This document shows, piece by piece, positions 1 through 64,000 of a stretch of DNA of 64,000 nucleotides (the stretch's first letter is position 1; each line of letters opens with the position of its first letter). A program made the position numbers and the translations under genes. Where the stretch lies: the NCBI GenBank assembly GCA_026400815.1, contig JAPLOI010000004.1, forward strand, positions 124,001-188,000. Reading direction: 5' to 3'. Below the pieces are notes generated by a model. That model saw nothing but the letters and a program-made list of their open reading frames with translations, made no database searches and was not told the origin of the DNA. Source of the stretch: Alphaproteobacteria bacterium (GTDB lineage Bacteria; Pseudomonadota; Alphaproteobacteria; Acetobacterales; Acetobacteraceae).

Positions 1-1025
1 TCCACGCTGAAGGCGGCAGGCTGGATGCGCGGGCTGGCGCCGAACATGCCCTCGGGCACCGGCTGGGTCATCTTGACGGCCAGGCCTTCCATGACGCGAT
101 CGACCAGGGCATCGCGGTTGATGGCCAGGCTGAGGGCCTCGCGGACCTTGGCGTTGCGCCAGGGGTTCTGGGCCAGCGGGTTGCCGGCATTGTCCTTCAC
201 GCCCTGGGGCTGGTCCTGACCGACCTCGGTGTAGACCATGTAGACATAGGCGGACGGGCCCGAGAACAGCCGCATCTTCGGGTCGGTCTTCAGGCGCGGG
301 ACGTCGGCGATGGGCACGCGGTTGATGAAGTCCACATCGCCCGAAAGCAGGGCGGCGACGCGGGCGGGATCACGCGCGATGGGCAGGATGCGCAGGTTGG
401 CCCAATGCGGCTTTTCGCCCCAATAGCCCTCGTTGCGGGCCAGGAGCTGCGGGGCGCCAGGGGACCACGAGGTGAGCTTGAAGGGGCCGGTGCCGTTGTT
501 CGCCTTGCCCGCGTTGAAATCCGACGTGGTGGCGCTGCCGGTGCTGCGCGACATCATGAACACGTTGGAGAGATTGGTGGGCAGCAGCGGGGCGGGGCCG
601 TTGGTGACGAAGCGGACCGTGTGCGCATCTACCACCACCACTTCCTTGATCTGGTTGGTGTAGACGATATAGGCGCTGGGGTTGCCCGGCAGGGTGGGGA
701 TGCGCGCGAGGGTGAACTTCACGTCTTCCGCGGTGAAATCGGACCCGTCGTGGAATTTCACGCCAGGGCGCAGCTTGAATTCCCAGGTGGTGTCGTCGAT
801 CACCTTCCAGGACAAAGCGAGGCTGGGGACGAGCTGCAGGTTGACGTCGCGGCCGATCAGTGTGTCGTACTGGTTGCGCATCGCCTGGGTGTTGGAGCCC
901 AGCAGGTTCCACTGCGGGTCCATCGTATTCGGCTCGTTCTGGATGCCGATGCTGAGGGTTTGCGCCGCGGCGGCCGTGGACAGGGCGGTCGCGAAGGCGA
1001 AGGCGAGGGTGGCGAGTTTGCGCAC
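1..1025 (-). CDS. ABC transporter substrate-binding protein, family 5 (partial, 3' end outside window)
   Basis: Periplasmic solute-binding protein of the oligopeptide/nickel class (SBP_bac_5), expected to deliver a ligand to an ABC importer; no permease or ATPase is visible here. It begins with a GTG codon and a clear Sec signal peptide (MRKLATLAFAF, then alanine-rich, cut near AAAAQ). The mature part opens with LSIGIQNEPNTMDPQW and contains LRPGVKFHDGSDFTAEDV, the usual family signature. About 341 residues are present and the rest runs off the left edge. A GGAG lies about 11 nt before the GTG. It ends a run of catabolic genes read in the same direction, which suggests uptake of the substrate they degrade; the ligand is unknown. 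Confidence 0.85.
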   Translation of the reverse strand, partial: MRKLATLAFAFATALSTAAAAQTLSIGIQNEPNTMDPQWNLLGSNTQAMRNQYDTLIGRDVNLQLVPSLALSWKVIDDTTWEFKLRPGVKFHDGSDFTAEDVKFTLARIPTLPGNPSAYIVYTNQIKEVVVVDAHTVRFVTNGPAPLLPTNLSNVFMMSRSTGSATTSDFNAGKANNGTGPFKLTSWSPGAPQLLARNEGYWGEKPHWANLRILPIARDPARVAALLSGDVDFINRVPIADVPRLKTDPKMRLFSGPSAYVYMVYTEVGQDQPQGVKDNAGNPLAQNPWRNAKVREALSLAINRDALVDRVMEGLAVKMTQPVPEGMFGASPRIQPAAFSV

Positions 1026-1140
1026 GCGGCGGCTCCCGTGAATGGTGCAAAACGACGACCGCGCCCGACGAGCGGGCGCGGCGTTGCAGTGAGCGTAATG
1101 GAGGGTTGCGCCCCGATCAAGCGACCAGGACGCGGTAGGG

Positions 1141-2277
1141 TCAGCCCACCTGGTCGGCCAGCAGGCCCAGGTGATAGGCGCTGTCGCCCCAGCTGTGTTC
1201 GAACACCATCACGCGGCGGAAGTAGTGGCCGACGGCGTACTCCTCCGTCATGCCGATGCCGCCGTGCAGCTGGACCGAGTTCTGGGTGACGAAACGGCCG
1301 GACTGGCCGACGCCGACCTTGGCCATGGAGATGTTGCGGGTACGCTCCGCCGCATCCTCCTCATCCACCATCATGGCGGCGAGCATGGCCATGGAACGGG
1401 CCTGCTCCACCTCGATCAGCATATCGGCCGCCTTGTGCTGCAGCACCTGGTTGGTGCCGATGGGGCGGCCGAACTGCACGCGGGTGCGCAGGTAGTCCAG
1501 CGTCATCGTGTGGGCGGCTTCGCAGGCGCCCACTGTTTCCGCGGCGAAGGCGGCGATGCCGGCCTGGGTCACGCGCTCGATGATGCCGTAGGCATCGCCC
1601 ACGGTGCCGAGCACGGCTTCGGGGCCGAGCTTGACAGTGGAGAGCGAGATTTCGGCAGCACGGGTGCCATCACGCATGGCGTAGCCGCGGCGAGCGACGC
1701 CGGGGGTGTTGGCGGGGACGAGGAAGAGGGTGAGCCCCTCCTTGTCCATGCGGTCACCACCGGTGCGGGCGGAGACGACCAGCATATCGGCACAGTCGCC
1801 GTGCAGGACGACGGACTTGGCGCCTTCCAGCACCCAGCCGGAGCCGTCCTTGGTGGCGGTGGTGAGAACATCCGTCAGGTCGTAGCGGGCCTGCTGTTCG
1901 CCATGGGCCCAGCCCAGCTTGAGCGAGCCGTCGACAATCTGGGGCAGGATCTCGCCCTTCTGCGCCTCGTTGCCCGCGTATTTGATGGCGCTGCCGCCGA
2001 GGACGACGGTGGCGAGGAAGGGTTCGACCACCAGCGAGCGGCCGAAGGCTTCCATCACCATCATGATGTCGACGGCGCCGCCGCCGAAGCCGCCGTACTC
2101 CTCGGGGAAGGGGAGGCCGAGCAGGCCGAGCTCGGCATACTTCTCCCACATCTCCTGGGACCAGCCCTGGGCGGACTTAATGTAGCCGCGGCGCGCATCG
2201 AAGGCGTAGCGGTCTGCCAGCAGGCGGCTGACGCTGTCGTTCAGCAGCCGTTGGTCTTCTGTGAGTTCGAAATCCAT
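1141..2277 (-). CDS. Acyl-CoA dehydrogenase, PimD-like (378 aa)
   Basis: FAD-dependent acyl-CoA dehydrogenase that would introduce an alpha-beta double bond into an acyl-CoA. Visible landmarks are the N-terminal helical domain from DFELTEDQRLLNDSV, the RTRVQFGRPIG segment and the C-terminal LHGGIGMTEEYAVGHYFRR segment that borders the active site. Its ATG overlaps the stop codon of the upstream 406-aa dehydrogenase by one base (TGATG), so the two are translationally coupled. The pair resembles the small and large subunits of pimeloyl-CoA dehydrogenase (PimD/PimC) and also fits the heteromeric pattern of steroid side-chain dehydrogenases. The assignment to a particular substrate is open. A longer reading to 2388 was rejected because it only extends into the neighbouring gene. 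Confidence 0.88.
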   Translation of the reverse strand: MDFELTEDQRLLNDSVSRLLADRYAFDARRGYIKSAQGWSQEMWEKYAELGLLGLPFPEEYGGFGGGAVDIMMVMEAFGRSLVVEPFLATVVLGGSAIKYAGNEAQKGEILPQIVDGSLKLGWAHGEQQARYDLTDVLTTATKDGSGWVLEGAKSVVLHGDCADMLVVSARTGGDRMDKEGLTLFLVPANTPGVARRGYAMRDGTRAAEISLSTVKLGPEAVLGTVGDAYGIIERVTQAGIAAFAAETVGACEAAHTMTLDYLRTRVQFGRPIGTNQVLQHKAADMLIEVEQARSMAMLAAMMVDEEDAAERTRNISMAKVGVGQSGRFVTQNSVQLHGGIGMTEEYAVGHYFRRVMVFEHSWGDSAYHLGLLADQVG

Positions 2278-3497
2278 CAGAGCCTCAGGATCGCTTTGTT
2301 CAGGATGTTCTTCTGGATCTCGTTCGTGCCGCCGTAGATGGAGGCGGCGCGGAGCATGAGGTACGGCGGGGCGGCATAGCCGGCCCATTCCGGCCCGATC
2401 AGCGGCTCATTGTCGCCGGACTCGCGGTTGAGCAGATCCAGCTCCTTGGCCCAATCGGGCATGGCGAGCGGGCCGGCGATGTCCATGACCAGCTCGGCCG
2501 TGTCCTGCAGCAGCTCGGTGCCCTTGATCTTGAGGACGGAGCTGAACGGATCCGGCTTGCCATCGGAGTTGCCGGCGGCCTTGGCGACGACGCGGAGCTG
2601 GGTGAGTTCCAGCGCCTTGGCCTGGACCTGCAGCTTGGCGACGCGCTGGCGGAAGCCGGCATCCTCGATCAGGGGCTTGCCGTTCTGGCGCACGTCGCGG
2701 GCGAGTTCCTGGGCGTAGTTGATGCGCTCCATCGACTTGCCGAGGCGGGCGATGCCGGTGCGCTCGTTGCCCAGGAGGAACTTGGCGACGTCCCAGCCCT
2801 TGTTTTCCTCATAGACCCGGTTGGCGACCGGGACCTTCACGTCGTCGAAGAAGACCTCGTTGAGGTGGTGGCTGTTGTCGATCGAGATGATGGGACGGAC
2901 GGTGATGCCCGGCGTCTTCATGTCGATCAGCAGGAAGCTGATGCCTTCCTGCGGCTTGCGGGCGTTGGGATCCGTGCGGACCAGGGCGAAGCACCAGTCG
3001 GCGTGGTGGGCGGTGCTGGTCCAGATCTTCTGGCCGTTGACGATGTAGTCGTCGCCCACGCGCTTGGCGGCGGTCTTCAGCGAGGCCAGGTCGGAGCCGG
3101 AGCCGGGCTCGGAGAAGCCCTGGCACCACCAATCCTCGAGGTTGGCGGCGCGGGGCAGGATGTGGGCCTTCTGCTCCGGCGTGCCGAATTGGATGATGAC
3201 CGGGCCGATCATGGTGATGTTGAAGCCATTCACCTCCGGCGCGTGGTTGATCTGATTTTCCTCCTGGAAAATCATGCGCTGGGTGGGCGACCAGTCGGTG
3301 CCGCCATAGGCCTTCGGCCACTTATAGGTGGCCCAGCCCTTCTTGTTCAGGATCCGCTGCCAATCCACGATGTCCTGCTTGGTGGGGCTGTAGCCCAGGC
3401 GCAGGCGCTCGCGGGTGCGGGCGGGCAGGTTCTGGCGAATGAAATCGCGGACTTCCTTGCGGAAGGCGACCTCTTCCTCGGTGAAGCGAAGATCCAT
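2277..3497 (-). CDS. Acyl-CoA dehydrogenase, PimC-like (406 aa), copy 1
   Basis: Acyl-CoA dehydrogenase of the large-subunit type. It starts at MDLRFTEEEVAFRKEVRDF and contains the family blocks WWCQGFSEPGSGSDLASLKT, NGQKIWTSTAHHADW and FLLGNERTGIARLGKSMERI. It is highly similar along its whole length to the dehydrogenase at 3719-4939, so the two arose by duplication. The open frame continues upstream to 3896, but that stretch is the AT-rich repeat and not protein-like; MDLRF aligns exactly with the start of the paralogue. Its stop overlaps the next dehydrogenase's start, which implies a two-subunit enzyme. Substrate unknown. Confidence 0.9.
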   Translation of the reverse strand: MDLRFTEEEVAFRKEVRDFIRQNLPARTRERLRLGYSPTKQDIVDWQRILNKKGWATYKWPKAYGGTDWSPTQRMIFQEENQINHAPEVNGFNITMIGPVIIQFGTPEQKAHILPRAANLEDWWCQGFSEPGSGSDLASLKTAAKRVGDDYIVNGQKIWTSTAHHADWCFALVRTDPNARKPQEGISFLLIDMKTPGITVRPIISIDNSHHLNEVFFDDVKVPVANRVYEENKGWDVAKFLLGNERTGIARLGKSMERINYAQELARDVRQNGKPLIEDAGFRQRVAKLQVQAKALELTQLRVVAKAAGNSDGKPDPFSSVLKIKGTELLQDTAELVMDIAGPLAMPDWAKELDLLNRESGDNEPLIGPEWAGYAAPPYLMLRAASIYGGTNEIQKNILNKAILRL

Positions 3498-3574
3498 TGG
3501 GTTTCCTCTCGCGCCGTGACGCTGTTGCCAGGGATTATGTGGGGTGGTTTTGCGGGGGGCAAGGGTGGGGAGGA

Positions 3575-3717
3575 AGCGCGTTCTTTTTTGAAAAAAAGAA
3601 CCAAAAAACGTTTGTTTGTTTGCCTGCGGCGGGCACCTCGACCGCCTGCACAGGCGGCCGGGGCGCGAACAAATAAAGTCTTTTTGCTTCTTTTTCTTCA
3701 GAAAAAGAAGATTCTTG
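3575..3717. repeat. AT-rich double-hairpin intergenic repeat, copy A
   Basis: Left arm at 3581-3609 folds as TTCTTTTTT against AAAAAAGAA. Right arm at 3675-3711 folds as TTCTTTTTC against GAAAAAGAA and is close to the reverse complement of the left arm. Between them lies a GC-rich core with a perfect palindrome, CCGCCTG-CA-CAGGCGG (3642-3657). Two other copies occur at 58493-58625 and 60323-60435 with the same arms but different cores. Here it sits between two acyl-CoA dehydrogenase paralogues. It resembles REP/BIME-type elements and carries no coding sequence. A weak transcription-ending role for the gene at 3719-4939 is possible but not shown. Confidence 0.85.
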
Positions 3718-3718
3718 C

Positions 3719-4939
3719 TTAAAGTCTTAGCACAGCCTTGTTCAGGATGTTCTTCTGGATTTCGGTCGTGCCGCCGGCGATGCTGGAGGCGCGGTGCATC
3801 AGGTAGGGTCCGGCGGCGAAGCCGGCGTAGTCGGGACCGATGGGCGGCTCGTTCTCGCCGGACTCGCGGTTCAGCAGGTCCAGTTCCTTGGCCCATTGCG
3901 GCATGGCGAGCGGGCCGACGGCGTCCATGATGAGTTCGGACGTGTCCTGGCCGAGTTCGCCGCCCTTGATCTTGAGGAGGGAGGAGAAGGGGTCGGGCTT
4001 GCCGTCGGACTGCTGCATCATCTTGGCGACGACGCGGAGCTGGGTGATTTCGAGCGCCTTGGCGCGGATTTCGAGGGAGGCGACGCGTTCGCGCTGGAGC
4101 TTGTCGTCCAGCAGGGGGGCGCCGTGGTTGCGGAGGTGGGGGCTGAGCTCGCGGATGTCTTCCAGGCGGGCCATGGACTTGCCGAGGCGGGCGATGCCGG
4201 TGCGTTCGTTGCCGAGGAGAAACTTGGCGACGTCCCAGCCCTTGTTTTCCTCATAGACGCGCTGGGTAACGGGGACGCGGACGTCGTCGAAGAAGACTTC
4301 GTTGAAGTGGTGGCTGCCGTCGATGGAGATGATCGGGCGGACGGTGATGCCGGGGGTCTTCATGTCGATCAGCAGGAAGCTGATGCCTTCCTGCGGCTTG
4401 CGGGCCTGGGGGTTGGTGCGGACGAGGGCGAAGATCCAGTCGGCGTGATGGGCGGTGGAGGTCCAGATCTTCTGGCCGTTGACCACGTAGTGGTCGCCAT
4501 CGAGGACGGCGGAGGTTTTCAGCGAGGCGAGGTCGGAGCCGGAGCCGGGTTCGGAGAAGCCCTGGCACCACCAGATGTCGAGGTTGGCGGTGGGGGCGAT
4601 GAAGCGTTCCTTCTGCTCCGGCGTGCCGAACTGGATCAGCACCGGGCCGATCATGGTGATGTTGAAGCTGTTCACCTCTGGCGCATGGGCAAGCATGTTC
4701 TCGTCTTGGAAGATCATGCGCATGGTGGGGGACCAGGCCTGGCCGCCGTATTCCTGGGGCCATTTGTAGGTGGCCCAGCCCTTCTTGTTCAGGATGCGCT
4801 GCCAGGTGACGACATCGGATTTGGTGGGCGGGTAGCCCAGGCGCATGCGTTCCAGGGTTTTGGCCGGGAGGTTCCCGCGGATGAAGGCGCGGACTTCCTG
4901 GCGGAAGGCGATTTCTTCCTCGGTGAAGCGCAGTTCCAT
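3719..4939 (-). CDS. Acyl-CoA dehydrogenase, PimC-like (406 aa), copy 2
   Basis: Second large-subunit-type acyl-CoA dehydrogenase, beginning MELRFTEEEIAFRQEVRAF, the same length as its neighbour at 2277-3497. It shares the blocks WWCQGFSEPGSGSDLASLKT and FLLGNERTGIARLGKSMARL. Most differences lie in the region around residues 255-300 and near the C terminus (EPPIGPDYAGFAAGPYLMHR here), where acyl-chain specificity may differ. It is separated from copy 1 by repeat A (221 nt), so coupling is likely weaker than between copy 1 and the small-subunit gene. TAA stop at 3719-3721. Substrate unknown. Confidence 0.9.
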   Translation of the reverse strand: MELRFTEEEIAFRQEVRAFIRGNLPAKTLERMRLGYPPTKSDVVTWQRILNKKGWATYKWPQEYGGQAWSPTMRMIFQDENMLAHAPEVNSFNITMIGPVLIQFGTPEQKERFIAPTANLDIWWCQGFSEPGSGSDLASLKTSAVLDGDHYVVNGQKIWTSTAHHADWIFALVRTNPQARKPQEGISFLLIDMKTPGITVRPIISIDGSHHFNEVFFDDVRVPVTQRVYEENKGWDVAKFLLGNERTGIARLGKSMARLEDIRELSPHLRNHGAPLLDDKLQRERVASLEIRAKALEITQLRVVAKMMQQSDGKPDPFSSLLKIKGGELGQDTSELIMDAVGPLAMPQWAKELDLLNRESGENEPPIGPDYAGFAAGPYLMHRASSIAGGTTEIQKNILNKAVLRL

Positions 4940-5031
4940 GGCGTTTTCCTTCCCCTGGACGCGAGTGGGGCGTGACCTTCGCGGTTTCCCGGGAAGATCA
5001 CGCCCCTTTTCAGGCTAGCGGGTCAAGCGAT

Positions 5032-6591
5032 TTACTGGAGCCAGAGGTCCCAGTTGCGGTGGGCGTACCAGGGCTGCCAGCCGCCGACCTTCTTGCTGAT
5101 GGCGACCGCGCGGCCGGCATCGGAGATCTTGACCAGGTAGGCCTTGCTGCGGATGGCGGTTTCAGCCTCAAGCCAGGCCTTCTTGCGCTCGTTGATGTCG
5201 AACGAGGTGAAGAAGCGGCCATAGGGGCCATCCACATCGGGGTCCTTCAGGTTGGTCAGGCCGGTGTGGGTGTAGATCAGCGGGCGCCACTGCTGCGGGC
5301 CAAGCAGGGGCTGCGAGCAATAGCCGGTCATGGAAACGTTCCAGCCGCCTTCGCCGCTCTGCAGGGCGTTGGCGTTGGTGATCCAGTCCGTCACGCGCAT
5401 TTCGACGTTCATGCCGGCGGCCTTCATGGCCTGTTCCAGCACCAGCATCTGGCTGCGCATGTAGGCATACACGCCGTTGGTGTGGATGATGATCTTCTCA
5501 CCCTTGTAGCCGGCTTCCTGCAGGAGCTTGCGCGCCTTCGCCGGGTTCTTCTCGTTGTAGTAGGGCTTCATCTGGTCGCCGGTGTAGAACGGGCTGTTCG
5601 GATAGAGCAGCGAGGCGTTCTGGCGGGTGACGCTGCTGGAGACTTCGGCCATCTCCTCCGTGTCCACCACGGCGGCGATGGCCTGGCGGATCTTCACGTC
5701 GCGGGTGATGCCGTTGTCGCCGCGCAGGATGATGGTGTGCATGCAGCCCGGGAAGACCTTCTCGACGACGATGTCGGCGCGGCCCTTGAAGAGGTCGATC
5801 TGTTCCACCTCGATATCGGCGAGGTGGGCGGTGCCGGCCTGCATGGCAGCAACGCGGGTGCCGACCTCGGGCAGGAAGTTGTAGCGCAGCGTGTCGATGT
5901 GCACGGTCTTGCGGCCGGCGAAGCCATCCGGGCCCGGCGCGGAGGTGTCGGCGGTGTAGTCATCGAAGCGGCGGAAGGTGACGTGGCTGTCCTTGACCAG
6001 TTCGCCGAGGCGGAAGGGGCCGGTGCCGATGGGCGTGATGTCGCGCGCGCCCTTGGCGGCTTCCTCGGCGGGGAGGATCGACATCGGGAAGCACGGGGTT
6101 TTCATCACGTCCAGCAGGACGGCGGAGCCTTCCTTCAGGTTGATGATGAAGGTGTTGGCATCCGGCGCTTCCATGCTCGACACCTGGGCGAAGACCGGCG
6201 CGTTGGGGCTGATCTTGGCGTAGCGCTGCATGGTGGCGAGCACGTCGGCCGAGGACATGGTCTTGCCGTTGTGGAACTTCACGCCCTGGCGCAGCGTGAA
6301 GGTGAACTTCTTGCCGTCGGGCGCGACATCGACCTTGCTGGCGAGCATGGGCTTGGCCGAGTAGTCGTCGCCCATCATGACCAGGCTTTCGTACATGTGC
6401 ATCGCGGTCTCAAGCTGGACCGTGGTGCAGAACATGGCCGGGTCGAAGTGATCCATCCCGGAGACGTGGCCATGGATGAGGGTGCCGCCCTTCTTGGCCT
6501 GTGGGTTGGCGGTTTGCGCGATGGCGGGCGAGGCCAATGCCAAGCCTATGGCGGCCAGGCCATAGACCCAGGACGATGCAGCCGGTTTCAT
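5032..6591 (-). CDS. ABC transporter substrate-binding protein, family 5 (519 aa)
   Basis: Complete periplasmic binding protein of the oligopeptide/nickel class. It has a Sec signal peptide (MKPAASSWVYGLAAIGLALA, cut near AIAQ), followed by TANPQAKKGGTLIHGHVSGM, then TLRQGVKFHNGKTMSSADV, the usual family signature, and IVVEKVFPGCMHTIILRGD in the second lobe. The length is typical. Like the protein at the left edge it lies inside the acyl-CoA catabolic gene set without a permease, so both may work with transporter parts encoded elsewhere. The ligand cannot be read from the sequence. Confidence 0.88.
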   Translation of the reverse strand: MKPAASSWVYGLAAIGLALASPAIAQTANPQAKKGGTLIHGHVSGMDHFDPAMFCTTVQLETAMHMYESLVMMGDDYSAKPMLASKVDVAPDGKKFTFTLRQGVKFHNGKTMSSADVLATMQRYAKISPNAPVFAQVSSMEAPDANTFIINLKEGSAVLLDVMKTPCFPMSILPAEEAAKGARDITPIGTGPFRLGELVKDSHVTFRRFDDYTADTSAPGPDGFAGRKTVHIDTLRYNFLPEVGTRVAAMQAGTAHLADIEVEQIDLFKGRADIVVEKVFPGCMHTIILRGDNGITRDVKIRQAIAAVVDTEEMAEVSSSVTRQNASLLYPNSPFYTGDQMKPYYNEKNPAKARKLLQEAGYKGEKIIIHTNGVYAYMRSQMLVLEQAMKAAGMNVEMRVTDWITNANALQSGEGGWNVSMTGYCSQPLLGPQQWRPLIYTHTGLTNLKDPDVDGPYGRFFTSFDINERKKAWLEAETAIRSKAYLVKISDAGRAVAISKKVGGWQPWYAHRNWDLWLQ

Positions 6592-6678
6592 GTTTTTGCT
6601 CCCTGTACGGCCGCCGTGGCGGCATTGCCGGGAGCGTAGAACAGGAAACCGGCTTTTGGGAACAGGTTCGACGCCGAT

Positions 6679-7143
6679 TCAGGCTCTCTCGATGCGGGTG
6701 AGCAGGCAGCCGGGCTTGGCGGTGTGGATGTTGACGAAGCTGGTGCGCGGGTCGGCGAGCGCGCGGGCGAGCGGGGCATCGGCATCCGGGCCTTCGGCAA
6801 CCTGGCCGAGGTCGTAGAGCACCATCTGGTTGGCATCATAGGCGCGGACGGAGACGAGGCTGGTGCGGATGATGGGGGCGAGCTCGTTTTCGCCGGTGTA
6901 GGCGGGACAGTCCTGCTCGTGCAGGAAGATGGGGCTGGGGGTCCAGTAGATGCCGGTGGGGCCCGAGAGGCGGTAGGAGCCGAGGAGGACGGCCTCGCCC
7001 TTGGCGGCGTTCTGCAGGCAGTGGCGGCAGGGGGCGCCGGTGCCGGGGGAGATGGAGCGGCGCAGCGCGTTGCCGAAATCATCCTGGCCGGTGGCGCGCC
7101 AGCGGGCGGCGGTTTCGGTGGGGATGGGGACGCAGCGGAACAT
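6679..7143 (-). CDS. DUF1203-like protein (154 aa)
   Basis: Small soluble protein of unknown function. The blocks CRHCLQNAAKGEAVLLGSYR, SPIFLHEQDCPAY and ANQMVLYDLGQV match the pattern I know for the DUF1203 family, in which a cysteine-containing segment is followed by a conserved His-Glu region. No signal peptide or membrane segment is seen. Seventy-five bases separate it from the hydroxyacyl-CoA dehydrogenase gene upstream and 87 from the binding-protein gene downstream. Its place in the run suggests co-transcription, but I cannot assign a role. Confidence 0.7.
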   Translation of the reverse strand: MFRCVPIPTETAARWRATGQDDFGNALRRSISPGTGAPCRHCLQNAAKGEAVLLGSYRLSGPTGIYWTPSPIFLHEQDCPAYTGENELAPIIRTSLVSVRAYDANQMVLYDLGQVAEGPDADAPLARALADPRTSFVNIHTAKPGCLLTRIERA

Positions 7144-7218
7144 CGGGGGGACTCCTTGGTGGGTGGAGCCCTGAGTAGCGGCGCGGAGGGCGGCAGGACC
7201 ATCCGCGCCTTGCTCTGG

Positions 7219-7959
7219 CTATTTGAGGGTGCGGCCGCCCCAGAGTTCGAAGGGGCCCATGGGCCAGCGGAAGCAGTCCTTCATCAGCTGGTCCACCTCC
7301 TCCTCCGTGCAGATGCCTTCATCGACCACGCGGCGGGATTCGCGGCGGACGGCGGCGTTGATGCGGTTGGCAACGTAGCCCCACTGCTCCGGCTGGTCCT
7401 TCACCACGATGGGGTTCTTGTTGCAGCGCTTCGCGAGTTCGCTGACCAGGGCGATGGTTTCATCGGACGTGCTGGGGGCGCGGACGATCTCGGCCATGCG
7501 CATCACGGCGCAGGGCTGGGCCCAGTGCCAGCCGACGACCTGGGACGGGCGGCGGGTGGCGTAGGCGAGTGCGGTGATCGGCAGGCCGGCGGAGTTGGAG
7601 GTGAGGATGGCGCGCGGCGGGGCGTGCTCGTCCATGTCGCGGAAGACGCGGCATTTGAGGTCGAGGTCCTCGGGCACGGCTTCGACGGTGAGGCCGGCTT
7701 CGGAGACGGCTTCGGCAAGGGTAGCGACGGGGCGGATGCGGCCCATCGTGGCGCGGACTTCGTCTGGCGTCAGCTTGCCGCGATCGACGGCGCGGCGCAG
7801 GCCGAAGCGGCCATTCTCGATCGTGTCCATGGCGATGGCGAGTTGCGACGGGGTGGCATCGAAGAGGCGGATTTCGCAGCCGGCGGTGGCGATCACCTGG
7901 GCGATCTGGGTGCCCATGATGCCGGCGCCGATGACGCCGACGACGGGAAGCGTGCTCAT
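7219..7959 (-). CDS. 3-hydroxyacyl-CoA dehydrogenase, C-terminally short (246 aa)
   Basis: NAD-dependent 3-hydroxyacyl-CoA dehydrogenase, third step of beta-oxidation. The N-terminal Rossmann fold shows GVIGAGIMGTQIAQVIATAG. The catalytic region is recognisable but altered: TSNSAGLPITALA followed by GWHWAQPCAVMRMAEIV, where family members usually have HFFNP. The C-terminal domain starts normally (GYVANRINAAVRRESRRVVD, then WPMGPFELWG) but the protein stops at GGRTLK, about 35-45 residues short of the family's usual end. No continuation is visible in another frame. It overlaps the DUF35 gene by four bases (ATGA). It may be a specialised or weakened enzyme. Confidence 0.8.
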   Translation of the reverse strand: MSTLPVVGVIGAGIMGTQIAQVIATAGCEIRLFDATPSQLAIAMDTIENGRFGLRRAVDRGKLTPDEVRATMGRIRPVATLAEAVSEAGLTVEAVPEDLDLKCRVFRDMDEHAPPRAILTSNSAGLPITALAYATRRPSQVVGWHWAQPCAVMRMAEIVRAPSTSDETIALVSELAKRCNKNPIVVKDQPEQWGYVANRINAAVRRESRRVVDEGICTEEEVDQLMKDCFRWPMGPFELWGGRTLK

Positions 7960-8345
7960 GGGGCGGCCTTCGTGAAGTTGGGCAGTGGGGGGAGGCCTTC
8001 GCGCTCACGCCAGGTGACGGTGACGCGGTCGCCGATGGTACACGGCGTGCCGTCGATGCCGGTGACGAGGCGGGGGCCTTCATCGAGGTCGATCAGGGCG
8101 ACCTGGTAGGGGGGCTTGAGTTCGGGCAGCAGCTGGACGTGGACGGTGGTGACGGAGTGGACGGTGCCCTGCCCTTTCGTCTCCACCCACTCCAGCGTGT
8201 CGGCGTCGCATTCCAGGCAGAAGGGGCGCGGATAGTGCTGGTGGTGGCCGCAGGCCTGGCAGCGCTGGACAATGAGGCTGCGGCGTTGCGCGGCTTCCCA
8301 GTAGGGCCAGAGCACCGGGTCGTCGATCTGCATGCGGTCGCTCAT
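7956..8345 (-). CDS. DUF35-type zinc-ribbon/OB-fold protein (129 aa)
   Basis: Small partner protein of thiolase-like enzymes. An N-terminal rubredoxin-like zinc ribbon carries the four cysteines of CQACGHHQHYPRPFCLEC (about residues 29-46) and is followed by an OB-fold (TVHSVTTVHVQLL to IGDRVTVTWRE). In known systems such proteins bind a SCP2-type thiolase or aldolase and act as scaffold or acyl-CoA carrier (for example the DUF35 part of ChsH2 with Ltp2). Here it lies 5 nt after the thiolase-like gene and overlaps the dehydrogenase gene, which strongly suggests a complex with the thiolase-like protein. Confidence 0.85.
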   Translation of the reverse strand: MSDRMQIDDPVLWPYWEAAQRRSLIVQRCQACGHHQHYPRPFCLECDADTLEWVETKGQGTVHSVTTVHVQLLPELKPPYQVALIDLDEGPRLVTGIDGTPCTIGDRVTVTWREREGLPPLPNFTKAAP

Positions 8346-8350
8346 GGTGC

Positions 8351-9499
8351 TTACTCCCGGGCCAGGATGACGGTGCCGGCGGTGGACAGCAGGCCGCCGA
8401 CGCCATGGGCGACGCCGATCTTGGCATCAGGCACCTGACGGTCGCCGGCTTCACCGCGGAGTTGGCGGACGGCTTCGATCAGCAGCATGAGGCCGAGCGC
8501 GCCGGGGTGGTTGTAGGACAGGCCGCCGCCAGAGGTCATGGAGGGGAGCTTGCCGCCGGGGCGCAGCGCGCCGGATTCGACGAAGGCGCCGCCTTCGCCT
8601 TTCTTGCAGAAGCCCAGGTCTTCCAGCGCCAGCAGCACGGTGATGGTGAAGCTGTCGTAGGGCTGGAGGATGTCGACATCCCCGGGCGTGATGCCGGCCA
8701 TGGCGAAGGCTTCCGGGCCGGATTTGGCGGCGGCGGAGACGGTGAGGTCCTTCATCTGGCTGATGTGCCAGTGGGTGTGGCTTTCGGCGGCGCCGAGGAT
8801 GCGGATGGGCTTCTTGGCCGCGTCGCGGGCGCGTTCGGCGGTGGTGACGATGCAGGCGCCGCCGCCATCGGTGACCAGGCAGATGTCGTTGCGGTGCAGC
8901 GGCTCGCTGATCGGGCGGGCGTTGAGGCAATCCTCGATGGTGAGGGGGTCGCGCGACCAGGCCTTGGGGTTCTTCTGCGCCCAGAGGCGGGCGGCCACGG
9001 CGATCTCGGCGAGTTGGGCGCGGGTGGTGCCGTATTGGTGCATGTGGCGGGCGGCGATGAGGGCGTAGCGGCCGATCGGGCTGGGCAGGCCGTAGGGCAC
9101 TTCCAGCTGGTGCATGATCGGCACGCCCATGGCAGGTGCCCCTCCGGAGAGCGAGCGGGCGCGGCGGCTGCGCTGGCGGGAGGCGTAGGCGATCAGCGCC
9201 ACCTCGCAGAACCCGGCCTGGATGGCGGCGATGGCGTGGTGGACCTGGGCTTCGAAAGCGGCGCCGCCGAGATCGGATGAGTCGGAGAAGCGGGGCTGGA
9301 TGCCGAGATACTCGGCGACCTGCACGCTGCCTTCCTCGCCCATGTAGTTGACGAAGAGGCCGTCGATATCCTTTCGCTTCAGGCCGGCTTCAGCGAGGGC
9401 CTCGCGGGTGGCCTTGGCGACCATCGAGAGTTCATTCTCGCCGGCGACCTCGCCGAGCGCGGTTTCGGCGACGCCGGTGATGTAGAGGGGGGCGGGCAT
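8351..9499 (-). CDS. Thiolase-like protein, SCP2/lipid-transfer type (382 aa)
   Basis: Belongs to the thiolase superfamily by the N-terminal block MPAPLYITGVAETALGEVAG, the DSSDLGGAAFEAQVHHAIAA segment and the C-terminal GGGLSYNHPGALG and GVGGLLSTAGTVILARE. At the position where biosynthetic and degradative thiolases carry the nucleophilic cysteine, this protein reads GGAAFEAQ without cysteine. That is typical of the subfamily paired with DUF35 proteins, some members of which are retro-aldolases rather than thiolases. It sits 2 nt after the upstream ligase gene and 5 nt before its DUF35 partner. A C-C cleaving role on a CoA ester is inferred; the exact reaction is unknown. Confidence 0.82.
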   Translation of the reverse strand: MPAPLYITGVAETALGEVAGENELSMVAKATREALAEAGLKRKDIDGLFVNYMGEEGSVQVAEYLGIQPRFSDSSDLGGAAFEAQVHHAIAAIQAGFCEVALIAYASRQRSRRARSLSGGAPAMGVPIMHQLEVPYGLPSPIGRYALIAARHMHQYGTTRAQLAEIAVAARLWAQKNPKAWSRDPLTIEDCLNARPISEPLHRNDICLVTDGGGACIVTTAERARDAAKKPIRILGAAESHTHWHISQMKDLTVSAAAKSGPEAFAMAGITPGDVDILQPYDSFTITVLLALEDLGFCKKGEGGAFVESGALRPGGKLPSMTSGGGLSYNHPGALGLMLLIEAVRQLRGEAGDRQVPDAKIGVAHGVGGLLSTAGTVILARE

Positions 9500-9501
9500 C
9501 T

Positions 9502-11025
9502 CTATGCGACCTTCAGGTTTTCGCGTTCGCGGGCGAGTTGGGAGCGGCGGATTTTTCCGGATTGGTCGCGCGGGAGGGCGGGCATGAACTCATAGGATTC
9601 CGGCAGCTTGTAGCTGGTGAGGCGCTGCTTCATCCAGGCGCGCAGGGCGGTTTCGTCGATGTTGGCACCGGGGCGAGGTTCGACGATGGCGTGGACGATC
9701 TTGCCGAGTTCGTCGTGCGGGATGCCGACGACGGCGGCATCGGCGATATCAGCGTGTTCGGTGAGGGCGGCCTCGACCTCGGCCGGGTAGATGTTGGCGC
9801 CGCCGCGAATGATGAGGTCCACCCGGCGGTCCGACAGGAACAGGTAGCCTTCGGGGTCGAGGTAGCCCATGTCGCCGACGCTGATGAAGCCGTCTGGCGT
9901 GGTCTTGGTGGGCGGGGAGCCGATGTAATAGTAGGTGGGCTCCGGGTGGCAGGCGGGGCGGAAGAAGATCTCGCCGACTTCGCCCTGCGGGACGTCGTTG
10001 AAGCTGTCGTCGAGGATTTTCAGTTCGGCGCCGGCCGGCTTGCCGACGCTGCCGGGGTGCAGCAGCCATTCGTCGCCGCGGATGAGGCAGGCGCCGGCAG
10101 CTTCGCTGGAGCCGAAGGCCTCCATCACCTTCTCCGGCGCGGTGAGCTCGATCCAGCGGTGCTTGAGCCAGGGCGGGCACGGGGCGGCGGTGACGAAGAT
10201 CGATTCGATGCTGGAAAAGTCGCGGCGCTCCACACCCGGCAGGCGGACGATGCGCATCATCATGGTCGGTGCCAGGAAGCCAAACTGGATGCGGTGGCGT
10301 TCGATGAGGTCCATCGCCAGGGCGGCGTCGTAGCGTTCCATCACCACGATGTGGTGCTCGTCGAAGATGCCGTAGTGCGACCAGGAGAAGGGCGAGTTGT
10401 GGTAGAGCGGGCCGGCGACGAGCTGGACCTGGCCAGGGCGCATGCCGACATTGGCGCCGAGCAGCGTGTCTCCGACAGCGCGGGCCCAGGGCTTGGGGTC
10501 GACGATGATCTTGGAACGGCCGGTGGAGCCGCCGGAGCCGATGGCCTTGCCGGGATGGGCGGTGACGTCGGGCAGCGCGGAGGCATCCGTGGTGGCGTGG
10601 CGGAGCGCGGTGATGTCGGATTTGCGCAGATGGGCGTCGTCCCCGCTTGAATGGGGGCGGTCGGCGATGACGAGCTTGTTCTCCACCAGGCTGGTGATGC
10701 CTTGGAACTCGATGTCGGGCATGCGCGGGGACAGCGGCAGGGTGCAGGCGCCGAGCTTCCAGGCGCCATAGGCGGCGGCGTAGTGCTCCAGGCTGTTGTA
10801 GATACCGATGCAGAGCATCGAGGTGGAATCGAGGCCTTTGGATGCGAAGAGGCGGGCGGCGCGGTTGGACCAGGCTTCGAGTTCGGCGTAGGTGAGCGTG
10901 TCCTCCGTACCGTCCTGCTTGGCCAGGGTGATGACGGTGGCGTTGGGCTTCTCGCCGGCAAGTTCCGTGAGGCGGCGGCCGAAGGAGACGATCCTGGATT
11001 CAGAAGAGGGGCGGGGCTGGCTCAT
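9502..11025 (-). CDS. Acyl-CoA synthetase, AMP-forming (507 aa), paralogue 1
   Basis: Member of the ANL adenylating family that would activate a carboxylic acid to its CoA ester. The phosphate-binding loop is the unusual GSGGSTGRSKIIVDPKPWA. Further motifs are EAFGSSEAAGACLIRGDEW (A5-like), GFISVGDMGYLDPEGYLFLS and DRRVDLIIRGGANIYPAEVE, and the C-terminal catalytic lysine lies in DQSGKIRRSQLA. It starts inside the stop of the preceding paralogue (ATGA overlap), so the two ligases are coupled. The pair differs from each other mainly in the central substrate-binding part, which suggests related but different acids. Confidence 0.88.
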   Translation of the reverse strand: MSQPRPSSESRIVSFGRRLTELAGEKPNATVITLAKQDGTEDTLTYAELEAWSNRAARLFASKGLDSTSMLCIGIYNSLEHYAAAYGAWKLGACTLPLSPRMPDIEFQGITSLVENKLVIADRPHSSGDDAHLRKSDITALRHATTDASALPDVTAHPGKAIGSGGSTGRSKIIVDPKPWARAVGDTLLGANVGMRPGQVQLVAGPLYHNSPFSWSHYGIFDEHHIVVMERYDAALAMDLIERHRIQFGFLAPTMMMRIVRLPGVERRDFSSIESIFVTAAPCPPWLKHRWIELTAPEKVMEAFGSSEAAGACLIRGDEWLLHPGSVGKPAGAELKILDDSFNDVPQGEVGEIFFRPACHPEPTYYYIGSPPTKTTPDGFISVGDMGYLDPEGYLFLSDRRVDLIIRGGANIYPAEVEAALTEHADIADAAVVGIPHDELGKIVHAIVEPRPGANIDETALRAWMKQRLTSYKLPESYEFMPALPRDQSGKIRRSQLARERENLKVA

Positions 11026-12515
11026 GGGGCGGCCTTCAGGTGCTCGCGTTCGTGGGCGAGTTGCGAGCGGCGGATCTTGCCGGATTGGTCGCGCGGCAGC
11101 TGCGCCATGAACTCGTAGCTCTCGGGCATCTTGTAGGTGGTGAGGCGCTGTTTCATCCAGGCGCGCAGCGCGGCTTCGTCGGGCGCGATGCCGGGGCGGG
11201 GTTCGACGATGGCGTGGACAGTTTTGCCAAGTTCATCGTGCGGCAGGCCGATGACGGCGACGTCCGCCACATCGGGGTGTTCGGAGAGGGCGGCTTCCAC
11301 TTCCGCGGGGTAGATGTTGGCGCCGCCGCGGATGATGAGATCCATGCGGCGGTCCGACAGGAACAGGTAGCCTTCGGGGTCCACGTAGCCCATGTCGCCG
11401 ACGCTGACGAAGCCGTCTGGCGTGGTTTTGGCGGGTGGGGCGCCGATGTAGCGGTATGTGGGCTCCGGGTGGACGAAGGGGCGCATGAAGATCTCGCCGA
11501 CGTCGCCCTGCGGGAGTTCGCGGAAGTCTTCGTCGAGGATCTTCATCTCGGCGTTGGCGGGCCGGCCGACGGAGCCGGGGTGTTGCAGCCATTCATCGCC
11601 GCGGATGCGGCAGCTGCCGACGGCCTCCGTGGCGCCGAAGCCTTCCATCAGCTTCTCCGGCGCGGTGAGCTTCATCCAGCTTCGCTTGAGCCAGGGCGGG
11701 CATGGGGCGGCGGTTTGGTAGACGCATTCGATGCTGCTGAGGTCGCGGGTTTCGATGTCCGGCAGGCGGACGATGCGCTGCATCATGGTGGGGGCCAGGA
11801 ACATGAACTGGCAGCGGTATTTCTCGATGATGCCCACCGCGCGGGCGGCGTCGAAGCGTTCCAGGACGATGAGGTGGTGCTCGTCGAACAGGCCGGAGTG
11901 GCCCCAGGAGAACGGGGAGTTGTGGTAGAGCGGGCCGGCGACGAGTTGCACCTGGCCGGTGCGGAAGGCGACGTTCCCAGGTTGGTTCGCGCGGTTGCCG
12001 GGGATGCGGGCCCAGGGCTTGGGATCGACGATGATCTTGGAGCGGCCGGTGGAGCCACCGGAGCCGATCGCCTTGCCGGGGGTGGCGATGATGTCCGGCA
12101 GGGGTGATGCGTCGGTGTCGGCGTGGCGCAGCGCGGTGAGGTCGGCAAGGCCCAGCTGCGCGCCGGGACGGTCGGCGATGACCAGCTTTCGGTCCAGCAG
12201 GCCGGTGATCCCACTGAACTCCAGGTCCGGCATCTTGGGCGCGAGCGGCAGGGTGCAGGCGCCGAGCTTCCAGGCGCCATAGGCGGCCGCGTAGTGCTCC
12301 AGGCTGTTCCAGATGCCGATGCAGACCATGGTTTGCGCATCAACGCCGTTCGCCGCCAGCAGGCGGGCGGCGCGGTTGGACCAGCGTTCGAGTTCGGCCC
12401 AGGAGAGCGTGTCTTCGCTGCCGTCCTGGCGAGCCAGGGTGATGGCAATGCGGTCTCCCAACTGGGCGGCCAGGTCGGTCAGTCGCCGCCCGAAGGAAAC
12501 CTCAGCCGCCATCAC
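11022..12515 (-). CDS. Acyl-CoA synthetase, AMP-forming (497 aa), paralogue 2
   Basis: Tandem paralogue of the downstream ligase with the same organisation: GSGGSTGRSKIIVDPKPWA loop, EGFGATEAVGSCRIRGDEW, GFVSVGDMGYVDPEGYLFLS, DRRMDLIIRGGANIYPAEVE and C-terminal DQSGKIRRSQLAHERE. Nine bases separate it from the CoA transferase gene upstream. Having a CoA transferase and two ligases in one run implies more than one way to make, or more than one type of, CoA thioester. No signal peptide; cytoplasmic enzyme. Substrate unknown. Confidence 0.88.
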   Translation of the reverse strand: MMAAEVSFGRRLTDLAAQLGDRIAITLARQDGSEDTLSWAELERWSNRAARLLAANGVDAQTMVCIGIWNSLEHYAAAYGAWKLGACTLPLAPKMPDLEFSGITGLLDRKLVIADRPGAQLGLADLTALRHADTDASPLPDIIATPGKAIGSGGSTGRSKIIVDPKPWARIPGNRANQPGNVAFRTGQVQLVAGPLYHNSPFSWGHSGLFDEHHLIVLERFDAARAVGIIEKYRCQFMFLAPTMMQRIVRLPDIETRDLSSIECVYQTAAPCPPWLKRSWMKLTAPEKLMEGFGATEAVGSCRIRGDEWLQHPGSVGRPANAEMKILDEDFRELPQGDVGEIFMRPFVHPEPTYRYIGAPPAKTTPDGFVSVGDMGYVDPEGYLFLSDRRMDLIIRGGANIYPAEVEAALSEHPDVADVAVIGLPHDELGKTVHAIVEPRPGIAPDEAALRAWMKQRLTTYKMPESYEFMAQLPRDQSGKIRRSQLAHEREHLKAAP

Positions 12516-12524
12516 TCTTGCTCC

Positions 12525-14969
12525 TCATGTCTTCAATGCCTCGCGCAGTTTCGCGGAACTGCGCGGGGCGCGTTCGCTGGTGGGGATGGGAGCTTCGCCG
12601 ATGATGCGCTCCGCTTCCAGCCGGTTCAGCTCTGATTCTGGAAGATCGAGGATCCGGGTGAGCACGTCGCGCGTGTACTGGCCGAGCGTGGGGGCGGGCG
12701 AGCGGATGGCGTAGGGCTGGGCGTTCTCGCGGAAGGCGGGCGTGGGCTGCCAGTGCTTGCCGAGGATCGGGCGATCGACTTCCTGCCAGAAGCCGCGGGC
12801 GAGCAGGTGGGTTTCACCGGTGATCATCTCGTTGAAACCGCGGGCGACGCCGGCGGCGATGCCGGCGTGCTGCAGCCTGGCCATGGCGTCGTCAGGCGAC
12901 TGGGTCTCGGTCCAGTTGGTGATGGCATGCTCGATCCGATCCTCATCGGCGCGGCGGCCTTCGGCGGTGGCTAGGCGAGGGTCGTCGGAGAGGTCCGGCC
13001 GGCTGATCACCTTGCACAGGCGGCGGAAGGCGTCGTCGGTGGTGACGGCGATGACAACCCAGGCGTCGGCGCCTTTGCAGCGGAAGACGCCGTGCGGGAC
13101 GAAGAGCGGGTGGCGGTTGCCCCAGCGCTTCGGCGCCTTGCCGGTGGTGGACTGGGCGATGAGGCCGGAGGCAGCGAGCGGGAACATGCATTCGACCTGG
13201 CTGAGGTCGATCAGCTGGCCGCGGCCGGTGCGCTTCTTGTGGAGCAGGGCGGCGATGAGGGCGGCGCCGGCGTTGAAGCCGCCATTGGGGTCGCCGCCGG
13301 CGACGTGGTTCATGGTGGGTGGCCAGCCTTCCGCGCCGGTGATGCTGGGCAGGCCGGAGCCCTGTTCCAGCGTGGAGCCGTAGGCGCGGGTTTCCGCCCA
13401 GGCGGTGCCGGCGGCGTAGGCGGGCATGGTGACCATCACGAGGTCGGGCTTGAGCTTCACCAGGGCGGGGTAGTCGAGCCCCAGCTTGGGCAGCACGCCC
13501 TGGGAGTAGTTCTCCACCACGGCATCGGCTGTCATCACCAACTTGCGGGCGAGGTCGGCGCCGTCTGGCCGGGTGAGGTCCAGCGTGATGCCGTGCTTGT
13601 TGCGGTTGAGTGCGTTGAAGTTGAGGCGGGTCTCGTAGACCCAGTCCTTGATGGACTGCGCGGAGTAGTCGTGGCCGCGCCACCAATCCGGGTACGCGCG
13701 GCCCTCGATCTTGATGACCTCGGCGCCGAGGTCGGCCATCTGGCGGGTGGTGAGCGGGCCGGCCCAGCCCATGGCCATGTCCACGATGCGCAGGCCGGAG
13801 AGCGGCAGGCCGGTGGCGGCGGGGGCGATACTGCGCGGGCGGGGTTCCGGCAGGGGCAGCGCGTTGTCGGCGCCGGCCAGGGGCGCGGTGCCGGTGGCGG
13901 CGGGCGGGGTTTCGTTGAGGTGCTGCGGGATGACCGGGGCCTGGAACGCGGCATCGCCGATCGTGACCGTGCCGAAGGCGCCGCGGCCCTGGTGCACCGG
14001 TTCGGCCAGCAGCTGGGCCATGCTCGGCACTTCCACCAGCGGGATGCGGCGGCGCAGGCCTTCCTCGAACCATTCGCGGGCGGTGCGGGTTTTCAGGACC
14101 GGCATGTAGATCGCCTCCAGCTCCTCAGCGGCTTCGAGGCGCTGGGGGGAGGTGAGGTAGCGCGGCTCCTCGGCGAGATCGTTGCGGCCGATCAGGTCGC
14201 ACCAGTTGCGCCACTGGTCGGGCGTGAGCACGGTGATGCCGAGCCAGCCTTCGCGGCATTCGTAGCAGCCCATCGGGAAGGTGGGGTGCCAGCGATTGAT
14301 GCCGCGGCGCTGCTCCGGCGGGCCGGGGCTGAAGGTGATGACGGCCTGGTATTCCGTGATGACCGTGTTCGCATCCTGCGCGCTGATCTCGAACATGCGG
14401 CCGGCGCTGCCGGACCAGAGGGCGGCGCAGGCTGCAATGAAGGCGTTGAGGCCCTGCGGCGCGAAGCCCTGGTATTCCGGCATCAGGGCCGGGTGCGCGA
14501 CCGGGCCGGTGTTCTTCACCAGGCCGGAGAGGGCGCGCATCGTGCTGTCGGTGGCGGCGTAGTCGCGGTAGGGGCCGCTGAGGCCGAACCAGCTGAGCGA
14601 GACGATGTGCAGGTTCGGGTGGGCGGCGCGCAGGGCGGCGTGGCCGGTGGCGGCATCGAGCTGCTCGGCCACCGGCCGGCCATCGAGCAGCACGTCGCTG
14701 GCGGCGAGGGTGGCAGCGATGCGCTCCGGCGTGGCGGTGAGGCCGCGCTTGTTGGTGTTGAGCCAGGCGAACCAGCCGCTTTCCTGCCGGTCCGGCGCGA
14801 CTTCCACCAGGGGAGGCAGGCGGCGGAGCGGATCGCCGCCCTCGGCCTCCAGCTTGAACACCTCGGCACCGAGATCGGCGAAGAGCTTGCCGGCATAGGC
14901 GAGCCCTGCCCCTTCACCAAGCTCCGCCACGCGGATGCCAGCGAGGGCCGTCCGTTGCGCTGCGCTCAT
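12525..14969 (-). CDS. Family III CoA transferase with two CaiB/BaiF domains (814 aa)
   Basis: Two class III CoA-transferase domains in one chain. The first runs from GIRVAELGEGAGLAYAGKLF to about residue 350, and the second from LRIVDMAMGWAGPLTTRQMA to about residue 770. The linker is alanine/proline rich (around residues 355-390). Each half has the family's ADLGAEV block; the second also has AVVENYSQGVLPKLGLDYPA. The enzyme would move CoA between carboxylic acids. The start is supported by a strong GGAGGAGG just upstream of the ATG. First large gene of the catabolic run after the biotinyl protein gene. Such fused forms are known; the substrate is not evident. Confidence 0.88.
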   Translation of the reverse strand: MSAAQRTALAGIRVAELGEGAGLAYAGKLFADLGAEVFKLEAEGGDPLRRLPPLVEVAPDRQESGWFAWLNTNKRGLTATPERIAATLAASDVLLDGRPVAEQLDAATGHAALRAAHPNLHIVSLSWFGLSGPYRDYAATDSTMRALSGLVKNTGPVAHPALMPEYQGFAPQGLNAFIAACAALWSGSAGRMFEISAQDANTVITEYQAVITFSPGPPEQRRGINRWHPTFPMGCYECREGWLGITVLTPDQWRNWCDLIGRNDLAEEPRYLTSPQRLEAAEELEAIYMPVLKTRTAREWFEEGLRRRIPLVEVPSMAQLLAEPVHQGRGAFGTVTIGDAAFQAPVIPQHLNETPPAATGTAPLAGADNALPLPEPRPRSIAPAATGLPLSGLRIVDMAMGWAGPLTTRQMADLGAEVIKIEGRAYPDWWRGHDYSAQSIKDWVYETRLNFNALNRNKHGITLDLTRPDGADLARKLVMTADAVVENYSQGVLPKLGLDYPALVKLKPDLVMVTMPAYAAGTAWAETRAYGSTLEQGSGLPSITGAEGWPPTMNHVAGGDPNGGFNAGAALIAALLHKKRTGRGQLIDLSQVECMFPLAASGLIAQSTTGKAPKRWGNRHPLFVPHGVFRCKGADAWVVIAVTTDDAFRRLCKVISRPDLSDDPRLATAEGRRADEDRIEHAITNWTETQSPDDAMARLQHAGIAAGVARGFNEMITGETHLLARGFWQEVDRPILGKHWQPTPAFRENAQPYAIRSPAPTLGQYTRDVLTRILDLPESELNRLEAERIIGEAPIPTSERAPRSSAKLREALKT

Positions 14970-15004
14970 TGGCGCCTCCTCCCTTTGGTGGGCGTTGTCT
15001 CTGG

Positions 15005-15226
15005 CTAGACGTCCAGGATGGCGACGGCCTGGCCTTCCTCGACCGCGTCGCCCTCGCCGACCAGGATCGCCTTCACCGTGCCGCCCTTGGGGGCGTCGAT
15101 GGGGATCTCGGTCTTCATGGATTCCAGGATGATGAGGGTGGCTTCGGCGTCCACCGTGTCGCCGACGGCGACCTCGATCTTCCAGACCTTGGCGTTCAGG
15201 TCGGACAGCACCTTGAGTTCAGCCAA
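15005..15226 (-). CDS. Stand-alone biotinyl carrier domain protein (73 aa)
   Basis: A single biotinyl/lipoyl-type beta-barrel. The biotin-accepting lysine lies in [17 protein letters not shown], the standard E-S/A-M-K motif of carboxylase carrier proteins. I prefer the TTG start (first residues [19 protein letters not shown]), because an AGAGGGAG lies 9 nt upstream and homologous single-domain carriers begin at this point. An in-frame ATG at 15283 would add 19 residues but has no ribosome-binding site. No biotin carboxylase or carboxyltransferase gene is visible nearby, so its partner enzyme is unknown. It is the promoter-proximal gene of the catabolic run. Confidence 0.82.
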
Positions 15227-15333
15227 CGTCACCACTCCCTCTATCGATGCCCGCGGCCCTGTGGCCGGAGCGATTGTCGACATTGGAGGAGCCTGGAGCG
15301 GGGGGCGTCAACCCCCCGCAGCCCAGCCTGCTT

Positions 15334-15476
15334 GATAACTCTACTCTGGCGGTCATCCGATGGCGATTTCTTGCGCTCCGGTGCTCACGGCCTCCAGGCC
15401 GCTCCGCTCCGGTGCTCAGAAATCACCACCGGGCGGCGGCCAAGCGGCCGCCTCTGACTCGCCAGAGCGAGTTCTC
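15334..15476. repeat. Nested palindromic intergenic element
   Basis: Outer inverted repeats AACTCTACTCTGGCG (15337-15351) and CGCCAGAGCGAGTT (15460-15473) bracket two copies of GCTCCGGTGCTCA, one followed by CGGCC and one by GAAATCACC. Inside there is also a GGCGG...CCGCC palindrome near 15436. It fills the gap between the biotinyl carrier gene and the acetyltransferase gene and contains no coding frame. It is unrelated in sequence to the AT-rich hairpin family of this window. I believe similar CTCCGGTGCTC palindromes are dispersed in Acetobacteraceae genomes, but only one copy is seen here. Confidence 0.65.
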
Positions 15477-15495
15477 AAACAGGCTGTTGGGCAAG

Positions 15496-16008
15496 CTACA
15501 GCTTGAGGTGTTCAGGAATGACGAGGCCGAGGCGCACGGGCACGTGCCAGTCTTCCGGGATTTCGCGCAGCGTGCGGAAGCCGACGCGGTGGTAGTTGGG
15601 CAGCGCGCGCGGATGGTCGGCGGTGCAGGTGTTCACCGTCATGGCGCGCGGGCCCATGCGCCAGGCGGTATCGACGGCGTGGCGCAGGAAGGCATGGCCC
15701 ATGCGGGCGCCGACGGCCTGCGGCATCAGGCCGAAATAGCTGAGGTTCACCACCGGCCAGGAGTTTCGGTCCAGCTCGTAGAAGCCGAGGATTTCCTCGC
15801 CGCGTTCCAGCACATGGATGGAGATGTTGGGGTCGCGCAGCAGGGCGGCGAGCTGGCGGTCCGGCACGGTGCGGCGCAGCCACCAGACGTAGTCGGCCCC
15901 CACGGTGTTGTAGAGGTGGCGGTAAAGCTCCACCGAGCAGTTCGCCACCGTGCGCACCGTAACACCTTCCGGCAGGACGGGGGCGGGATCGGCGGGGGGG
16001 CGTTCCAT
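15496..16008 (-). CDS. GNAT family N-acetyltransferase (about 170 aa)
   Basis: Acetyl-CoA-dependent N-acetyltransferase fold. The beta strands around [19 protein letters not shown] are followed by the acetyl-CoA-binding segment [20 protein letters not shown] and the closing block [19 protein letters not shown], which is typical of small GNAT enzymes. I chose the ATG at 16006-16008. The frame continues to a TTG at 16063-16065 overlapping the rpoD stop, and no good ribosome-binding site decides between them. It lies directly after rpoD in the same direction and may be read through from it. The acceptor substrate is unknown. Confidence 0.75.
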
Positions 16009-16061
16009 GCGCAGGAACGTCACCACCACGCCAACGCGGACGACCGGCTCCACGAGATGGA

Positions 16062-18014
<1,953 letters not shown>

Positions 18015-18052
18015 GGATCCGTTCACTCCAATACGAGGGAGCCGTGCGAAAA

Positions 18053-18110
18053 AGGTCGTCCGGCGGCTCACAGGTAGGCACAAGGTCGGTCGGCGCGAGG
18101 TCGTCCGGCG
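18053..18110. repeat. Three short direct repeats in the rpoD leader
   Basis: AGGTCGTCCGGCG occurs at 18053-18065 and 18098-18110, with the one-step variant AGGTCGGTCGGCG at 18083-18095. Start-to-start distances are 30 and 15 bases. All three lie in the 114-nt gap between dnaG and rpoD, that is, in the leader of rpoD as read on the minus strand. They could be repeated protein-binding sites or a small local duplication. No function is known to me. Confidence 0.55.
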
Positions 18111-18128
18111 ACGTTTAAAGTTCCAAGC

Positions 18129-19955
18129 TCACGGCGCCTCGCTTTCGCCAGGCTCGCCCCGCAGAACCGCGGCGCGGGCCGCCGTGAGAACGATCAACCG
18201 CCGCTGTGCCGCCTCGTCGGCTTTCGCCGCAAAGGCCGCTCGGGCCGCCTCCACCTCCTCGTCCAGCCGTTCCGGGTTCATCAGACCAAAGAAATGCCAC
18301 CAGCCTGCCCCGGCATCCGCCGGCATGGCATCGGCGGCGGCGCAGCCCGGCAGCGGTATGGGAACCACCGACAGCGCCTGCGCCACATCCGCAGCCAGAC
18401 CGGAATGGGTCAGGTGGGACATGAGGCCTGCGGAGTCAAGCACCTCGGCCGTCTGGGACCACTGCAGAATCGCATCGCGGAGCCGCGTAAGAGCCGGCGG
18501 CAGGTCGATGGTGGCGAAGGCTTCCTCTACATCGGGCAGCAAGCTGGGGTGCTGCAGGAGAATCGCAACCAGCGCGCGGGCGCGTTCGGCCGCTGCCGTG
18601 CCATGGCCGGGGGTCGGCCGCTGGAAGCGCGGCACGGGGCGGAGCGGGGGCATGCCATAGCCGGCGCGGCCCATGGGGCGGCTGCGGGGCGGGCCGCGAT
18701 CCGGCCGGCGGGCGCGCAGGCGGTCGCGGAAATAGCGGCGCATCTCCCAGGCCAGCGGCTTGTCGGCCACCTTGTCGGCCACCGCATCCAGGCGGCGGGA
18801 GAGGGCGGCGCGGGCCTCCACCGTATCGGCGGTGCCTTCGGACAGCAGGTCGTACAGGGCCTCGGCCACCGGGCGGGCGGCATCGAGAACGGCCTGGAAG
18901 CCAGGCGCGCCCTGGCGGCGCACCAGCGTGTCGGGGTCTTCGCCGGCGGGCAGGCTGGCCAGGCGCAGGGTGCGTTCGGCGCCCAGCATGGGCAGGGCCA
19001 GTTCAGCGGTGCGGATGGCGGCGCGGGCGCCGGCGCCATCGCCATCGAAGCACAGCACCGGGGCGTCGGACAGGCGCCACAGCTCCTCCAGCTGCTCGTC
19101 GGTCAGCGCGGTGCCGAGCGGGGCGACGGCGGCGCCGAAGCCGGCCTGGTGCAGGGCGATCACGTCCATGTAGCCTTCCACCGCCACCACGGCGGCGCCG
19201 GTGCGGGCGGCCTCCCGCGCGAGATCGAGCCCAAACAGGGTGCGGCGCTTGGAAAACACCGCGGTTTCCGGGCCGTTGACGTATTTGGGCTGGCCGTCGC
19301 CCATGATGCGCCCGCCGAAGCTGATGGTGCGGCCGCGGCGGTCGCGGATCGGGAACATCACGCGGTTGAAGAACAGGTCGTAGGGCGCCCTGCCCTCATC
19401 CCCCGGGCGCATCAGCCCGGCTTCGAGCAGGAGGTCTGGCGGGATTCCCTCTCGCGCCAGATCAGCGGCCAGCGCGCCGCGGCCCTCGCCGGACCAGCCG
19501 AGGCCGAAGCTGTCGATCGTCTCCTCCGTCAGGCCGCGGCCGCGCAGGTAGTCCAGCGCGCGCGCGCCCTCCGGCAGGCGCAGGCGGCGACGGTAGGAGG
19601 CCTCGGCGGCGGACAGCACCTCCTGCAGGGAGTGGCGCACGCGCTCGGCCTCGGCCGCGGCCGGGGTGGGCTTGGGCACATCTAGCCCGGCCTCGCCGGC
19701 CAGCTGCTCGATCGCCTCCATGAAGCCCAGGCCCTGGGTTTGCATGACGAAGCTGATGGCGTCGCCATGCTGGCCGCAGCCGAAGCAGTGGTAGCCGTTG
19801 TCATAGACGTAGAAGCTGGGCGTCTTCTCGTTGTGGAAGGGGCAGCAGCCCTTCCAGTTGCGGCCGGAGCGGGCGAGCTTCCCCCGCCGCCCCACCACCG
19901 CCGCTAGGGGCGTGCGGGCGCGCAACTCGTCGAGAAAACCGGCCGGCAGGGCCAT
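18129..19955 (-). CDS. dnaG: DNA primase (608 aa)
   Basis: Makes RNA primers at the replication fork. The N-terminal zinc-binding domain shows WKGCCPFHNEKTPSFYV and YHCFGCGQHGDAISF (Cys-His-Cys-Cys, about residues 37-62). The catalytic core has VVAVEGYMDVIALHQAGFGA (TOPRIM glutamate) and VLCFDGDGAGARAA (metal-binding aspartates). The C-terminal helicase-interaction part is present and the length is normal. The gene starts 6 nt after yqeY and is followed by rpoD. Confidence 0.97.
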   Translation of the reverse strand: MALPAGFLDELRARTPLAAVVGRRGKLARSGRNWKGCCPFHNEKTPSFYVYDNGYHCFGCGQHGDAISFVMQTQGLGFMEAIEQLAGEAGLDVPKPTPAAAEAERVRHSLQEVLSAAEASYRRRLRLPEGARALDYLRGRGLTEETIDSFGLGWSGEGRGALAADLAREGIPPDLLLEAGLMRPGDEGRAPYDLFFNRVMFPIRDRRGRTISFGGRIMGDGQPKYVNGPETAVFSKRRTLFGLDLAREAARTGAAVVAVEGYMDVIALHQAGFGAAVAPLGTALTDEQLEELWRLSDAPVLCFDGDGAGARAAIRTAELALPMLGAERTLRLASLPAGEDPDTLVRRQGAPGFQAVLDAARPVAEALYDLLSEGTADTVEARAALSRRLDAVADKVADKPLAWEMRRYFRDRLRARRPDRGPPRSRPMGRAGYGMPPLRPVPRFQRPTPGHGTAAAERARALVAILLQHPSLLPDVEEAFATIDLPPALTRLRDAILQWSQTAEVLDSAGLMSHLTHSGLAADVAQALSVVPIPLPGCAAADAMPADAGAGWWHFFGLMNPERLDEEVEAARAAFAAKADEAAQRRLIVLTAARAAVLRGEPGESEAP

Positions 19956-19961
19956 GGGGGG

Positions 19962-20432
19962 TCAGCCGCCCAGCTGGGCCTTCACCATCGGGCCCACCCG
20001 GCCCATGTCCAGCACGGCGCCGTACTTGGCCTTCAGCACCGCCATCACCTTGCCCATTTCCTTGATCCCCGTTGCGCCGGACTCGGCGATCGCGGCCTTC
20101 ACGGCCTCCGCGGTGGCGGCCTCATCCATCTGGGCGGGCAGGAACGCCTCGATCACCGCGATCTCCGCCTCCTCTTTGGCCACCAGGTCGGTGCGGTTGC
20201 CCTGGCGGTAGAGATCGACGCTCTCGCGGCGGGACTTCACCATGGTGCGGAGCATGGCGATCACCTCCTCATCCGGCACCTGGGTGATGCCCTTGGGGCG
20301 GGCGGCGATGTCCACATCCTTCAGGCGCGAGGTGATCATGCGGATGGCGGAAACGCGGGCGGCGTCCTTGGCCAGCATGGCTTCCTTGAGCTGGGCGGTG
20401 AACTGTTCGCGCAAGGGGGCGGTCGTTGTCAT
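19962..20432 (-). CDS. GatB/YqeY domain-containing protein (156 aa)
   Basis: YqeY-like protein related to the tail domain of the GatB amidotransferase subunit, with possible tRNA binding; its exact function is not settled. It begins LREQFTAQLKEAMLAKDAAR and contains the conserved AEIAVIEAFLPAQMDEA and ATGIKEMGKVMAVLKAKYG blocks. ACGGAGG lies 10 nt upstream of the ATG. First gene of the yqeY-dnaG-rpoD set and divergent from the carA locus; the 125-bp region between them contains two palindromic operators. Confidence 0.92.
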   Translation of the reverse strand: MTTTAPLREQFTAQLKEAMLAKDAARVSAIRMITSRLKDVDIAARPKGITQVPDEEVIAMLRTMVKSRRESVDLYRQGNRTDLVAKEEAEIAVIEAFLPAQMDEAATAEAVKAAIAESGATGIKEMGKVMAVLKAKYGAVLDMGRVGPMVKAQLGG

Positions 20433-20499
20433 GGCGTCGGCCTCCGTAAAAAAGTTCCTTTATCATATAGCGTGGCCGCGAAGGCATGCCCGCGGTGCA

Positions 20500-20516
20500 T
20501 GGGAAATTTCTTCCCA
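20500..20516. promoter_or_regulatory. Upstream operator-like palindrome
   Basis: Perfect inverted repeat TGGGAA-ATTTC-TTCCCA, 17 bp. An identical-arm copy, TGGGAA-GTTTT-TTCCCA, lies 38 bp further on inside the carA promoter. Two perfect copies so close to a gene for a small helix-turn-helix domain point to a specific DNA-binding site. This one lies between the yqeY and carA starts and could affect both. Confidence 0.75.
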
Positions 20517-20531
20517 CACACGACGCGCGCG

Positions 20532-20560
20532 TTGAAGTGGGAAGTTTTTTCCCATATATG
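20532..20560 (+). promoter_or_regulatory. carA promoter whose spacer is the operator
   Basis: A -35-like TTGAAG (20532-20537) and a -10-like TATATG (20555-20560) are separated by exactly 17 bp, and those 17 bp are the perfect palindrome TGGGAA-GTTTT-TTCCCA (20538-20554). Transcription would begin about 7 nt after the -10, at A20567, which is also the first base of the ATG starting [10 protein letters not shown]. No ribosome-binding site precedes that ATG, so a leaderless transcript is likely. A protein bound at the palindrome would block RNA polymerase directly. Confidence 0.65.
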
Positions 20561-20566
20561 CCCGGC

Positions 20567-21973
20567 ATGAGCAGCGCCCCCGCGACCGTCGACAGCATCA
20601 TCGAGACAATGGGCGGGGCAGATGCCGTCGCCCGCCGGCTGGGCGTGGGCACGGAGGCGGTGCGCAAGTGGCGCCAGGGGCGCAGCATCCCCTCCAAGCA
20701 CTGGCCCGCCGTGATTGCCGCCACCGGACTTTCCCTTGCTGACATGCCCGGGGCTGACTTGGCCGGCGCGGGCGCCCCCCAGACAGAAGGCACCATCATG
20801 CCCGAACCCACTGCCCCCCATGCCGCGCCCGAGGGCGCAACGGCGGCCCTGGTGCTGGAGGATGGCAGCGTGTTCTGGGGCCGCGGCATCGGCGCCCATA
20901 CCGCCGGCACCGAGCCGGCCGAGATCTGCTTCAACACCGGCATGACCGGCTACCAGGAAACGCTGACCGACCCTTCCTATGCCGGGCAGGTGATCACCTT
21001 CACCTTTCCGCATATCGGCAATGTGGGCACCAACGGCTAGGATATCGAGGCCGCCACGATCGCCGCGCGCGGCGTGATCGTGAAGCAGGACATTACGGAG
21101 CCGAGCAACTGGCGCAACCACCAGCACCTGGACGCCTGGCTGCGCGGCCAGGGCGTGACCGGGCTGGCCGGGGTGGACACGCGGGCGCTGACCATCCGCA
21201 TCCGCGACGGCGGCGCGCCCTCCGGCGTGCTGGTCTTCCCGGCCGATGGGCGGTTCGACATAGAAGGCGCCATGGCGCGGGCCAAGGCGTGGCCGGGGCT
21301 GGAGGGCATGGACCTCGCCAAGACCGTCGCCTGCACCCAGGCCTATGAGTGGGACGAGACGACCTGGGCCTGGCCGACCGGCTATGGCCGCCAGGTGGCG
21401 CCGAAGCATCACGTGGTGGCGGTGGATTACGGGGCCAAGCGCAACATCCTGCGCTGCCTGGCCGCCGCCGGCTGCCGGGTGACCGTGGTGCCGGGCACGG
21501 CGACGGCCGAGGACATCCTGCGGCACAACCCCGATGGCGTGTTCCTCTCCAACGGCCCCGGCGACCCCGCCGCCACCGGCACCTATGCCGTGCCGGCGAT
21601 CCAGGGCGTGCTGGCGGCGGGCAAGCCGGTGTTCGGCATCTGCCTGGGCCACCAGCTGCTGTCCCTCGCTTTGGGCGGCAAGACCTTCAAGCTGGCCCGC
21701 GGCCATCGTGGTGCCAACCAGCCGGTGAAGGACCTCACCACCGGGCGCGTGGAGATCACCAGCCAGAACCACGGCTTCGCGGTGGATCCCGACAGCCTGC
21801 CGGAGGGCGTGCAGGTGACGCATGTCAGCCTGTTCGACCAGAGCAACGAAGGCATTGCCTGCCCGGCCAAGCGCGCCTTCAGCGTGCAGTATCACCCGGA
21901 GGCGAGCCCGGGCCCGTCCGACAGCCACTACCTGTTCCAGCGCTTCGTCGACCTGATCGAAGCCAAGGCCTGA
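20567..21973 (+). pseudogene. carA: carA with N-terminal HTH domain, interrupted by an in-frame TAG
   Basis: Small (glutaminase) subunit of carbamoyl-phosphate synthase, which supplies ammonia for arginine and pyrimidine synthesis. Residues 1-77 form a small Cro/YdaS-like helix-turn-helix ([19 protein letters not shown], then [20 protein letters not shown]) that runs without a stop into CarA (from MPEPTAPHA, 20798). The CarA part is normal up to [13 protein letters not shown], where TAG (21038-21040) stands in place of the expected GAG. The frame then resumes perfectly (DIEAATIAARGVIVKQD) through the glutaminase centre GICLGHQLLSLALGG and QYHPEASPGPSD to TGA at 21973. The CarA portion alone is 391 codons, the usual size. 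A single G-to-T change, real or a sequencing error, explains the break. carB follows intact. Confidence 0.85.
20785..20800 (+). promoter_or_regulatory. Internal ribosome-binding site and ATG at the HTH/CarA boundary
   Basis: AGAAGG (20785-20790) lies 7 nt before an ATG (20798-20800) that begins exactly where the CarA homology starts. The upstream helix-turn-helix frame has no stop of its own and continues in the same phase. The site could therefore give free CarA in addition to an HTH-CarA fusion. Confidence 0.55.
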
Positions 21974-22078
21974 TCCGCGACACGATCCGCCTGGGAAACC
22001 AGGCGCTGCACTGCCACTGCCGCCTGGACCCCACGCCCAACGGCGTGGCCCGGGCCCGCACCCAGACCGGAGCCTGAG

Positions 22079-25324
<3,246 letters not shown>

Positions 25325-25333
25325 TACCCCCGT

Positions 25334-25359
25334 CGCGACCCGGCTTTTGCCGCGTCGCG
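25334..25359 (+). terminator. Hairpin after carB
   Basis: CGCGAC-C-CGGC, loop TTTT, GCCG-C-GTCGCG: ten base pairs with one mismatch, starting 10 nt after the carB stop. There is no clear run of T after it, so factor-independent termination is uncertain. Confidence 0.4.
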
Positions 25360-25443
25360 GCGGTCGCGTTTCGGGGCTTGCGACGCCGCTCCATCGTCGC
25401 CAAGTGCCAGAAAATTCGCTTTTCTTCGCTTGAGGTTCGCGCA

Positions 25444-25917
25444 GTGCAGAAATTTCCGATGACCGCGCCCGGTCTGCAGCGACTGGAAGTGGAGCTCAGA
25501 ACGCTGAAAGGCGTCGAGCGCCCGGCAGTCATTCGCGCCATCGCCGAGGCACGCAGCCATGGCGATCTCAGCGAGAACGCCGAGTACCACGCGGCGCGCG
25601 AGCGCCAGTCCTTCATCGAAGGCCGCATCGCGGAGCTGGAGGAGATCGTCTCGGCCGCCGAGGTGATCGACCCCGCCATGCTCTCGGGCGACCACGTGAT
25701 GTTCGGCGCCCATGTGCGCGTGGTGGACGAGGAGACGGAGAAGGAAGCCACCTACCAGATCGTCGGCGTGCACGAGGCCGACATCAAGCATGCCCGGCTG
25801 TCCATCTCCTCCCCGCTGGCCAAGGCGCTGATCGGCAAGAGGATCGGCGACACGGTCTCCGTTCCGGCGCCCGGCGGCGACCGCAGCTACGAGATCCTCG
25901 CCGTCCGCTTCGGCTGA
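25444..25917 (+). CDS. greA: Transcription elongation factor GreA (157 aa)
   Basis: Rescues backtracked RNA polymerase by stimulating transcript cleavage. The N-terminal coiled coil has RAIAEARSHGDLSENAEYHA, with the conserved acidic tip, and ERQSFIEGRIAELEEIV. The C-terminal FKBP-like domain has ISSPLAKALIGKRIGDTVSV. I use the GTG start (MQKFPMTAPGLQRLE), which gives the standard length and alignment; GAGG lies about 8-11 nt before it. The open frame upstream of the GTG is not GreA-like. Confidence 0.95.
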   Translation: MQKFPMTAPGLQRLEVELRTLKGVERPAVIRAIAEARSHGDLSENAEYHAARERQSFIEGRIAELEEIVSAAEVIDPAMLSGDHVMFGAHVRVVDEETEKEATYQIVGVHEADIKHARLSISSPLAKALIGKRIGDTVSVPAPGGDRSYEILAVRFG

Positions 25918-25927
25918 TCGCACGCTT

Positions 25928-27130
25928 ATGCCCATGATCAGTCTGGCCGATGTGCGGGCCGCGGCCGCGCGCATCGAAGGCCACGTGCTGCGCACCCCGA
26001 TGATCCCGTGCGATGCCATCTCGCGCGCCACCGGGGCACAGGTGTTCCTGAAGCTGGACAACCTGCAGGCGACCGGTGCGTTCAAGGAAAGGGGTGCCGC
26101 CAACCGCCTTGCGCTGTTGAGTGCTTCGGAGCGGGCAGCGGGCGTGATCGCCATGTCGGCCGGCAACCATGCCCAGGCGGTGGCACGCCATGCCAGCCTG
26201 CTGGGCATCGCCGCCACCATCGTGATGCCGCAGCACACGCCGGCCACGAAAGTCACGCGCACCGCCTCCTGGGGCGCACGCGTGGTGCTGCATGGCGAGA
26301 CGCTGGCGGAATCGGCGGAGCATGCCCATGCGCTCGCCGCGCAGGAGGGTCTGGTCTTCATCCATCCCTACGACGACCTGGGCGTGATGGCCGGCCAGGG
26401 CACCATGGCGCTGGAGATGCTGGCCGACGTGCCCGATCTCGACATGCTGGTGATCCCCGTCGGCGGCGGCGGGCTGCTTGCCGGCTGCGCGGTGGCGGCC
26501 ACGGCGCTGAAGCCGGGCATCGAGGTGATTGGCGTGGAGGCGGCCGCCTATGCCGCGCTGGCGCAGCGCCTGGCGGGCCAGCCGGTTTCGGTCGGCGGCG
26601 CGACCATCGCCGAGGGCATCGCGGTGCGCGACATCGGGGAGACGCCGCTGCGCCACATCCGCGCCCATGTGGCAGACGTGGTGGTGGTGCCGGAGCGCGC
26701 GGTGGAGGAAGCCATCGCCCTGCTGGCCGAGGGTGCCAAGGTGGTGGCGGAGGGTGCAGGTGCTGCGGGCGTTGCGGCGCTGCTGGCCCTGCCCGACCGT
26801 TTCGCCGGCAAGAAGGTCGGCGTGGCCATCTGCGGCGGCAACATCGATGCGCGGATCCTGGCCAACGTCATGCTGCGCAACCTGCTGCGCGACGGCAGGC
26901 TGGTGCGGCTGGTGCTGGAAATTCCGGACCGGCCCGGCGTGCTGGCCGACATTGCCGGGCGCATCGGCACCGCAGGCGGCAACATCATCGACGTATCGCA
27001 CCACCGCCTGTTCGCCTCGCCCAGCGTGCAGGCCGCGCAGCTCGAAGTGATGTTCGAAGCGCGCGATCCCGCCCATGGCGCGGAGATCGTCCGGTCCCTG
27101 GAACAGGTCTACACGATCCGCCGGATCTGA
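25928..27130 (+). CDS. Threonine ammonia-lyase with C-terminal ACT domain (400 aa)
   Basis: PLP enzyme converting threonine (or serine) to 2-oxobutyrate (or pyruvate) and ammonia. The PLP lysine is in LQATGAFKERGAANRL (about K53), the glycine loop is VGGGGLLAGCA, and a serine/alanine-rich SAGNHAQAVARHA is present. A single ACT domain at the end (LVLEIPDRPGVLADIAGRIG) suggests allosteric control. The size and single ACT domain resemble TdcB/short IlvA forms rather than the long double-ACT IlvA. Starts 10 nt after greA; convergent with the AsmA-like gene. Confidence 0.9.
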   Translation: MPMISLADVRAAAARIEGHVLRTPMIPCDAISRATGAQVFLKLDNLQATGAFKERGAANRLALLSASERAAGVIAMSAGNHAQAVARHASLLGIAATIVMPQHTPATKVTRTASWGARVVLHGETLAESAEHAHALAAQEGLVFIHPYDDLGVMAGQGTMALEMLADVPDLDMLVIPVGGGGLLAGCAVAATALKPGIEVIGVEAAAYAALAQRLAGQPVSVGGATIAEGIAVRDIGETPLRHIRAHVADVVVVPERAVEEAIALLAEGAKVVAEGAGAAGVAALLALPDRFAGKKVGVAICGGNIDARILANVMLRNLLRDGRLVRLVLEIPDRPGVLADIAGRIGTAGGNIIDVSHHRLFASPSVQAAQLEVMFEARDPAHGAEIVRSLEQVYTIRRI

Positions 27131-27136
27131 GGGCTG

Positions 27137-30031
27137 CTATGGCGGGTGTTCGGCCCGCCAGCGCACCGCGCCGGCCAGTTCCGGCACGCGCTCCGGCATG
27201 TCCGCAGGGCCAGACAGGCGCAGGCCGATCTCCGGCGGATCCGGCACCGCGGGCAGGAATGCCAGGCGCAGCGCCAGCAGGGCGCGGGTAAGGTCAATCG
27301 TGCCGGCCGCCGTAGCGGTCCCGGCGCGCCCGGCCAGCGCCGCACGCCGCAGCAGCAAGCCGCCATTCTCGATCCCGGCCTCCAGCGATAGCTGGTCGAA
27401 GGCCGTGGCCCCACCGGCCAAGGCGGCGCGCAAATCCGTCTCCTCCAGCCGCGCGCCCATACGGGCCAGATCGAATCCCGTCAGCATGCCGTCCCGGCCA
27501 GACAGCGAGACAGTACCACCCAGGCTCGCCAGCAATCCGGCCGGCGAGAACCCGGCGGCGGAGAGGCGCGCCGCTCCATCCAGCACGCCACCCGCGAGGT
27601 CGATGGCCGTATCGAAGACCGGCGCCGAAATCTGCCCACCGCGCAGCCCCGCCTGCACCGCCAACACCGGCGGCCGCGCGGCGGCATCGAAGGCCAGAGA
27701 TCCCGTGAGGCGCCCGCCCGCCAGCGTGGCGGTGAGGTCGGAAAGCTGCAGTTGCCCGCGCACCAGCGCCAGCGTCGCCGTCGCGTCCGCCAGCACCCGT
27801 TCGCGCGACAGGCTGACGCTGCGGGCGGTCAGCTGAAGCTCCGCCTCCCAGCCCAGCAGCCCCTCGATCGGCAATGGGTCCGGGCTGCGCGGATAGGGCC
27901 AAGGCAGCATCAGCCCTTCCGCCGCGATGCGGCCAGACAGGCGGGGCACGTCGCCGCGATCCAGCCGCAGCGCACCGCCGGCCCTTAGCCCCCCGGCGGC
28001 GAGATCGAAGCTCTCCGCCACCAGCCGGTCCGCACCGCCGGTCAGCTGGGCGACCAGCGCCAGGGAGCCGTCCCCGAGCCAGGCGGAAGCCCCGGCTTGC
28101 CCCAATGTCTCGGCCAGCCGCGGCGCGCCGGGATGGCGCAGCGTGAGCGTGCCGGCCCAGCGCCCACCCGGCAGGTCGAGCGTTGGCGTGGCCTCCAGCC
28201 GCAGGTCGGCCAGCGTGGCGGCGAGCTTCAGTCCCAGGTTTTCCGGCGCCCCACCGGCCTGCAGTTGCAGCAGCAGCGCCCCGCGCAGCAGCGGTTCCAG
28301 CCGGGCAGCGAAGTTCCGCCCCAACGCCTGCACCACATACGGGGTGAACCCCGTCGCCCGTGCGGCTTTCAGCTCGGCCTTGGCATCGGCAATGCGCCCA
28401 CCCTCCAGCAGGGTGAGGGACGCCGATGCCGCGGCCCCCAAGGCCTGCGCCGCCATCTGTCGTACTTCGATGCGGCCGGGTGTGGCGGCGAGGTCCAGCG
28501 TCACGTCCGTGGCCGCGATGCCACGCAGGGTGGCCGCCTCCGCCAACAGCCGAAGATCGAGCGCAAGCGGGCCGAAGGTCGCGGCGGCGGCTATCAGGTT
28601 GGGGGCACCCGTCCCAGGCCAGAAGGACGCGGCCCAGGGATCGAGATCGACCCGCTCCGCCGTCACCACCGCCCGCAACGTGGGCCTGGGCGCCGGCCGC
28701 CAGGCCAGGGCCGCCAGCACGGCAGACCCGTCCACCTGCCCCGCCATCTCGGTGATCGCAAGCTCGCCGTCTTCCACACGCACCTGCCCATGCAGCGCCG
28801 CCGTGCGCAGCACCGATGGCGGCAGGGCATCCACGGGCCCCAACCCGGCACGCGCGGCCCAGGCCAGGGTCGTGCGCAGCGCCGGGGCCTCCAAGGCGGC
28901 CTCCCCCTCGAAGCGCAGACGGGAAGCGCCAGCGGGCGCGAGCCGGCCCTTCAGGCGCAGACTGGCCTCCCCGGGCAGCAGCGCGCGCGCCTCGCGCACC
29001 TCCACCGCGCCATCGGCGATATCGAACGCCGCGCGCAGGCCGCGCAGCGTGCCATCGCCCAGCAATGCGGCCTCGGCCGACAGATCGATGCCCAGCGGCA
29101 TGCCCGGCTGCAAGCCCACCGCGCGGCCAAGCAGGGCCGGCGCCCAGGCATCGAGATCGAGCCGGCTGGCCGCCACCGCCACGTCCAGCCGCACCCGCGG
29201 CAACAGGCGCAGCGCGATCGCGCCCTTCACCGGTGCGCCGGCCAACTCGCCCGCCAGCTCATCCGCCGCCACCAACCCACCGCCGGTGGTCAGCCGACCC
29301 TCGACACGGAACGGCACGGAAGGCGCCGGCACAAGCTGCGACAAATCGGTGCCGCGCAGCGCCACGCGGCCCACCATCGTACCATCCGGCTGCAACTGGC
29401 CAGAGATCACCGCCCCCGCGCCCTGCCCATCCAGCGTGAGGTCCAGCCCCACGGCGCCGTCACCGCCGGGCTGGCTGACCCGCGCCGTGAACGCCCAGTC
29501 CCGCCCGCCGCTGCGCGCCCGCCCGGCGCTGAGGAAGCTGCCGGAAACATCGTTGGTGGCCAGCGTCGCCTCCAGCCCCGTCACCGCGACCTCGCCGATC
29601 TGCAGCCGCCCGCGCTCGATGCGCGCCGACAGCGCGGACAGCCAGGAGGGCGCGCGCAGGGCCAGTGCGGCGGGGTCTGGCGGCCAGGGCAGGCGGATAT
29701 CCGCGCCGCGCAGCACCAGCTCGCGCGCCTCCACGCGCCCGGCCAGCAGCGGCATCAGCGCCACCCGCAGCAGCAACTGCTCGGCGGTCACGGTGGCACC
29801 ACCGCTGGCATCCACCGTCACTCGCTCGGCCACCAGCAAAGGCTGCGGCAGCACGCGCAGGGTGATGCGCCCTTCGATGCGCACCGACTGGCCCAGCGCG
29901 GCCGAGGCCAGGCCAGAGACATCGGCGCGATACCGGTTCCACTCCAGCACCGAAGGCGCAACCCACGCGCCGCCCAGAACCAGAAGCAGCAGCGCCACGA
30001 GCCCCAGGGAGATGTGGCGCAGCGCGATCAT
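27137..30031 (-). CDS. AsmA family protein (964 aa)
   Basis: Large periplasmic, inner-membrane-anchored protein of the AsmA-like group, linked to envelope lipid transport in studied bacteria. One N-terminal membrane segment (ISLGLVALLLLVLGGAWVAP) is followed by the typical opening GQSVRIEGRITLRVLPQPLL and a long run of beta-strand repeats. The conserved C-terminal AsmA block includes LASLGGTVSLSGRDGMLTGF and ENGGLLLRRAALAGRAGTA. Lies 19 nt after the oxoprolinase gene; the 3' ends of this gene and the dehydratase gene are 6 nt apart. Specific role not assignable. Confidence 0.88.
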   Translation of the reverse strand: MIALRHISLGLVALLLLVLGGAWVAPSVLEWNRYRADVSGLASAALGQSVRIEGRITLRVLPQPLLVAERVTVDASGGATVTAEQLLLRVALMPLLAGRVEARELVLRGADIRLPWPPDPAALALRAPSWLSALSARIERGRLQIGEVAVTGLEATLATNDVSGSFLSAGRARSGGRDWAFTARVSQPGGDGAVGLDLTLDGQGAGAVISGQLQPDGTMVGRVALRGTDLSQLVPAPSVPFRVEGRLTTGGGLVAADELAGELAGAPVKGAIALRLLPRVRLDVAVAASRLDLDAWAPALLGRAVGLQPGMPLGIDLSAEAALLGDGTLRGLRAAFDIADGAVEVREARALLPGEASLRLKGRLAPAGASRLRFEGEAALEAPALRTTLAWAARAGLGPVDALPPSVLRTAALHGQVRVEDGELAITEMAGQVDGSAVLAALAWRPAPRPTLRAVVTAERVDLDPWAASFWPGTGAPNLIAAAATFGPLALDLRLLAEAATLRGIAATDVTLDLAATPGRIEVRQMAAQALGAAASASLTLLEGGRIADAKAELKAARATGFTPYVVQALGRNFAARLEPLLRGALLLQLQAGGAPENLGLKLAATLADLRLEATPTLDLPGGRWAGTLTLRHPGAPRLAETLGQAGASAWLGDGSLALVAQLTGGADRLVAESFDLAAGGLRAGGALRLDRGDVPRLSGRIAAEGLMLPWPYPRSPDPLPIEGLLGWEAELQLTARSVSLSRERVLADATATLALVRGQLQLSDLTATLAGGRLTGSLAFDAAARPPVLAVQAGLRGGQISAPVFDTAIDLAGGVLDGAARLSAAGFSPAGLLASLGGTVSLSGRDGMLTGFDLARMGARLEETDLRAALAGGATAFDQLSLEAGIENGGLLLRRAALAGRAGTATAAGTIDLTRALLALRLAFLPAVPDPPEIGLRLSGPADMPERVPELAGAVRWRAEHPP

Positions 30032-30050
30032 GCCAGGTGCGGCGCGGGGC

Positions 30051-33000
30051 TCAGGCGGGTGAGCCGTAGCCGCCGCCGCCGGGCGTCTCGATCACGAAGA
30101 CATCGCCCGGGGCAAGCTCGGCCTTGTCGGTGCCGGTCAGCACCTCCCTGGCCCCGTCGGCCCGCTCCACCCATTGCCGCCCCGCCGCGCCATCGGCACC
30201 GCCGGCCAGGCCGAAGGGCGGCACGTTGCGGCGGGAGGAGACGATCACGGCGGTCATCGGCTCCAGGAAGCGGATGCGCCGCACGGAACCGTCGCCGCCA
30301 TGCCACTTTCCCGCACCGCCGGAGCCGCGGCGGATGCCGAACAGCTCCAGGCTCACGGGGTAGCGCAGTTCCAGCACCTCGGGGTCGGTCATGCGCGTGT
30401 TGGTCATGTGCGTCTGCACCGCGCTGGTGCCGTGATGCCCATCGCCGGCACCCATGCCGCCGCAGATCGTCTCGTAGTACTGGCGCGTGGCATCGCCGAA
30501 CAGGAAGTTGTTCATCGTGGCCTGGGAACAGGCCAGCGCCCCCAGCGCGCCGAACAGCGCGTTGCAGGTGGCCTGGGACACTTCGGTGTTCCCCGCCACC
30601 ACGGCAGCACCGGGATAGGGCGAGAGGAACGTGCCCGGCGGGATGCGGATCTCGATCGGCTTCAGGCACCCATCGTTCAGCGGAATGTCGGAACCGACCA
30701 GGCAGCGGAACACATACAGCACCGCGGCCCGCGTCACTGCCGGGGGGGCGTTGAAGTTGTTGTCGCGCTGCGGCCCGGTGCCGGTGAAATCCACCACCGC
30801 GGTGCGCGCGGCCTGGTCCACCGTGACGCGCACCTTCAGCGGCGCGCCGTCATCCATCACGTAGTCGAAGCCGCCATTGCCGATGCGGGCGAGCACCTGG
30901 CGCACGCTCTCCTCGGCATTGTCCATCACGTGCTTCATGTAGGCACTCACGGTGGCCCAGCCGAACTGCGCCACCACGCGCTGCAACTCCTGCACGCCCT
31001 TCTCGTTGGCGGCCACCTGCGCCTTGATGTCGGCCACGTTCACGTCCGGCGAGCGCGCGGGATAGGTCGCACCGGCCAGCACGGCGCGGAATTCCGGCTC
31101 GCGGAAATGGCCCTGGTCCACCAGCAGGAAGTCGTCGATCACCACGCCCTCCTCCTCCAGCGTGCGGGAGGCGGGCGGGGTGGAGCCCGGGGTGATGCCG
31201 CCGATATCGGCATGGTGGCCACGGCTGCCGACGAAGAACAGGATCTCCTTGCCCGTTGTGTCGAACACCGGGGTGATCACCGTCACGTCCGGCAGATGGG
31301 TGCCGCCGTTGTAGGGGTTGTTGAGCGCCACCACGTCGCCGAGCCGCAGCGTGCTGCCGCGCCGTTCCAGCACCGTGCGCACGCTCTCGCCCATGGCGCC
31401 GAGATGCACCGGCACATGCGGCGCGTTGGCCACCAGCCCGCCGGTGGCATCGAAGATCGCGCAGGAGAAATCCAGCCGTTCCTTGATGTTCACGCTCATG
31501 GAGGTGTTCTGCAGCACCGCGCCGGTCTGCTCCGCCACGTTCATGAACAGGTTGTTGAACAGCTCCAGCAGGACGGGATCGGCCCGCTCGGTGCCCGAAG
31601 CCGCCACGAATTTTCTCGCTGTCGTGCGCTTCACGGTCATGTGGTCAAGCGAGGACACCTCGGCCGTCCAGCCGGGCTCCACCACCGTGGTGGCGATCGC
31701 CTCGCGGATCAGCGCGGGGCCCGGGATGCGATCCCCGGCGCGCAGGGCCGCGCGATCGTACACCGGCGTCTCATGCGCCTGCCCACCGCTCCACATGCTC
31801 ACGGTATCGATCCGCCCCGGCAACCCGGTGGTGTCGGGGATGGTCGCCTCGTTCACCACCTCGCCCGGGGAGGTCGCCTCCACCGCCACGGCCTCCACCA
31901 CCAGCGCGCGGCCGGGGGTGGCAAAGCCGAAGCGCGCCTTGTGCGCCACGGTGAACGCCGCCTCCACCGCCGCCGCAGCCGCAAAATCGATGATGAGCGC
32001 GGCTTCGGTGCCGGCGTAGCGCACATGCAGCTTCTTCGCGACGGTGGCGCGGGCGGGGTCGCCGCCCTGCACCGCCAGCTCCGCCGAAGCCTCGCCACCC
32101 AGCCGCTCCAGCAGCGCCGCCAGATCCGGCATCACCGCTTCCGACAGCGTGACCTCCACCGCCTGCTCGCGCATCACGGTCTGGTCCGCGAGGCCCATGC
32201 CATAGGCGGAGAGCACGCCGGCATAGGGGTGAATGAACACCGTCTCCATGCCCAGCTCGTCCGCCACCAGGCAGGCATGCTGCCCGCCGGCGCCGCCGAA
32301 GCATTGCAGCGCGAAGCGGGTGGCGTCGTGGCCCTTCTGCACGCTCACCTGCTTGATGGCGTTGGCCATGTTGGCCACGGCGATGCGCAGGTAGCCTTCC
32401 GCCACGTCGCGCGGGTCGCGCTTCACGCCAGTCTCGGCCTCGATCCGCTCGGCCAGTGCCTGGAACTTCTCCACCACGATCCCGGCGTCCAGCTTCTGGT
32501 CGCCGTTCGGCCCGAAGATGGCCGGGAAATGGTTGGGCTGGATCTTGCCCACGGCCACATTGGCATCCGTCACCGCCAGCGGCCCACCGCGGCGATAGCA
32601 GGCCGGGCCGGGATTGGCGCCGGCGCTGTCCGGCCCCACGCGGAAGCGGCCGGCCTCGAAATGCAGGATGGAGCCACCACCGGCCGCCACGGTGTTGATC
32701 GCCATCATCGGCGCGCGCATCCGCACGCCCGCCACCGCCGTCTCGAAGGCCCGCTCGAAGGCGCCGTCGTACAGCGCCACGTCCGTGGAGGTGCCGCCCA
32801 TGTCGAAGCCGATGATCCGCTCGATCCCGGCCATGCCCGCGGTGCGCGCCGCGCCCACGATGCCGCCAGCGGGGCCGGACAGGATCGCATCCTTGCCCTG
32901 GAACCGGTGCGCCTCGGCCAGCCCGCCGTTGGACTGCATGAAATAAAGCCGCACGCCGCCAAGCTCGCTGGCCACCTGCTCCACGTAGCGGCGCAGGATC

Positions 33001-33641
33001 GGCGAGAGATAGGCATCCACCACCGTGGTATCGCCGCGCGGCACCAGGCGCAGCAACGGGCTCACCTCATGGCTGGTGGAAACCTGACTGAACCCAGCCT
33101 CACGCGCCAGCGCGGCCAGGCGCTTCTCATGCTCCGGGAACTTCCAGGCATGCATCATCACGATGGCGATGGCCTGGATGCCATTGGCCCGCACGGCGCG
33201 GAACGCCGCCAGCGCCGCCGCCTCGTCCAGCGCCTCCCTCTCGGCGCCGTGCACGTCCACGCGCCCGGCCACCTCGACCACCTCCTCATACAGCAGCGTC
33301 GGCAGCACCACGTTCAGGTCGAACAGCCGCGGCCGCGCCTGGTTGCCGATGCGCAGGATGTCGGCGAAGCCCTTGTTCACCACCAGCGCCGTGCGCTCGC
33401 CCTTGCGTTCCAGCAGTGCATTGGTGGCCACCGTGGTGCCCATCTTCACGCAATCCACCAGCCCACGCGGAATCGGCTGGTCCAGCGCGATGCCCAGCAC
33501 GGTCTTGATGCCCGCGATCGCCGCATCCCGATAGCGCTCGGGGTTCTCGCTCAGCAGCTTGTGGGTCGAAAGCCGCCCTTCGGGGTCACGCGCCACGATA
33601 TCGGTGAAGGTGCCGCCGCGATCGACCCAGAACTGCCACAT
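30051..33641 (-). CDS. Hydantoinase B/oxoprolinase family protein, HyuA-HyuB fusion (1197 aa)
   Basis: ATP-dependent ring-opening amidohydrolase of the 5-oxoprolinase/N-methylhydantoinase/acetone carboxylase superfamily. The HyuA half starts with FWVDRGGTFTDIVARDPEGR and includes IGFDMGGTSTDVALYDG (actin-like ATPase fold). The HyuB half starts near residue 675 with DPVLLELFNNLFMNVAEQTG and includes SVNIKERLDFSCAIFDATGG and GDGHHGTSAVQTHMTNTRMT. The fused length is that of eukaryote-like 5-oxoprolinases. I start at MWQFWVDRGG; six extra upstream codons from a TTG are possible. Divergent from the adenylating enzyme gene. 5-Oxoproline is the likely but unproven substrate. Confidence 0.88.
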   Translation of the reverse strand: MWQFWVDRGGTFTDIVARDPEGRLSTHKLLSENPERYRDAAIAGIKTVLGIALDQPIPRGLVDCVKMGTTVATNALLERKGERTALVVNKGFADILRIGNQARPRLFDLNVVLPTLLYEEVVEVAGRVDVHGAEREALDEAAALAAFRAVRANGIQAIAIVMMHAWKFPEHEKRLAALAREAGFSQVSTSHEVSPLLRLVPRGDTTVVDAYLSPILRRYVEQVASELGGVRLYFMQSNGGLAEAHRFQGKDAILSGPAGGIVGAARTAGMAGIERIIGFDMGGTSTDVALYDGAFERAFETAVAGVRMRAPMMAINTVAAGGGSILHFEAGRFRVGPDSAGANPGPACYRRGGPLAVTDANVAVGKIQPNHFPAIFGPNGDQKLDAGIVVEKFQALAERIEAETGVKRDPRDVAEGYLRIAVANMANAIKQVSVQKGHDATRFALQCFGGAGGQHACLVADELGMETVFIHPYAGVLSAYGMGLADQTVMREQAVEVTLSEAVMPDLAALLERLGGEASAELAVQGGDPARATVAKKLHVRYAGTEAALIIDFAAAAAVEAAFTVAHKARFGFATPGRALVVEAVAVEATSPGEVVNEATIPDTTGLPGRIDTVSMWSGGQAHETPVYDRAALRAGDRIPGPALIREAIATTVVEPGWTAEVSSLDHMTVKRTTARKFVAASGTERADPVLLELFNNLFMNVAEQTGAVLQNTSMSVNIKERLDFSCAIFDATGGLVANAPHVPVHLGAMGESVRTVLERRGSTLRLGDVVALNNPYNGGTHLPDVTVITPVFDTTGKEILFFVGSRGHHADIGGITPGSTPPASRTLEEEGVVIDDFLLVDQGHFREPEFRAVLAGATYPARSPDVNVADIKAQVAANEKGVQELQRVVAQFGWATVSAYMKHVMDNAEESVRQVLARIGNGGFDYVMDDGAPLKVRVTVDQAARTAVVDFTGTGPQRDNNFNAPPAVTRAAVLYVFRCLVGSDIPLNDGCLKPIEIRIPPGTFLSPYPGAAVVAGNTEVSQATCNALFGALGALACSQATMNNFLFGDATRQYYETICGGMGAGDGHHGTSAVQTHMTNTRMTDPEVLELRYPVSLELFGIRRGSGGAGKWHGGDGSVRRIRFLEPMTAVIVSSRRNVPPFGLAGGADGAAGRQWVERADGAREVLTGTDKAELAPGDVFVIETPGGGGYGSPA

Positions 33642-33783
33642 CGAACTCGTCACTCCCAACGGGCCGCCGGCACCGGCATACGGCCTTCAAGCGGATGCGC
33701 GGTTCTAGCGACACGCCGCGGGCGGGGAAAGATGGCGCCGCGTGGCTATAGTTTGGTCGCTTCCGCATGGTAGGCCGAAGCGC

Positions 33784-35334
33784 ATGCCAACAGAGTTCCC
33801 CCACCCCGCCGCATGGCGGGTCGCGCCCCCCCACCCCCAGGGCCTGCCGCGCTACGATGGCGAAGCGCCAACCCCGGTGCTGGACCTGCTCGATGCCGCC
33901 GCAGGCGCGCACGGCAACCTGGATGCCTTCATCGACCTGCAACAACAGCTGAGCTTCGCCGACCTCGCCGCCCATGCCCGCGCGGTGGCCCACCGCATCG
34001 CCAGCACGGTGCCGCAAGGCGGTGCGGTGGCCGCGGTTCTCCCCTACAGCCCGCTGGGCGTCGCCACCGCCTTCGGCTGCCTCGCCTCCGGGCGCATCAC
34101 CCTCGCGCTGAACGCCCATGATCCCGCGGAGCGCCTGGCGCAGGCCCTCGCCGGTGCCGCGCTGGTACTGCAAGCCGAACCCGGCCCAGAGTGCCTCACC
34201 TTCGCGGAGGCGGGCGCCACGCCGGCCCCGCAGGGATGGCAGCCGACCCCGCCCGGCGCGGACGATCCCGCGATGGTGCATTTCACCTCAGGCAGTTCCG
34301 GCCTGCCGAAGGGCATCGTGCTGTCCCACCACGCCGTGGCCGCGCGCGCCCGCGCCACCATGGCCAGCATTCGCTACGCACCAGGGGACCGCGTGATGGC
34401 CACCTCCGGCCCCCATGTCGCCTCAGGCTTCAGCTTCCTGCTCGCCGCCGTCATGGCCGGGGGGACACATCTCTGCGCCAGCCTGTCCGCGCAGGGGGCC
34501 GGCGGCATCCTGCGGCTGATGCAGGCCCACCCGCCGGACGTGACCATCACCAACGCCGCCCTCTCCCGCATGCTGCTCGGCCTGCCCGGCGGCACGGCGG
34601 CCTTCGCCCGGGTGCGGCTGCACCGCATGGGCGCCATGGGGCTGGCCCGCGACGATTGGCAGGCTGTGGCGGCGGCACTGCCACGGGGCTGCGCGATCTC
34701 CCACACCTACGCCTCCACCGAGGCCCAGGTGGTGGCGGAATGGCAGGTTCCAGCCACGCCGCCACCGGGGCCATCGCTCCCCGCCGGCTGGCTCACCGAG
34801 GGCTGGCGCCACGCGCTGGTCGATCCCACCGGAAACCCTGTGCCAGACGGGATGCAGGGCGAGCTGGTACTGTCGGACCGCCGCATCGCGCTGGGGGAAT
34901 GGCACGCCGGCGCCATCCTGCCGGGCCGCATGCAGCCAGACCCGCAGGACCCCTTGCGCCGCATCTTCCGCACGGGAGACGTGATGCGCCTGGGCCGCGA
35001 TGGCCTGCTGTCCTTCGTCGGCCGCGCGGACCGGCAGATCAACATCAACGGCGTGCGCATCGAGCCGGGCGAGATCGAGGCGGTGCTGCGCGAACACCCC
35101 GGCGTGCTGGAAGCCGCCGTGGTGGCCGATGCCGCCGGACGGCCCGCCGCCTTCGTGGCCATGCCCGGCACAGCCGACGAACCGGCCCTTCGCGCGGCGC
35201 TCGCCGACCGCGCCCGTGCCGCCCTGCCGGCTTCCATGCGCCCCGCCACCATCACCGTGCTGCCGGCCCTGCCCATGATGGCCAGCGGCAAGATCGACCT
35301 CGTCGCGCTGCGGCGGCAGGCCAGCGAAGGCTGA
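33784..35334 (+). CDS. AMP-dependent acyl-activating enzyme, stand-alone (516 aa)
   Basis: Adenylating enzyme of the ANL family. Motifs are VHFTSGSSGLPKGIVLSHHA (phosphate loop), SHTYASTEAQVV, RIFRTGDVMRLGRDGLLSFV, GRADRQININGVRIEPGEIE and a C-terminal lysine in MASGKIDLVALRR. The GRADRQININGVRIE block is closer to amino-acid-adenylation (A-domain) proteins than to fatty acid ligases. No carrier protein or condensation domain is seen, and no biosynthetic neighbours. I begin at MPTEFPHPAAW; the frame continues to a GTG at 33742. Substrate unknown. Confidence 0.8.
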   Translation: MPTEFPHPAAWRVAPPHPQGLPRYDGEAPTPVLDLLDAAAGAHGNLDAFIDLQQQLSFADLAAHARAVAHRIASTVPQGGAVAAVLPYSPLGVATAFGCLASGRITLALNAHDPAERLAQALAGAALVLQAEPGPECLTFAEAGATPAPQGWQPTPPGADDPAMVHFTSGSSGLPKGIVLSHHAVAARARATMASIRYAPGDRVMATSGPHVASGFSFLLAAVMAGGTHLCASLSAQGAGGILRLMQAHPPDVTITNAALSRMLLGLPGGTAAFARVRLHRMGAMGLARDDWQAVAAALPRGCAISHTYASTEAQVVAEWQVPATPPPGPSLPAGWLTEGWRHALVDPTGNPVPDGMQGELVLSDRRIALGEWHAGAILPGRMQPDPQDPLRRIFRTGDVMRLGRDGLLSFVGRADRQININGVRIEPGEIEAVLREHPGVLEAAVVADAAGRPAAFVAMPGTADEPALRAALADRARAALPASMRPATITVLPALPMMASGKIDLVALRRQASEG

Positions 35335-35352
35335 CCAGCAACCACCTCGGTT

Positions 35353-35381
35353 TTGCGATTGTTCATCCCTGCGTGCTATCC
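35353..35381 (+). promoter_or_regulatory. Putative promoter of the TerB-DnaJ gene
   Basis: TTGCGA (35353-35358), 17-bp spacer, CTATCC (35376-35381), about 30 nt before the start codon, with AGGAG at 35393-35397 as the ribosome-binding site. Assigned by similarity to sigma-70 elements only. Confidence 0.4.
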
Positions 35382-35410
35382 CAGGTGGCATCAGGAGCAT
35401 CTGCAACGTG

Positions 35411-36208
35411 ATGTGGGGCAAGATCATCGGCGGCGTGGCCGGCTTCGCCGTGGGCGGTCCCTTCGGGGCCGTGGCCGGCATGGCACTGGGCCACGCGGCA
35501 GACAGCAACGGGATGGCCGGGCTGCGCAATGCCGGGCGCAACGCGCTGGGCGGCATGCTCGGCCAGGCCCGCGCGCCCTTCGCCACCGCCCCAGCCCTGG
35601 GCCGCGAGCAGGTCTTCGCCATGGGCGTGGTGGTGCTCGCCGCCAAGCTCAGCAAGGTCGATGGCGCCGTGAACCGGGCCGAGATCGACGCCTTCAAGCG
35701 CCATTTCCACGCCCCACCCGAAGCCGCGCGCGATGTCGGCCGCATGTTCGACCAGGCGCGCGACAGCCCCGAGGGCTACGAAGGCTATGCCCTGCACATG
35801 GGCGAGACCTTCGCCGACAACCACGGCATGCTGGAGGATGTGCTCGCGGCCCTGTTCGCCATCGCCCGCGCCGACAAACCCCTGAACCGCGCCGAGCACG
35901 ATTTCCTGGAAGGGGTGTGGCGCGGCTTCGGCCTGTCCACCGAGGCCTGGGCCCGCGCCTCCGGCCGCACGCAGCAGCAGCGCCCGCGCCCGGGCACCGA
36001 CGAGGAAGACCCCTACACCGTGCTGGGCGTGCCCCGCGACATCACGGATGAAGCAGTGCGCGCCGCCTGGCGCCAGTTGATGCGCGAGAACCACCCAGAC
36101 AGCCTGGCCAGCCGCGGCGTGCCGCCCGAGTTCATCGCCCGCGCCAGCGACAAGGTCGCCCGCATCAACGCCGCGTGGGATCGGATCAAGCGCGAACGCG
36201 GCCTCTGA
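35411..36208 (+). CDS. TerB-DnaJ co-chaperone, DjlA-like (265 aa)
   Basis: Glycine-rich hydrophobic start (MWGKIIGGVAGFAVGGPFGA), possibly membrane-associated. A TerB-like helical domain follows (VVVLAAKLSKVDGAVNRAEI; LFAIARADKPLNRAEHDFLE), then a linker and a C-terminal J domain with the HPD tripeptide in WRQLMRENHPDSLASRG, preceded by DPYTVLGVPRDITDEAVRAA. This is the architecture of DjlA, which recruits DnaK. A GTG three bases upstream is an alternative start. The last nine residues (DRIKRERGL) are encoded a second time, with different codons, 97 bp downstream. Confidence 0.88.
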   Translation: MWGKIIGGVAGFAVGGPFGAVAGMALGHAADSNGMAGLRNAGRNALGGMLGQARAPFATAPALGREQVFAMGVVVLAAKLSKVDGAVNRAEIDAFKRHFHAPPEAARDVGRMFDQARDSPEGYEGYALHMGETFADNHGMLEDVLAALFAIARADKPLNRAEHDFLEGVWRGFGLSTEAWARASGRTQQQRPRPGTDEEDPYTVLGVPRDITDEAVRAAWRQLMRENHPDSLASRGVPPEFIARASDKVARINAAWDRIKRERGL

Positions 36209-36252
36209 TCACGCATCTCGCAGGATCCGACCCCACGCCGTTGGCCTTCGAC

Positions 36253-36270
36253 GCCCGCGCAAGCGCGGGC
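36253..36270 (+). terminator. GC-rich hairpin after the TerB-DnaJ gene
   Basis: GCCCGCGC-AA-GCGCGGGC, a perfect 8-bp stem with a two-base loop, 45 nt after the stop codon. No T-run follows, so it is a terminator-like structure rather than a confident terminator. Confidence 0.45.
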
Positions 36271-36275
36271 TTGGG

Positions 36276-36305
36276 GACCGAATCAAGAGAGAACGCGGCC
36301 TGTAG
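36276..36305 (+). repeat. Synonymously diverged second copy of the DjlA-like 3' end
   Basis: Reads GAC CGA ATC AAG AGA and then GAA CGC GGC CTG TAG, i.e. DRIKRERGL-stop. The true gene end at 36179-36208 reads GAT CGG ATC AAG CGC and then GAA CGC GGC CTC TGA, the same peptide. Six of thirty positions differ within sense codons or stop, yet no amino acid changes, so this was once the end of a real allele of the same gene. No upstream remainder of that allele is visible. Confidence 0.7.
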
Positions 36306-36334
36306 TTGACGCGGCGCCGCGCCGGGCGCATCAC
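36306..36334 (+). promoter_or_regulatory. Possible rnpB promoter
   Basis: TTGACG (36306-36311) lies at the right distance for a -35 element of a transcript starting near 36341. The matching -10 (CATCAC, 36329-36334) is weak. It begins directly after the duplicated DjlA-like stop codon. Confidence 0.35.
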
Positions 36335-36340
36335 CCGCGG

Positions 36341-36753
36341 GCCAGACGGCCGGGCGGCCGCTGCCGGGGGAAACCCTGGTGGAGGAAAGTCCGGGCTCCA
36401 CGGAAGCACGGTGCCGGCTAACGGCCGGCGGGGGCGACCCCAGGGAAAGTGCCACAGAGAACAGACCGCCAGCGCCGGCCGTCCCGCAAGGGGCAACCGC
36501 CGCAGGCAAGGGTGAAACGGTGCGGCAAGAGCGCACCGCGCCCCTGGTAACAGGGGCGGCAGGGCAAACCCCACCGGGAGCAAGACCGAATAGGGGCGGC
36601 CGGCATGGCGCGAAAGCGTTGATGCAGGGGTGCTTCAGCCCCGTCGCCCGGGTTGGTCGCGCGAGGCGCGCAGCAATGCGCGTCCCAGAGGAATGGCCGT
36701 CCCGGCGCCCGGCAACGGGTGTCGGACAGAACCCGGCTTACAGGCCGTCTGGC
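36341..36753 (+). ncRNA. rnpB: RNase P RNA, bacterial class A
   Basis: Catalytic RNA that matures tRNA 5' ends. Conserved elements in order are GAGGAAAGTCCGGGCTCC (near 36379), AGTGCCACAGAGAACAGACC (near 36450), the GGGTGAAACGGTGCGG-AAGAGCGCACCG region, and CCCGGCTTACAGGCC near the 3' end. The closing helix P1 pairs GCCAGACGGCC (36341-36351) with GGCCGTCTGGC (36743-36753), which fixes both ends to within a few bases. The total of about 413 nt is usual for alphaproteobacteria. Confidence 0.96.
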
Positions 36754-36797
36754 ACTTTCCTTCTGTTAAATTTAGTTGACACGGCGCGACTCGTGCC

Positions 36798-36832
36798 GGC
36801 CGCCTCCGTTGGAACCACCATCGGAGGCGGCC
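36798..36832 (+). terminator. Strong hairpin between rnpB and mraZ
   Basis: GGCCGCCTCCG and CGGAGGCGGCC form a perfect 11-bp stem around a 13-nt loop, 45 nt after the 3' end of rnpB. There is no T-run after it. It could end rnpB transcription or shape the mraZ leader. A consensus-like TTGACA lies just before it (36776-36781) without a convincing -10. Confidence 0.45.
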
Positions 36833-36864
36833 GCACCACGGAGCCCTCCGCCGTCGCGCTCCAC

Positions 36865-36873
36865 TTATCCACA
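36865..36873 (+). promoter_or_regulatory. DnaA box upstream of mraZ
   Basis: TTATCCACA, a perfect match to the strong DnaA box. A weaker 7/9 match, TCGTCCACA, lies at 36942-36950. It stands in an AT-richer stretch between rnpB and the MraZ operator, where bound DnaA could influence expression of the division cluster. Confidence 0.6.
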
Positions 36874-36964
36874 GGCACCTGGGGAAAACTCTCCCCGAAA
36901 TCAACTAAATCTCTGAATCCGCAAGAAAACATCTCCTACATTCGTCCACACCCTGTTCATGTTT

Positions 36965-37020
36965 CCCATGGACACTCCCTTCTGGGGGGCGAAATCCCAT
37001 AATCTCCCATGGACACCCAT
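36965..37020. promoter_or_regulatory. MraZ operator (10-bp-periodic CCCAT boxes)
   Basis: CCCAT occurs at 36996, 37006 and 37016, exactly 10 bp apart, i.e. ATGGG boxes on the minus strand. A further CCCAT is at 36965 and a partial CTCCC near 36976. MraZ is known to bind GTGGG-like boxes spaced by 5 nt upstream of its own gene, and this matches. The longer unit TCCCATGGACAC is repeated at 36964 and 37005. A possible -10, TAATCT (37000-37005), lies within the array, consistent with repression. The mraZ start is 111 nt downstream. Confidence 0.8.
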
Positions 37021-37130
37021 GCCTGGCGCGGCGATACTGCGCCATGCCGGCACGGGCGTGCGCGCAGCGTCGGCGCCTTCGGTTTCGCGAACAGTTTTGA
37101 ACCCGGGCGGGAAGGGCAGCGCAGGCAGGG

Positions 37131-37598
37131 ATGACCCAATTCAAGGGCACCCATCTGGTTCGGAGAGACGGGAAGGGCCGGGTGTCCATTCCGGCGGCGT
37201 TCCGTGCTGTCCTGAAGGCTGACCATCCCGCCAACGGCCCCGTCGTGCTGCGCCCCTCGCACAAGCACCCGTGCATCGAGGGCTGGCACCCCGAAGCCTT
37301 CACCGCCCAGGGTGCCCAGATCCAGGCCCTGCCCCGCTTTTCAGATGAGGAGGACGACCTGGCACTCGCCCTCTACTCCGACGCGGTCGACGCCGAGCCC
37401 GACAAGGAAGGCCGCATCGTGCTGGCCAAGGACCTCGCCGACCATGCCGGGCTGGGCGAGGAGGTCGCCTTCATCGGCGCCGGCAGCCACTTCCAGATCT
37501 GGGAGCCCCAGGCCGCCCAGCGCCGCATCGCCGAGGCACGCGAACGCGCCCGCGTGCTGCGCATGACCCTGCCCACCGCGCCGCAGGTGGCGAAATGA
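37131..37598 (+). CDS. mraZ: Transcriptional regulator MraZ (155 aa)
   Basis: DNA-binding regulator at the head of the division and cell wall cluster; it forms a ring-shaped oligomer and normally represses its own operon. Two AbrB-like swapped-hairpin repeats are seen: [20 protein letters not shown] and [20 protein letters not shown]. Length is normal. The gene overlaps rsmH by four bases. Its operator lies at 36965-37020. Confidence 0.96.
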
Positions 37599-38578
37599 GC
37601 GGCCCCGGGAATGGCCACATCCCCGTGATGCTGGCCGAGGTGCTCGCTGCCCTCGCCCCGCGCGACGGCGGCATCTACCTCGATGCCACGTTTGGTGGCG
37701 GCGGCTACACCGCGGCCATCCTGGAGGCGGCGCCCTGCACCGTCTGGGCGATCGACCGCGACCCCGATGCCATCGCCCGCGGCGCCGCCCTGGCCGCCCG
37801 TCACCCCGGCCGGCTGCACCTGCTGCACGGCGCCTTCGCCGGCATGATGGACATGCTGGCCGAGCACAACGTGGCCGCGCTGGATGGCGTGGTGTTCGAC
37901 CTCGGCGTCTCCTCCTTCCAGATCGACGATCCCGCCCGCGGCTTCTCCTTCCGCCACGACGGCCCGCTGGACATGCGCATGGGCCGCACCGGCCCCACCG
38001 CCGCCGACCTGGTGAACACCCTGCCGGAACGCGAACTGGCCGACACGCTGTATGAGCTGGGCGAGGAACGCGCCTCCCGCCGCGTCGCCCATGCCATCGT
38101 CACCGCGCGGGCCGAGGCCCCGATCACCACCACCGGCCGCCTGGCCCAGGTGATCCGCTCCGTATTGCCGCCCGATCGCAACGGCCACCACCCGGCCACG
38201 CGCAGCTTCCAGGCGCTGCGCATCCGGGTGAACGACGAGCTGGGCCAGATCGAACGCGCGCTGGACCAGGCCTCCAGCCTGCTCGCACCCGGCGGCCGGC
38301 TCGTGGTGGTGTCGTTCCACTCGCTGGAAGACCGCCTGGTGAAGCGCTTCATGGCCGAGGCCACCGGCCGCACACCGGGCCCCTCGCGCCACGACCCCGC
38401 CGGCCTGCTCTCCCGCAAGGCGCCCCGCTTCCGCCTGCTCGCCACCGGGGGCGCCAAGTCTGGGGCCGCCAAGCCCGGCACGGACGAAACCGGCGCCAAC
38501 CCCCGCGCACGCAGCGCCCGCCTGCGCGCCATGGAATGCCCCGCCACGGCGCACCCTGCCGCGGAGGACTGGGCATGA
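37595..38578 (+). CDS. rsmH: 16S rRNA N4-cytosine-1402 methyltransferase (327 aa)
   Basis: SAM-dependent methyltransferase modifying C1402 in the ribosomal P site. Starts [20 protein letters not shown], with the SAM-binding [15 protein letters not shown] near residue 30 and [20 protein letters not shown] near residue 98. The ending block [17 protein letters not shown] is also typical. Overlaps mraZ and ftsL by four bases on each side (ATGA). Confidence 0.96.
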
Positions 38579-39480
38579 TGCGGCCTGTCTCCCTGCTGTG
38601 CATGCTGCTGGCCATCGGCTCCGGCCTGTATCTCTATCGCGTCAAGTACCGCGCCCAGATGCTGGACCGCGAGATCCACGCCACCATGAAGGCGGTGGAC
38701 GATGCCCGCGCCCGCGGCGCCATGCTGCGCGCGGACTACGCCCTGCTGAACGACCCTGTCCGCCTGCAGGAGCTGGTGGACCTGCACCTGCCGTTGAAAA
38801 CCACCCAGCCGGGCCAGTTCACCACCCTGGCCGACCTCGAACGCCGCCTGCCGCCGATCGGCATCGCCCCGCCGGAACCGCCGCCGGAACCGGAAATCCC
38901 CGCAGCCGTGATCCGCCCGGCGCCGCGCACCCCGGTGCCTGATCCGCGCGCGGCCGAACCACGTGTCGCCGAGCCGCGCGTGGCCGAGCCGCCGCCGCGC
39001 CCGCCTGCCCCGCCCGCTCCGGCCGTCATCGCCCGCCCTGCCCCGCCGCCGCCCGCGCCGCCCCCGGTGGCCGCGCCGGCGGTTCCGGCCGCACCGCCGG
39101 TCATCGCCGCATTGCAACCCGCGCCCCGTCCTGCACCGCCGCCGGCCCCCGCCCCGGCACCGCCGCAGCAGCCCGCCATCGCGGCCGCACCACGCCCGCC
39201 CGTGCCGCTCGGGCTGCCGCCGGCCACCCCTGCCGTGGCAACGCCCGCACCGATGCCGTCCGCCCCCCCGGTCACGCAGGTCGCCGTGCGCACGCCCGCG
39301 CCGCCCATGCCGGCCCCGGCCGCCCCGGCCCCGCAGCGCCAGGCCTTCGCGCCTTCAGCGCCCGCCGCACCGCCGGCCGCCGCCGAGGCCGCCCCCGGCG
39401 CCACGCGCTCCGCCCTCGGCATGGCCCGCCGGCCGCTGCCGCCGCCCTCGGCCATGTCCAACGGTGGAGGCGGGAATTGA
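38575..39480 (+). CDS. ftsL: Cell division protein FtsL with long Pro/Ala-rich tail (301 aa)
   Basis: Small bitopic divisome protein identified by its place between rsmH and ftsI and by its structure. It has one membrane helix ([20 protein letters not shown]) followed by a short coiled coil (about residues 24-75). Beyond residue 100 comes an extension of about 200 residues made almost only of proline and alanine, with short repeats such as [13 protein letters not shown]; ordinary FtsL proteins end near residue 100-120. The extension would lie in the periplasm. The stop overlaps the TTG start of ftsI. Confidence 0.85.
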
Positions 39481-41540
39481 CCGGCCCCTCACGCGGCACC
39501 AGCGCCCCCAACCCCTCCTCCGTCGCCCACCGCTTCGGCGCCGCCCCGGCCGATGCCGTGCCGCGCACCGAACATGTCCGCGTCACCGCGCCCGACCTGG
39601 ACCGGCGCGCCGGCATGGAGCGCACCCGCGGCCGCATCGTGCTGGTGGCCGGCGGCTTCGCCCTGCTGTTCACCGCCGTCGTCGGCAAGCTGGTCGATGC
39701 CACGGTCATCAACCCGGTCAAGCCGCGCATAGAAGTCCAGGCGCGCAAGCCCGATCCGCAGCCCGCCCCCGCCCAGCCCGGCATGCAGGCCACACCCGCC
39801 ACCGCCGCCATCGTTCCCCCGCCCAGCGCCACCGATTTCGGCCCACGCGTGAAGCGCGCCGCGATCACCGACCGCAACGGCGAGCCGCTGGCGCTCTCGC
39901 TGCCCTACGCCGATCTCTACGCCAACCCGCAGATCGTCTACGACGTGGACGAGGTGGTGGCGAAGCTGCGCGGCGTGCTGCCGAAGCTGGACGCGGCAAA
40001 CCTCAAGCGCCAGCTCACCCAGCAGGACAAGCAGTTCGTCTACCTCGCCCGCCGCATCACCACGCGCGAGCAGCTGCAGATCAATGCGCTCGGCATCCCC
40101 GGCATCGATTTCGAGTTCGCCGAAAACCGGCGCTACCCGCTGGGCACGGTGGCCGCCCAGGTGCTCGGCGGCGTGGATATCGACGGCAACGGCCAGGCGG
40201 GCGCGGAGAAGTTCTTCGATGAACGGCTGCGCACCGACCGCGCGGCGCTCCGCCTGTCGATCGACGTGCGCGTACAGGCCGTGGTGCGCGACGAGCTGTC
40301 CAAGTCCATGGCCGCCTTCAATGCCATCGGCGGCACCGGCATCGTCATGGATGTGCGCACCGGCGAAATGCTGGCCATGGTCAGCCTGCCGGACTACGAC
40401 GCCAACCAGTTCCGCCGCGCCACGGATGAGCAGCGCTTCAACCGCGCCATCTCCGGCCGCTATGAGCCCGGCAGCACCTTCAAGCTGCAAACCGCCGCCA
40501 TGGCGCTGGACAGCGGCGCGGCCACGCTGTGGTCGTCGTGGGACGCATCCTCGCCCATCCACTACGGCCGCTTCACCATCAGCGACTTCGAGGGCAAGAA
40601 GCGCGCCCTCTCCTTCCCGGAATTCCTCGCCTATTCCTCCAACATCGCTGCCGCCAAGGTGGCGCTGGCGGTGGGGCCGGAGCGCCAGCGCTCCTGGCAC
40701 CAGCGCATGGGCATGATGGCACCGGTGCCGATCGAGCTGCCGGAAACCTTCAAGACCCTCACGCCGCCGGTGGCCAACTGGAAAGACATCGCCACGATGA
40801 CCATCGGCTTCGGCCATGGCATCTCCGTCACCCCGCTGCACGTGGTTCGCGCCACCGCCGCCATCGCCAACAGCGGCATCCTGGTGCGCCCCACCATCCT
40901 GGCCCGTGACCCCGATGCCGCCCCGCCGCAGGGCGAGCGGATCATGACCCAGCAAACGTCAGACACGATGCGCCGGCTCATGCGCCTCATCGTGTCGGAC
41001 GGCTTCGGCAAATCCGCCGAGGTGCCGGGCTACTTCATCGGCGGCAAGACCGGCACGGCCGAGAAATCCGGCCGCGGCGGCTACAAGAAGAAGGCGAACA
41101 TCCAGGCCTTCACCAGCGTGTTCCCGATGCAGGCCCCGCGCTACGCGGTGTATTTCATGCTGGACGAAGCCAAGGCCAACGCCAGCACCTTCGGCTACGC
41201 CACCGCCGGCTGGGTCGCAGCACCCGGTGCCGGGCGCGTGGTGGCGCGCATCGGCCCCATGCTCGGCCTGCTGCCGGAAACCACCAACGCGCCGGCCATC
41301 GCCCAGTCGCTCGCCATCCCGCTGGTGCCCGGCCGTCCGCCCGGTGCCGCCCCCGCCGCCAGCCCACCCGCCGCCCGCCCGGCCACTCCCCCGGCGCCGC
41401 GCCCGCAGGCCGGCCAGCCGCCGGCCAACCCCGCCCCCGCTGTGGCCCCGCGTCCGGCCCCGCCCCCCCAGCCGCGCGACCCGCGCCAGGAAGCCGCGCC
41501 CGCCCCCGCGCCCGGAGGAACCGTCGTTGCGGTTCGCTAG
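39477..41540 (+). CDS. ftsI: Peptidoglycan D,D-transpeptidase FtsI / PBP3 (687 aa)
   Basis: Septal transpeptidase. One N-terminal membrane helix (IVLVAGGFALLFTAVVGKLV) follows a cytoplasmic tail of about 50 residues. The dimerisation domain begins at KRAAITDRNGEPLALSLPYA. The transpeptidase motifs are SGRYEPGSTFKL (active-site serine about residue 333), SSN in AYSSNIAAAKVAL, and KTGTA in GGKTGTAEKSGRG (about residue 524). A Pro/Ala-rich tail begins near residue 620. The start is a TTG overlapping the ftsL stop; an in-frame ATG at MERTRGRIVL would shorten the cytoplasmic tail. Confidence 0.95.
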   Translation: MTGPSRGTSAPNPSSVAHRFGAAPADAVPRTEHVRVTAPDLDRRAGMERTRGRIVLVAGGFALLFTAVVGKLVDATVINPVKPRIEVQARKPDPQPAPAQPGMQATPATAAIVPPPSATDFGPRVKRAAITDRNGEPLALSLPYADLYANPQIVYDVDEVVAKLRGVLPKLDAANLKRQLTQQDKQFVYLARRITTREQLQINALGIPGIDFEFAENRRYPLGTVAAQVLGGVDIDGNGQAGAEKFFDERLRTDRAALRLSIDVRVQAVVRDELSKSMAAFNAIGGTGIVMDVRTGEMLAMVSLPDYDANQFRRATDEQRFNRAISGRYEPGSTFKLQTAAMALDSGAATLWSSWDASSPIHYGRFTISDFEGKKRALSFPEFLAYSSNIAAAKVALAVGPERQRSWHQRMGMMAPVPIELPETFKTLTPPVANWKDIATMTIGFGHGISVTPLHVVRATAAIANSGILVRPTILARDPDAAPPQGERIMTQQTSDTMRRLMRLIVSDGFGKSAEVPGYFIGGKTGTAEKSGRGGYKKKANIQAFTSVFPMQAPRYAVYFMLDEAKANASTFGYATAGWVAAPGAGRVVARIGPMLGLLPETTNAPAIAQSLAIPLVPGRPPGAAPAASPPAARPATPPAPRPQAGQPPANPAPAVAPRPAPPPQPRDPRQEAAPAPAPGGTVVAVR

Positions 41541-42999
41541 CCTCCTGGCCCGCATGCCAGACCTCGCGCCGCACCTGCGCGCCGGCTGGGAGTCGGCCGC
41601 AGGGCTCGACGTGGTCGGCATCACCGCCGACAGCCGCCAGGTCCGCCATGGCATGATCTTCGCCGCCCTGCCCGGCAGCACGCAGGACGGCCGCGCCTTC
41701 ATCGCCGACGCGCTCGCCCGCGGCGCCAGCGCCGTGCTCGCCCCGCCCGGCACCCCCTCCCCGTCCTGCCCGCTGCTGGAAGACCCCCAGCCGCGCCGCC
41801 GCCTGGCCATCCTCGCCGCCCTGCTCGCCGGCCCGGCGCCAGAGCTGCTGGTCGCCGTCACCGGCACCAACGGCAAAACCAGCACCACGGATTTCCTGCG
41901 CCAGCTCTGGTCGCTCGCCGGCCACCGCGCCGCCAGCCTCGGCACGCTCGGCGTCGCCACCGACCGCGGCCTCTCCGGGCCAGGCCTCACCACGCCAGAC
42001 CCGGTGGTGCTCAGCCAGACGCTCGCCGCGCTGGCACAAGATGGCATCACCCGCGTCGCCATGGAGGCCTCCTCGCACGGCCTTGACCAGCACCGGCTGG
42101 ACGGGCTGAGCCTCAGCGCCGCCGCCTTCACCAACCTCACCCGCGACCATCTCGATTACCACGGCACGATGGGCGCCTACCGCAGCGCCAAGCTGCGCCT
42201 GTTCCAGACCCTGCTGCCGTCGCACGCCCCGGCCATCGCCTGCGCCACGCTGGACCCCGAAACGCTCCAGCAGCTTCGCCACATCGCCGAAACCCGCCAG
42301 CTCGATCTGCGCCTGGTCGGCGAAGGCGGCGACGCTCTCCGCCTGCTGCGCGCCATCCCACGCCCCGGCGGCCAGGTGCTGGAAATCGAGGCCGCCGGCA
42401 CGCGCCACACCATCGAAATCGCCCTGCCCGGCCGCTTCCAGGCCGACAATGCCCTGGTCGCCGCCGCCCTCGCCGAAGCCACCGGCCTGCCGGATGCGCT
42501 CGCCCGTCTGCCGGGCCTCACCGGCGTGCGCGGCCGCATGGAACTTGCCGCCACCCTGCCCAACGGCGCCGCGATTTACGTGGACTACGCCCACACGCCC
42601 GATGCGCTGGAACGCCTGCTCACCGCGCTGCGCCCGCACACCGAAGGCCGCCTGCACGTGGTCTTCGGCGCCGGCGGAGACCGCGACCCCGGCAAGCGCC
42701 CGCTGATGGGCGCTGCCGTCGCCCGCCACGCCGATATCGCCATCGTCACCGACGACAACCCCCGCACCGAAAACCCGGCCGCCATCCGCGAAGCCGTGCT
42801 CGCTGGCATGGCCGCGCTGCCCAACGCCCGCGCCCGCGGCAACCGCGCCGACGCCATCGCCGAAGCCATCGCCGCCCTCGGCCCCGGGGACGTATTGGCT
42901 GTCGCCGGCAAGGGCCACGAACAGGGCCAGACCATCGGCCGCGAAACCTTCCCGTTCGACGACGCCGCCATCATCCGCCGCCTGGCGGGCCAGTCATGA
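41527..42999 (+). CDS. murE: UDP-MurNAc-tripeptide synthetase MurE (490 aa)
   Basis: Adds the third amino acid, here meso-diaminopimelate as judged by the DNPR motif in VTDDNPRTENPAAI, to UDP-MurNAc-dipeptide. ATP-binding loop is VAVTGTNGKTSTTDFLRQL. C-terminal domain includes YVDYAHTPDALERLLTALRP. I choose a TTG start (LRFASLLARMPDL), because GGAGGA lies about 8 nt upstream; an ATG nine codons later (MPDLAPHL) has no such site. It overlaps the end of ftsI by 14 nt. The much longer open frame upstream is ftsI read in another phase. Confidence 0.94.
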   Translation: MRFASLLARMPDLAPHLRAGWESAAGLDVVGITADSRQVRHGMIFAALPGSTQDGRAFIADALARGASAVLAPPGTPSPSCPLLEDPQPRRRLAILAALLAGPAPELLVAVTGTNGKTSTTDFLRQLWSLAGHRAASLGTLGVATDRGLSGPGLTTPDPVVLSQTLAALAQDGITRVAMEASSHGLDQHRLDGLSLSAAAFTNLTRDHLDYHGTMGAYRSAKLRLFQTLLPSHAPAIACATLDPETLQQLRHIAETRQLDLRLVGEGGDALRLLRAIPRPGGQVLEIEAAGTRHTIEIALPGRFQADNALVAAALAEATGLPDALARLPGLTGVRGRMELAATLPNGAAIYVDYAHTPDALERLLTALRPHTEGRLHVVFGAGGDRDPGKRPLMGAAVARHADIAIVTDDNPRTENPAAIREAVLAGMAALPNARARGNRADAIAEAIAALGPGDVLAVAGKGHEQGQTIGRETFPFDDAAIIRRLAGQS

Positions 43000-44393
43000 C
43001 CGCGCTCTGGACGCCCACCGACCTGCGCACCGCCACCGGCGGAATGCTGCGCACCCCCTTCGCCGCCACCGGCGTATCCATCGACACCCGCACCCTGCGC
43101 CCCGGCGACCTCTTCGTCGCCCTGGTCGGCGAATCCGACGGCCATCGCTGGGTCCGCGCCGCACTGGAAAAGGGCGCCGCCGGTGCCCTCGTCCACACCC
43201 TGCCGGATGACGTGGCCGACGACGCCCCGCTGCTCGCCGTGCCCGATACGCTGGAAGGCCTGCGCGGCCTCGCCGCCTACGCCCGCGCCCGTTTCGCCGG
43301 AAAGCTCGTCGCCGTCACCGGCAGCGTCGGCAAGACCACCACCAAGGAGATGCTGCGCGCCATCCTGGCCGCCCACGCCTCCACCTGGGCCGCCGAGGCC
43401 TCGCACAACAACCACTGGGGCCTGCCGCTCACCCTCACCCGCATTCCCCGCCCCGCCGCCTACTGCGTCGCCGAGATCGGCATGAACCACGCCGGCGAGA
43501 TCAGCCCGCTCGCCCGCCTCGCCGCCCCGCATGTCGCCCTCATCACCTCGGTGGAGAAGGTCCATGTCGGCCATCTCGGCACCATCGAGGCGGTGGCGGA
43601 CGAAAAGCTCGCCATCCAGGACGGGCTCGACAACGGCCTGCTGATCCTGCCGCACGACAGCACGATGTATGCCCGCCTGCGCGCCGGCGCCCGCCACGCC
43701 ACGCGAAGCTTCGGCACAAACCCCGAAGCCGATGACCGCCTGCTCTCCACCAGCAGCGACGCCACCGGCACCCAGGTGGAAGCCCTCATCGCCGGCATCC
43801 GCGTCACCACCCATCTCGCCGCCCCCGGCGCCCACATGGCGCTGAACGCGCTCGCCGCCCTCTCCGCCGCCGCCGCCCTGGGTGCCGACCCCACTCGCGG
43901 CGCCGAGGCCCTGCAAGGCTTCGCCCCCGTCGCCGGCCGCGGCGCCCGCCGCCGCATCGCCGTGCCCGGCGGCACCGCCCTGCTGCTGGACGAAAGCTAC
44001 AACGCCTCCGCCGTCGCGGTGCGCGCCGCCTTCGCCGTGCTCGCCCTGCAGCCTGCCACCCGCCGCGTCGCCATCCTCGGCGACATGCGCGAACTCGGTG
44101 AATTCGGCCCCGCCGAGCATGCCGGCCTGGCCGAAGCCGCCGCCACCGCCGACATCGTGCACACCTGCGGCCCGCTGATGCAGCACCTGCGCGATGCCCT
44201 GCCCGCCACGAAGCGCGGCCTGCACGCAGCCGATTCCGCCGCCCTCGCCCCGCTTCTCGCCGCCACGCTGCGCGACGGCGATGCCGTGCTGGTCAAGGGC
44301 AGCCTCGGCAGCAAGATGAAGCTCGTCATCGACGCGATCGACCATCCGGCCCCGCCGATCCCCGGGGACAGCACGACCGGGGAGCCCGCCTGA
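42996..44393 (+). CDS. murF: UDP-MurNAc-pentapeptide synthetase MurF (465 aa)
   Basis: Adds D-Ala-D-Ala to the UDP-MurNAc-tripeptide. The N-terminal domain has [20 protein letters not shown]. The ATP loop is [20 protein letters not shown], with serine-valine in place of the more usual threonine-asparagine. [16 protein letters not shown] and [18 protein letters not shown] are standard for the family. Overlaps murE by four bases, and its last base starts mraY (TGATG). Confidence 0.96.
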
Positions 44394-45481
44394 TGCTCTA
44401 CAACCTGCTCACGCCGCTGTCGGAACAGTTCATCGCCGCGAACCTGTTCCGCTACCTCACCTTCCGCGCCGGTGCCGCCTGCATCACCGCGCTGGTGATC
44501 TCGCTGATGTTCGGCCCCGCGCTGATCCGCACCCTGCGCGCCATCCAGCGCCAGGGCCAGCCGATCCGGCCAGACGGGCCGGAGCGCCACCTGATCGAGA
44601 AAAAGGGCACGCCCACCATGGGCGGCGTGCTGATCCTGGCCTCGCTCACCATCTCCACCCTGCTCTGGGCCAACCTCAGCAACGGCTTCGTCTGGGTGGT
44701 GCTGCTGCTCACCCTCTCCTACGGCGGCATCGGCTTCATCGACGATTACATCAAGCTCTCCAAGGCCAGCTACAAAGGCCTCTCCAGCCGCGGCAAGCTC
44801 ATCCTCCAGGCCGTCTTCGGCCTCGCCGCCGCCATCGCGATGATGTTCCTCACGCGCGAGCCGCTGGCCACCGGCCTCACCGTGCCGGTGTTCAAGGAGG
44901 TGCTGATCCCCCTCGGCTTCGCCTTCCCGCTGGTCGGCATGCTGGTGATGACCGGCTTCTCCAACGCGGTGAACCTCACCGATGGGCTCGATGGCCTGGC
45001 CATCGTGCCCACCATCATCGCCGCCGGCGTCTTCGCGCTGATCGCCTACCTCGTCGGCAACCGCGTGTTTGCCGACTACCTGCAGCTGAACTTCGTGCCC
45101 GGCGTGGGCGAGCTCGCCATCTTCTGCTCCGCCCTCATCGGCGCCGGCCTCGGCTTCCTCTGGTTCAACGCCCCGCCAGCCGCGGTGTTCATGGGCGACA
45201 CCGGCAGCCTCGCTCTCGGCGGCGCGCTGGGTGCCGTGGCCGTGGCGGTGAAGCACGAAATCGTGCTCGGCATCGTCGGCGGCCTGTTCGTGCTGGAAAC
45301 GGTCTCCGTCATCATCCAGGTGGCCTGGTACAAGCGCACCAAGCGCCGCGTCTTCCTCATGGCACCATTGCACCATCATTTCGAAAAGAAAGGCTGGTCC
45401 GAACCCACCATCGTCATCCGCTTCTGGATCATCGCGATGATCCTGGCCCTCATCGGCCTGGCCACGCTGAAGATCAGGTGA
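44393..45481 (+). CDS. mraY: Phospho-MurNAc-pentapeptide translocase MraY (362 aa)
   Basis: Integral membrane enzyme that makes lipid I on undecaprenyl phosphate. Catalytic and substrate motifs are [40 protein letters not shown] and [20 protein letters not shown]. About ten membrane segments are recognisable. Length and ends are normal for the family. It is followed by a 13-nt gap before murD. Confidence 0.97.
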
Positions 45482-45494
45482 TGGGGAAAATCGG

Positions 45495-46865
45495 ATGACC
45501 TGGTCCCCCACCCTGTTCGCCGGCAAGCGCTTCGCCGTCGTCGGCCTCGGCCGCAACGGCCTGCCCGCCGCGCGCACGCTGGTGCAGATGGGCGCGCAGG
45601 TCTCAGTGTGGGACGACAACGAACCCGCCCGCGCCGCCGCCACCGGCCTCGATGTGCGCGAGCCCGATCTGGCCGCGATCGACGCGCTGATCCTGTCGCC
45701 CGGCATCCCGCACCACCTGCCCAAGCCGCACCCGATTGCCGCCGCCGCCATCGCCGCCGGCGTGCCGATCTGGTCCGATGCCGAGTTGCTGTTCCAGGCC
45801 GTGCGCGCCAGCGGATCCACCGCGCGCTTCACCGGCATCACCGGCACCAACGGCAAGTCCACCACCACCGCGCTGCTCGCGCACATTCTCGATGTGGCCG
45901 GATTCCCCGCCGCGGCCGGCGGCAATCTCGGCACCACCTCGCTCGCCCTGCCGCCCCTGCCCGGCAACGGCGTCTATGTGCTGGAGATGTCCAGCTACAT
46001 GTTGGAGCGGCTCGCCACACTGCGCTTCAACGCCGCGGTGATGCTCAACCTCAGCCCGGACCATCTCGACCGGCACGGCGGCATGGCAGGCTACGGCGCC
46101 GCCAAGCGCCACGTCTTCGACCGCCAGCAACACGACGACCTCGCCGTGATCGGCATCGACGACGCGGATTCGCGCGCCATGGCCGAAACCCTGCGCGCCA
46201 CCCCCGCACGCCTCGTCACCATCAGCGAAGCCGGCGCCGCCGATGTCGCGCCCCACGGCACCAACCTGATGCTGGGCACCGAGGCGATCGCCGACCTCGC
46301 CACCGCCCGCGCCCTGCCCGGCGCGCACAATGCCCAGAACGCCGCCGCCGCCGCCGCCATGGCGTTGCATCTCGGCGCCAGCCGCGAAGCCATCGCCGAG
46401 GGCATCCGGACCTATCCCGGCCTGCCGCACCGCCAGGAACTAGTGGCGCAGAAGGGCCGTGTGCGCTTCGTCAACGACAGCAAGGCCACCAACGCCGACA
46501 GCACCGCCCGCGCCCTGGTCTGCTACCCCAGCATCCTGTGGATCGCCGGCGGCATGGCCAAGGAAGGCGGGATCGAGCCGCTGGCGCACTACTTCCCGCG
46601 CATCGCCGAAGCCCTGCTGATCGGCCGCGACGCCCCCATCCTCGCCGCCACCCTGGCCGCGCACGGCGTGCCGCACCGCATCCTGCACACGCTGGAAGCC
46701 GCCACCGCCGAAGCCTGGCGCCTCGCCCGCGCCACCTCCGGCGAGATCACCATCCTGCTCTCGCCGGCCTGCGCCAGCTGGGACCAGTTCACCGGCTTCG
46801 ACCAGCGCGGCGACCGCTTCCGCACCCTCGCCCAGGCCTGCGTGAACGAGGTAGGCACCCGATGA
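45495..46865 (+). CDS. murD: UDP-MurNAc-alanine:D-glutamate ligase MurD (456 aa)
   Basis: Adds D-glutamate to UDP-MurNAc-L-Ala. N-terminal Rossmann-like domain FAVVGLGRNGLPAARTLVQM, ATP loop ITGTNGKSTTTALLAHILD, then LNLSPDHLDRHGGMAGYGAA and the C-terminal VRFVNDSKATNADSTARAL. Overlaps ftsW by four bases. Confidence 0.96.
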   Translation: MTWSPTLFAGKRFAVVGLGRNGLPAARTLVQMGAQVSVWDDNEPARAAATGLDVREPDLAAIDALILSPGIPHHLPKPHPIAAAAIAAGVPIWSDAELLFQAVRASGSTARFTGITGTNGKSTTTALLAHILDVAGFPAAAGGNLGTTSLALPPLPGNGVYVLEMSSYMLERLATLRFNAAVMLNLSPDHLDRHGGMAGYGAAKRHVFDRQQHDDLAVIGIDDADSRAMAETLRATPARLVTISEAGAADVAPHGTNLMLGTEAIADLATARALPGAHNAQNAAAAAAMALHLGASREAIAEGIRTYPGLPHRQELVAQKGRVRFVNDSKATNADSTARALVCYPSILWIAGGMAKEGGIEPLAHYFPRIAEALLIGRDAPILAATLAAHGVPHRILHTLEAATAEAWRLARATSGEITILLSPACASWDQFTGFDQRGDRFRTLAQACVNEVGTR

Positions 46866-47992
46866 TGCTCTCCCGCGCCGACAACTCCCTCCTCGGCCGC
46901 TGGTGGTGGACGGTGGACCGCTGGACGCTGGTCGCCGTCCTCACCCTCGTCTTCTTCGGCTACGTCATGATGATGGCGGCCAGCCCCGCCGTGGCGCAGC
47001 ATATCCGCGTCTCGCGCGACATCTTCCTGCTCAAGCAGGTCGTGTTCCTCTGCGCCGCCATGTCGGTGATGTTCACCGTCTCGCTGCTCTCCCCGCGCGG
47101 CGTGCGGCGCGTGGCGCTGGCCGGCTGCGCCCTGGCCCTGCTGCTGACGGCGATGACGCTGGTCACGGGAACAGAGATCAAGGGCGCCCGCCGCTGGCTC
47201 AGCCTGCCCGGCATGTCGATGCAGCCCAGCGAGTTCCTCAAGCCCTTCTTCGCCGTCGTCGCCGCCTGGCTGATCGCCCAGGGCAGGCGCGAAACCAACT
47301 GGGCGCTGCGCCTCTCCTGGCCCGCACTCGCCCTCGGCATGGCCGCGTTGATCGCCCTACTGCTCACGCTGCAGAAAGACATGGGCATGCTCGCCGTGCT
47401 GATGGGCGTGCTGATCGTCCAGTTCTTCGTCTCCGGCGTGCACTTCGCCTTCATCGGCGCGGCCATGGGCGGCGTCGGCGTTGCCGCCTGGCTCGCCTAT
47501 CTCTCGCTGGATCACGTGCGCCGCCGCGTGGACAAGTTCCTGGACCCCGCCGCCGGCGACACCTTCCAGGTCGATCTCGCCGCCAAGGCCTTCGGCTCCG
47601 GCGGCGTCTTCGGCCGCGGCCCCGGCGAAGGCCGCGTGAAGGATTTCATCCCAGACAGCCATGCCGATTTCGTCTTCGCCGTCGCCGGCGAGGAATTCGG
47701 CCTCATCGTCTGCCTGGTCATCGTCCTGCTCTTCGCCTTCATCGCCCTGCGCGGCCTACTGCGCATGCTGCCGGAACACGATCTCTACGTGGTGCTGGCC
47801 GCCACCGGGCTGGCCTCGGGCTTCGGCATGCAGGCCTTCATCAACCTCGGCTCCACCCTGCACCTCATCCCCACCAAGGGCATGACGTTGCCTTTCGTCT
47901 CCTACGGCGGCTCCTCGGCCCTCGCGGTCGGCCTCGGCATCGGCCTGCTGCTGGCCCTCACCCGCCGCCGCATGCACGGCGATTCCACATGA
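46862..47992 (+). CDS. ftsW: Septal peptidoglycan glycosyltransferase FtsW (376 aa)
   Basis: SEDS-family polytopic membrane protein that polymerises glycan at the septum together with FtsI. Family blocks are [57 protein letters not shown] and [20 protein letters not shown]. Begins [20 protein letters not shown]. Length and multiple membrane helices are as expected. Four-base overlaps with murD and murG. Confidence 0.96.
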
Positions 47993-49116
47993 GGGGCGCC
48001 GAGATCCGCCCCATCGTGATCGCAGCCGGCGGCACCGGCGGCCATTTCTTCCCGGCCGAGGCACTGGCCACCGAGCTCGCCCAGCGCGGCCAGCGCGTCG
48101 CACTGATGACGGATGCGCGCTCCGGCGGCCTCGCCTCGCCGGCCTTCGAAGGCCGCGAACGCTTCGTGCTCTCCGGCAGCGGCATCGCCGGCCGCGGCGC
48201 CCTGCGCGCGGTGAAATCCGCCGTCGCCCTGGCAGCCGGCACCTGGCAGGCGCGCGCCATCCTCTCCCGCCTGCGCCCCACCGCCATCGTCGGCTTCGGC
48301 GGCTACCCTTCCGTCGCCCCCGTGCTGGCCAGCCGTTTCCTCACCGCCCGCCCGGCTGTGATCCTGCACGAACAGAACGGCGTGCTCGGCCGCGCCAATC
48401 TCTGGCTCGCCTCCCGCGCCGACCTCCTCGCCCTCAGCCTGCCCGGCACCACGCGCATCCCCGAGGGCACCCGCACCGAGGTCACCGGCAACCCTGTCCG
48501 GCCCGCCATCGCCGCCCTGGCCGGTGCGCCCTACACGCCCCCCACCGGCGAAATCCGCCTCCTCGTCCTCGGCGGCTCGCTCGGCGCCCGCATCTTCAGC
48601 GACATCGTGCCCCCCGCCCTCGCCCTGCTGCCCGCCGAGCTGCGCGCCCGCATCGCCCTCACCCAGCAATGCCGCGCCGAGGACCTGGAGCGCGTGCGCG
48701 CCGCCTACGAACAAAGCGGCATCGCCGCCACCCTCGCCCCCTTCTTCCCGAACGTGGCCGAGCTGCTACGCGACACCCACCTCGCCATCGCCCGCGCCGG
48801 CGCCTCCACCGTGGCGGAACTCGCCACCATCGGCCGCCCGTCCATCCTGGTGCCGCTGCCCGGCGCCATCGACGGCCATCAGCGCGCCAACGCTGCCGCC
48901 CTCGCCACGCCCGGCGGCGCCATCCTGATCGACCAGGCAACGCTCACGCCGGCCATGCTCGCGCACCACCTTGCGACTCACCTCGCCAACGGCGAAACCC
49001 TGGCCCGCGCCGCCGCCGCCGCCGCCACCGCTGGCCGGCCAGACGCCGCCGCCCGCCTCGCCGACCTCGTCGAGACCGCAATCGCCCGCCGGGCATCGAA
49101 GGAGATTCCGGCATGA
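47989..49116 (+). CDS. murG: Lipid II synthase MurG (375 aa)
   Basis: Transfers GlcNAc from UDP-GlcNAc to lipid I on the cytoplasmic face of the membrane. Motifs are [59 protein letters not shown] and the UDP-GlcNAc-binding [20 protein letters not shown]. The start codon overlaps the ftsW stop. Confidence 0.96.
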
Positions 49117-50552
49117 GGGCGCTTCCCCTGTCGATCGGCACCATTCATTTCGTCGGCATCGGCGGCATCGGCATGTCGGGCATCGCCGAGGTGCTGCACA
49201 ACCTCGGCTACTCCGTGCAGGGCAGCGACATCGCCGACGGCGCCAATGTCCGCCGCCTGCGCGAAGCCGGCATCCCCGTCGCCGTGGGGCATGAGGCACG
49301 CAACCTCGGCAACAGCCAGGTCGTCGTCGTCTCCACCGCCGTGAAGCCGGACAACCCCGAAGTGCAGGCCGCCCGCGCCCGCCTCATCCCCGTGGTGCGC
49401 CGCGCCGAAATGCTGGCCGAGCTGATGCGCCTGCGCTGGGCGATTGCCATCGGCGGCACCCACGGCAAAACCACCACCACCAGCCTCGTCGCCGCTGTGC
49501 TGGAAGCAGCCCATCTCGACCCCACCGTCATCAACGGCGGCATCATCAACAACTACGGCACCAACACCCGCATGGGCGCCGGCGAATGGATGGTGGTGGA
49601 AGCCGACGAATCCGACGGCAGCTTCCTCCGCCTGCCCGCCACCATCGCGGTCGTCACCAACATGGACCCGGAGCACCTGGACCACTGGGGCACCGGCGAG
49701 GCGATGCTCGCCGGCTACGACCAGTTCGTGCAGAACGTGCCGTTCTACGGTTTCGCCGTGCTCTGCATCGACCACCCCGCCGTGCAGCAGATGATCCCGC
49801 GCCTGTCCGATCGCCGCATCATCACCTACGGCTTCTCGCCCCAGGCCGATGTGCGCGCCGACAAGCTGGTGATGGACAAGCTCGGTGCGACCTTCGAGGT
49901 CACCATCGCCGACCGCGCCCGCGGCCGCAGCCGCAAGATGGGCCCGTTCCGCCTGCCCATGCTCGGCCAGCACAACGTGCAGAACGCGCTCGCCGCGGTG
50001 GCCATCGGTGCCGAGATGGGGATCGACGACGCCACGCTGCGCACGGCCTTCGCCGGCTTCAAGGGCGTCAAGCGCCGCTTCACCAAAACCGGCGAGGCCG
50101 GCGGCATCACCGTCATCGACGATTACGGCCACCACCCCGTCGAAATCGCCGCCGTGCTGAAGGCCGCCCGCCAGGCCGGCGCCAACAACGTCGTCGCCGT
50201 GGTGCAGCCACACCGCTACTCTCGCCTCGCCTCGCTCTTCGCCGAGTTCTGCACCTGCATGAACGACGCCGGAACGGTCATCGTGGCGGATACCTACGCC
50301 GCCGGCGAAGCCCCGGTCGAAGGCGCCAACCGTGATGCCCTGGTCGAAGGCCTGCGCGCCCGCGGCCACCGCAGCGTGGTGCCGCTGCCCGGCCCGGAAC
50401 ACCTGGCCGAAATGGTGCACGCCATCGCCCGCCCCGGCGATTTCGTTGTCTGCCTCGGCGCCGGGAACATCACCCAGTGGGCCGCCGCCCTGCCCGGGGA
50501 ACTGCTCAAGCTCCAGGCCGGCCAGAAGGCAAAGCCGGGAGGCAGCGCATGA
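49113..50552 (+). CDS. murC: UDP-MurNAc:L-alanine ligase MurC (479 aa)
   Basis: First amino acid ligase of the pentapeptide stem. Starts [20 protein letters not shown]. The ATP loop is [40 protein letters not shown] and [20 protein letters not shown] are also visible. Overlaps murG and murB by four bases each. Confidence 0.97.
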
Positions 50553-51487
50553 TGGTGATGGAACGCGACCCCATCGTCCACGCCGCCGCCCATCTGCGCG
50601 GCCGCGCCCAGCAGAACGCCCCGCTCGGCCCCACCACCTGGTTCCGCGTCGGCGGCGCCGCGGAATGGCTCATCCGCCCGGCGGACGTGGACGATCTGCG
50701 CGCCTTCCTCGCCGCCCTGCCGCACACCATCCCCGTGGTCGCCATCGGCGCCGCCTCCAACCTTATCGTGCGCGACGGCGGCGTGCGCGGCGTGGTCATC
50801 AAGCTCGCCCGCGGCTTCACCACCATCGAAACAGATGGCAACGCCGTCATCGCCGGCGCCGCCGCCCTCGATATCACCGTCGCCGAGCACGCCGCCGCCG
50901 CCGGCCTCGCCGGCATCGAATTCCTCTCCGGCATCCCCGGCAGCATCGGCGGCGCCATCGCCATGAACGCCGGCGCCTATGGCAGCGACGTCGCCGCCTG
51001 CCTCGACTGGGCCGAGATCGTCACCCGCGACGGCCAGCTGCTGCGCCTGCCCGCCGAGGCCCTCACCCTCACCTACCGCCACGCCGCCCTGCCCCCCGGC
51101 AGCGTCGTCGTCCGCGCCCGCTTCCGCGCCATGCCCGGCGAGCCCGCCACCATCGCCGCCCGCATGGCCGAGATCCGCGCCGCCCGCGAAGCCAGCCAGC
51201 CCGTGCGCGCCCGCACCGGCGGCTCCACCTTCCGCAACCCCACCTCCTCGGAATCCAGCCTCAAGGCCTGGGAACTGATCGACGCCGCCGGCTGCCGCGG
51301 CCTCATCCGCGGCGGTGCCCAGGTCAGCGAAAAGCACTGCAACTTCCTGCTCAACACCGGCACCGCCACCGCCGCCGACATCGAAGGCCTGGGCGATGAC
51401 GTCCGCGCCCGCGTCCGCGCCATGAGCGGCGTGGACCTGCACTGGGAAATCCGCCGCATCGGCGTCAGCATGGAGCAGCCGGCATGA
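50549..51487 (+). CDS. murB: UDP-N-acetylenolpyruvoylglucosamine reductase MurB (312 aa)
   Basis: FAD/NADPH enzyme forming UDP-MurNAc. FAD-binding blocks are [40 protein letters not shown] and [20 protein letters not shown]. The catalytic region has [20 protein letters not shown] and [23 protein letters not shown] lies just before the ATG. A longer open frame to 50477 is the murC end read in another phase. Confidence 0.96.
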
Positions 51488-52404
51488 CCCGCGTCGCGGT
51501 CCTCTACGGCGGCATGTCCGCCGAGCGCGAGGTCTCCCTCTCCACCGGCCGCCAGGTCATCACCGCCCTGCGCGAAGCCGGCTACGAGGTCACGCCGGTA
51601 GAGGTGAAGGACGACCTCGCCGCCGTCATCCGCGCGCTGGATCCGCGCCCCGATGCCGTCTTCAACGCCCTGCACGGCCGCTTCGGCGAGGATGGCGCCA
51701 TCCAGAGCGTGCTGGATTGGCTCGCCATCCCCTACACCCATTCCGGCGTGCGCGCCTCGGCGCTCGCCATGGACAAGGTCGCCGCCAAGGCTGTCTTCGC
51801 CGCCGCCGGCCTGCCGGTGCCGCGCGGCCAGGTGGTCGATATCGCCGCCCTGGAACACAACGACCCGATGCCGCTGCCCTACGTCATCAAGCCGATCAAC
51901 GAGGGCAGCTCGGTCGGCGTGGAGATCATGCGCGAAGGCGGCAACCGCCGCGCCGCCATCGCCGCCAGCTGGACCTTCGGCGCCAGCGCGCTGGTGGAGG
52001 AATTCATCCCCGGCCGCGAGCTCACCGTCGCCGTCATGGGCGAAAAGGCCCTGGCCGTCACCGAGATCACCGCCGCCAACGGCGACTTCTACGACTACGA
52101 GGCGAAGTATGCCGATGGCGGCTCGCGCCACGTCATCCCCGCCCCGGTCCACCCGGAGATCTACACCCGCGCCATGGACGTGGCACTGCGCGCCCACCGC
52201 GCCCTGGGCTGCCGCGGCGCCAGCCGCTGCGACTTCCGCTACGACGACACCAAGGGCGAACCCGGCCGCCTGGTGCTGCTGGAGCTGAACACCCAGCCCG
52301 GCCTCACCCCCACCTCGCTCCTGCCGGAGCAGGCAGCCCACCTGGGCATGAGCTTCCCGCAGCTTTGCGCCTGGATGGTGGAGAACGCCGCATGTCGCGC
52401 GTAA
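51484..52404 (+). CDS. ddl: D-alanine-D-alanine ligase (306 aa)
   Basis: ATP-grasp enzyme producing D-Ala-D-Ala. Begins VAVLYGGMSAEREVSLSTGR, then DAVFNALHGRFGEDGAIQSV, PYVIKPINEGSSVGVEIM, and the metal-binding end LLELNTQPGLTPTSLLPEQA. The four-base overlap with murB and 13-nt overlap with ftsQ support co-translation. Confidence 0.97.
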   Translation: MTRVAVLYGGMSAEREVSLSTGRQVITALREAGYEVTPVEVKDDLAAVIRALDPRPDAVFNALHGRFGEDGAIQSVLDWLAIPYTHSGVRASALAMDKVAAKAVFAAAGLPVPRGQVVDIAALEHNDPMPLPYVIKPINEGSSVGVEIMREGGNRRAAIAASWTFGASALVEEFIPGRELTVAVMGEKALAVTEITAANGDFYDYEAKYADGGSRHVIPAPVHPEIYTRAMDVALRAHRALGCRGASRCDFRYDDTKGEPGRLVLLELNTQPGLTPTSLLPEQAAHLGMSFPQLCAWMVENAACRA

Positions 52405-53246
52405 ACCGCCGCGCCATCCCCCCGGCCCCGCCGCGCATCCAGGACCGGCCCGGCCGCTGGAAGCTGCTGTGGCGCAACCAGCGCCGCCGCCTGCGCACCG
52501 CGGCCTTGCTCGGCGGTCTCGCCATCTTCGTCTTCGGCGGCCTCTACACCGTGCAGGCCCTCGGCGACGGCGCCAATGTCCGCGAACGCGTGGGAGACGT
52601 CGCCGCCACCCTCGGCCTGCGCGTCACAAACGTCGTCATCGAAGGCCGCACCAAAACCCCGCAGGTGATGCTGAACGCAGCCCTGGGCATCCGCCCGGGC
52701 GAGCCGATCCTCAGCTACTCGCTCTCCGAAGCGCGCCAGCGCCTGGAAAGCATCAAGTGGGTGGAACACGCCACGGTGGAACGCCGCCTGCCCGGCACCA
52801 TCCTGGTCCGCCTCACCGAACGCCGCCCCTTCGCCGTCTGGCAGTCGGAAGGCAAGTTCCTCCTCGTCGATCGCGAGGGCGAGGTCGTCGCCGATTCCGA
52901 TGTCGCCGCCTTCGCCGACCAACTCCCCCTCGTCGTCGGCCCCGGCGCCCCCAAGCACGCCGCCGCCCTCATGGAACTCCTCGGCGCCCAGCCCGAACTC
53001 ATGAAGCGCGTCGTCGCCGCCGTGCGCGTGGCCGAACGCCGCTGGAACCTGCGCATGACCAACGGGGCCGACGTGATGCTGCCCGAAGGCGGCGAGGCCC
53101 CGGCCCTGGCCCGTCTCGCCGAACTGCACACCAGCCAAAGCCTGCTCGACCGCCCGCTCGCCGTGGTCGACCTGCGCCTGCCCGATCGCCTCGTGGTTCG
53201 CCCGCAACCCGACCCGAAACCCCAAGCCCAGGGCCGCCGGACATGA
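52392..53246 (+). CDS. ftsQ: Cell division protein FtsQ (284 aa)
   Basis: Bitopic divisome protein. A basic cytoplasmic tail (MSRVNRRAIPPAPPRIQDRP) precedes one membrane helix (LLGGLAIFVFGGLYTVQAL). The POTRA domain starts at LRVTNVVIEGRTKTPQVML. The FtsQ beta domain includes VERRLPGTILVRLTERRPFA and EGKFLLVDREGEVVADSDVA. The gene overlaps ddl by 13 nt and ftsA by four. Confidence 0.95.
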   Translation: MSRVNRRAIPPAPPRIQDRPGRWKLLWRNQRRRLRTAALLGGLAIFVFGGLYTVQALGDGANVRERVGDVAATLGLRVTNVVIEGRTKTPQVMLNAALGIRPGEPILSYSLSEARQRLESIKWVEHATVERRLPGTILVRLTERRPFAVWQSEGKFLLVDREGEVVADSDVAAFADQLPLVVGPGAPKHAAALMELLGAQPELMKRVVAAVRVAERRWNLRMTNGADVMLPEGGEAPALARLAELHTSQSLLDRPLAVVDLRLPDRLVVRPQPDPKPQAQGRRT

Positions 53247-54550
53247 CGGATATGTCGCGACGCACGCTGGCTCCCCCCGATGTCTCCACGGAGCGTGACG
53301 AGCAGCCCTCCCGCCGCGCGCGCCAGTCCGGCCCGTTCGGCGTGCTGGACATCGGCACCACCAAGATCGTCTGCGTCATCGGCCGCGCGGAGTCAGACGG
53401 CACGCTGCGCGTGCTTGGCTTCGGCTGGCAGAAGGGCCGCGGCGTGCGCGGCGGCGGCATCGTGGATATCGAGGAAGCCGAGCGCGCCATTCGGGCTGCC
53501 GTGGGCAGCGCCGAGGAAGAGGCCGGCGTCCGCCTCTCCCGCGTCACCATCAACCTCTCCTGCGGCCAGCCCGAAAGCCGGCTGTTCAACGTGCAATGGC
53601 CGGTCGGTGGCCGCTCCGTGTCGGAAGCCGATATCCGGAAGGTGCTGCAGGAAGGCCGCACCCGCGCCCAGTCACCCGGCCGCTCCATCATCCACATCCT
53701 GCCGATGGCCTTCTCGGCCGACGACGCCCAGGGCGTGGCCGACCCGCGCGGCCTGCACTGCGAACAGCTCATCGGCCGCCTGCACGTCGTCGATGCCGGC
53801 ACCACCGCGCTGCGCACGCTCGATGCCTCGCTCGCCCGCTGCGACCTCGAGATGGGCGACCTCGTCTCCGCCCCCATGGCGGCAGGGATCGCCACCCTGG
53901 TGGAAGACGAGAAACTGCTCGGCGCCACCGTGCTCGATATGGGCGGCGGCACCACCGGCATGGCCGTTTTCGCCGAAAACCACCTGCTCCACACCGAACA
54001 GCTCCCCCTCGGCGGCCTGCACGTCACGCGCGACATCGCCAGCGTGCTCTCCACCACCGTCACCGCCGCCGAGCGCCTCAAAACCCTCTGGGGCAGCGCG
54101 CTCGTGAGCCCGGACGACGAGCGCGAGATGCTCCCCGTACCCCTGGTGGGCGAAGACGAGCACCACATCGCCAAGGTGCCGCGCAGCATGATCGTCAACA
54201 TCATCCGCCCGCGCCTGGAAGAAACCTTCGATCTCGTGCGCCAGCGGCTGGATGCCTCCGGCCTCGGCCGCGTCGCCGGCCACCGCGTCGTCCTCACCGG
54301 CGGCGCCAGCCAGCTCGCCGGCGTGCGCGAAATGGCGGCCGAGATCCTCGGCCGCCAGGTCCGCCTCGGCCGCCCCGCCCCCCTGCGCGGCCTGCCCGAT
54401 TCGGCCCAGGGCCCCGCTTTCGCCACCGCCGTCGGCCTCCTGTCCTGGAGTTCCGGCGAAGGCCGCCGCCTGCCCGATCTCGACCTCGAAGCCGAAGCAC
54501 CGCGCGGCCTGTTCAGCCGCATCGTCGCCTTCCTGCGCGAGCGGGTGTGA
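53243..54550 (+). CDS. ftsA: Cell division protein FtsA (435 aa)
   Basis: Actin-like protein that tethers FtsZ to the membrane. Nucleotide-binding blocks are [20 protein letters not shown] and [20 protein letters not shown]. The FtsA-specific SHS2 insert follows the first. The ending [13 protein letters not shown] is a plausible amphipathic membrane-targeting helix. Start ATG overlaps the ftsQ stop; the open frame further upstream is ftsQ out of phase. Confidence 0.96.
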
Positions 54551-54674
54551 CGATGGTGCAACACACGGTGATACGCCGAAGAAACGACCGCCCCATCTCG
54601 CAGAACCCTCTCGCAGGGGCGATTGCGAATCGAATTTGCGCGGTAGAAGTGAAACAGCCCGGGAGCCCTGCCTG

Positions 54675-56300
54675 ATGACATTGAACCTCACCATCCCCCA
54701 GCAGATGCATACGGATTTCACGCCGCGCATCACCGTCATCGGCGTGGGCGGCGGCGGCACCAACGCGGTCGACAACATGATCGCCATGAACCTCCAGGGC
54801 GTGGAGTTCGTGGTGGCCAACACCGATGCGCAGCAGCTCATGCATTCGCGTGCAGACCGCCGCATCCAGCTTGGCCCCCATCTCACCCAGGGCCTCGGCG
54901 CCGGCGCCAAGCCGGAAGTCGGACGTGCGGCCGCCGAAGAGGCGGCTGAAGAGCTGTACCGCCACCTCGATGGCGCCCACATGGTCTTCATCACCGCCGG
55001 CATGGGCGGCGGCACCGGCACCGGGGCCGCACCCGTGATCGCGCGGATGGCCCGTGAACGCAGCATCCTCACCGTCGGCGTCGTCACCAAGCCCTTCACC
55101 TTCGAAGGCAACCGCCGCGCCCGCTCGGCCGAACAGGGCATCGCCGAGCTGCAGGAATACGTCGATACCCTCATCGTCATCCCCAACCAGAACCTCTTCC
55201 GCCTCGCCAATGAGCGCACCGGCTGGAAGGAAGCGTTCAAGATGGCCGATCAGGTGCTCTACATGGGCGTGAAGGGCGTCACCGACCTGATGGTCGCCCC
55301 GGGCCTCGTGAACCTCGATTTCGCCGATATCCGCACCGTCATGGCCGAGATGGGCAAGGCGATGATGGGCACCGGCGAGGCAGAGGGCGAAGGCCGCGCC
55401 GTCCGCGCCGCCGAGCTCGCCATCAGCAACCCGCTGCTGGAAGACACCTGCATGCGCGGCGCCAAGGGCCTGCTCATCAACATCACCGGCGGCGACGACA
55501 TGACCCTGTTCGAGGTCGATGCCGCCGCCAACCGCATCCGCGAGGAAGTGGACGACGAAGCTAACATCATCTTCGGCTCCGCGATCGACGAGAACCTCGC
55601 CGGCAAGGTCCGCGTCTCCGTGGTCGCCACCGGTATCGAATCCGCCGTGAAGACCGCCGAGCGCCCGCGCCTGGTCGCGGTCGCCAACGGCCGCATGATG
55701 GAATCCGGCAGCGACGCCATTTCCACCCAGTCCACCTCCTCGGCCATGTCGGAGCAGGAGGGTTCCACCGCCACCGCCCAGCCGATCCCGCTGCGCCCGG
55801 TGGCGCCCGTCATGCCGGCCGGCGGCCTGCCGCCCGGCATCGGCGCCCGCCCGGCCGCCCGCCCGCTGGCACCCACCCCGGCACCGCAGCCGATGGCGCC
55901 GCAGGGCCTCGCCCCGCGCATCGCCCAGCCCATCTTCACCGAGTCGGCCCCCCTGGCGTCGCGCCCGGTGGAGTCCCTGCTGCCGGAAGCACCGCGCACC
56001 GCCGCCCCGGCGCTGCGCCCCGCCCCGGCCGCCCGCCCGGCACCTGCCACCACCGAGGCAGCCCGCCCGGCGCCGACCTCCGGCCCGAACCTGTTCAACC
56101 GGGTCACCGGCCTGCTCCGCGGCAACCGCGCCGCGGCTCCGGCACTGGAGCCGCGTCCCGTCCAGGCCAGCCAGCCTTCCGAACCCGCGGCCGAACTCCA
56201 GGTCGAATCGCCCAAGCCCGCCACCCAGACCCAGGGCGAGAAGATCGACCTGGAAATCCCCACCTTCCTGCGCCGCCAGCATTCCGGCACGCAGCACTAA
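54675..56300 (+). CDS. ftsZ: Cell division GTPase FtsZ (541 aa)
   Basis: Tubulin-like GTPase forming the Z ring. GTP-binding motifs are [20 protein letters not shown] and [20 protein letters not shown] (tubulin signature, about residue 112). A long Pro/Ala-rich linker (about residues 370-515) leads to the C-terminal peptide [11 protein letters not shown], which binds FtsA and other partners. The 541-residue length reflects the linker. A 124-nt gap after ftsA is the only sizeable gap in the cluster and may hold a separate promoter; TTGCGA followed by TAGAAG at a 15-bp distance is a weak candidate. Confidence 0.97.
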
Positions 56301-56313
56301 CCGCAGCCTGGCA

Positions 56314-56341
56314 CCCGGCATGCCCCACCAGGCATGCCGGG
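56314..56341 (+). terminator. Hairpin after ftsZ
   Basis: CCCGGCATGCC-CCACCA-GGCATGCCGGG, a perfect 11-bp stem, 14 nt after the ftsZ stop and without a following T-run. It probably marks the end of the division cluster transcript or protects its 3' end. The rest of the gap up to lpxC is unusually AT-rich around 56368-56418 and includes TTGACT (56419-56424) as a possible -35. Confidence 0.6.
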
Positions 56342-56564
56342 AATGCTGCACCGCAACGAGCGCGATGCAAAAAATCCCCTGAATTCAATATATTATTCCG
56401 TAATACTAAGAAACAAAGCTTGACTCGCATCGGCACGCCGGCCTGACCTACGTTCCCGCCGCATGTGCCGCCCCTACCCCGCGGCGAAGGCAATCCCGCT
56501 GGCGCAGCGCCAGGGAGCTTCACGGCGCCACCCATCATGGCGCCAGGCGACAGGATGTCAGGCG

Positions 56565-57542
56565 ATGGACGGTTTCCACCACGGCGCAACGCTCTATGCC
56601 CAGGCCAACGGCCTTGGCCTCACCCCCGATTCCACCACCCAGGCCACGCTCAAGGCCGCGATCGACTGCGTCGGCACCGGCCTCCACTCCGGCCATCGCG
56701 TCTCGCTCACCCTGCGCCCCGCCCCCATCGACCACGGCATCGTCTTCCGCCGCCGCGACCTCGGCCTGGACATCCCCGCCCGCTTCGATCACGTCGTCGA
56801 TACCCGCCTGTGCACCGTGCTGGCCCACCCGGAGGTCCCCCAGGCCCGCGTCGCCACCATCGAACACCTCATGGCCGCCTTCGCCGCCACCGGCATCACC
56901 AACGCCCTCGTCGAGCTGGATGGCCCCGAACTCCCGATCCACGACGGCTCGGCCCAGAACTTTATCTTCCTGATCGATTGCGCCGGCACCGTCGCGCAGG
57001 AAGCCCCGCGCCCCGCCATCGCCGTCATGCGCCCGGTGCGCGTGGAAGGCGAAGACGGCGCCTTCGCCGAACTCACCCCCTCCCACGCCCTCGCCGGGCT
57101 GGAGGCAGAGGTCGCCATCGAATTCGCCGCCCCCGCCATCGGCGCCCAGTCCCTCGCCCTGCCCCTCACCGGTGCCGCCATCCGCCAGGAACTCGCCGCC
57201 GCCCGCACCTTCTGCCTGCTGCAGGAAGTGGAGGCCATGCAGGCCGCCGGCCTCGCCCGCGGCGGCAGCCTCGACAACGCCGTGGTGGTGGACAACGACC
57301 GCATCCTGAACCCCGCCGGCCTGCGCATGGAACGCGAATTCGTGCGCCACAAGATGCTGGATGTCGCCGGCGACCTCGCTTTGGCCGGTGTCACCCTCCA
57401 CGCCACCCTGCGCGCCCGCAAGCCCGGCCACGCGCTGAACAACCAGCTCCTGCGTGCCCTTTTTGCCGATCCCGCCAACTGGCGCCAGGTCGAAGGCACA
57501 AGCCCGCTCAACGTCGCCCGCCCCAAGCGCGCAAAGGCCTAG
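56565..57542 (+). CDS. lpxC: UDP-3-O-acyl-N-acetylglucosamine deacetylase LpxC (325 aa)
   Basis: Zinc enzyme that commits to lipid A synthesis. Opening block LKAAIDCVGTGLHSGHRVSL. Zinc and catalytic regions are VATIEHLMAAFAATGITNAL, HKMLDVAGDLALAGVTLHA and RKPGHALNNQLLRALF. I start at MDGFHHGATLYAQANG, which gives the usual size; the frame extends 34 codons further upstream without family similarity. Lies 264 nt after ftsZ as a separate unit. Confidence 0.95.
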   Translation: MDGFHHGATLYAQANGLGLTPDSTTQATLKAAIDCVGTGLHSGHRVSLTLRPAPIDHGIVFRRRDLGLDIPARFDHVVDTRLCTVLAHPEVPQARVATIEHLMAAFAATGITNALVELDGPELPIHDGSAQNFIFLIDCAGTVAQEAPRPAIAVMRPVRVEGEDGAFAELTPSHALAGLEAEVAIEFAAPAIGAQSLALPLTGAAIRQELAAARTFCLLQEVEAMQAAGLARGGSLDNAVVVDNDRILNPAGLRMEREFVRHKMLDVAGDLALAGVTLHATLRARKPGHALNNQLLRALFADPANWRQVEGTSPLNVARPKRAKA

Positions 57543-57580
57543 GGCCCCCAATCGCCCGGGGTTCGCCGGCCCGCCACCCA

Positions 57581-57589
57581 TGCTATAAG
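57581..57589 (+). promoter_or_regulatory. Extended -10 element before bamD
   Basis: TGCTATAAG, an extended -10 sequence, about 31 nt before the bamD ATG. The -35 region (GTTCGCC near 57561) is poor, as often seen with extended -10 promoters. Confidence 0.45.
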
Positions 57590-57619
57590 TGTGGCCTGCC
57601 CCTATCGGTGATTCGCTCG

Positions 57620-58489
57620 ATGCTCCGTCCCGCCTGCGCCGCCCTGCTCGCCCTGCTCGCGCTGCCCCTCGGTGGCTGCGAGACCATGTCGTCGCTCAAC
57701 CCCTTTGCCGACAGCAAGCCGAGCACCGCCGAGGAAGCCGCTGCCGCCATTCCGCCAGCGGAAACGCTCTATAATCGCGGCGTCGATGCGATCAACGCCA
57801 AGCGCTACGGCACCGCCGCCACGCAGTTCGACCTCGTCGAGCAGAACTACCCATATTCCAGCTGGGCCGTGAACGCCCAGATCATGCAGGGCTACGCCGA
57901 ATACCTGCAAAGCAAGTACACCTCGGCCATCGGCACGCTGGACCGCTTCATCCAGCTCCACCCCTCCCACCGCGATGTCGCCTACGCCTATTACCTGCGC
58001 GCCCTGTCCCACTACGAACAGATCGCCGACGTCCAGCGCGACCAGCGCACCACGCAGGAAGCGATGGGCGCCCTGCAGGAAGTGGTCAACCGCTTCCCAG
58101 AAACCGCCTATGGCCGCGACGCCAAGCTCAAGATCGACCTCGCCCGCGACCATCTCGCCGGCAAGGAGATGGAAATCGGCCGCTGGTACCTGAACCAGAA
58201 GCTCTACACCGCCGCGATCAACCGCTTCCAACGCGTGGTGGATGAATTCCAAACCACCAACCACGTCGCCGAGGCCCTGCACCGCCTCACCGAGATCTAC
58301 CTACTGCTCGGCCTCACCGACCAGGCCCGCAAAACCGCCGCCGTGCTCGGCCACAACTACCCCGGCAGCTCCTGGTACGCCGACAGCTACGACAACCTCG
58401 TCAGCGCCGGCGCCGCCCCGCCCGATGGCGCCCGCCAGTCGTCCGACCAGCCCGGCATGCTCGGCCGGCTCTGGCGGTCGGTATTTTGA
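57620..58489 (+). CDS. bamD: Outer membrane assembly lipoprotein BamD (289 aa)
   Basis: Component of the BAM complex that inserts beta-barrel proteins in the outer membrane. The lipoprotein signal (MLRPACAALLALLALPLGGC) places the acylated cysteine at about residue 20. TPR repeats follow: ETLYNRGVDAINAKRYGTAA, AIGTLDRFIQLHPSHRDVAY and EIGRWYLNQKLYTAAINRFQ. An in-frame GTG at 57608 would add four residues; neither start has a clear ribosome-binding site. Repeat copy B begins just after its stop. Confidence 0.93.
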   Translation: MLRPACAALLALLALPLGGCETMSSLNPFADSKPSTAEEAAAAIPPAETLYNRGVDAINAKRYGTAATQFDLVEQNYPYSSWAVNAQIMQGYAEYLQSKYTSAIGTLDRFIQLHPSHRDVAYAYYLRALSHYEQIADVQRDQRTTQEAMGALQEVVNRFPETAYGRDAKLKIDLARDHLAGKEMEIGRWYLNQKLYTAAINRFQRVVDEFQTTNHVAEALHRLTEIYLLLGLTDQARKTAAVLGHNYPGSSWYADSYDNLVSAGAAPPDGARQSSDQPGMLGRLWRSVF

Positions 58490-58492
58490 TCA

Positions 58493-58625
58493 AGAAAGCC
58501 TTCTTTTTGTGAACAAAAAGAAGCAAAAAACCTTCATTCACTGCGCCGCGGCCTCTCCGTCTATGCCGCAGCCAGTCGGAAAAGTCTTTTTGCTTCTTTT
58601 TCTTCAGAAAAAGAAGACTCTTCCT
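58493..58625. repeat. AT-rich double-hairpin intergenic repeat, copy B
   Basis: Left arm 58501-58534 is a perfect hairpin TTCTTTTTGT-GA-ACAAAAAGAA. Right arm 58581-58617 is identical to those of copies A and C over about 36 bases (AAAGTCTTTTTGCTTC, then TTTTTCTTCAGAAAAAGAAG). The GC-rich core (58536-58579) contains an imperfect palindrome around GCCGCGGC and GCCGCAGC. The right arm ends about 10 nt before the recN start codon and fills the space where its ribosome-binding site should be. Confidence 0.88.
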
Positions 58626-58627
58626 TC

Positions 58628-60322
58628 ATGCTAACCACCCTCTCCATCCGCGATGTCGTCCTGATCCAGCGCCTGGACCTCTCCTTCGGCGCCGGCCTCA
58701 CCGTGCTCACCGGCGAAACCGGCGCCGGCAAGTCCATCCTGCTCGACAGCCTCGGCCTCGCCCTCGGCGCCCGCTCCGAACAGGGCCTGGTCCGCGCCGA
58801 GGCCGAACAGGCCTCCGTCGCCGCCGTCTTCGCCACCCCCCGCACCCACCCCGCCTTCGATCTCCTCGCCGAACAGGGCATCGAGGCGGAAGACGAAATC
58901 GTCCTGCGCCGCATCGTCGCCAAGGACGGCCGCAGCCGCGCTTTCGTCAACGACCAGCCCGTCAGCGCCGCCCTCCTGCGCCGCCTCGGCGCCACCCTGG
59001 TCGAAGTCCAGGGCCAGCACGACCAGATGGGCCTCGCCGACCCCGCCGGCCACGCCGCCCTGCTCGATGCCTTCGGCGTGCCCGAACCCCTGCGCACCGA
59101 ATCCGCCGCCGCCTGGCGCGCCTTGCGCGAAGCCACCACCGCCCTGTCCCGCGCCCGCGACTCCATCGCCGCCGCCGAACGCGACCGCGAATGGCTCACC
59201 CACGCGGTCGAGGAACTCTCCCACCTCGCCCCGGAAGAAGGCGAAGAAACCCGCCTCGCGGAGGAACGCCAGGCCCTCCAGCAAGGCGAACGCCGCGCCG
59301 AAGCCGTCGCCGCCGCGCTCTCTGAACTATCGCCGCAATCCGGCCGCAGCCGCACTGCCGGCCCCGCCGCCGCCCTGCGCTCCGCCAGCCGCGCCCTCCA
59401 GCGCCTCGTGCCCAACAACGCGCCGGATGCCCCCAACCCCGCCCAGGCGGCGCTGACCGCACTCGAAGCCGCCGAAACCGCCCTGGCCGAAGCCGAATCC
59501 CTCCTCAGCCGCCTCGCCCAGGATGTCGAAGCCGACCCCCGTCGCCTGGAAGCCACGGAAGAACGCCTCTTCGCCCTGCGCGCCGCGGCCCGCAAGCACT
59601 CCGTCGCCGTGGCCGACCTCCCCGGCTTCCTCGCCTCCCTGCAAACCCGCCTCGGCGCGCTGGAAACCGGTGCCGAGGAAGTCGCCGGCCTCGAACGCGC
59701 CGTCGCCGAAGCCCGCACCCGCTACGTCGCCGCCTGCGCCCGCCTCACCCACTCCCGCCAGGCCGCCGCCACCAAGCTGGAAAAGGCCATCGCCCGCGAA
59801 CTCCCACCCCTCAAGCTGGAACGCGCCCGCTTCGTCGCCGAGGTCGCCCCCCTCCCCGAAACCGGCTGGGGCATCGGCGGTGCCGATTCCGTCCGCTTCC
59901 TCATCTCCACCAACCCCGGCCAGCCGCCCGGCCCCCTGGCCCGCGTCGCCTCCGGCGGCGAACTCTCCCGCCTCATGCTGGCCCTCAAGGTCGTCCTCGC
60001 CGGCGGCTCCACCGTCCCCACGCTCGTGTTCGATGAGGTGGACAGCGGCATCGGCGGCGCCACCGCGGCCGCCGTCGGCGAACGCCTCGCCCGCGTCGCC
60101 GAAGGCGTGCAGGTCCTCCTCGTCACCCACTCCCCCCAGGTCGCCGCCCGCGGCGCCGCCCACCTGCGCGTCATGAAACAGGTCACCCGCGGCCGCGCCG
60201 AAACCCGCGTGGAAATGCTCAGCGCAGACGAACGCCGCGAAGAAATCGCCCGCATGCTCGCCGGCGAAACAGTCACCGAACAGGCGCGTGCTGCGGCGGA
60301 TAGCCTGCTGGCAAGCCTCTAA
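58628..60322 (+). CDS. recN: DNA repair protein RecN (564 aa)
   Basis: SMC-like ATPase acting in double-strand-break repair. Walker A is TVLTGETGAGKSILLDSLGL. The central part is a long Ala/Glu-rich coiled coil (about residues 150-370). The C-terminal half carries SGGELSRLMLALKVVLAGG and Walker B TLVFDEVDSGIGG, followed by VLLVTHSPQVAARGAAHLRV. The ATG comes only about 10 nt after repeat copy B, and no purine-rich ribosome-binding site other than the repeat's GAAGA is present. Repeat copy C begins at its stop codon. Confidence 0.95.
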   Translation: MLTTLSIRDVVLIQRLDLSFGAGLTVLTGETGAGKSILLDSLGLALGARSEQGLVRAEAEQASVAAVFATPRTHPAFDLLAEQGIEAEDEIVLRRIVAKDGRSRAFVNDQPVSAALLRRLGATLVEVQGQHDQMGLADPAGHAALLDAFGVPEPLRTESAAAWRALREATTALSRARDSIAAAERDREWLTHAVEELSHLAPEEGEETRLAEERQALQQGERRAEAVAAALSELSPQSGRSRTAGPAAALRSASRALQRLVPNNAPDAPNPAQAALTALEAAETALAEAESLLSRLAQDVEADPRRLEATEERLFALRAAARKHSVAVADLPGFLASLQTRLGALETGAEEVAGLERAVAEARTRYVAACARLTHSRQAAATKLEKAIARELPPLKLERARFVAEVAPLPETGWGIGGADSVRFLISTNPGQPPGPLARVASGGELSRLMLALKVVLAGGSTVPTLVFDEVDSGIGGATAAAVGERLARVAEGVQVLLVTHSPQVAARGAAHLRVMKQVTRGRAETRVEMLSADERREEIARMLAGETVTEQARAAADSLLASL

Positions 60323-62536
<2,214 letters not shown>

Positions 62537-62553
62537 ACCGATGTAACCGCTCT

Positions 62554-62604
62554 GGAACGGCATTGTTCGTATTTTAACGCGGTGGGGAGAGAATCCGCCG
62601 TTCC
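62554..62604. repeat. Inverted repeat between ligA and the response regulator gene
   Basis: GGAACGGC (62554-62561) and GCCGTTCC (62597-62604), a perfect 8-bp pair separated by 35 nt. Could be a long-loop hairpin at the end of ligA or a pair of regulator half-sites. The rest of the 202-nt gap shows nothing else I can name. Confidence 0.4.
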
Positions 62605-62738
62605 GCTCCCCATACCGCGCATATCGCAGCACCCCGCCCGCGCCCTGGGCATCAGGCCTGCGATGTTCGATGGTGCGAATCAGCAATGACGATGGCATGA
62701 TGGCGGTTCCATGCCCATCGACATGGATTCCCTCGCCC

Positions 62739-63548
62739 ATGGCACCGCCGCGTCCCGTCCAGCTCCGCCCGTCCGCCCGCAAGCCCGTCCAGCAGATCCG
62801 CGTGCTGGTGGTGGAGGATGTGCGAACGGTCGCCATCTCCGTCCAGGCCGTCCTGCTCCAGGCCGGCATGGAGGTGGAAATCGCCGAAACCGGCGCCGAG
62901 GCCTGGGAGCGCAAGCAGGAATTCCGCCCCGATATCGCCCTGATCGACCTCGGCCTGCCCGATGTCGAGGGCTTCGACCTGGTCGAACGCTTCGCCACCC
63001 CCGGCGACTGCGGCATCATCCTCGTCACCGCCAACGATGAGGAATCCGCCCGCGTCATGGCGCTCGAAACCGGCGCGGACGACTACATGGTCAAGCCCGC
63101 CCCCACCCGCGAGCTGGTCGCCCGCATCCACGCCCTGCACCGCCGCCTGCATCGCCCGCAGTCCGATCGCATGATGCGCATCTATATAGATCCCTCCCAG
63201 CGCTGCCTCATCGGCGCCACCGGCGAGCGAACCTCCCTCACCGAAGCCGAAATGTCCGCGCTCGATACCCTGCTCGATGCCGGCGGCGTCTCCGTCTCCC
63301 GCGAATGGCTCAGCCGCATCGCCCTCAAGCGCCCCCTCCACGCCGATGACCGCTCGGTGGACCAGCTGGTCATGAAACTCCGCCGCAAGCTCGCGAGCCA
63401 AGGCGCCTCGGAACGCGTCATCCTCTCCGCCCGCCGCCAGGGCTACGTCATCGCCGATCCCAGCCTGTTCCGCGCCATCCCCCGCCCCACCCCCGCCAAC
63501 AGCAACGCCGTCCACCTCAACGGCACCGAAAGCGTCGGGGCGGAGTAG
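62739..63548 (+). CDS. OmpR-family response regulator (269 aa)
   Basis: Two-component DNA-binding regulator. The receiver domain starts at [20 protein letters not shown]. The phosphoacceptor aspartate is in [18 protein letters not shown] (about D70), with the conserved threonine in ILVTANDEE and lysine in [14 protein letters not shown]. The winged-helix output domain includes [37 protein letters not shown] and [12 protein letters not shown] start at [15 protein letters not shown]; the frame extends upstream to a GTG at 62670. No histidine kinase is encoded within the window, so it looks like an orphan. Confidence 0.85.
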
Positions 63549-63606
63549 CCCCGCGAGAGAGATCGGCGCGGAGTAGCCTTCCGGTCATGACAGCCGGATG
63601 AAACCT

Positions 63607-63636
63607 CCGGCGCAGGGCAGCCCGGCGCCGGTTTTG
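63607..63636 (+). terminator. Factor-independent terminator after the response regulator gene
   Basis: CCGGCGC (63607-63613) pairs perfectly with GCGCCGG (63625-63631) and is followed at once by TTTT. It lies 59 nt after the stop codon and is the clearest intrinsic terminator in the window. Confidence 0.7.
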
Positions 63637-63728
63637 CTCGCATTCTGTCGCCCATTCCCCTATGTGCACCGCAGCATAGGGTGCCCCCATCCGGGTCGCG
63701 CCTTCCCATTCTGCGTCCGGACGGCACC

Positions 63729-64000
63729 ATGGAAATCCGCAACATCGCGATCATCGTCCATGTCGACCATGGCAAAACCACGCTGGTCGACCAGCTGCTG
63801 AAGCAGTCCGGAGCCTTCCGGGAACACCAGCAGGTGGCCGAGCGCGCGCTCGACCGCAACGACCTCGAGCGCGAGCGTGGCATCACCATCCTCGCCAAGT
63901 GCACCGCCGTGATGTGGAAAGGCACCCGCATCAACATCGTCGACACCCCCGGCCACGCCGATTTCGGCGGCGAGGTCGAACGCATCCTGAACATGGTCGA
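63729..64000 (+). CDS. typA: Ribosome-associated GTPase TypA/BipA (partial, 5' part)
   Basis: Translation-factor GTPase related to EF-G, involved in ribosome assembly and stress adaptation. The visible 90 residues begin [20 protein letters not shown] (P-loop) and contain [11 protein letters not shown] (switch I) and [19 protein letters not shown] (switch II). [11 protein letters not shown] together with the short distance between the motifs points to TypA rather than EF-G or LepA. The gene runs off the right edge. Confidence 0.92.

Follow-up and report, generated by a model that had tools for sequence, protein, structure and literature searches.

A REPIN-like palindromic cassette behind stop codons in Acetobacteraceae and in phage contigs, a possible leaky terminator or 3'-end shield

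What kind of element sets two A/T-rich hairpins around a GC-rich core, and does so repeatedly, in the GC-rich genome of a member of the Acetobacteraceae? The question is raised by a 64-kb stretch of contig JAPLOI010000004.1 (hereafter the window), which belongs to a genome of 5.11 Mb in 89 contigs (hereafter the focal genome). The window holds three copies, at about 3569-3722, 58490-58628, and 60322-60437, each with a GC-rich core set between two A/T-rich hairpin arms in inverted orientation. A sequence-only reading of the window had picked out these twin hairpins, considered them not explained by plain terminators, and suggested a mobile REP/BIME- or MITE-like family. The twin-hairpin observation itself was confirmed at the scale of the genome. 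Two arm types occur, G (GGTTC) and C (GCTTC); a 19-base C-arm pattern (at most 2 mismatches) has 122 + 126 = 248 matches in the focal genome and a 30-base G-arm pattern (at most 3 mismatches) has 134 + 122 = 256, against 0 matches for either arm with reversed-pattern controls.

Copy 1 opens with a purine-rich outer flank, GGAGGAAGCGC (3569-3579), which belongs to extended inverted ends made of AAGN repeats and has similar counterparts in the other copies. Its left arm (3580-3613) is of the G type and consists of GTTCTTTTTTGAAAAAAAGAAC, a perfect hairpin at 3580-3601, followed by CAAAAAACGTTT. The variable core (3614-3674) contains the stem CCGCCTG (3642-3648)/CAGGCGG (3651-3657), and the right arm (3675-3710), of the C type, joins AAAGTCTTTTTG to the perfect hairpin CTTCTTTTTCTTCAGAAAAAGAAG (3687-3710). 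The second outer flank (3711-3722) reaches the TAA stop of the upstream acyl-CoA dehydrogenase gene (3719-4939, minus strand), the stop codon of which is in contact with the element; another acyl-CoA dehydrogenase gene (2277-3497, minus strand) lies downstream. Genes related to the acyl-CoA dehydrogenase gene of the window, at 53-99% identity, were seen in metagenome-assembled genomes titled 'Asaia bogorensis' (L051, L053, L054, and L097), three of which (L051, L054, and L097) also hold arms resembling those of the cassette family; the species label looks doubtful.

Copy 2 (58500-58616) has two C-type arms, with hairpins at 58500-58523 and 58593-58616, and lies between genes for a YfiO-like lipoprotein (57620-58489, plus strand) and a protein with a RecF/RecN/SMC N-terminal domain (58628-60322, plus strand). 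Copy 3 (60330-60426), with a G arm (60330-60363), the core TGGCACGCGTGCCA (60370-60383), and a C arm (60391-60426), separates the latter gene from an NAD-dependent DNA ligase gene (60458-62536, plus strand). The earlier claim that all three copies share the same two arms thus holds for copies 1 and 3, which both pair G with C, and fails for copy 2, the left arm of which differs. Likewise, the arms are inverted with respect to each other as had been stated, albeit imperfectly so, and the cores do differ and are palindromic in copies 1 and 3, the core of copy 2 being an imperfect palindrome. Copies 1 and 3 have RNA folding z-scores of -4.34, -4.22, -3.68, and -4.32 over both strands, and each can adopt two rival folds, one with three independent hairpins and the other a single long hairpin involving pairing between the A tract of one arm and the T tract of its partner. 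An inverted-repeat scan of 3400-3900, which omits runs of short units, listed nothing, and an Rfam search of the window placed RNase P alone above threshold. Two further AT-rich blocks in GC-rich surroundings, at 56358-56431 and 36898-36942, are not arms of the cassette family.

In the 1.264 Mb surveyed (25% of the focal genome), 76 elements were found, 56 two-armed and 20 one-armed, corresponding to a cassette of about 110-150 bp roughly once every 17-23 kb. Arms were defined by regular expression, with a relaxed second arm needed in 21 of the 56 pairs, and genes were called with a simple, uncurated codon-usage ORF caller. Pairing is strongly biased: 51 pairs are G-C, 4 C-C, and 1 G-G (P = 1e-10 under random pairing with equal types). 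Identical 20-base inner arms occur at none of 26 loci, represented by the first listed element in each of 24 genomes from other genera and 2 from the same genus, and among the 13 same-type pairs at these loci the length of the A run differs in 12. Nevertheless, when 76 printed copies from other genera were judged by eye, 72 had differing and 4 had matching inner arms; the arm difference is therefore a tendency and not a rule, and the proposition that arms are never identical was dropped. G-G pairs also exist in phage contigs. An exact two-G-arm pattern matched 0 of 289 genomes, and 0 times in the focal genome as well, a result that concerns exact G-G pairs and not the usual form of the cassette. 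The proposal of a dispersed family, conserved in its arms and variable in its cores, was borne out by the genome-wide arm matches and by cores that are mostly palindromic, and with so many further copies the scenario in which the window held the only ones fails. At C18:187347-187836 (L040) in the focal genome, a small gene, the product of which looks hydrophobic, is enclosed by two single arms, as though it had taken the position of a core.

The position of the cassette relative to genes is narrowly defined. All 76 elements have midpoints that lie outside called genes or no deeper than 60 bp within them; overlap with the end of a called gene, in most cases a start, is confined to a few elements and reaches 13 bp at most. 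For gene 3' ends facing two-armed elements, the distance to the arm motif is 15-30 bp in 49 of 60 cases, compared with 7 of 50 gene 5' ends, and the stretch between stop and arm is made up of AAGN-like tetramers. The cassette occupies the slot directly behind stop codons. Two-armed elements are found in tandem (32), convergent (14), and divergent (9) contexts and once at an edge, the enrichment of convergent sites being borderline (14/55, P = 0.05).

Stop codons adjoining elements are TAA in 33 of 55 cases, versus 108 of 889 other genes (odds ratio 10.8, P = 1.5e-15). At nine orthologous sites compared by eye, TAA is present in 6 of the 9 filled and in 0 of the 9 empty alleles, which have TGA (8) or TAG (1), and in three of the six TAA-ending filled alleles the stop has moved by at least one codon. 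No TAA enrichment was observed beside phage copies (2/21 versus 39/281), indicating that the stop codon is not built into every copy. TAA as an intrinsic property of the element was consequently rejected, the codon being enriched on the chromosome and not beside phage copies.

Occupancy was compared between members of the genus (nine genomes, G000 to G008), excluding flanks shorter than 150 bp or below 75% identity; the two directions of comparison share sites. Fifteen elements of G003 could be located in the focal sequence; 11 of these have no arm there, and at 8 of the 11 sites the focal gap is at least 85 bp shorter, being similar or longer at the other 3. Elements from other relatives lack an arm in the focal sequence in 4 of 23 cases, one of which (G008, C10) has a 1.3-kb focal gap, and 7 of 34 focal sites have no arm in the relative. 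Individual examples include the absence of window copies 2 and 3 from G003, of the element at C31:8071 from G008, and of that at C37:25312 from G001, while the focal genome lacks one element that G004 has. Orientation is reversed at C31:8071 in G003 and G005. At the site of copy 1, the same core is found in G001 and G004, a different core in G007 despite flanks that are 95% identical, and the arms in opposite order in G005; at the site of copy 3, G004 has an unrelated core and G001 a single hybrid hairpin, as from a deletion between direct TTCTTTTT repeats of the arms. Hence, orthologous sites gain and lose the cassette, and its orientation and core change there; since occupancy differs between relatives, copies are not tied to the same genes in all of them. 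Separately, the stretch C31:16567-16646 (L043) coincides with synteny breaks or inversions in four more distant congeners, G003, G005, G006, and G008.

A strict two-arm pattern was detected in 44 of 397 Acetobacteraceae genomes and in 18 of the 102 genera tallied, with patchy occurrence within genera and 0 matches for the controls. Outside the family it matched 0 of 187 other alphaproteobacterial genomes, diverged arms escaping the pattern; this class-wide draw comprised 190 genomes, of which three were from Acetobacteraceae (the focal genome included) and only the focal genome was positive. Two plasmids of Pseudoroseomonas cervicalis carry the cassette. One of these copies lies between two convergent stop codons, its hairpins at distances of 9 and 4 bp from them, and another P. 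cervicalis plasmid match ends 5 bp from a stop. A 34-bp match in an Enterococcus plasmid was judged unrelated.

The cassette occurs in phage contigs as well. The exact arm patterns match 29 and 15 stretches in IMG/VR, in contigs that may be proviruses or include host DNA. PHROG families were assigned to 17 of the 20 proteins tested from 12 of these loci, including tail, portal, or terminase proteins in ten loci. In one phage contig, a copy separates the terminase gene from the portal gene and a second copy adjoins the tail sheath gene, and some contigs hold several copies within 10-15 kb. After removal of duplicates and contig ends, 76 viral arms could be placed, 65 of them paired and 11 single. 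In 8 of the 11 single arms the hairpin side faces a gene 3' end, the orientation required of a sense terminator; 2 are oriented the opposite way and 1 is ambiguous. In MG945182 (Microviridae sp., from cattle blood; L291:660-720), a GC hairpin is followed by one exact arm. This arrangement reads as a putative terminator in the phage sense, and the arm suggests that the microvirus may have an Acetobacteraceae-like host.

With its inverted conserved ends, variable spacer, extragenic position, and high copy number, the cassette matches REP/REPIN elements in layout, and the same plan of two conserved inverted palindromic ends around a variable spacer would be expected if it were a REPIN or BIME moved by a RAYT (TnpA-REP) transposase of the Y1 family, a gene for which is present in the focal genome. 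However, Y1/RAYT matches (PF01797) were obtained in only 3 of the 9 genus members (G000, G001, and G007), G002-G006 and G008 giving no match in assemblies that, like the others, are incomplete. C-arm matches number between 188 and 520 in all nine members, and the two richest genomes, G003 (520) and G005 (433), are both among those without a PF01797 match. Moreover, in G000, G001, and G007 the RAYT genes sit in loci of 2.9-3.3 kb that contain no arms, and the arms and flanks of 35 listed pairs lack a GTAG or CGTC head. The RAYT-like Y1 loci (L137 in the focal genome, on C53; L135 in G001; L138 in G007) are flanked instead by GTAG-type GTAGCCCGCATC..GATGCGGGC palindromes; this RAYT-like gene with its GTAG-type REPs is a second, classical REP system in the focal genome. 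The RAYT-driven REPIN was accordingly rejected as a candidate, and we regard mobilization by RAYT, the simple form of which is largely refuted, as extremely improbable. REP/BIME membership, as advanced in the sequence-only reading, fares no better, since the head motif is missing, no RAYT match was obtained in the two genomes richest in C-arm matches, and the RAYT-type genes that were found belong with a different palindrome. An IS200/IS605-derived element (PATE) would call for a Y1 transposase acting in trans, which is again without match in 6 of the 9, incomplete, assemblies.

The other half of the original classification, a MITE, would make the cassette a non-autonomous derivative of a DDE or other transposon, with the arm types as its ends, moved in trans and surviving mostly at gene 3' ends. 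Like a MITE, the cassette is small, has terminal inverted repeats, which are usually non-identical, and contains no coding sequence; the empty sites in relatives, the copies in other genera with the same or similar ends around different cores, and the patchy distribution all agree with such an origin. On the other hand, target-site duplications gave no signal across the 56 pairs (mean longest shared flank word 4.50 versus 4.60 in the control, sd 0.13), in elements whose precise boundaries are blurred by the AAGN flanks. In addition, intervals of 150-5000 bp between outward-facing arms, inspected by eye in 1.26 Mb of the focal genome (25%) and 0.42 Mb of G003, showed no transposase: four of the seven hold ordinary-looking genes and three no called gene. 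Finally, arms stay conserved while cores diverge at one and the same site, unlike decaying MITE copies. MITE membership is thus not established, and this origin appears rather unlikely to us.

Arms are almost unchanged while cores vary, core turnover being much faster. At C31:4126, compared in four genomes with flanks about 95% identical, the arms are common nearly base for base, whereas in the core two pairs are altered on both sides (T-A to C-G), with G-T intermediates, as judged by eye. Core halves also pair better with their own partner than when swapped (32/43 copies with cores of 30-50 bp, P = 7e-5). Some cores contain other palindromic repeats. Among palindromes of the focal genome, GTCATTGCGAGCG or near variants of it, which are CGTC-REP-like, are present within or beside cassettes at C37:57693, C49:29730, and C55:97701 (L214, L188, and L199). 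PMC3733652 reports CGTC repeats to be absent from Acetobacteraceae, a statement with which the CGTC-REP-like GTCATTGCGAGCG palindromes of the focal genome contrast.

Core folding has no strand preference relative to the orientation of the element (27 versus 22). Neither is there a preference for the gene-sense strand, either in core folding (sense lower in 10, antisense lower in 19, n = 30, P = 0.09) or in whole-element folding (sense lower in 10/32, P = 0.06), and RNA-level selection on the gene-sense strand is therefore unsupported by both. The lack of strand preference relative to the element would suit a structure acting at the DNA level only, a cruciform or a site for nucleoid or replication proteins, with 3'-end placement as a by-product of purifying selection. 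The competition between the three-hairpin fold and the single long hairpin points the same way, as do the usually non-identical arms, which would be expected if long perfect palindromes are avoided. Such a structure should nevertheless be at home anywhere between genes, whereas the cassette keeps a narrow distance to stop codons; copies lie between phage structural genes, and identical arms do occur (the 4 of 76 copies from other genera and the phage G-G pairs). We consider a DNA-only role very unlikely.

What, then, would the cassette do in a transcript? The T-tail score of the G arm (4.8) exceeds the 99.9th percentile of the genome (3.4), and that of the C arm (3.2, or 2.6 in another register) lies between the 99th (2.1) and 99.9th percentiles, such that the cassette presents the combination sought in an intrinsic terminator, namely a stable hairpin with a T tract after it, located behind a gene. 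The earlier view that plain terminators do not explain the elements was thus fair, yet incomplete, as the arms supply T-tails in both directions. A simple terminator scan listed the outer arm hairpins of copies 1 and 2 and no combination of core hairpin and T-tail, with totals near the shuffled expectation (6 versus 3.3 and 1 versus 1.5).

One explanation is that the elements are efficient, selected bidirectional intrinsic terminators, with arms matched to the host RNA polymerase or a termination factor and spread by recombination, mobility being secondary. A core hairpin with T-tails in both directions is what such terminators would need, and the sites behind stops and between convergent stops, the orientation of the phage half-elements (8/11) together with the Microviridae record, and the clustering of copies within 10-15 kb in some phage contigs are all in keeping with it. 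Many chromosomal sites are less accommodating. The next called start is less than 60 bp away at 18 of the 32 tandem sites, copies 2 and 3 interrupt a row of YfiO-like, RecF/RecN/SMC_N, and NAD-dependent DNA ligase genes, the called ligase start follows the end of copy 3 after about 30 bp, and a simple scan for promoter-like sites gave none in 58300-60700. In tandem pairs, the arm that would terminate the upstream gene is the far arm, whereas the near arm, beside the stop, is the better conserved in 16 cases against 8 for the far arm, with 8 ties (T-tails, 5 to 5). Among the 20 one-armed copies of the focal genome, 9 are oriented opposite to a sense terminator, 3 as a terminator, and 8 are convergent. 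Gain and loss at orthologous sites and patchiness within genera add to these difficulties. Such sites, and the phage copy between terminase and portal genes, are difficult to square with a strong terminator, and placement in gaps that look operon-like argues against full termination. Selected, efficient terminators hence strike us as a tentative and somewhat unlikely explanation.

The operon-like placement, the conservation of the near arm, and the orientations of one-armed copies lead us to prefer a leaky terminator or 3' shield. We propose that the element is a REPIN-like palindromic cassette of Acetobacteraceae that does not depend on RAYT and that, once transcribed, may act as a leaky bidirectional terminator or as a shield of the 3' end; judging from sequence comparisons, we put the probability of this reading at about one half. 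In both directions of transcription, the core hairpin followed by the T-tail of an arm would act as an intrinsic terminator that leaks; the hairpins of the arms would protect the 3' end of the upstream message. Leaky termination combined with 3' shielding would enable the cassette to end convergent genes and yet allow read-through in operons. Its persistence behind genes may reflect a transcript that is harmless or useful at a gene 3' end. Copying or conversion among copies may keep the arms alike, and cores may be swapped or corrected via their own palindromes.

A more ambitious version would make the cassette a self-spreading terminator. Here, a putative Acetobacteraceae recombinase recognizing two distinct A/T hairpin ends would insert it at or inside stop codons, where an AAG end would regenerate TAA; the insert would serve as a bidirectional 3'-end signal, swap its cores, and travel with phages, which would use whole or half copies. 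Taken as a whole, we deem this scenario decidedly unlikely. Should the leaky-terminator or 3'-shield reading be correct, part of the Acetobacteraceae and their phages would share a 3'-end module that rewrites the stop codon and the 3' untranslated region, altering gene ends at a couple of hundred places that differ between sister species. This would amount to a RAYT-free route for the evolution of transcript ends, operon coupling, and chromosome breakpoints. The arms may further act as a sequence tag tying uncultured phages to Acetobacteraceae hosts, and the tendency of paired arms to differ provides a handle for finding the responsible enzyme or constraint.

No paper describing the cassette was found in the open literature, to which the search was confined and subscription journals do not belong, including a text search for six arm sequences (0 hits). 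Integron attC sites and uptake sequences were weighed as further candidates and put aside. Several known systems share parts of its design. The AT-rich stem-loops of low-GC firmicutes (PMC1590033) have the same A-tract and T-tract flanks, a position near stops, and a proposed bidirectional function; the cassette differs in its GC-rich genome, arms that are nearly identical across about 250 copies, the hairpin nature of these arms, variable core, and presence/absence polymorphism. Paired uptake-signal terminators of Neisseria and Pasteurellaceae are likewise inverted motif pairs that form terminator hairpins, and in Neisseria they lie mostly between convergent genes (PMC1852404). Those signals are 9-11 nt long and generally number at least 1000 per genome, whereas the cassette has arms of about 35 bp, about 250 per type, and is gained whole. 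The intrastrand triplex motif characterized in PMC4666352 is GC-rich, unlike the cassette arms, which nonetheless look suggestive of a triplex.

Closer parallels are found among REPs. GTAG REPs often supply the stop codon (TAG) of flanking ORFs, and REPs lie near coding ends (PMC3733652). GTAG- and CGTC-tagged REPs thereby resemble the cassette, which is likewise close to coding ends and beside which TAA is favored on the chromosome; compared with them, the cassette differs in head, size, and base composition, and its codon is TAA instead of TAG and is not enriched beside phage copies. REPINs and BIMEs, for example those of Pseudomonas fluorescens (PMC3116915), have in common with it conserved inverted palindromic ends, a pairing variable spacer, an extragenic position, and hundreds of copies. 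The cassette arms, in contrast, are A/T-rich, about 35 bp long, without a GTAG or CGTC head, and usually of different type, and the RAYT of the focal genome serves another repeat. The cassette thus looks like a REPIN or BIME in layout and habits while failing the tests of RAYT link and head motif.
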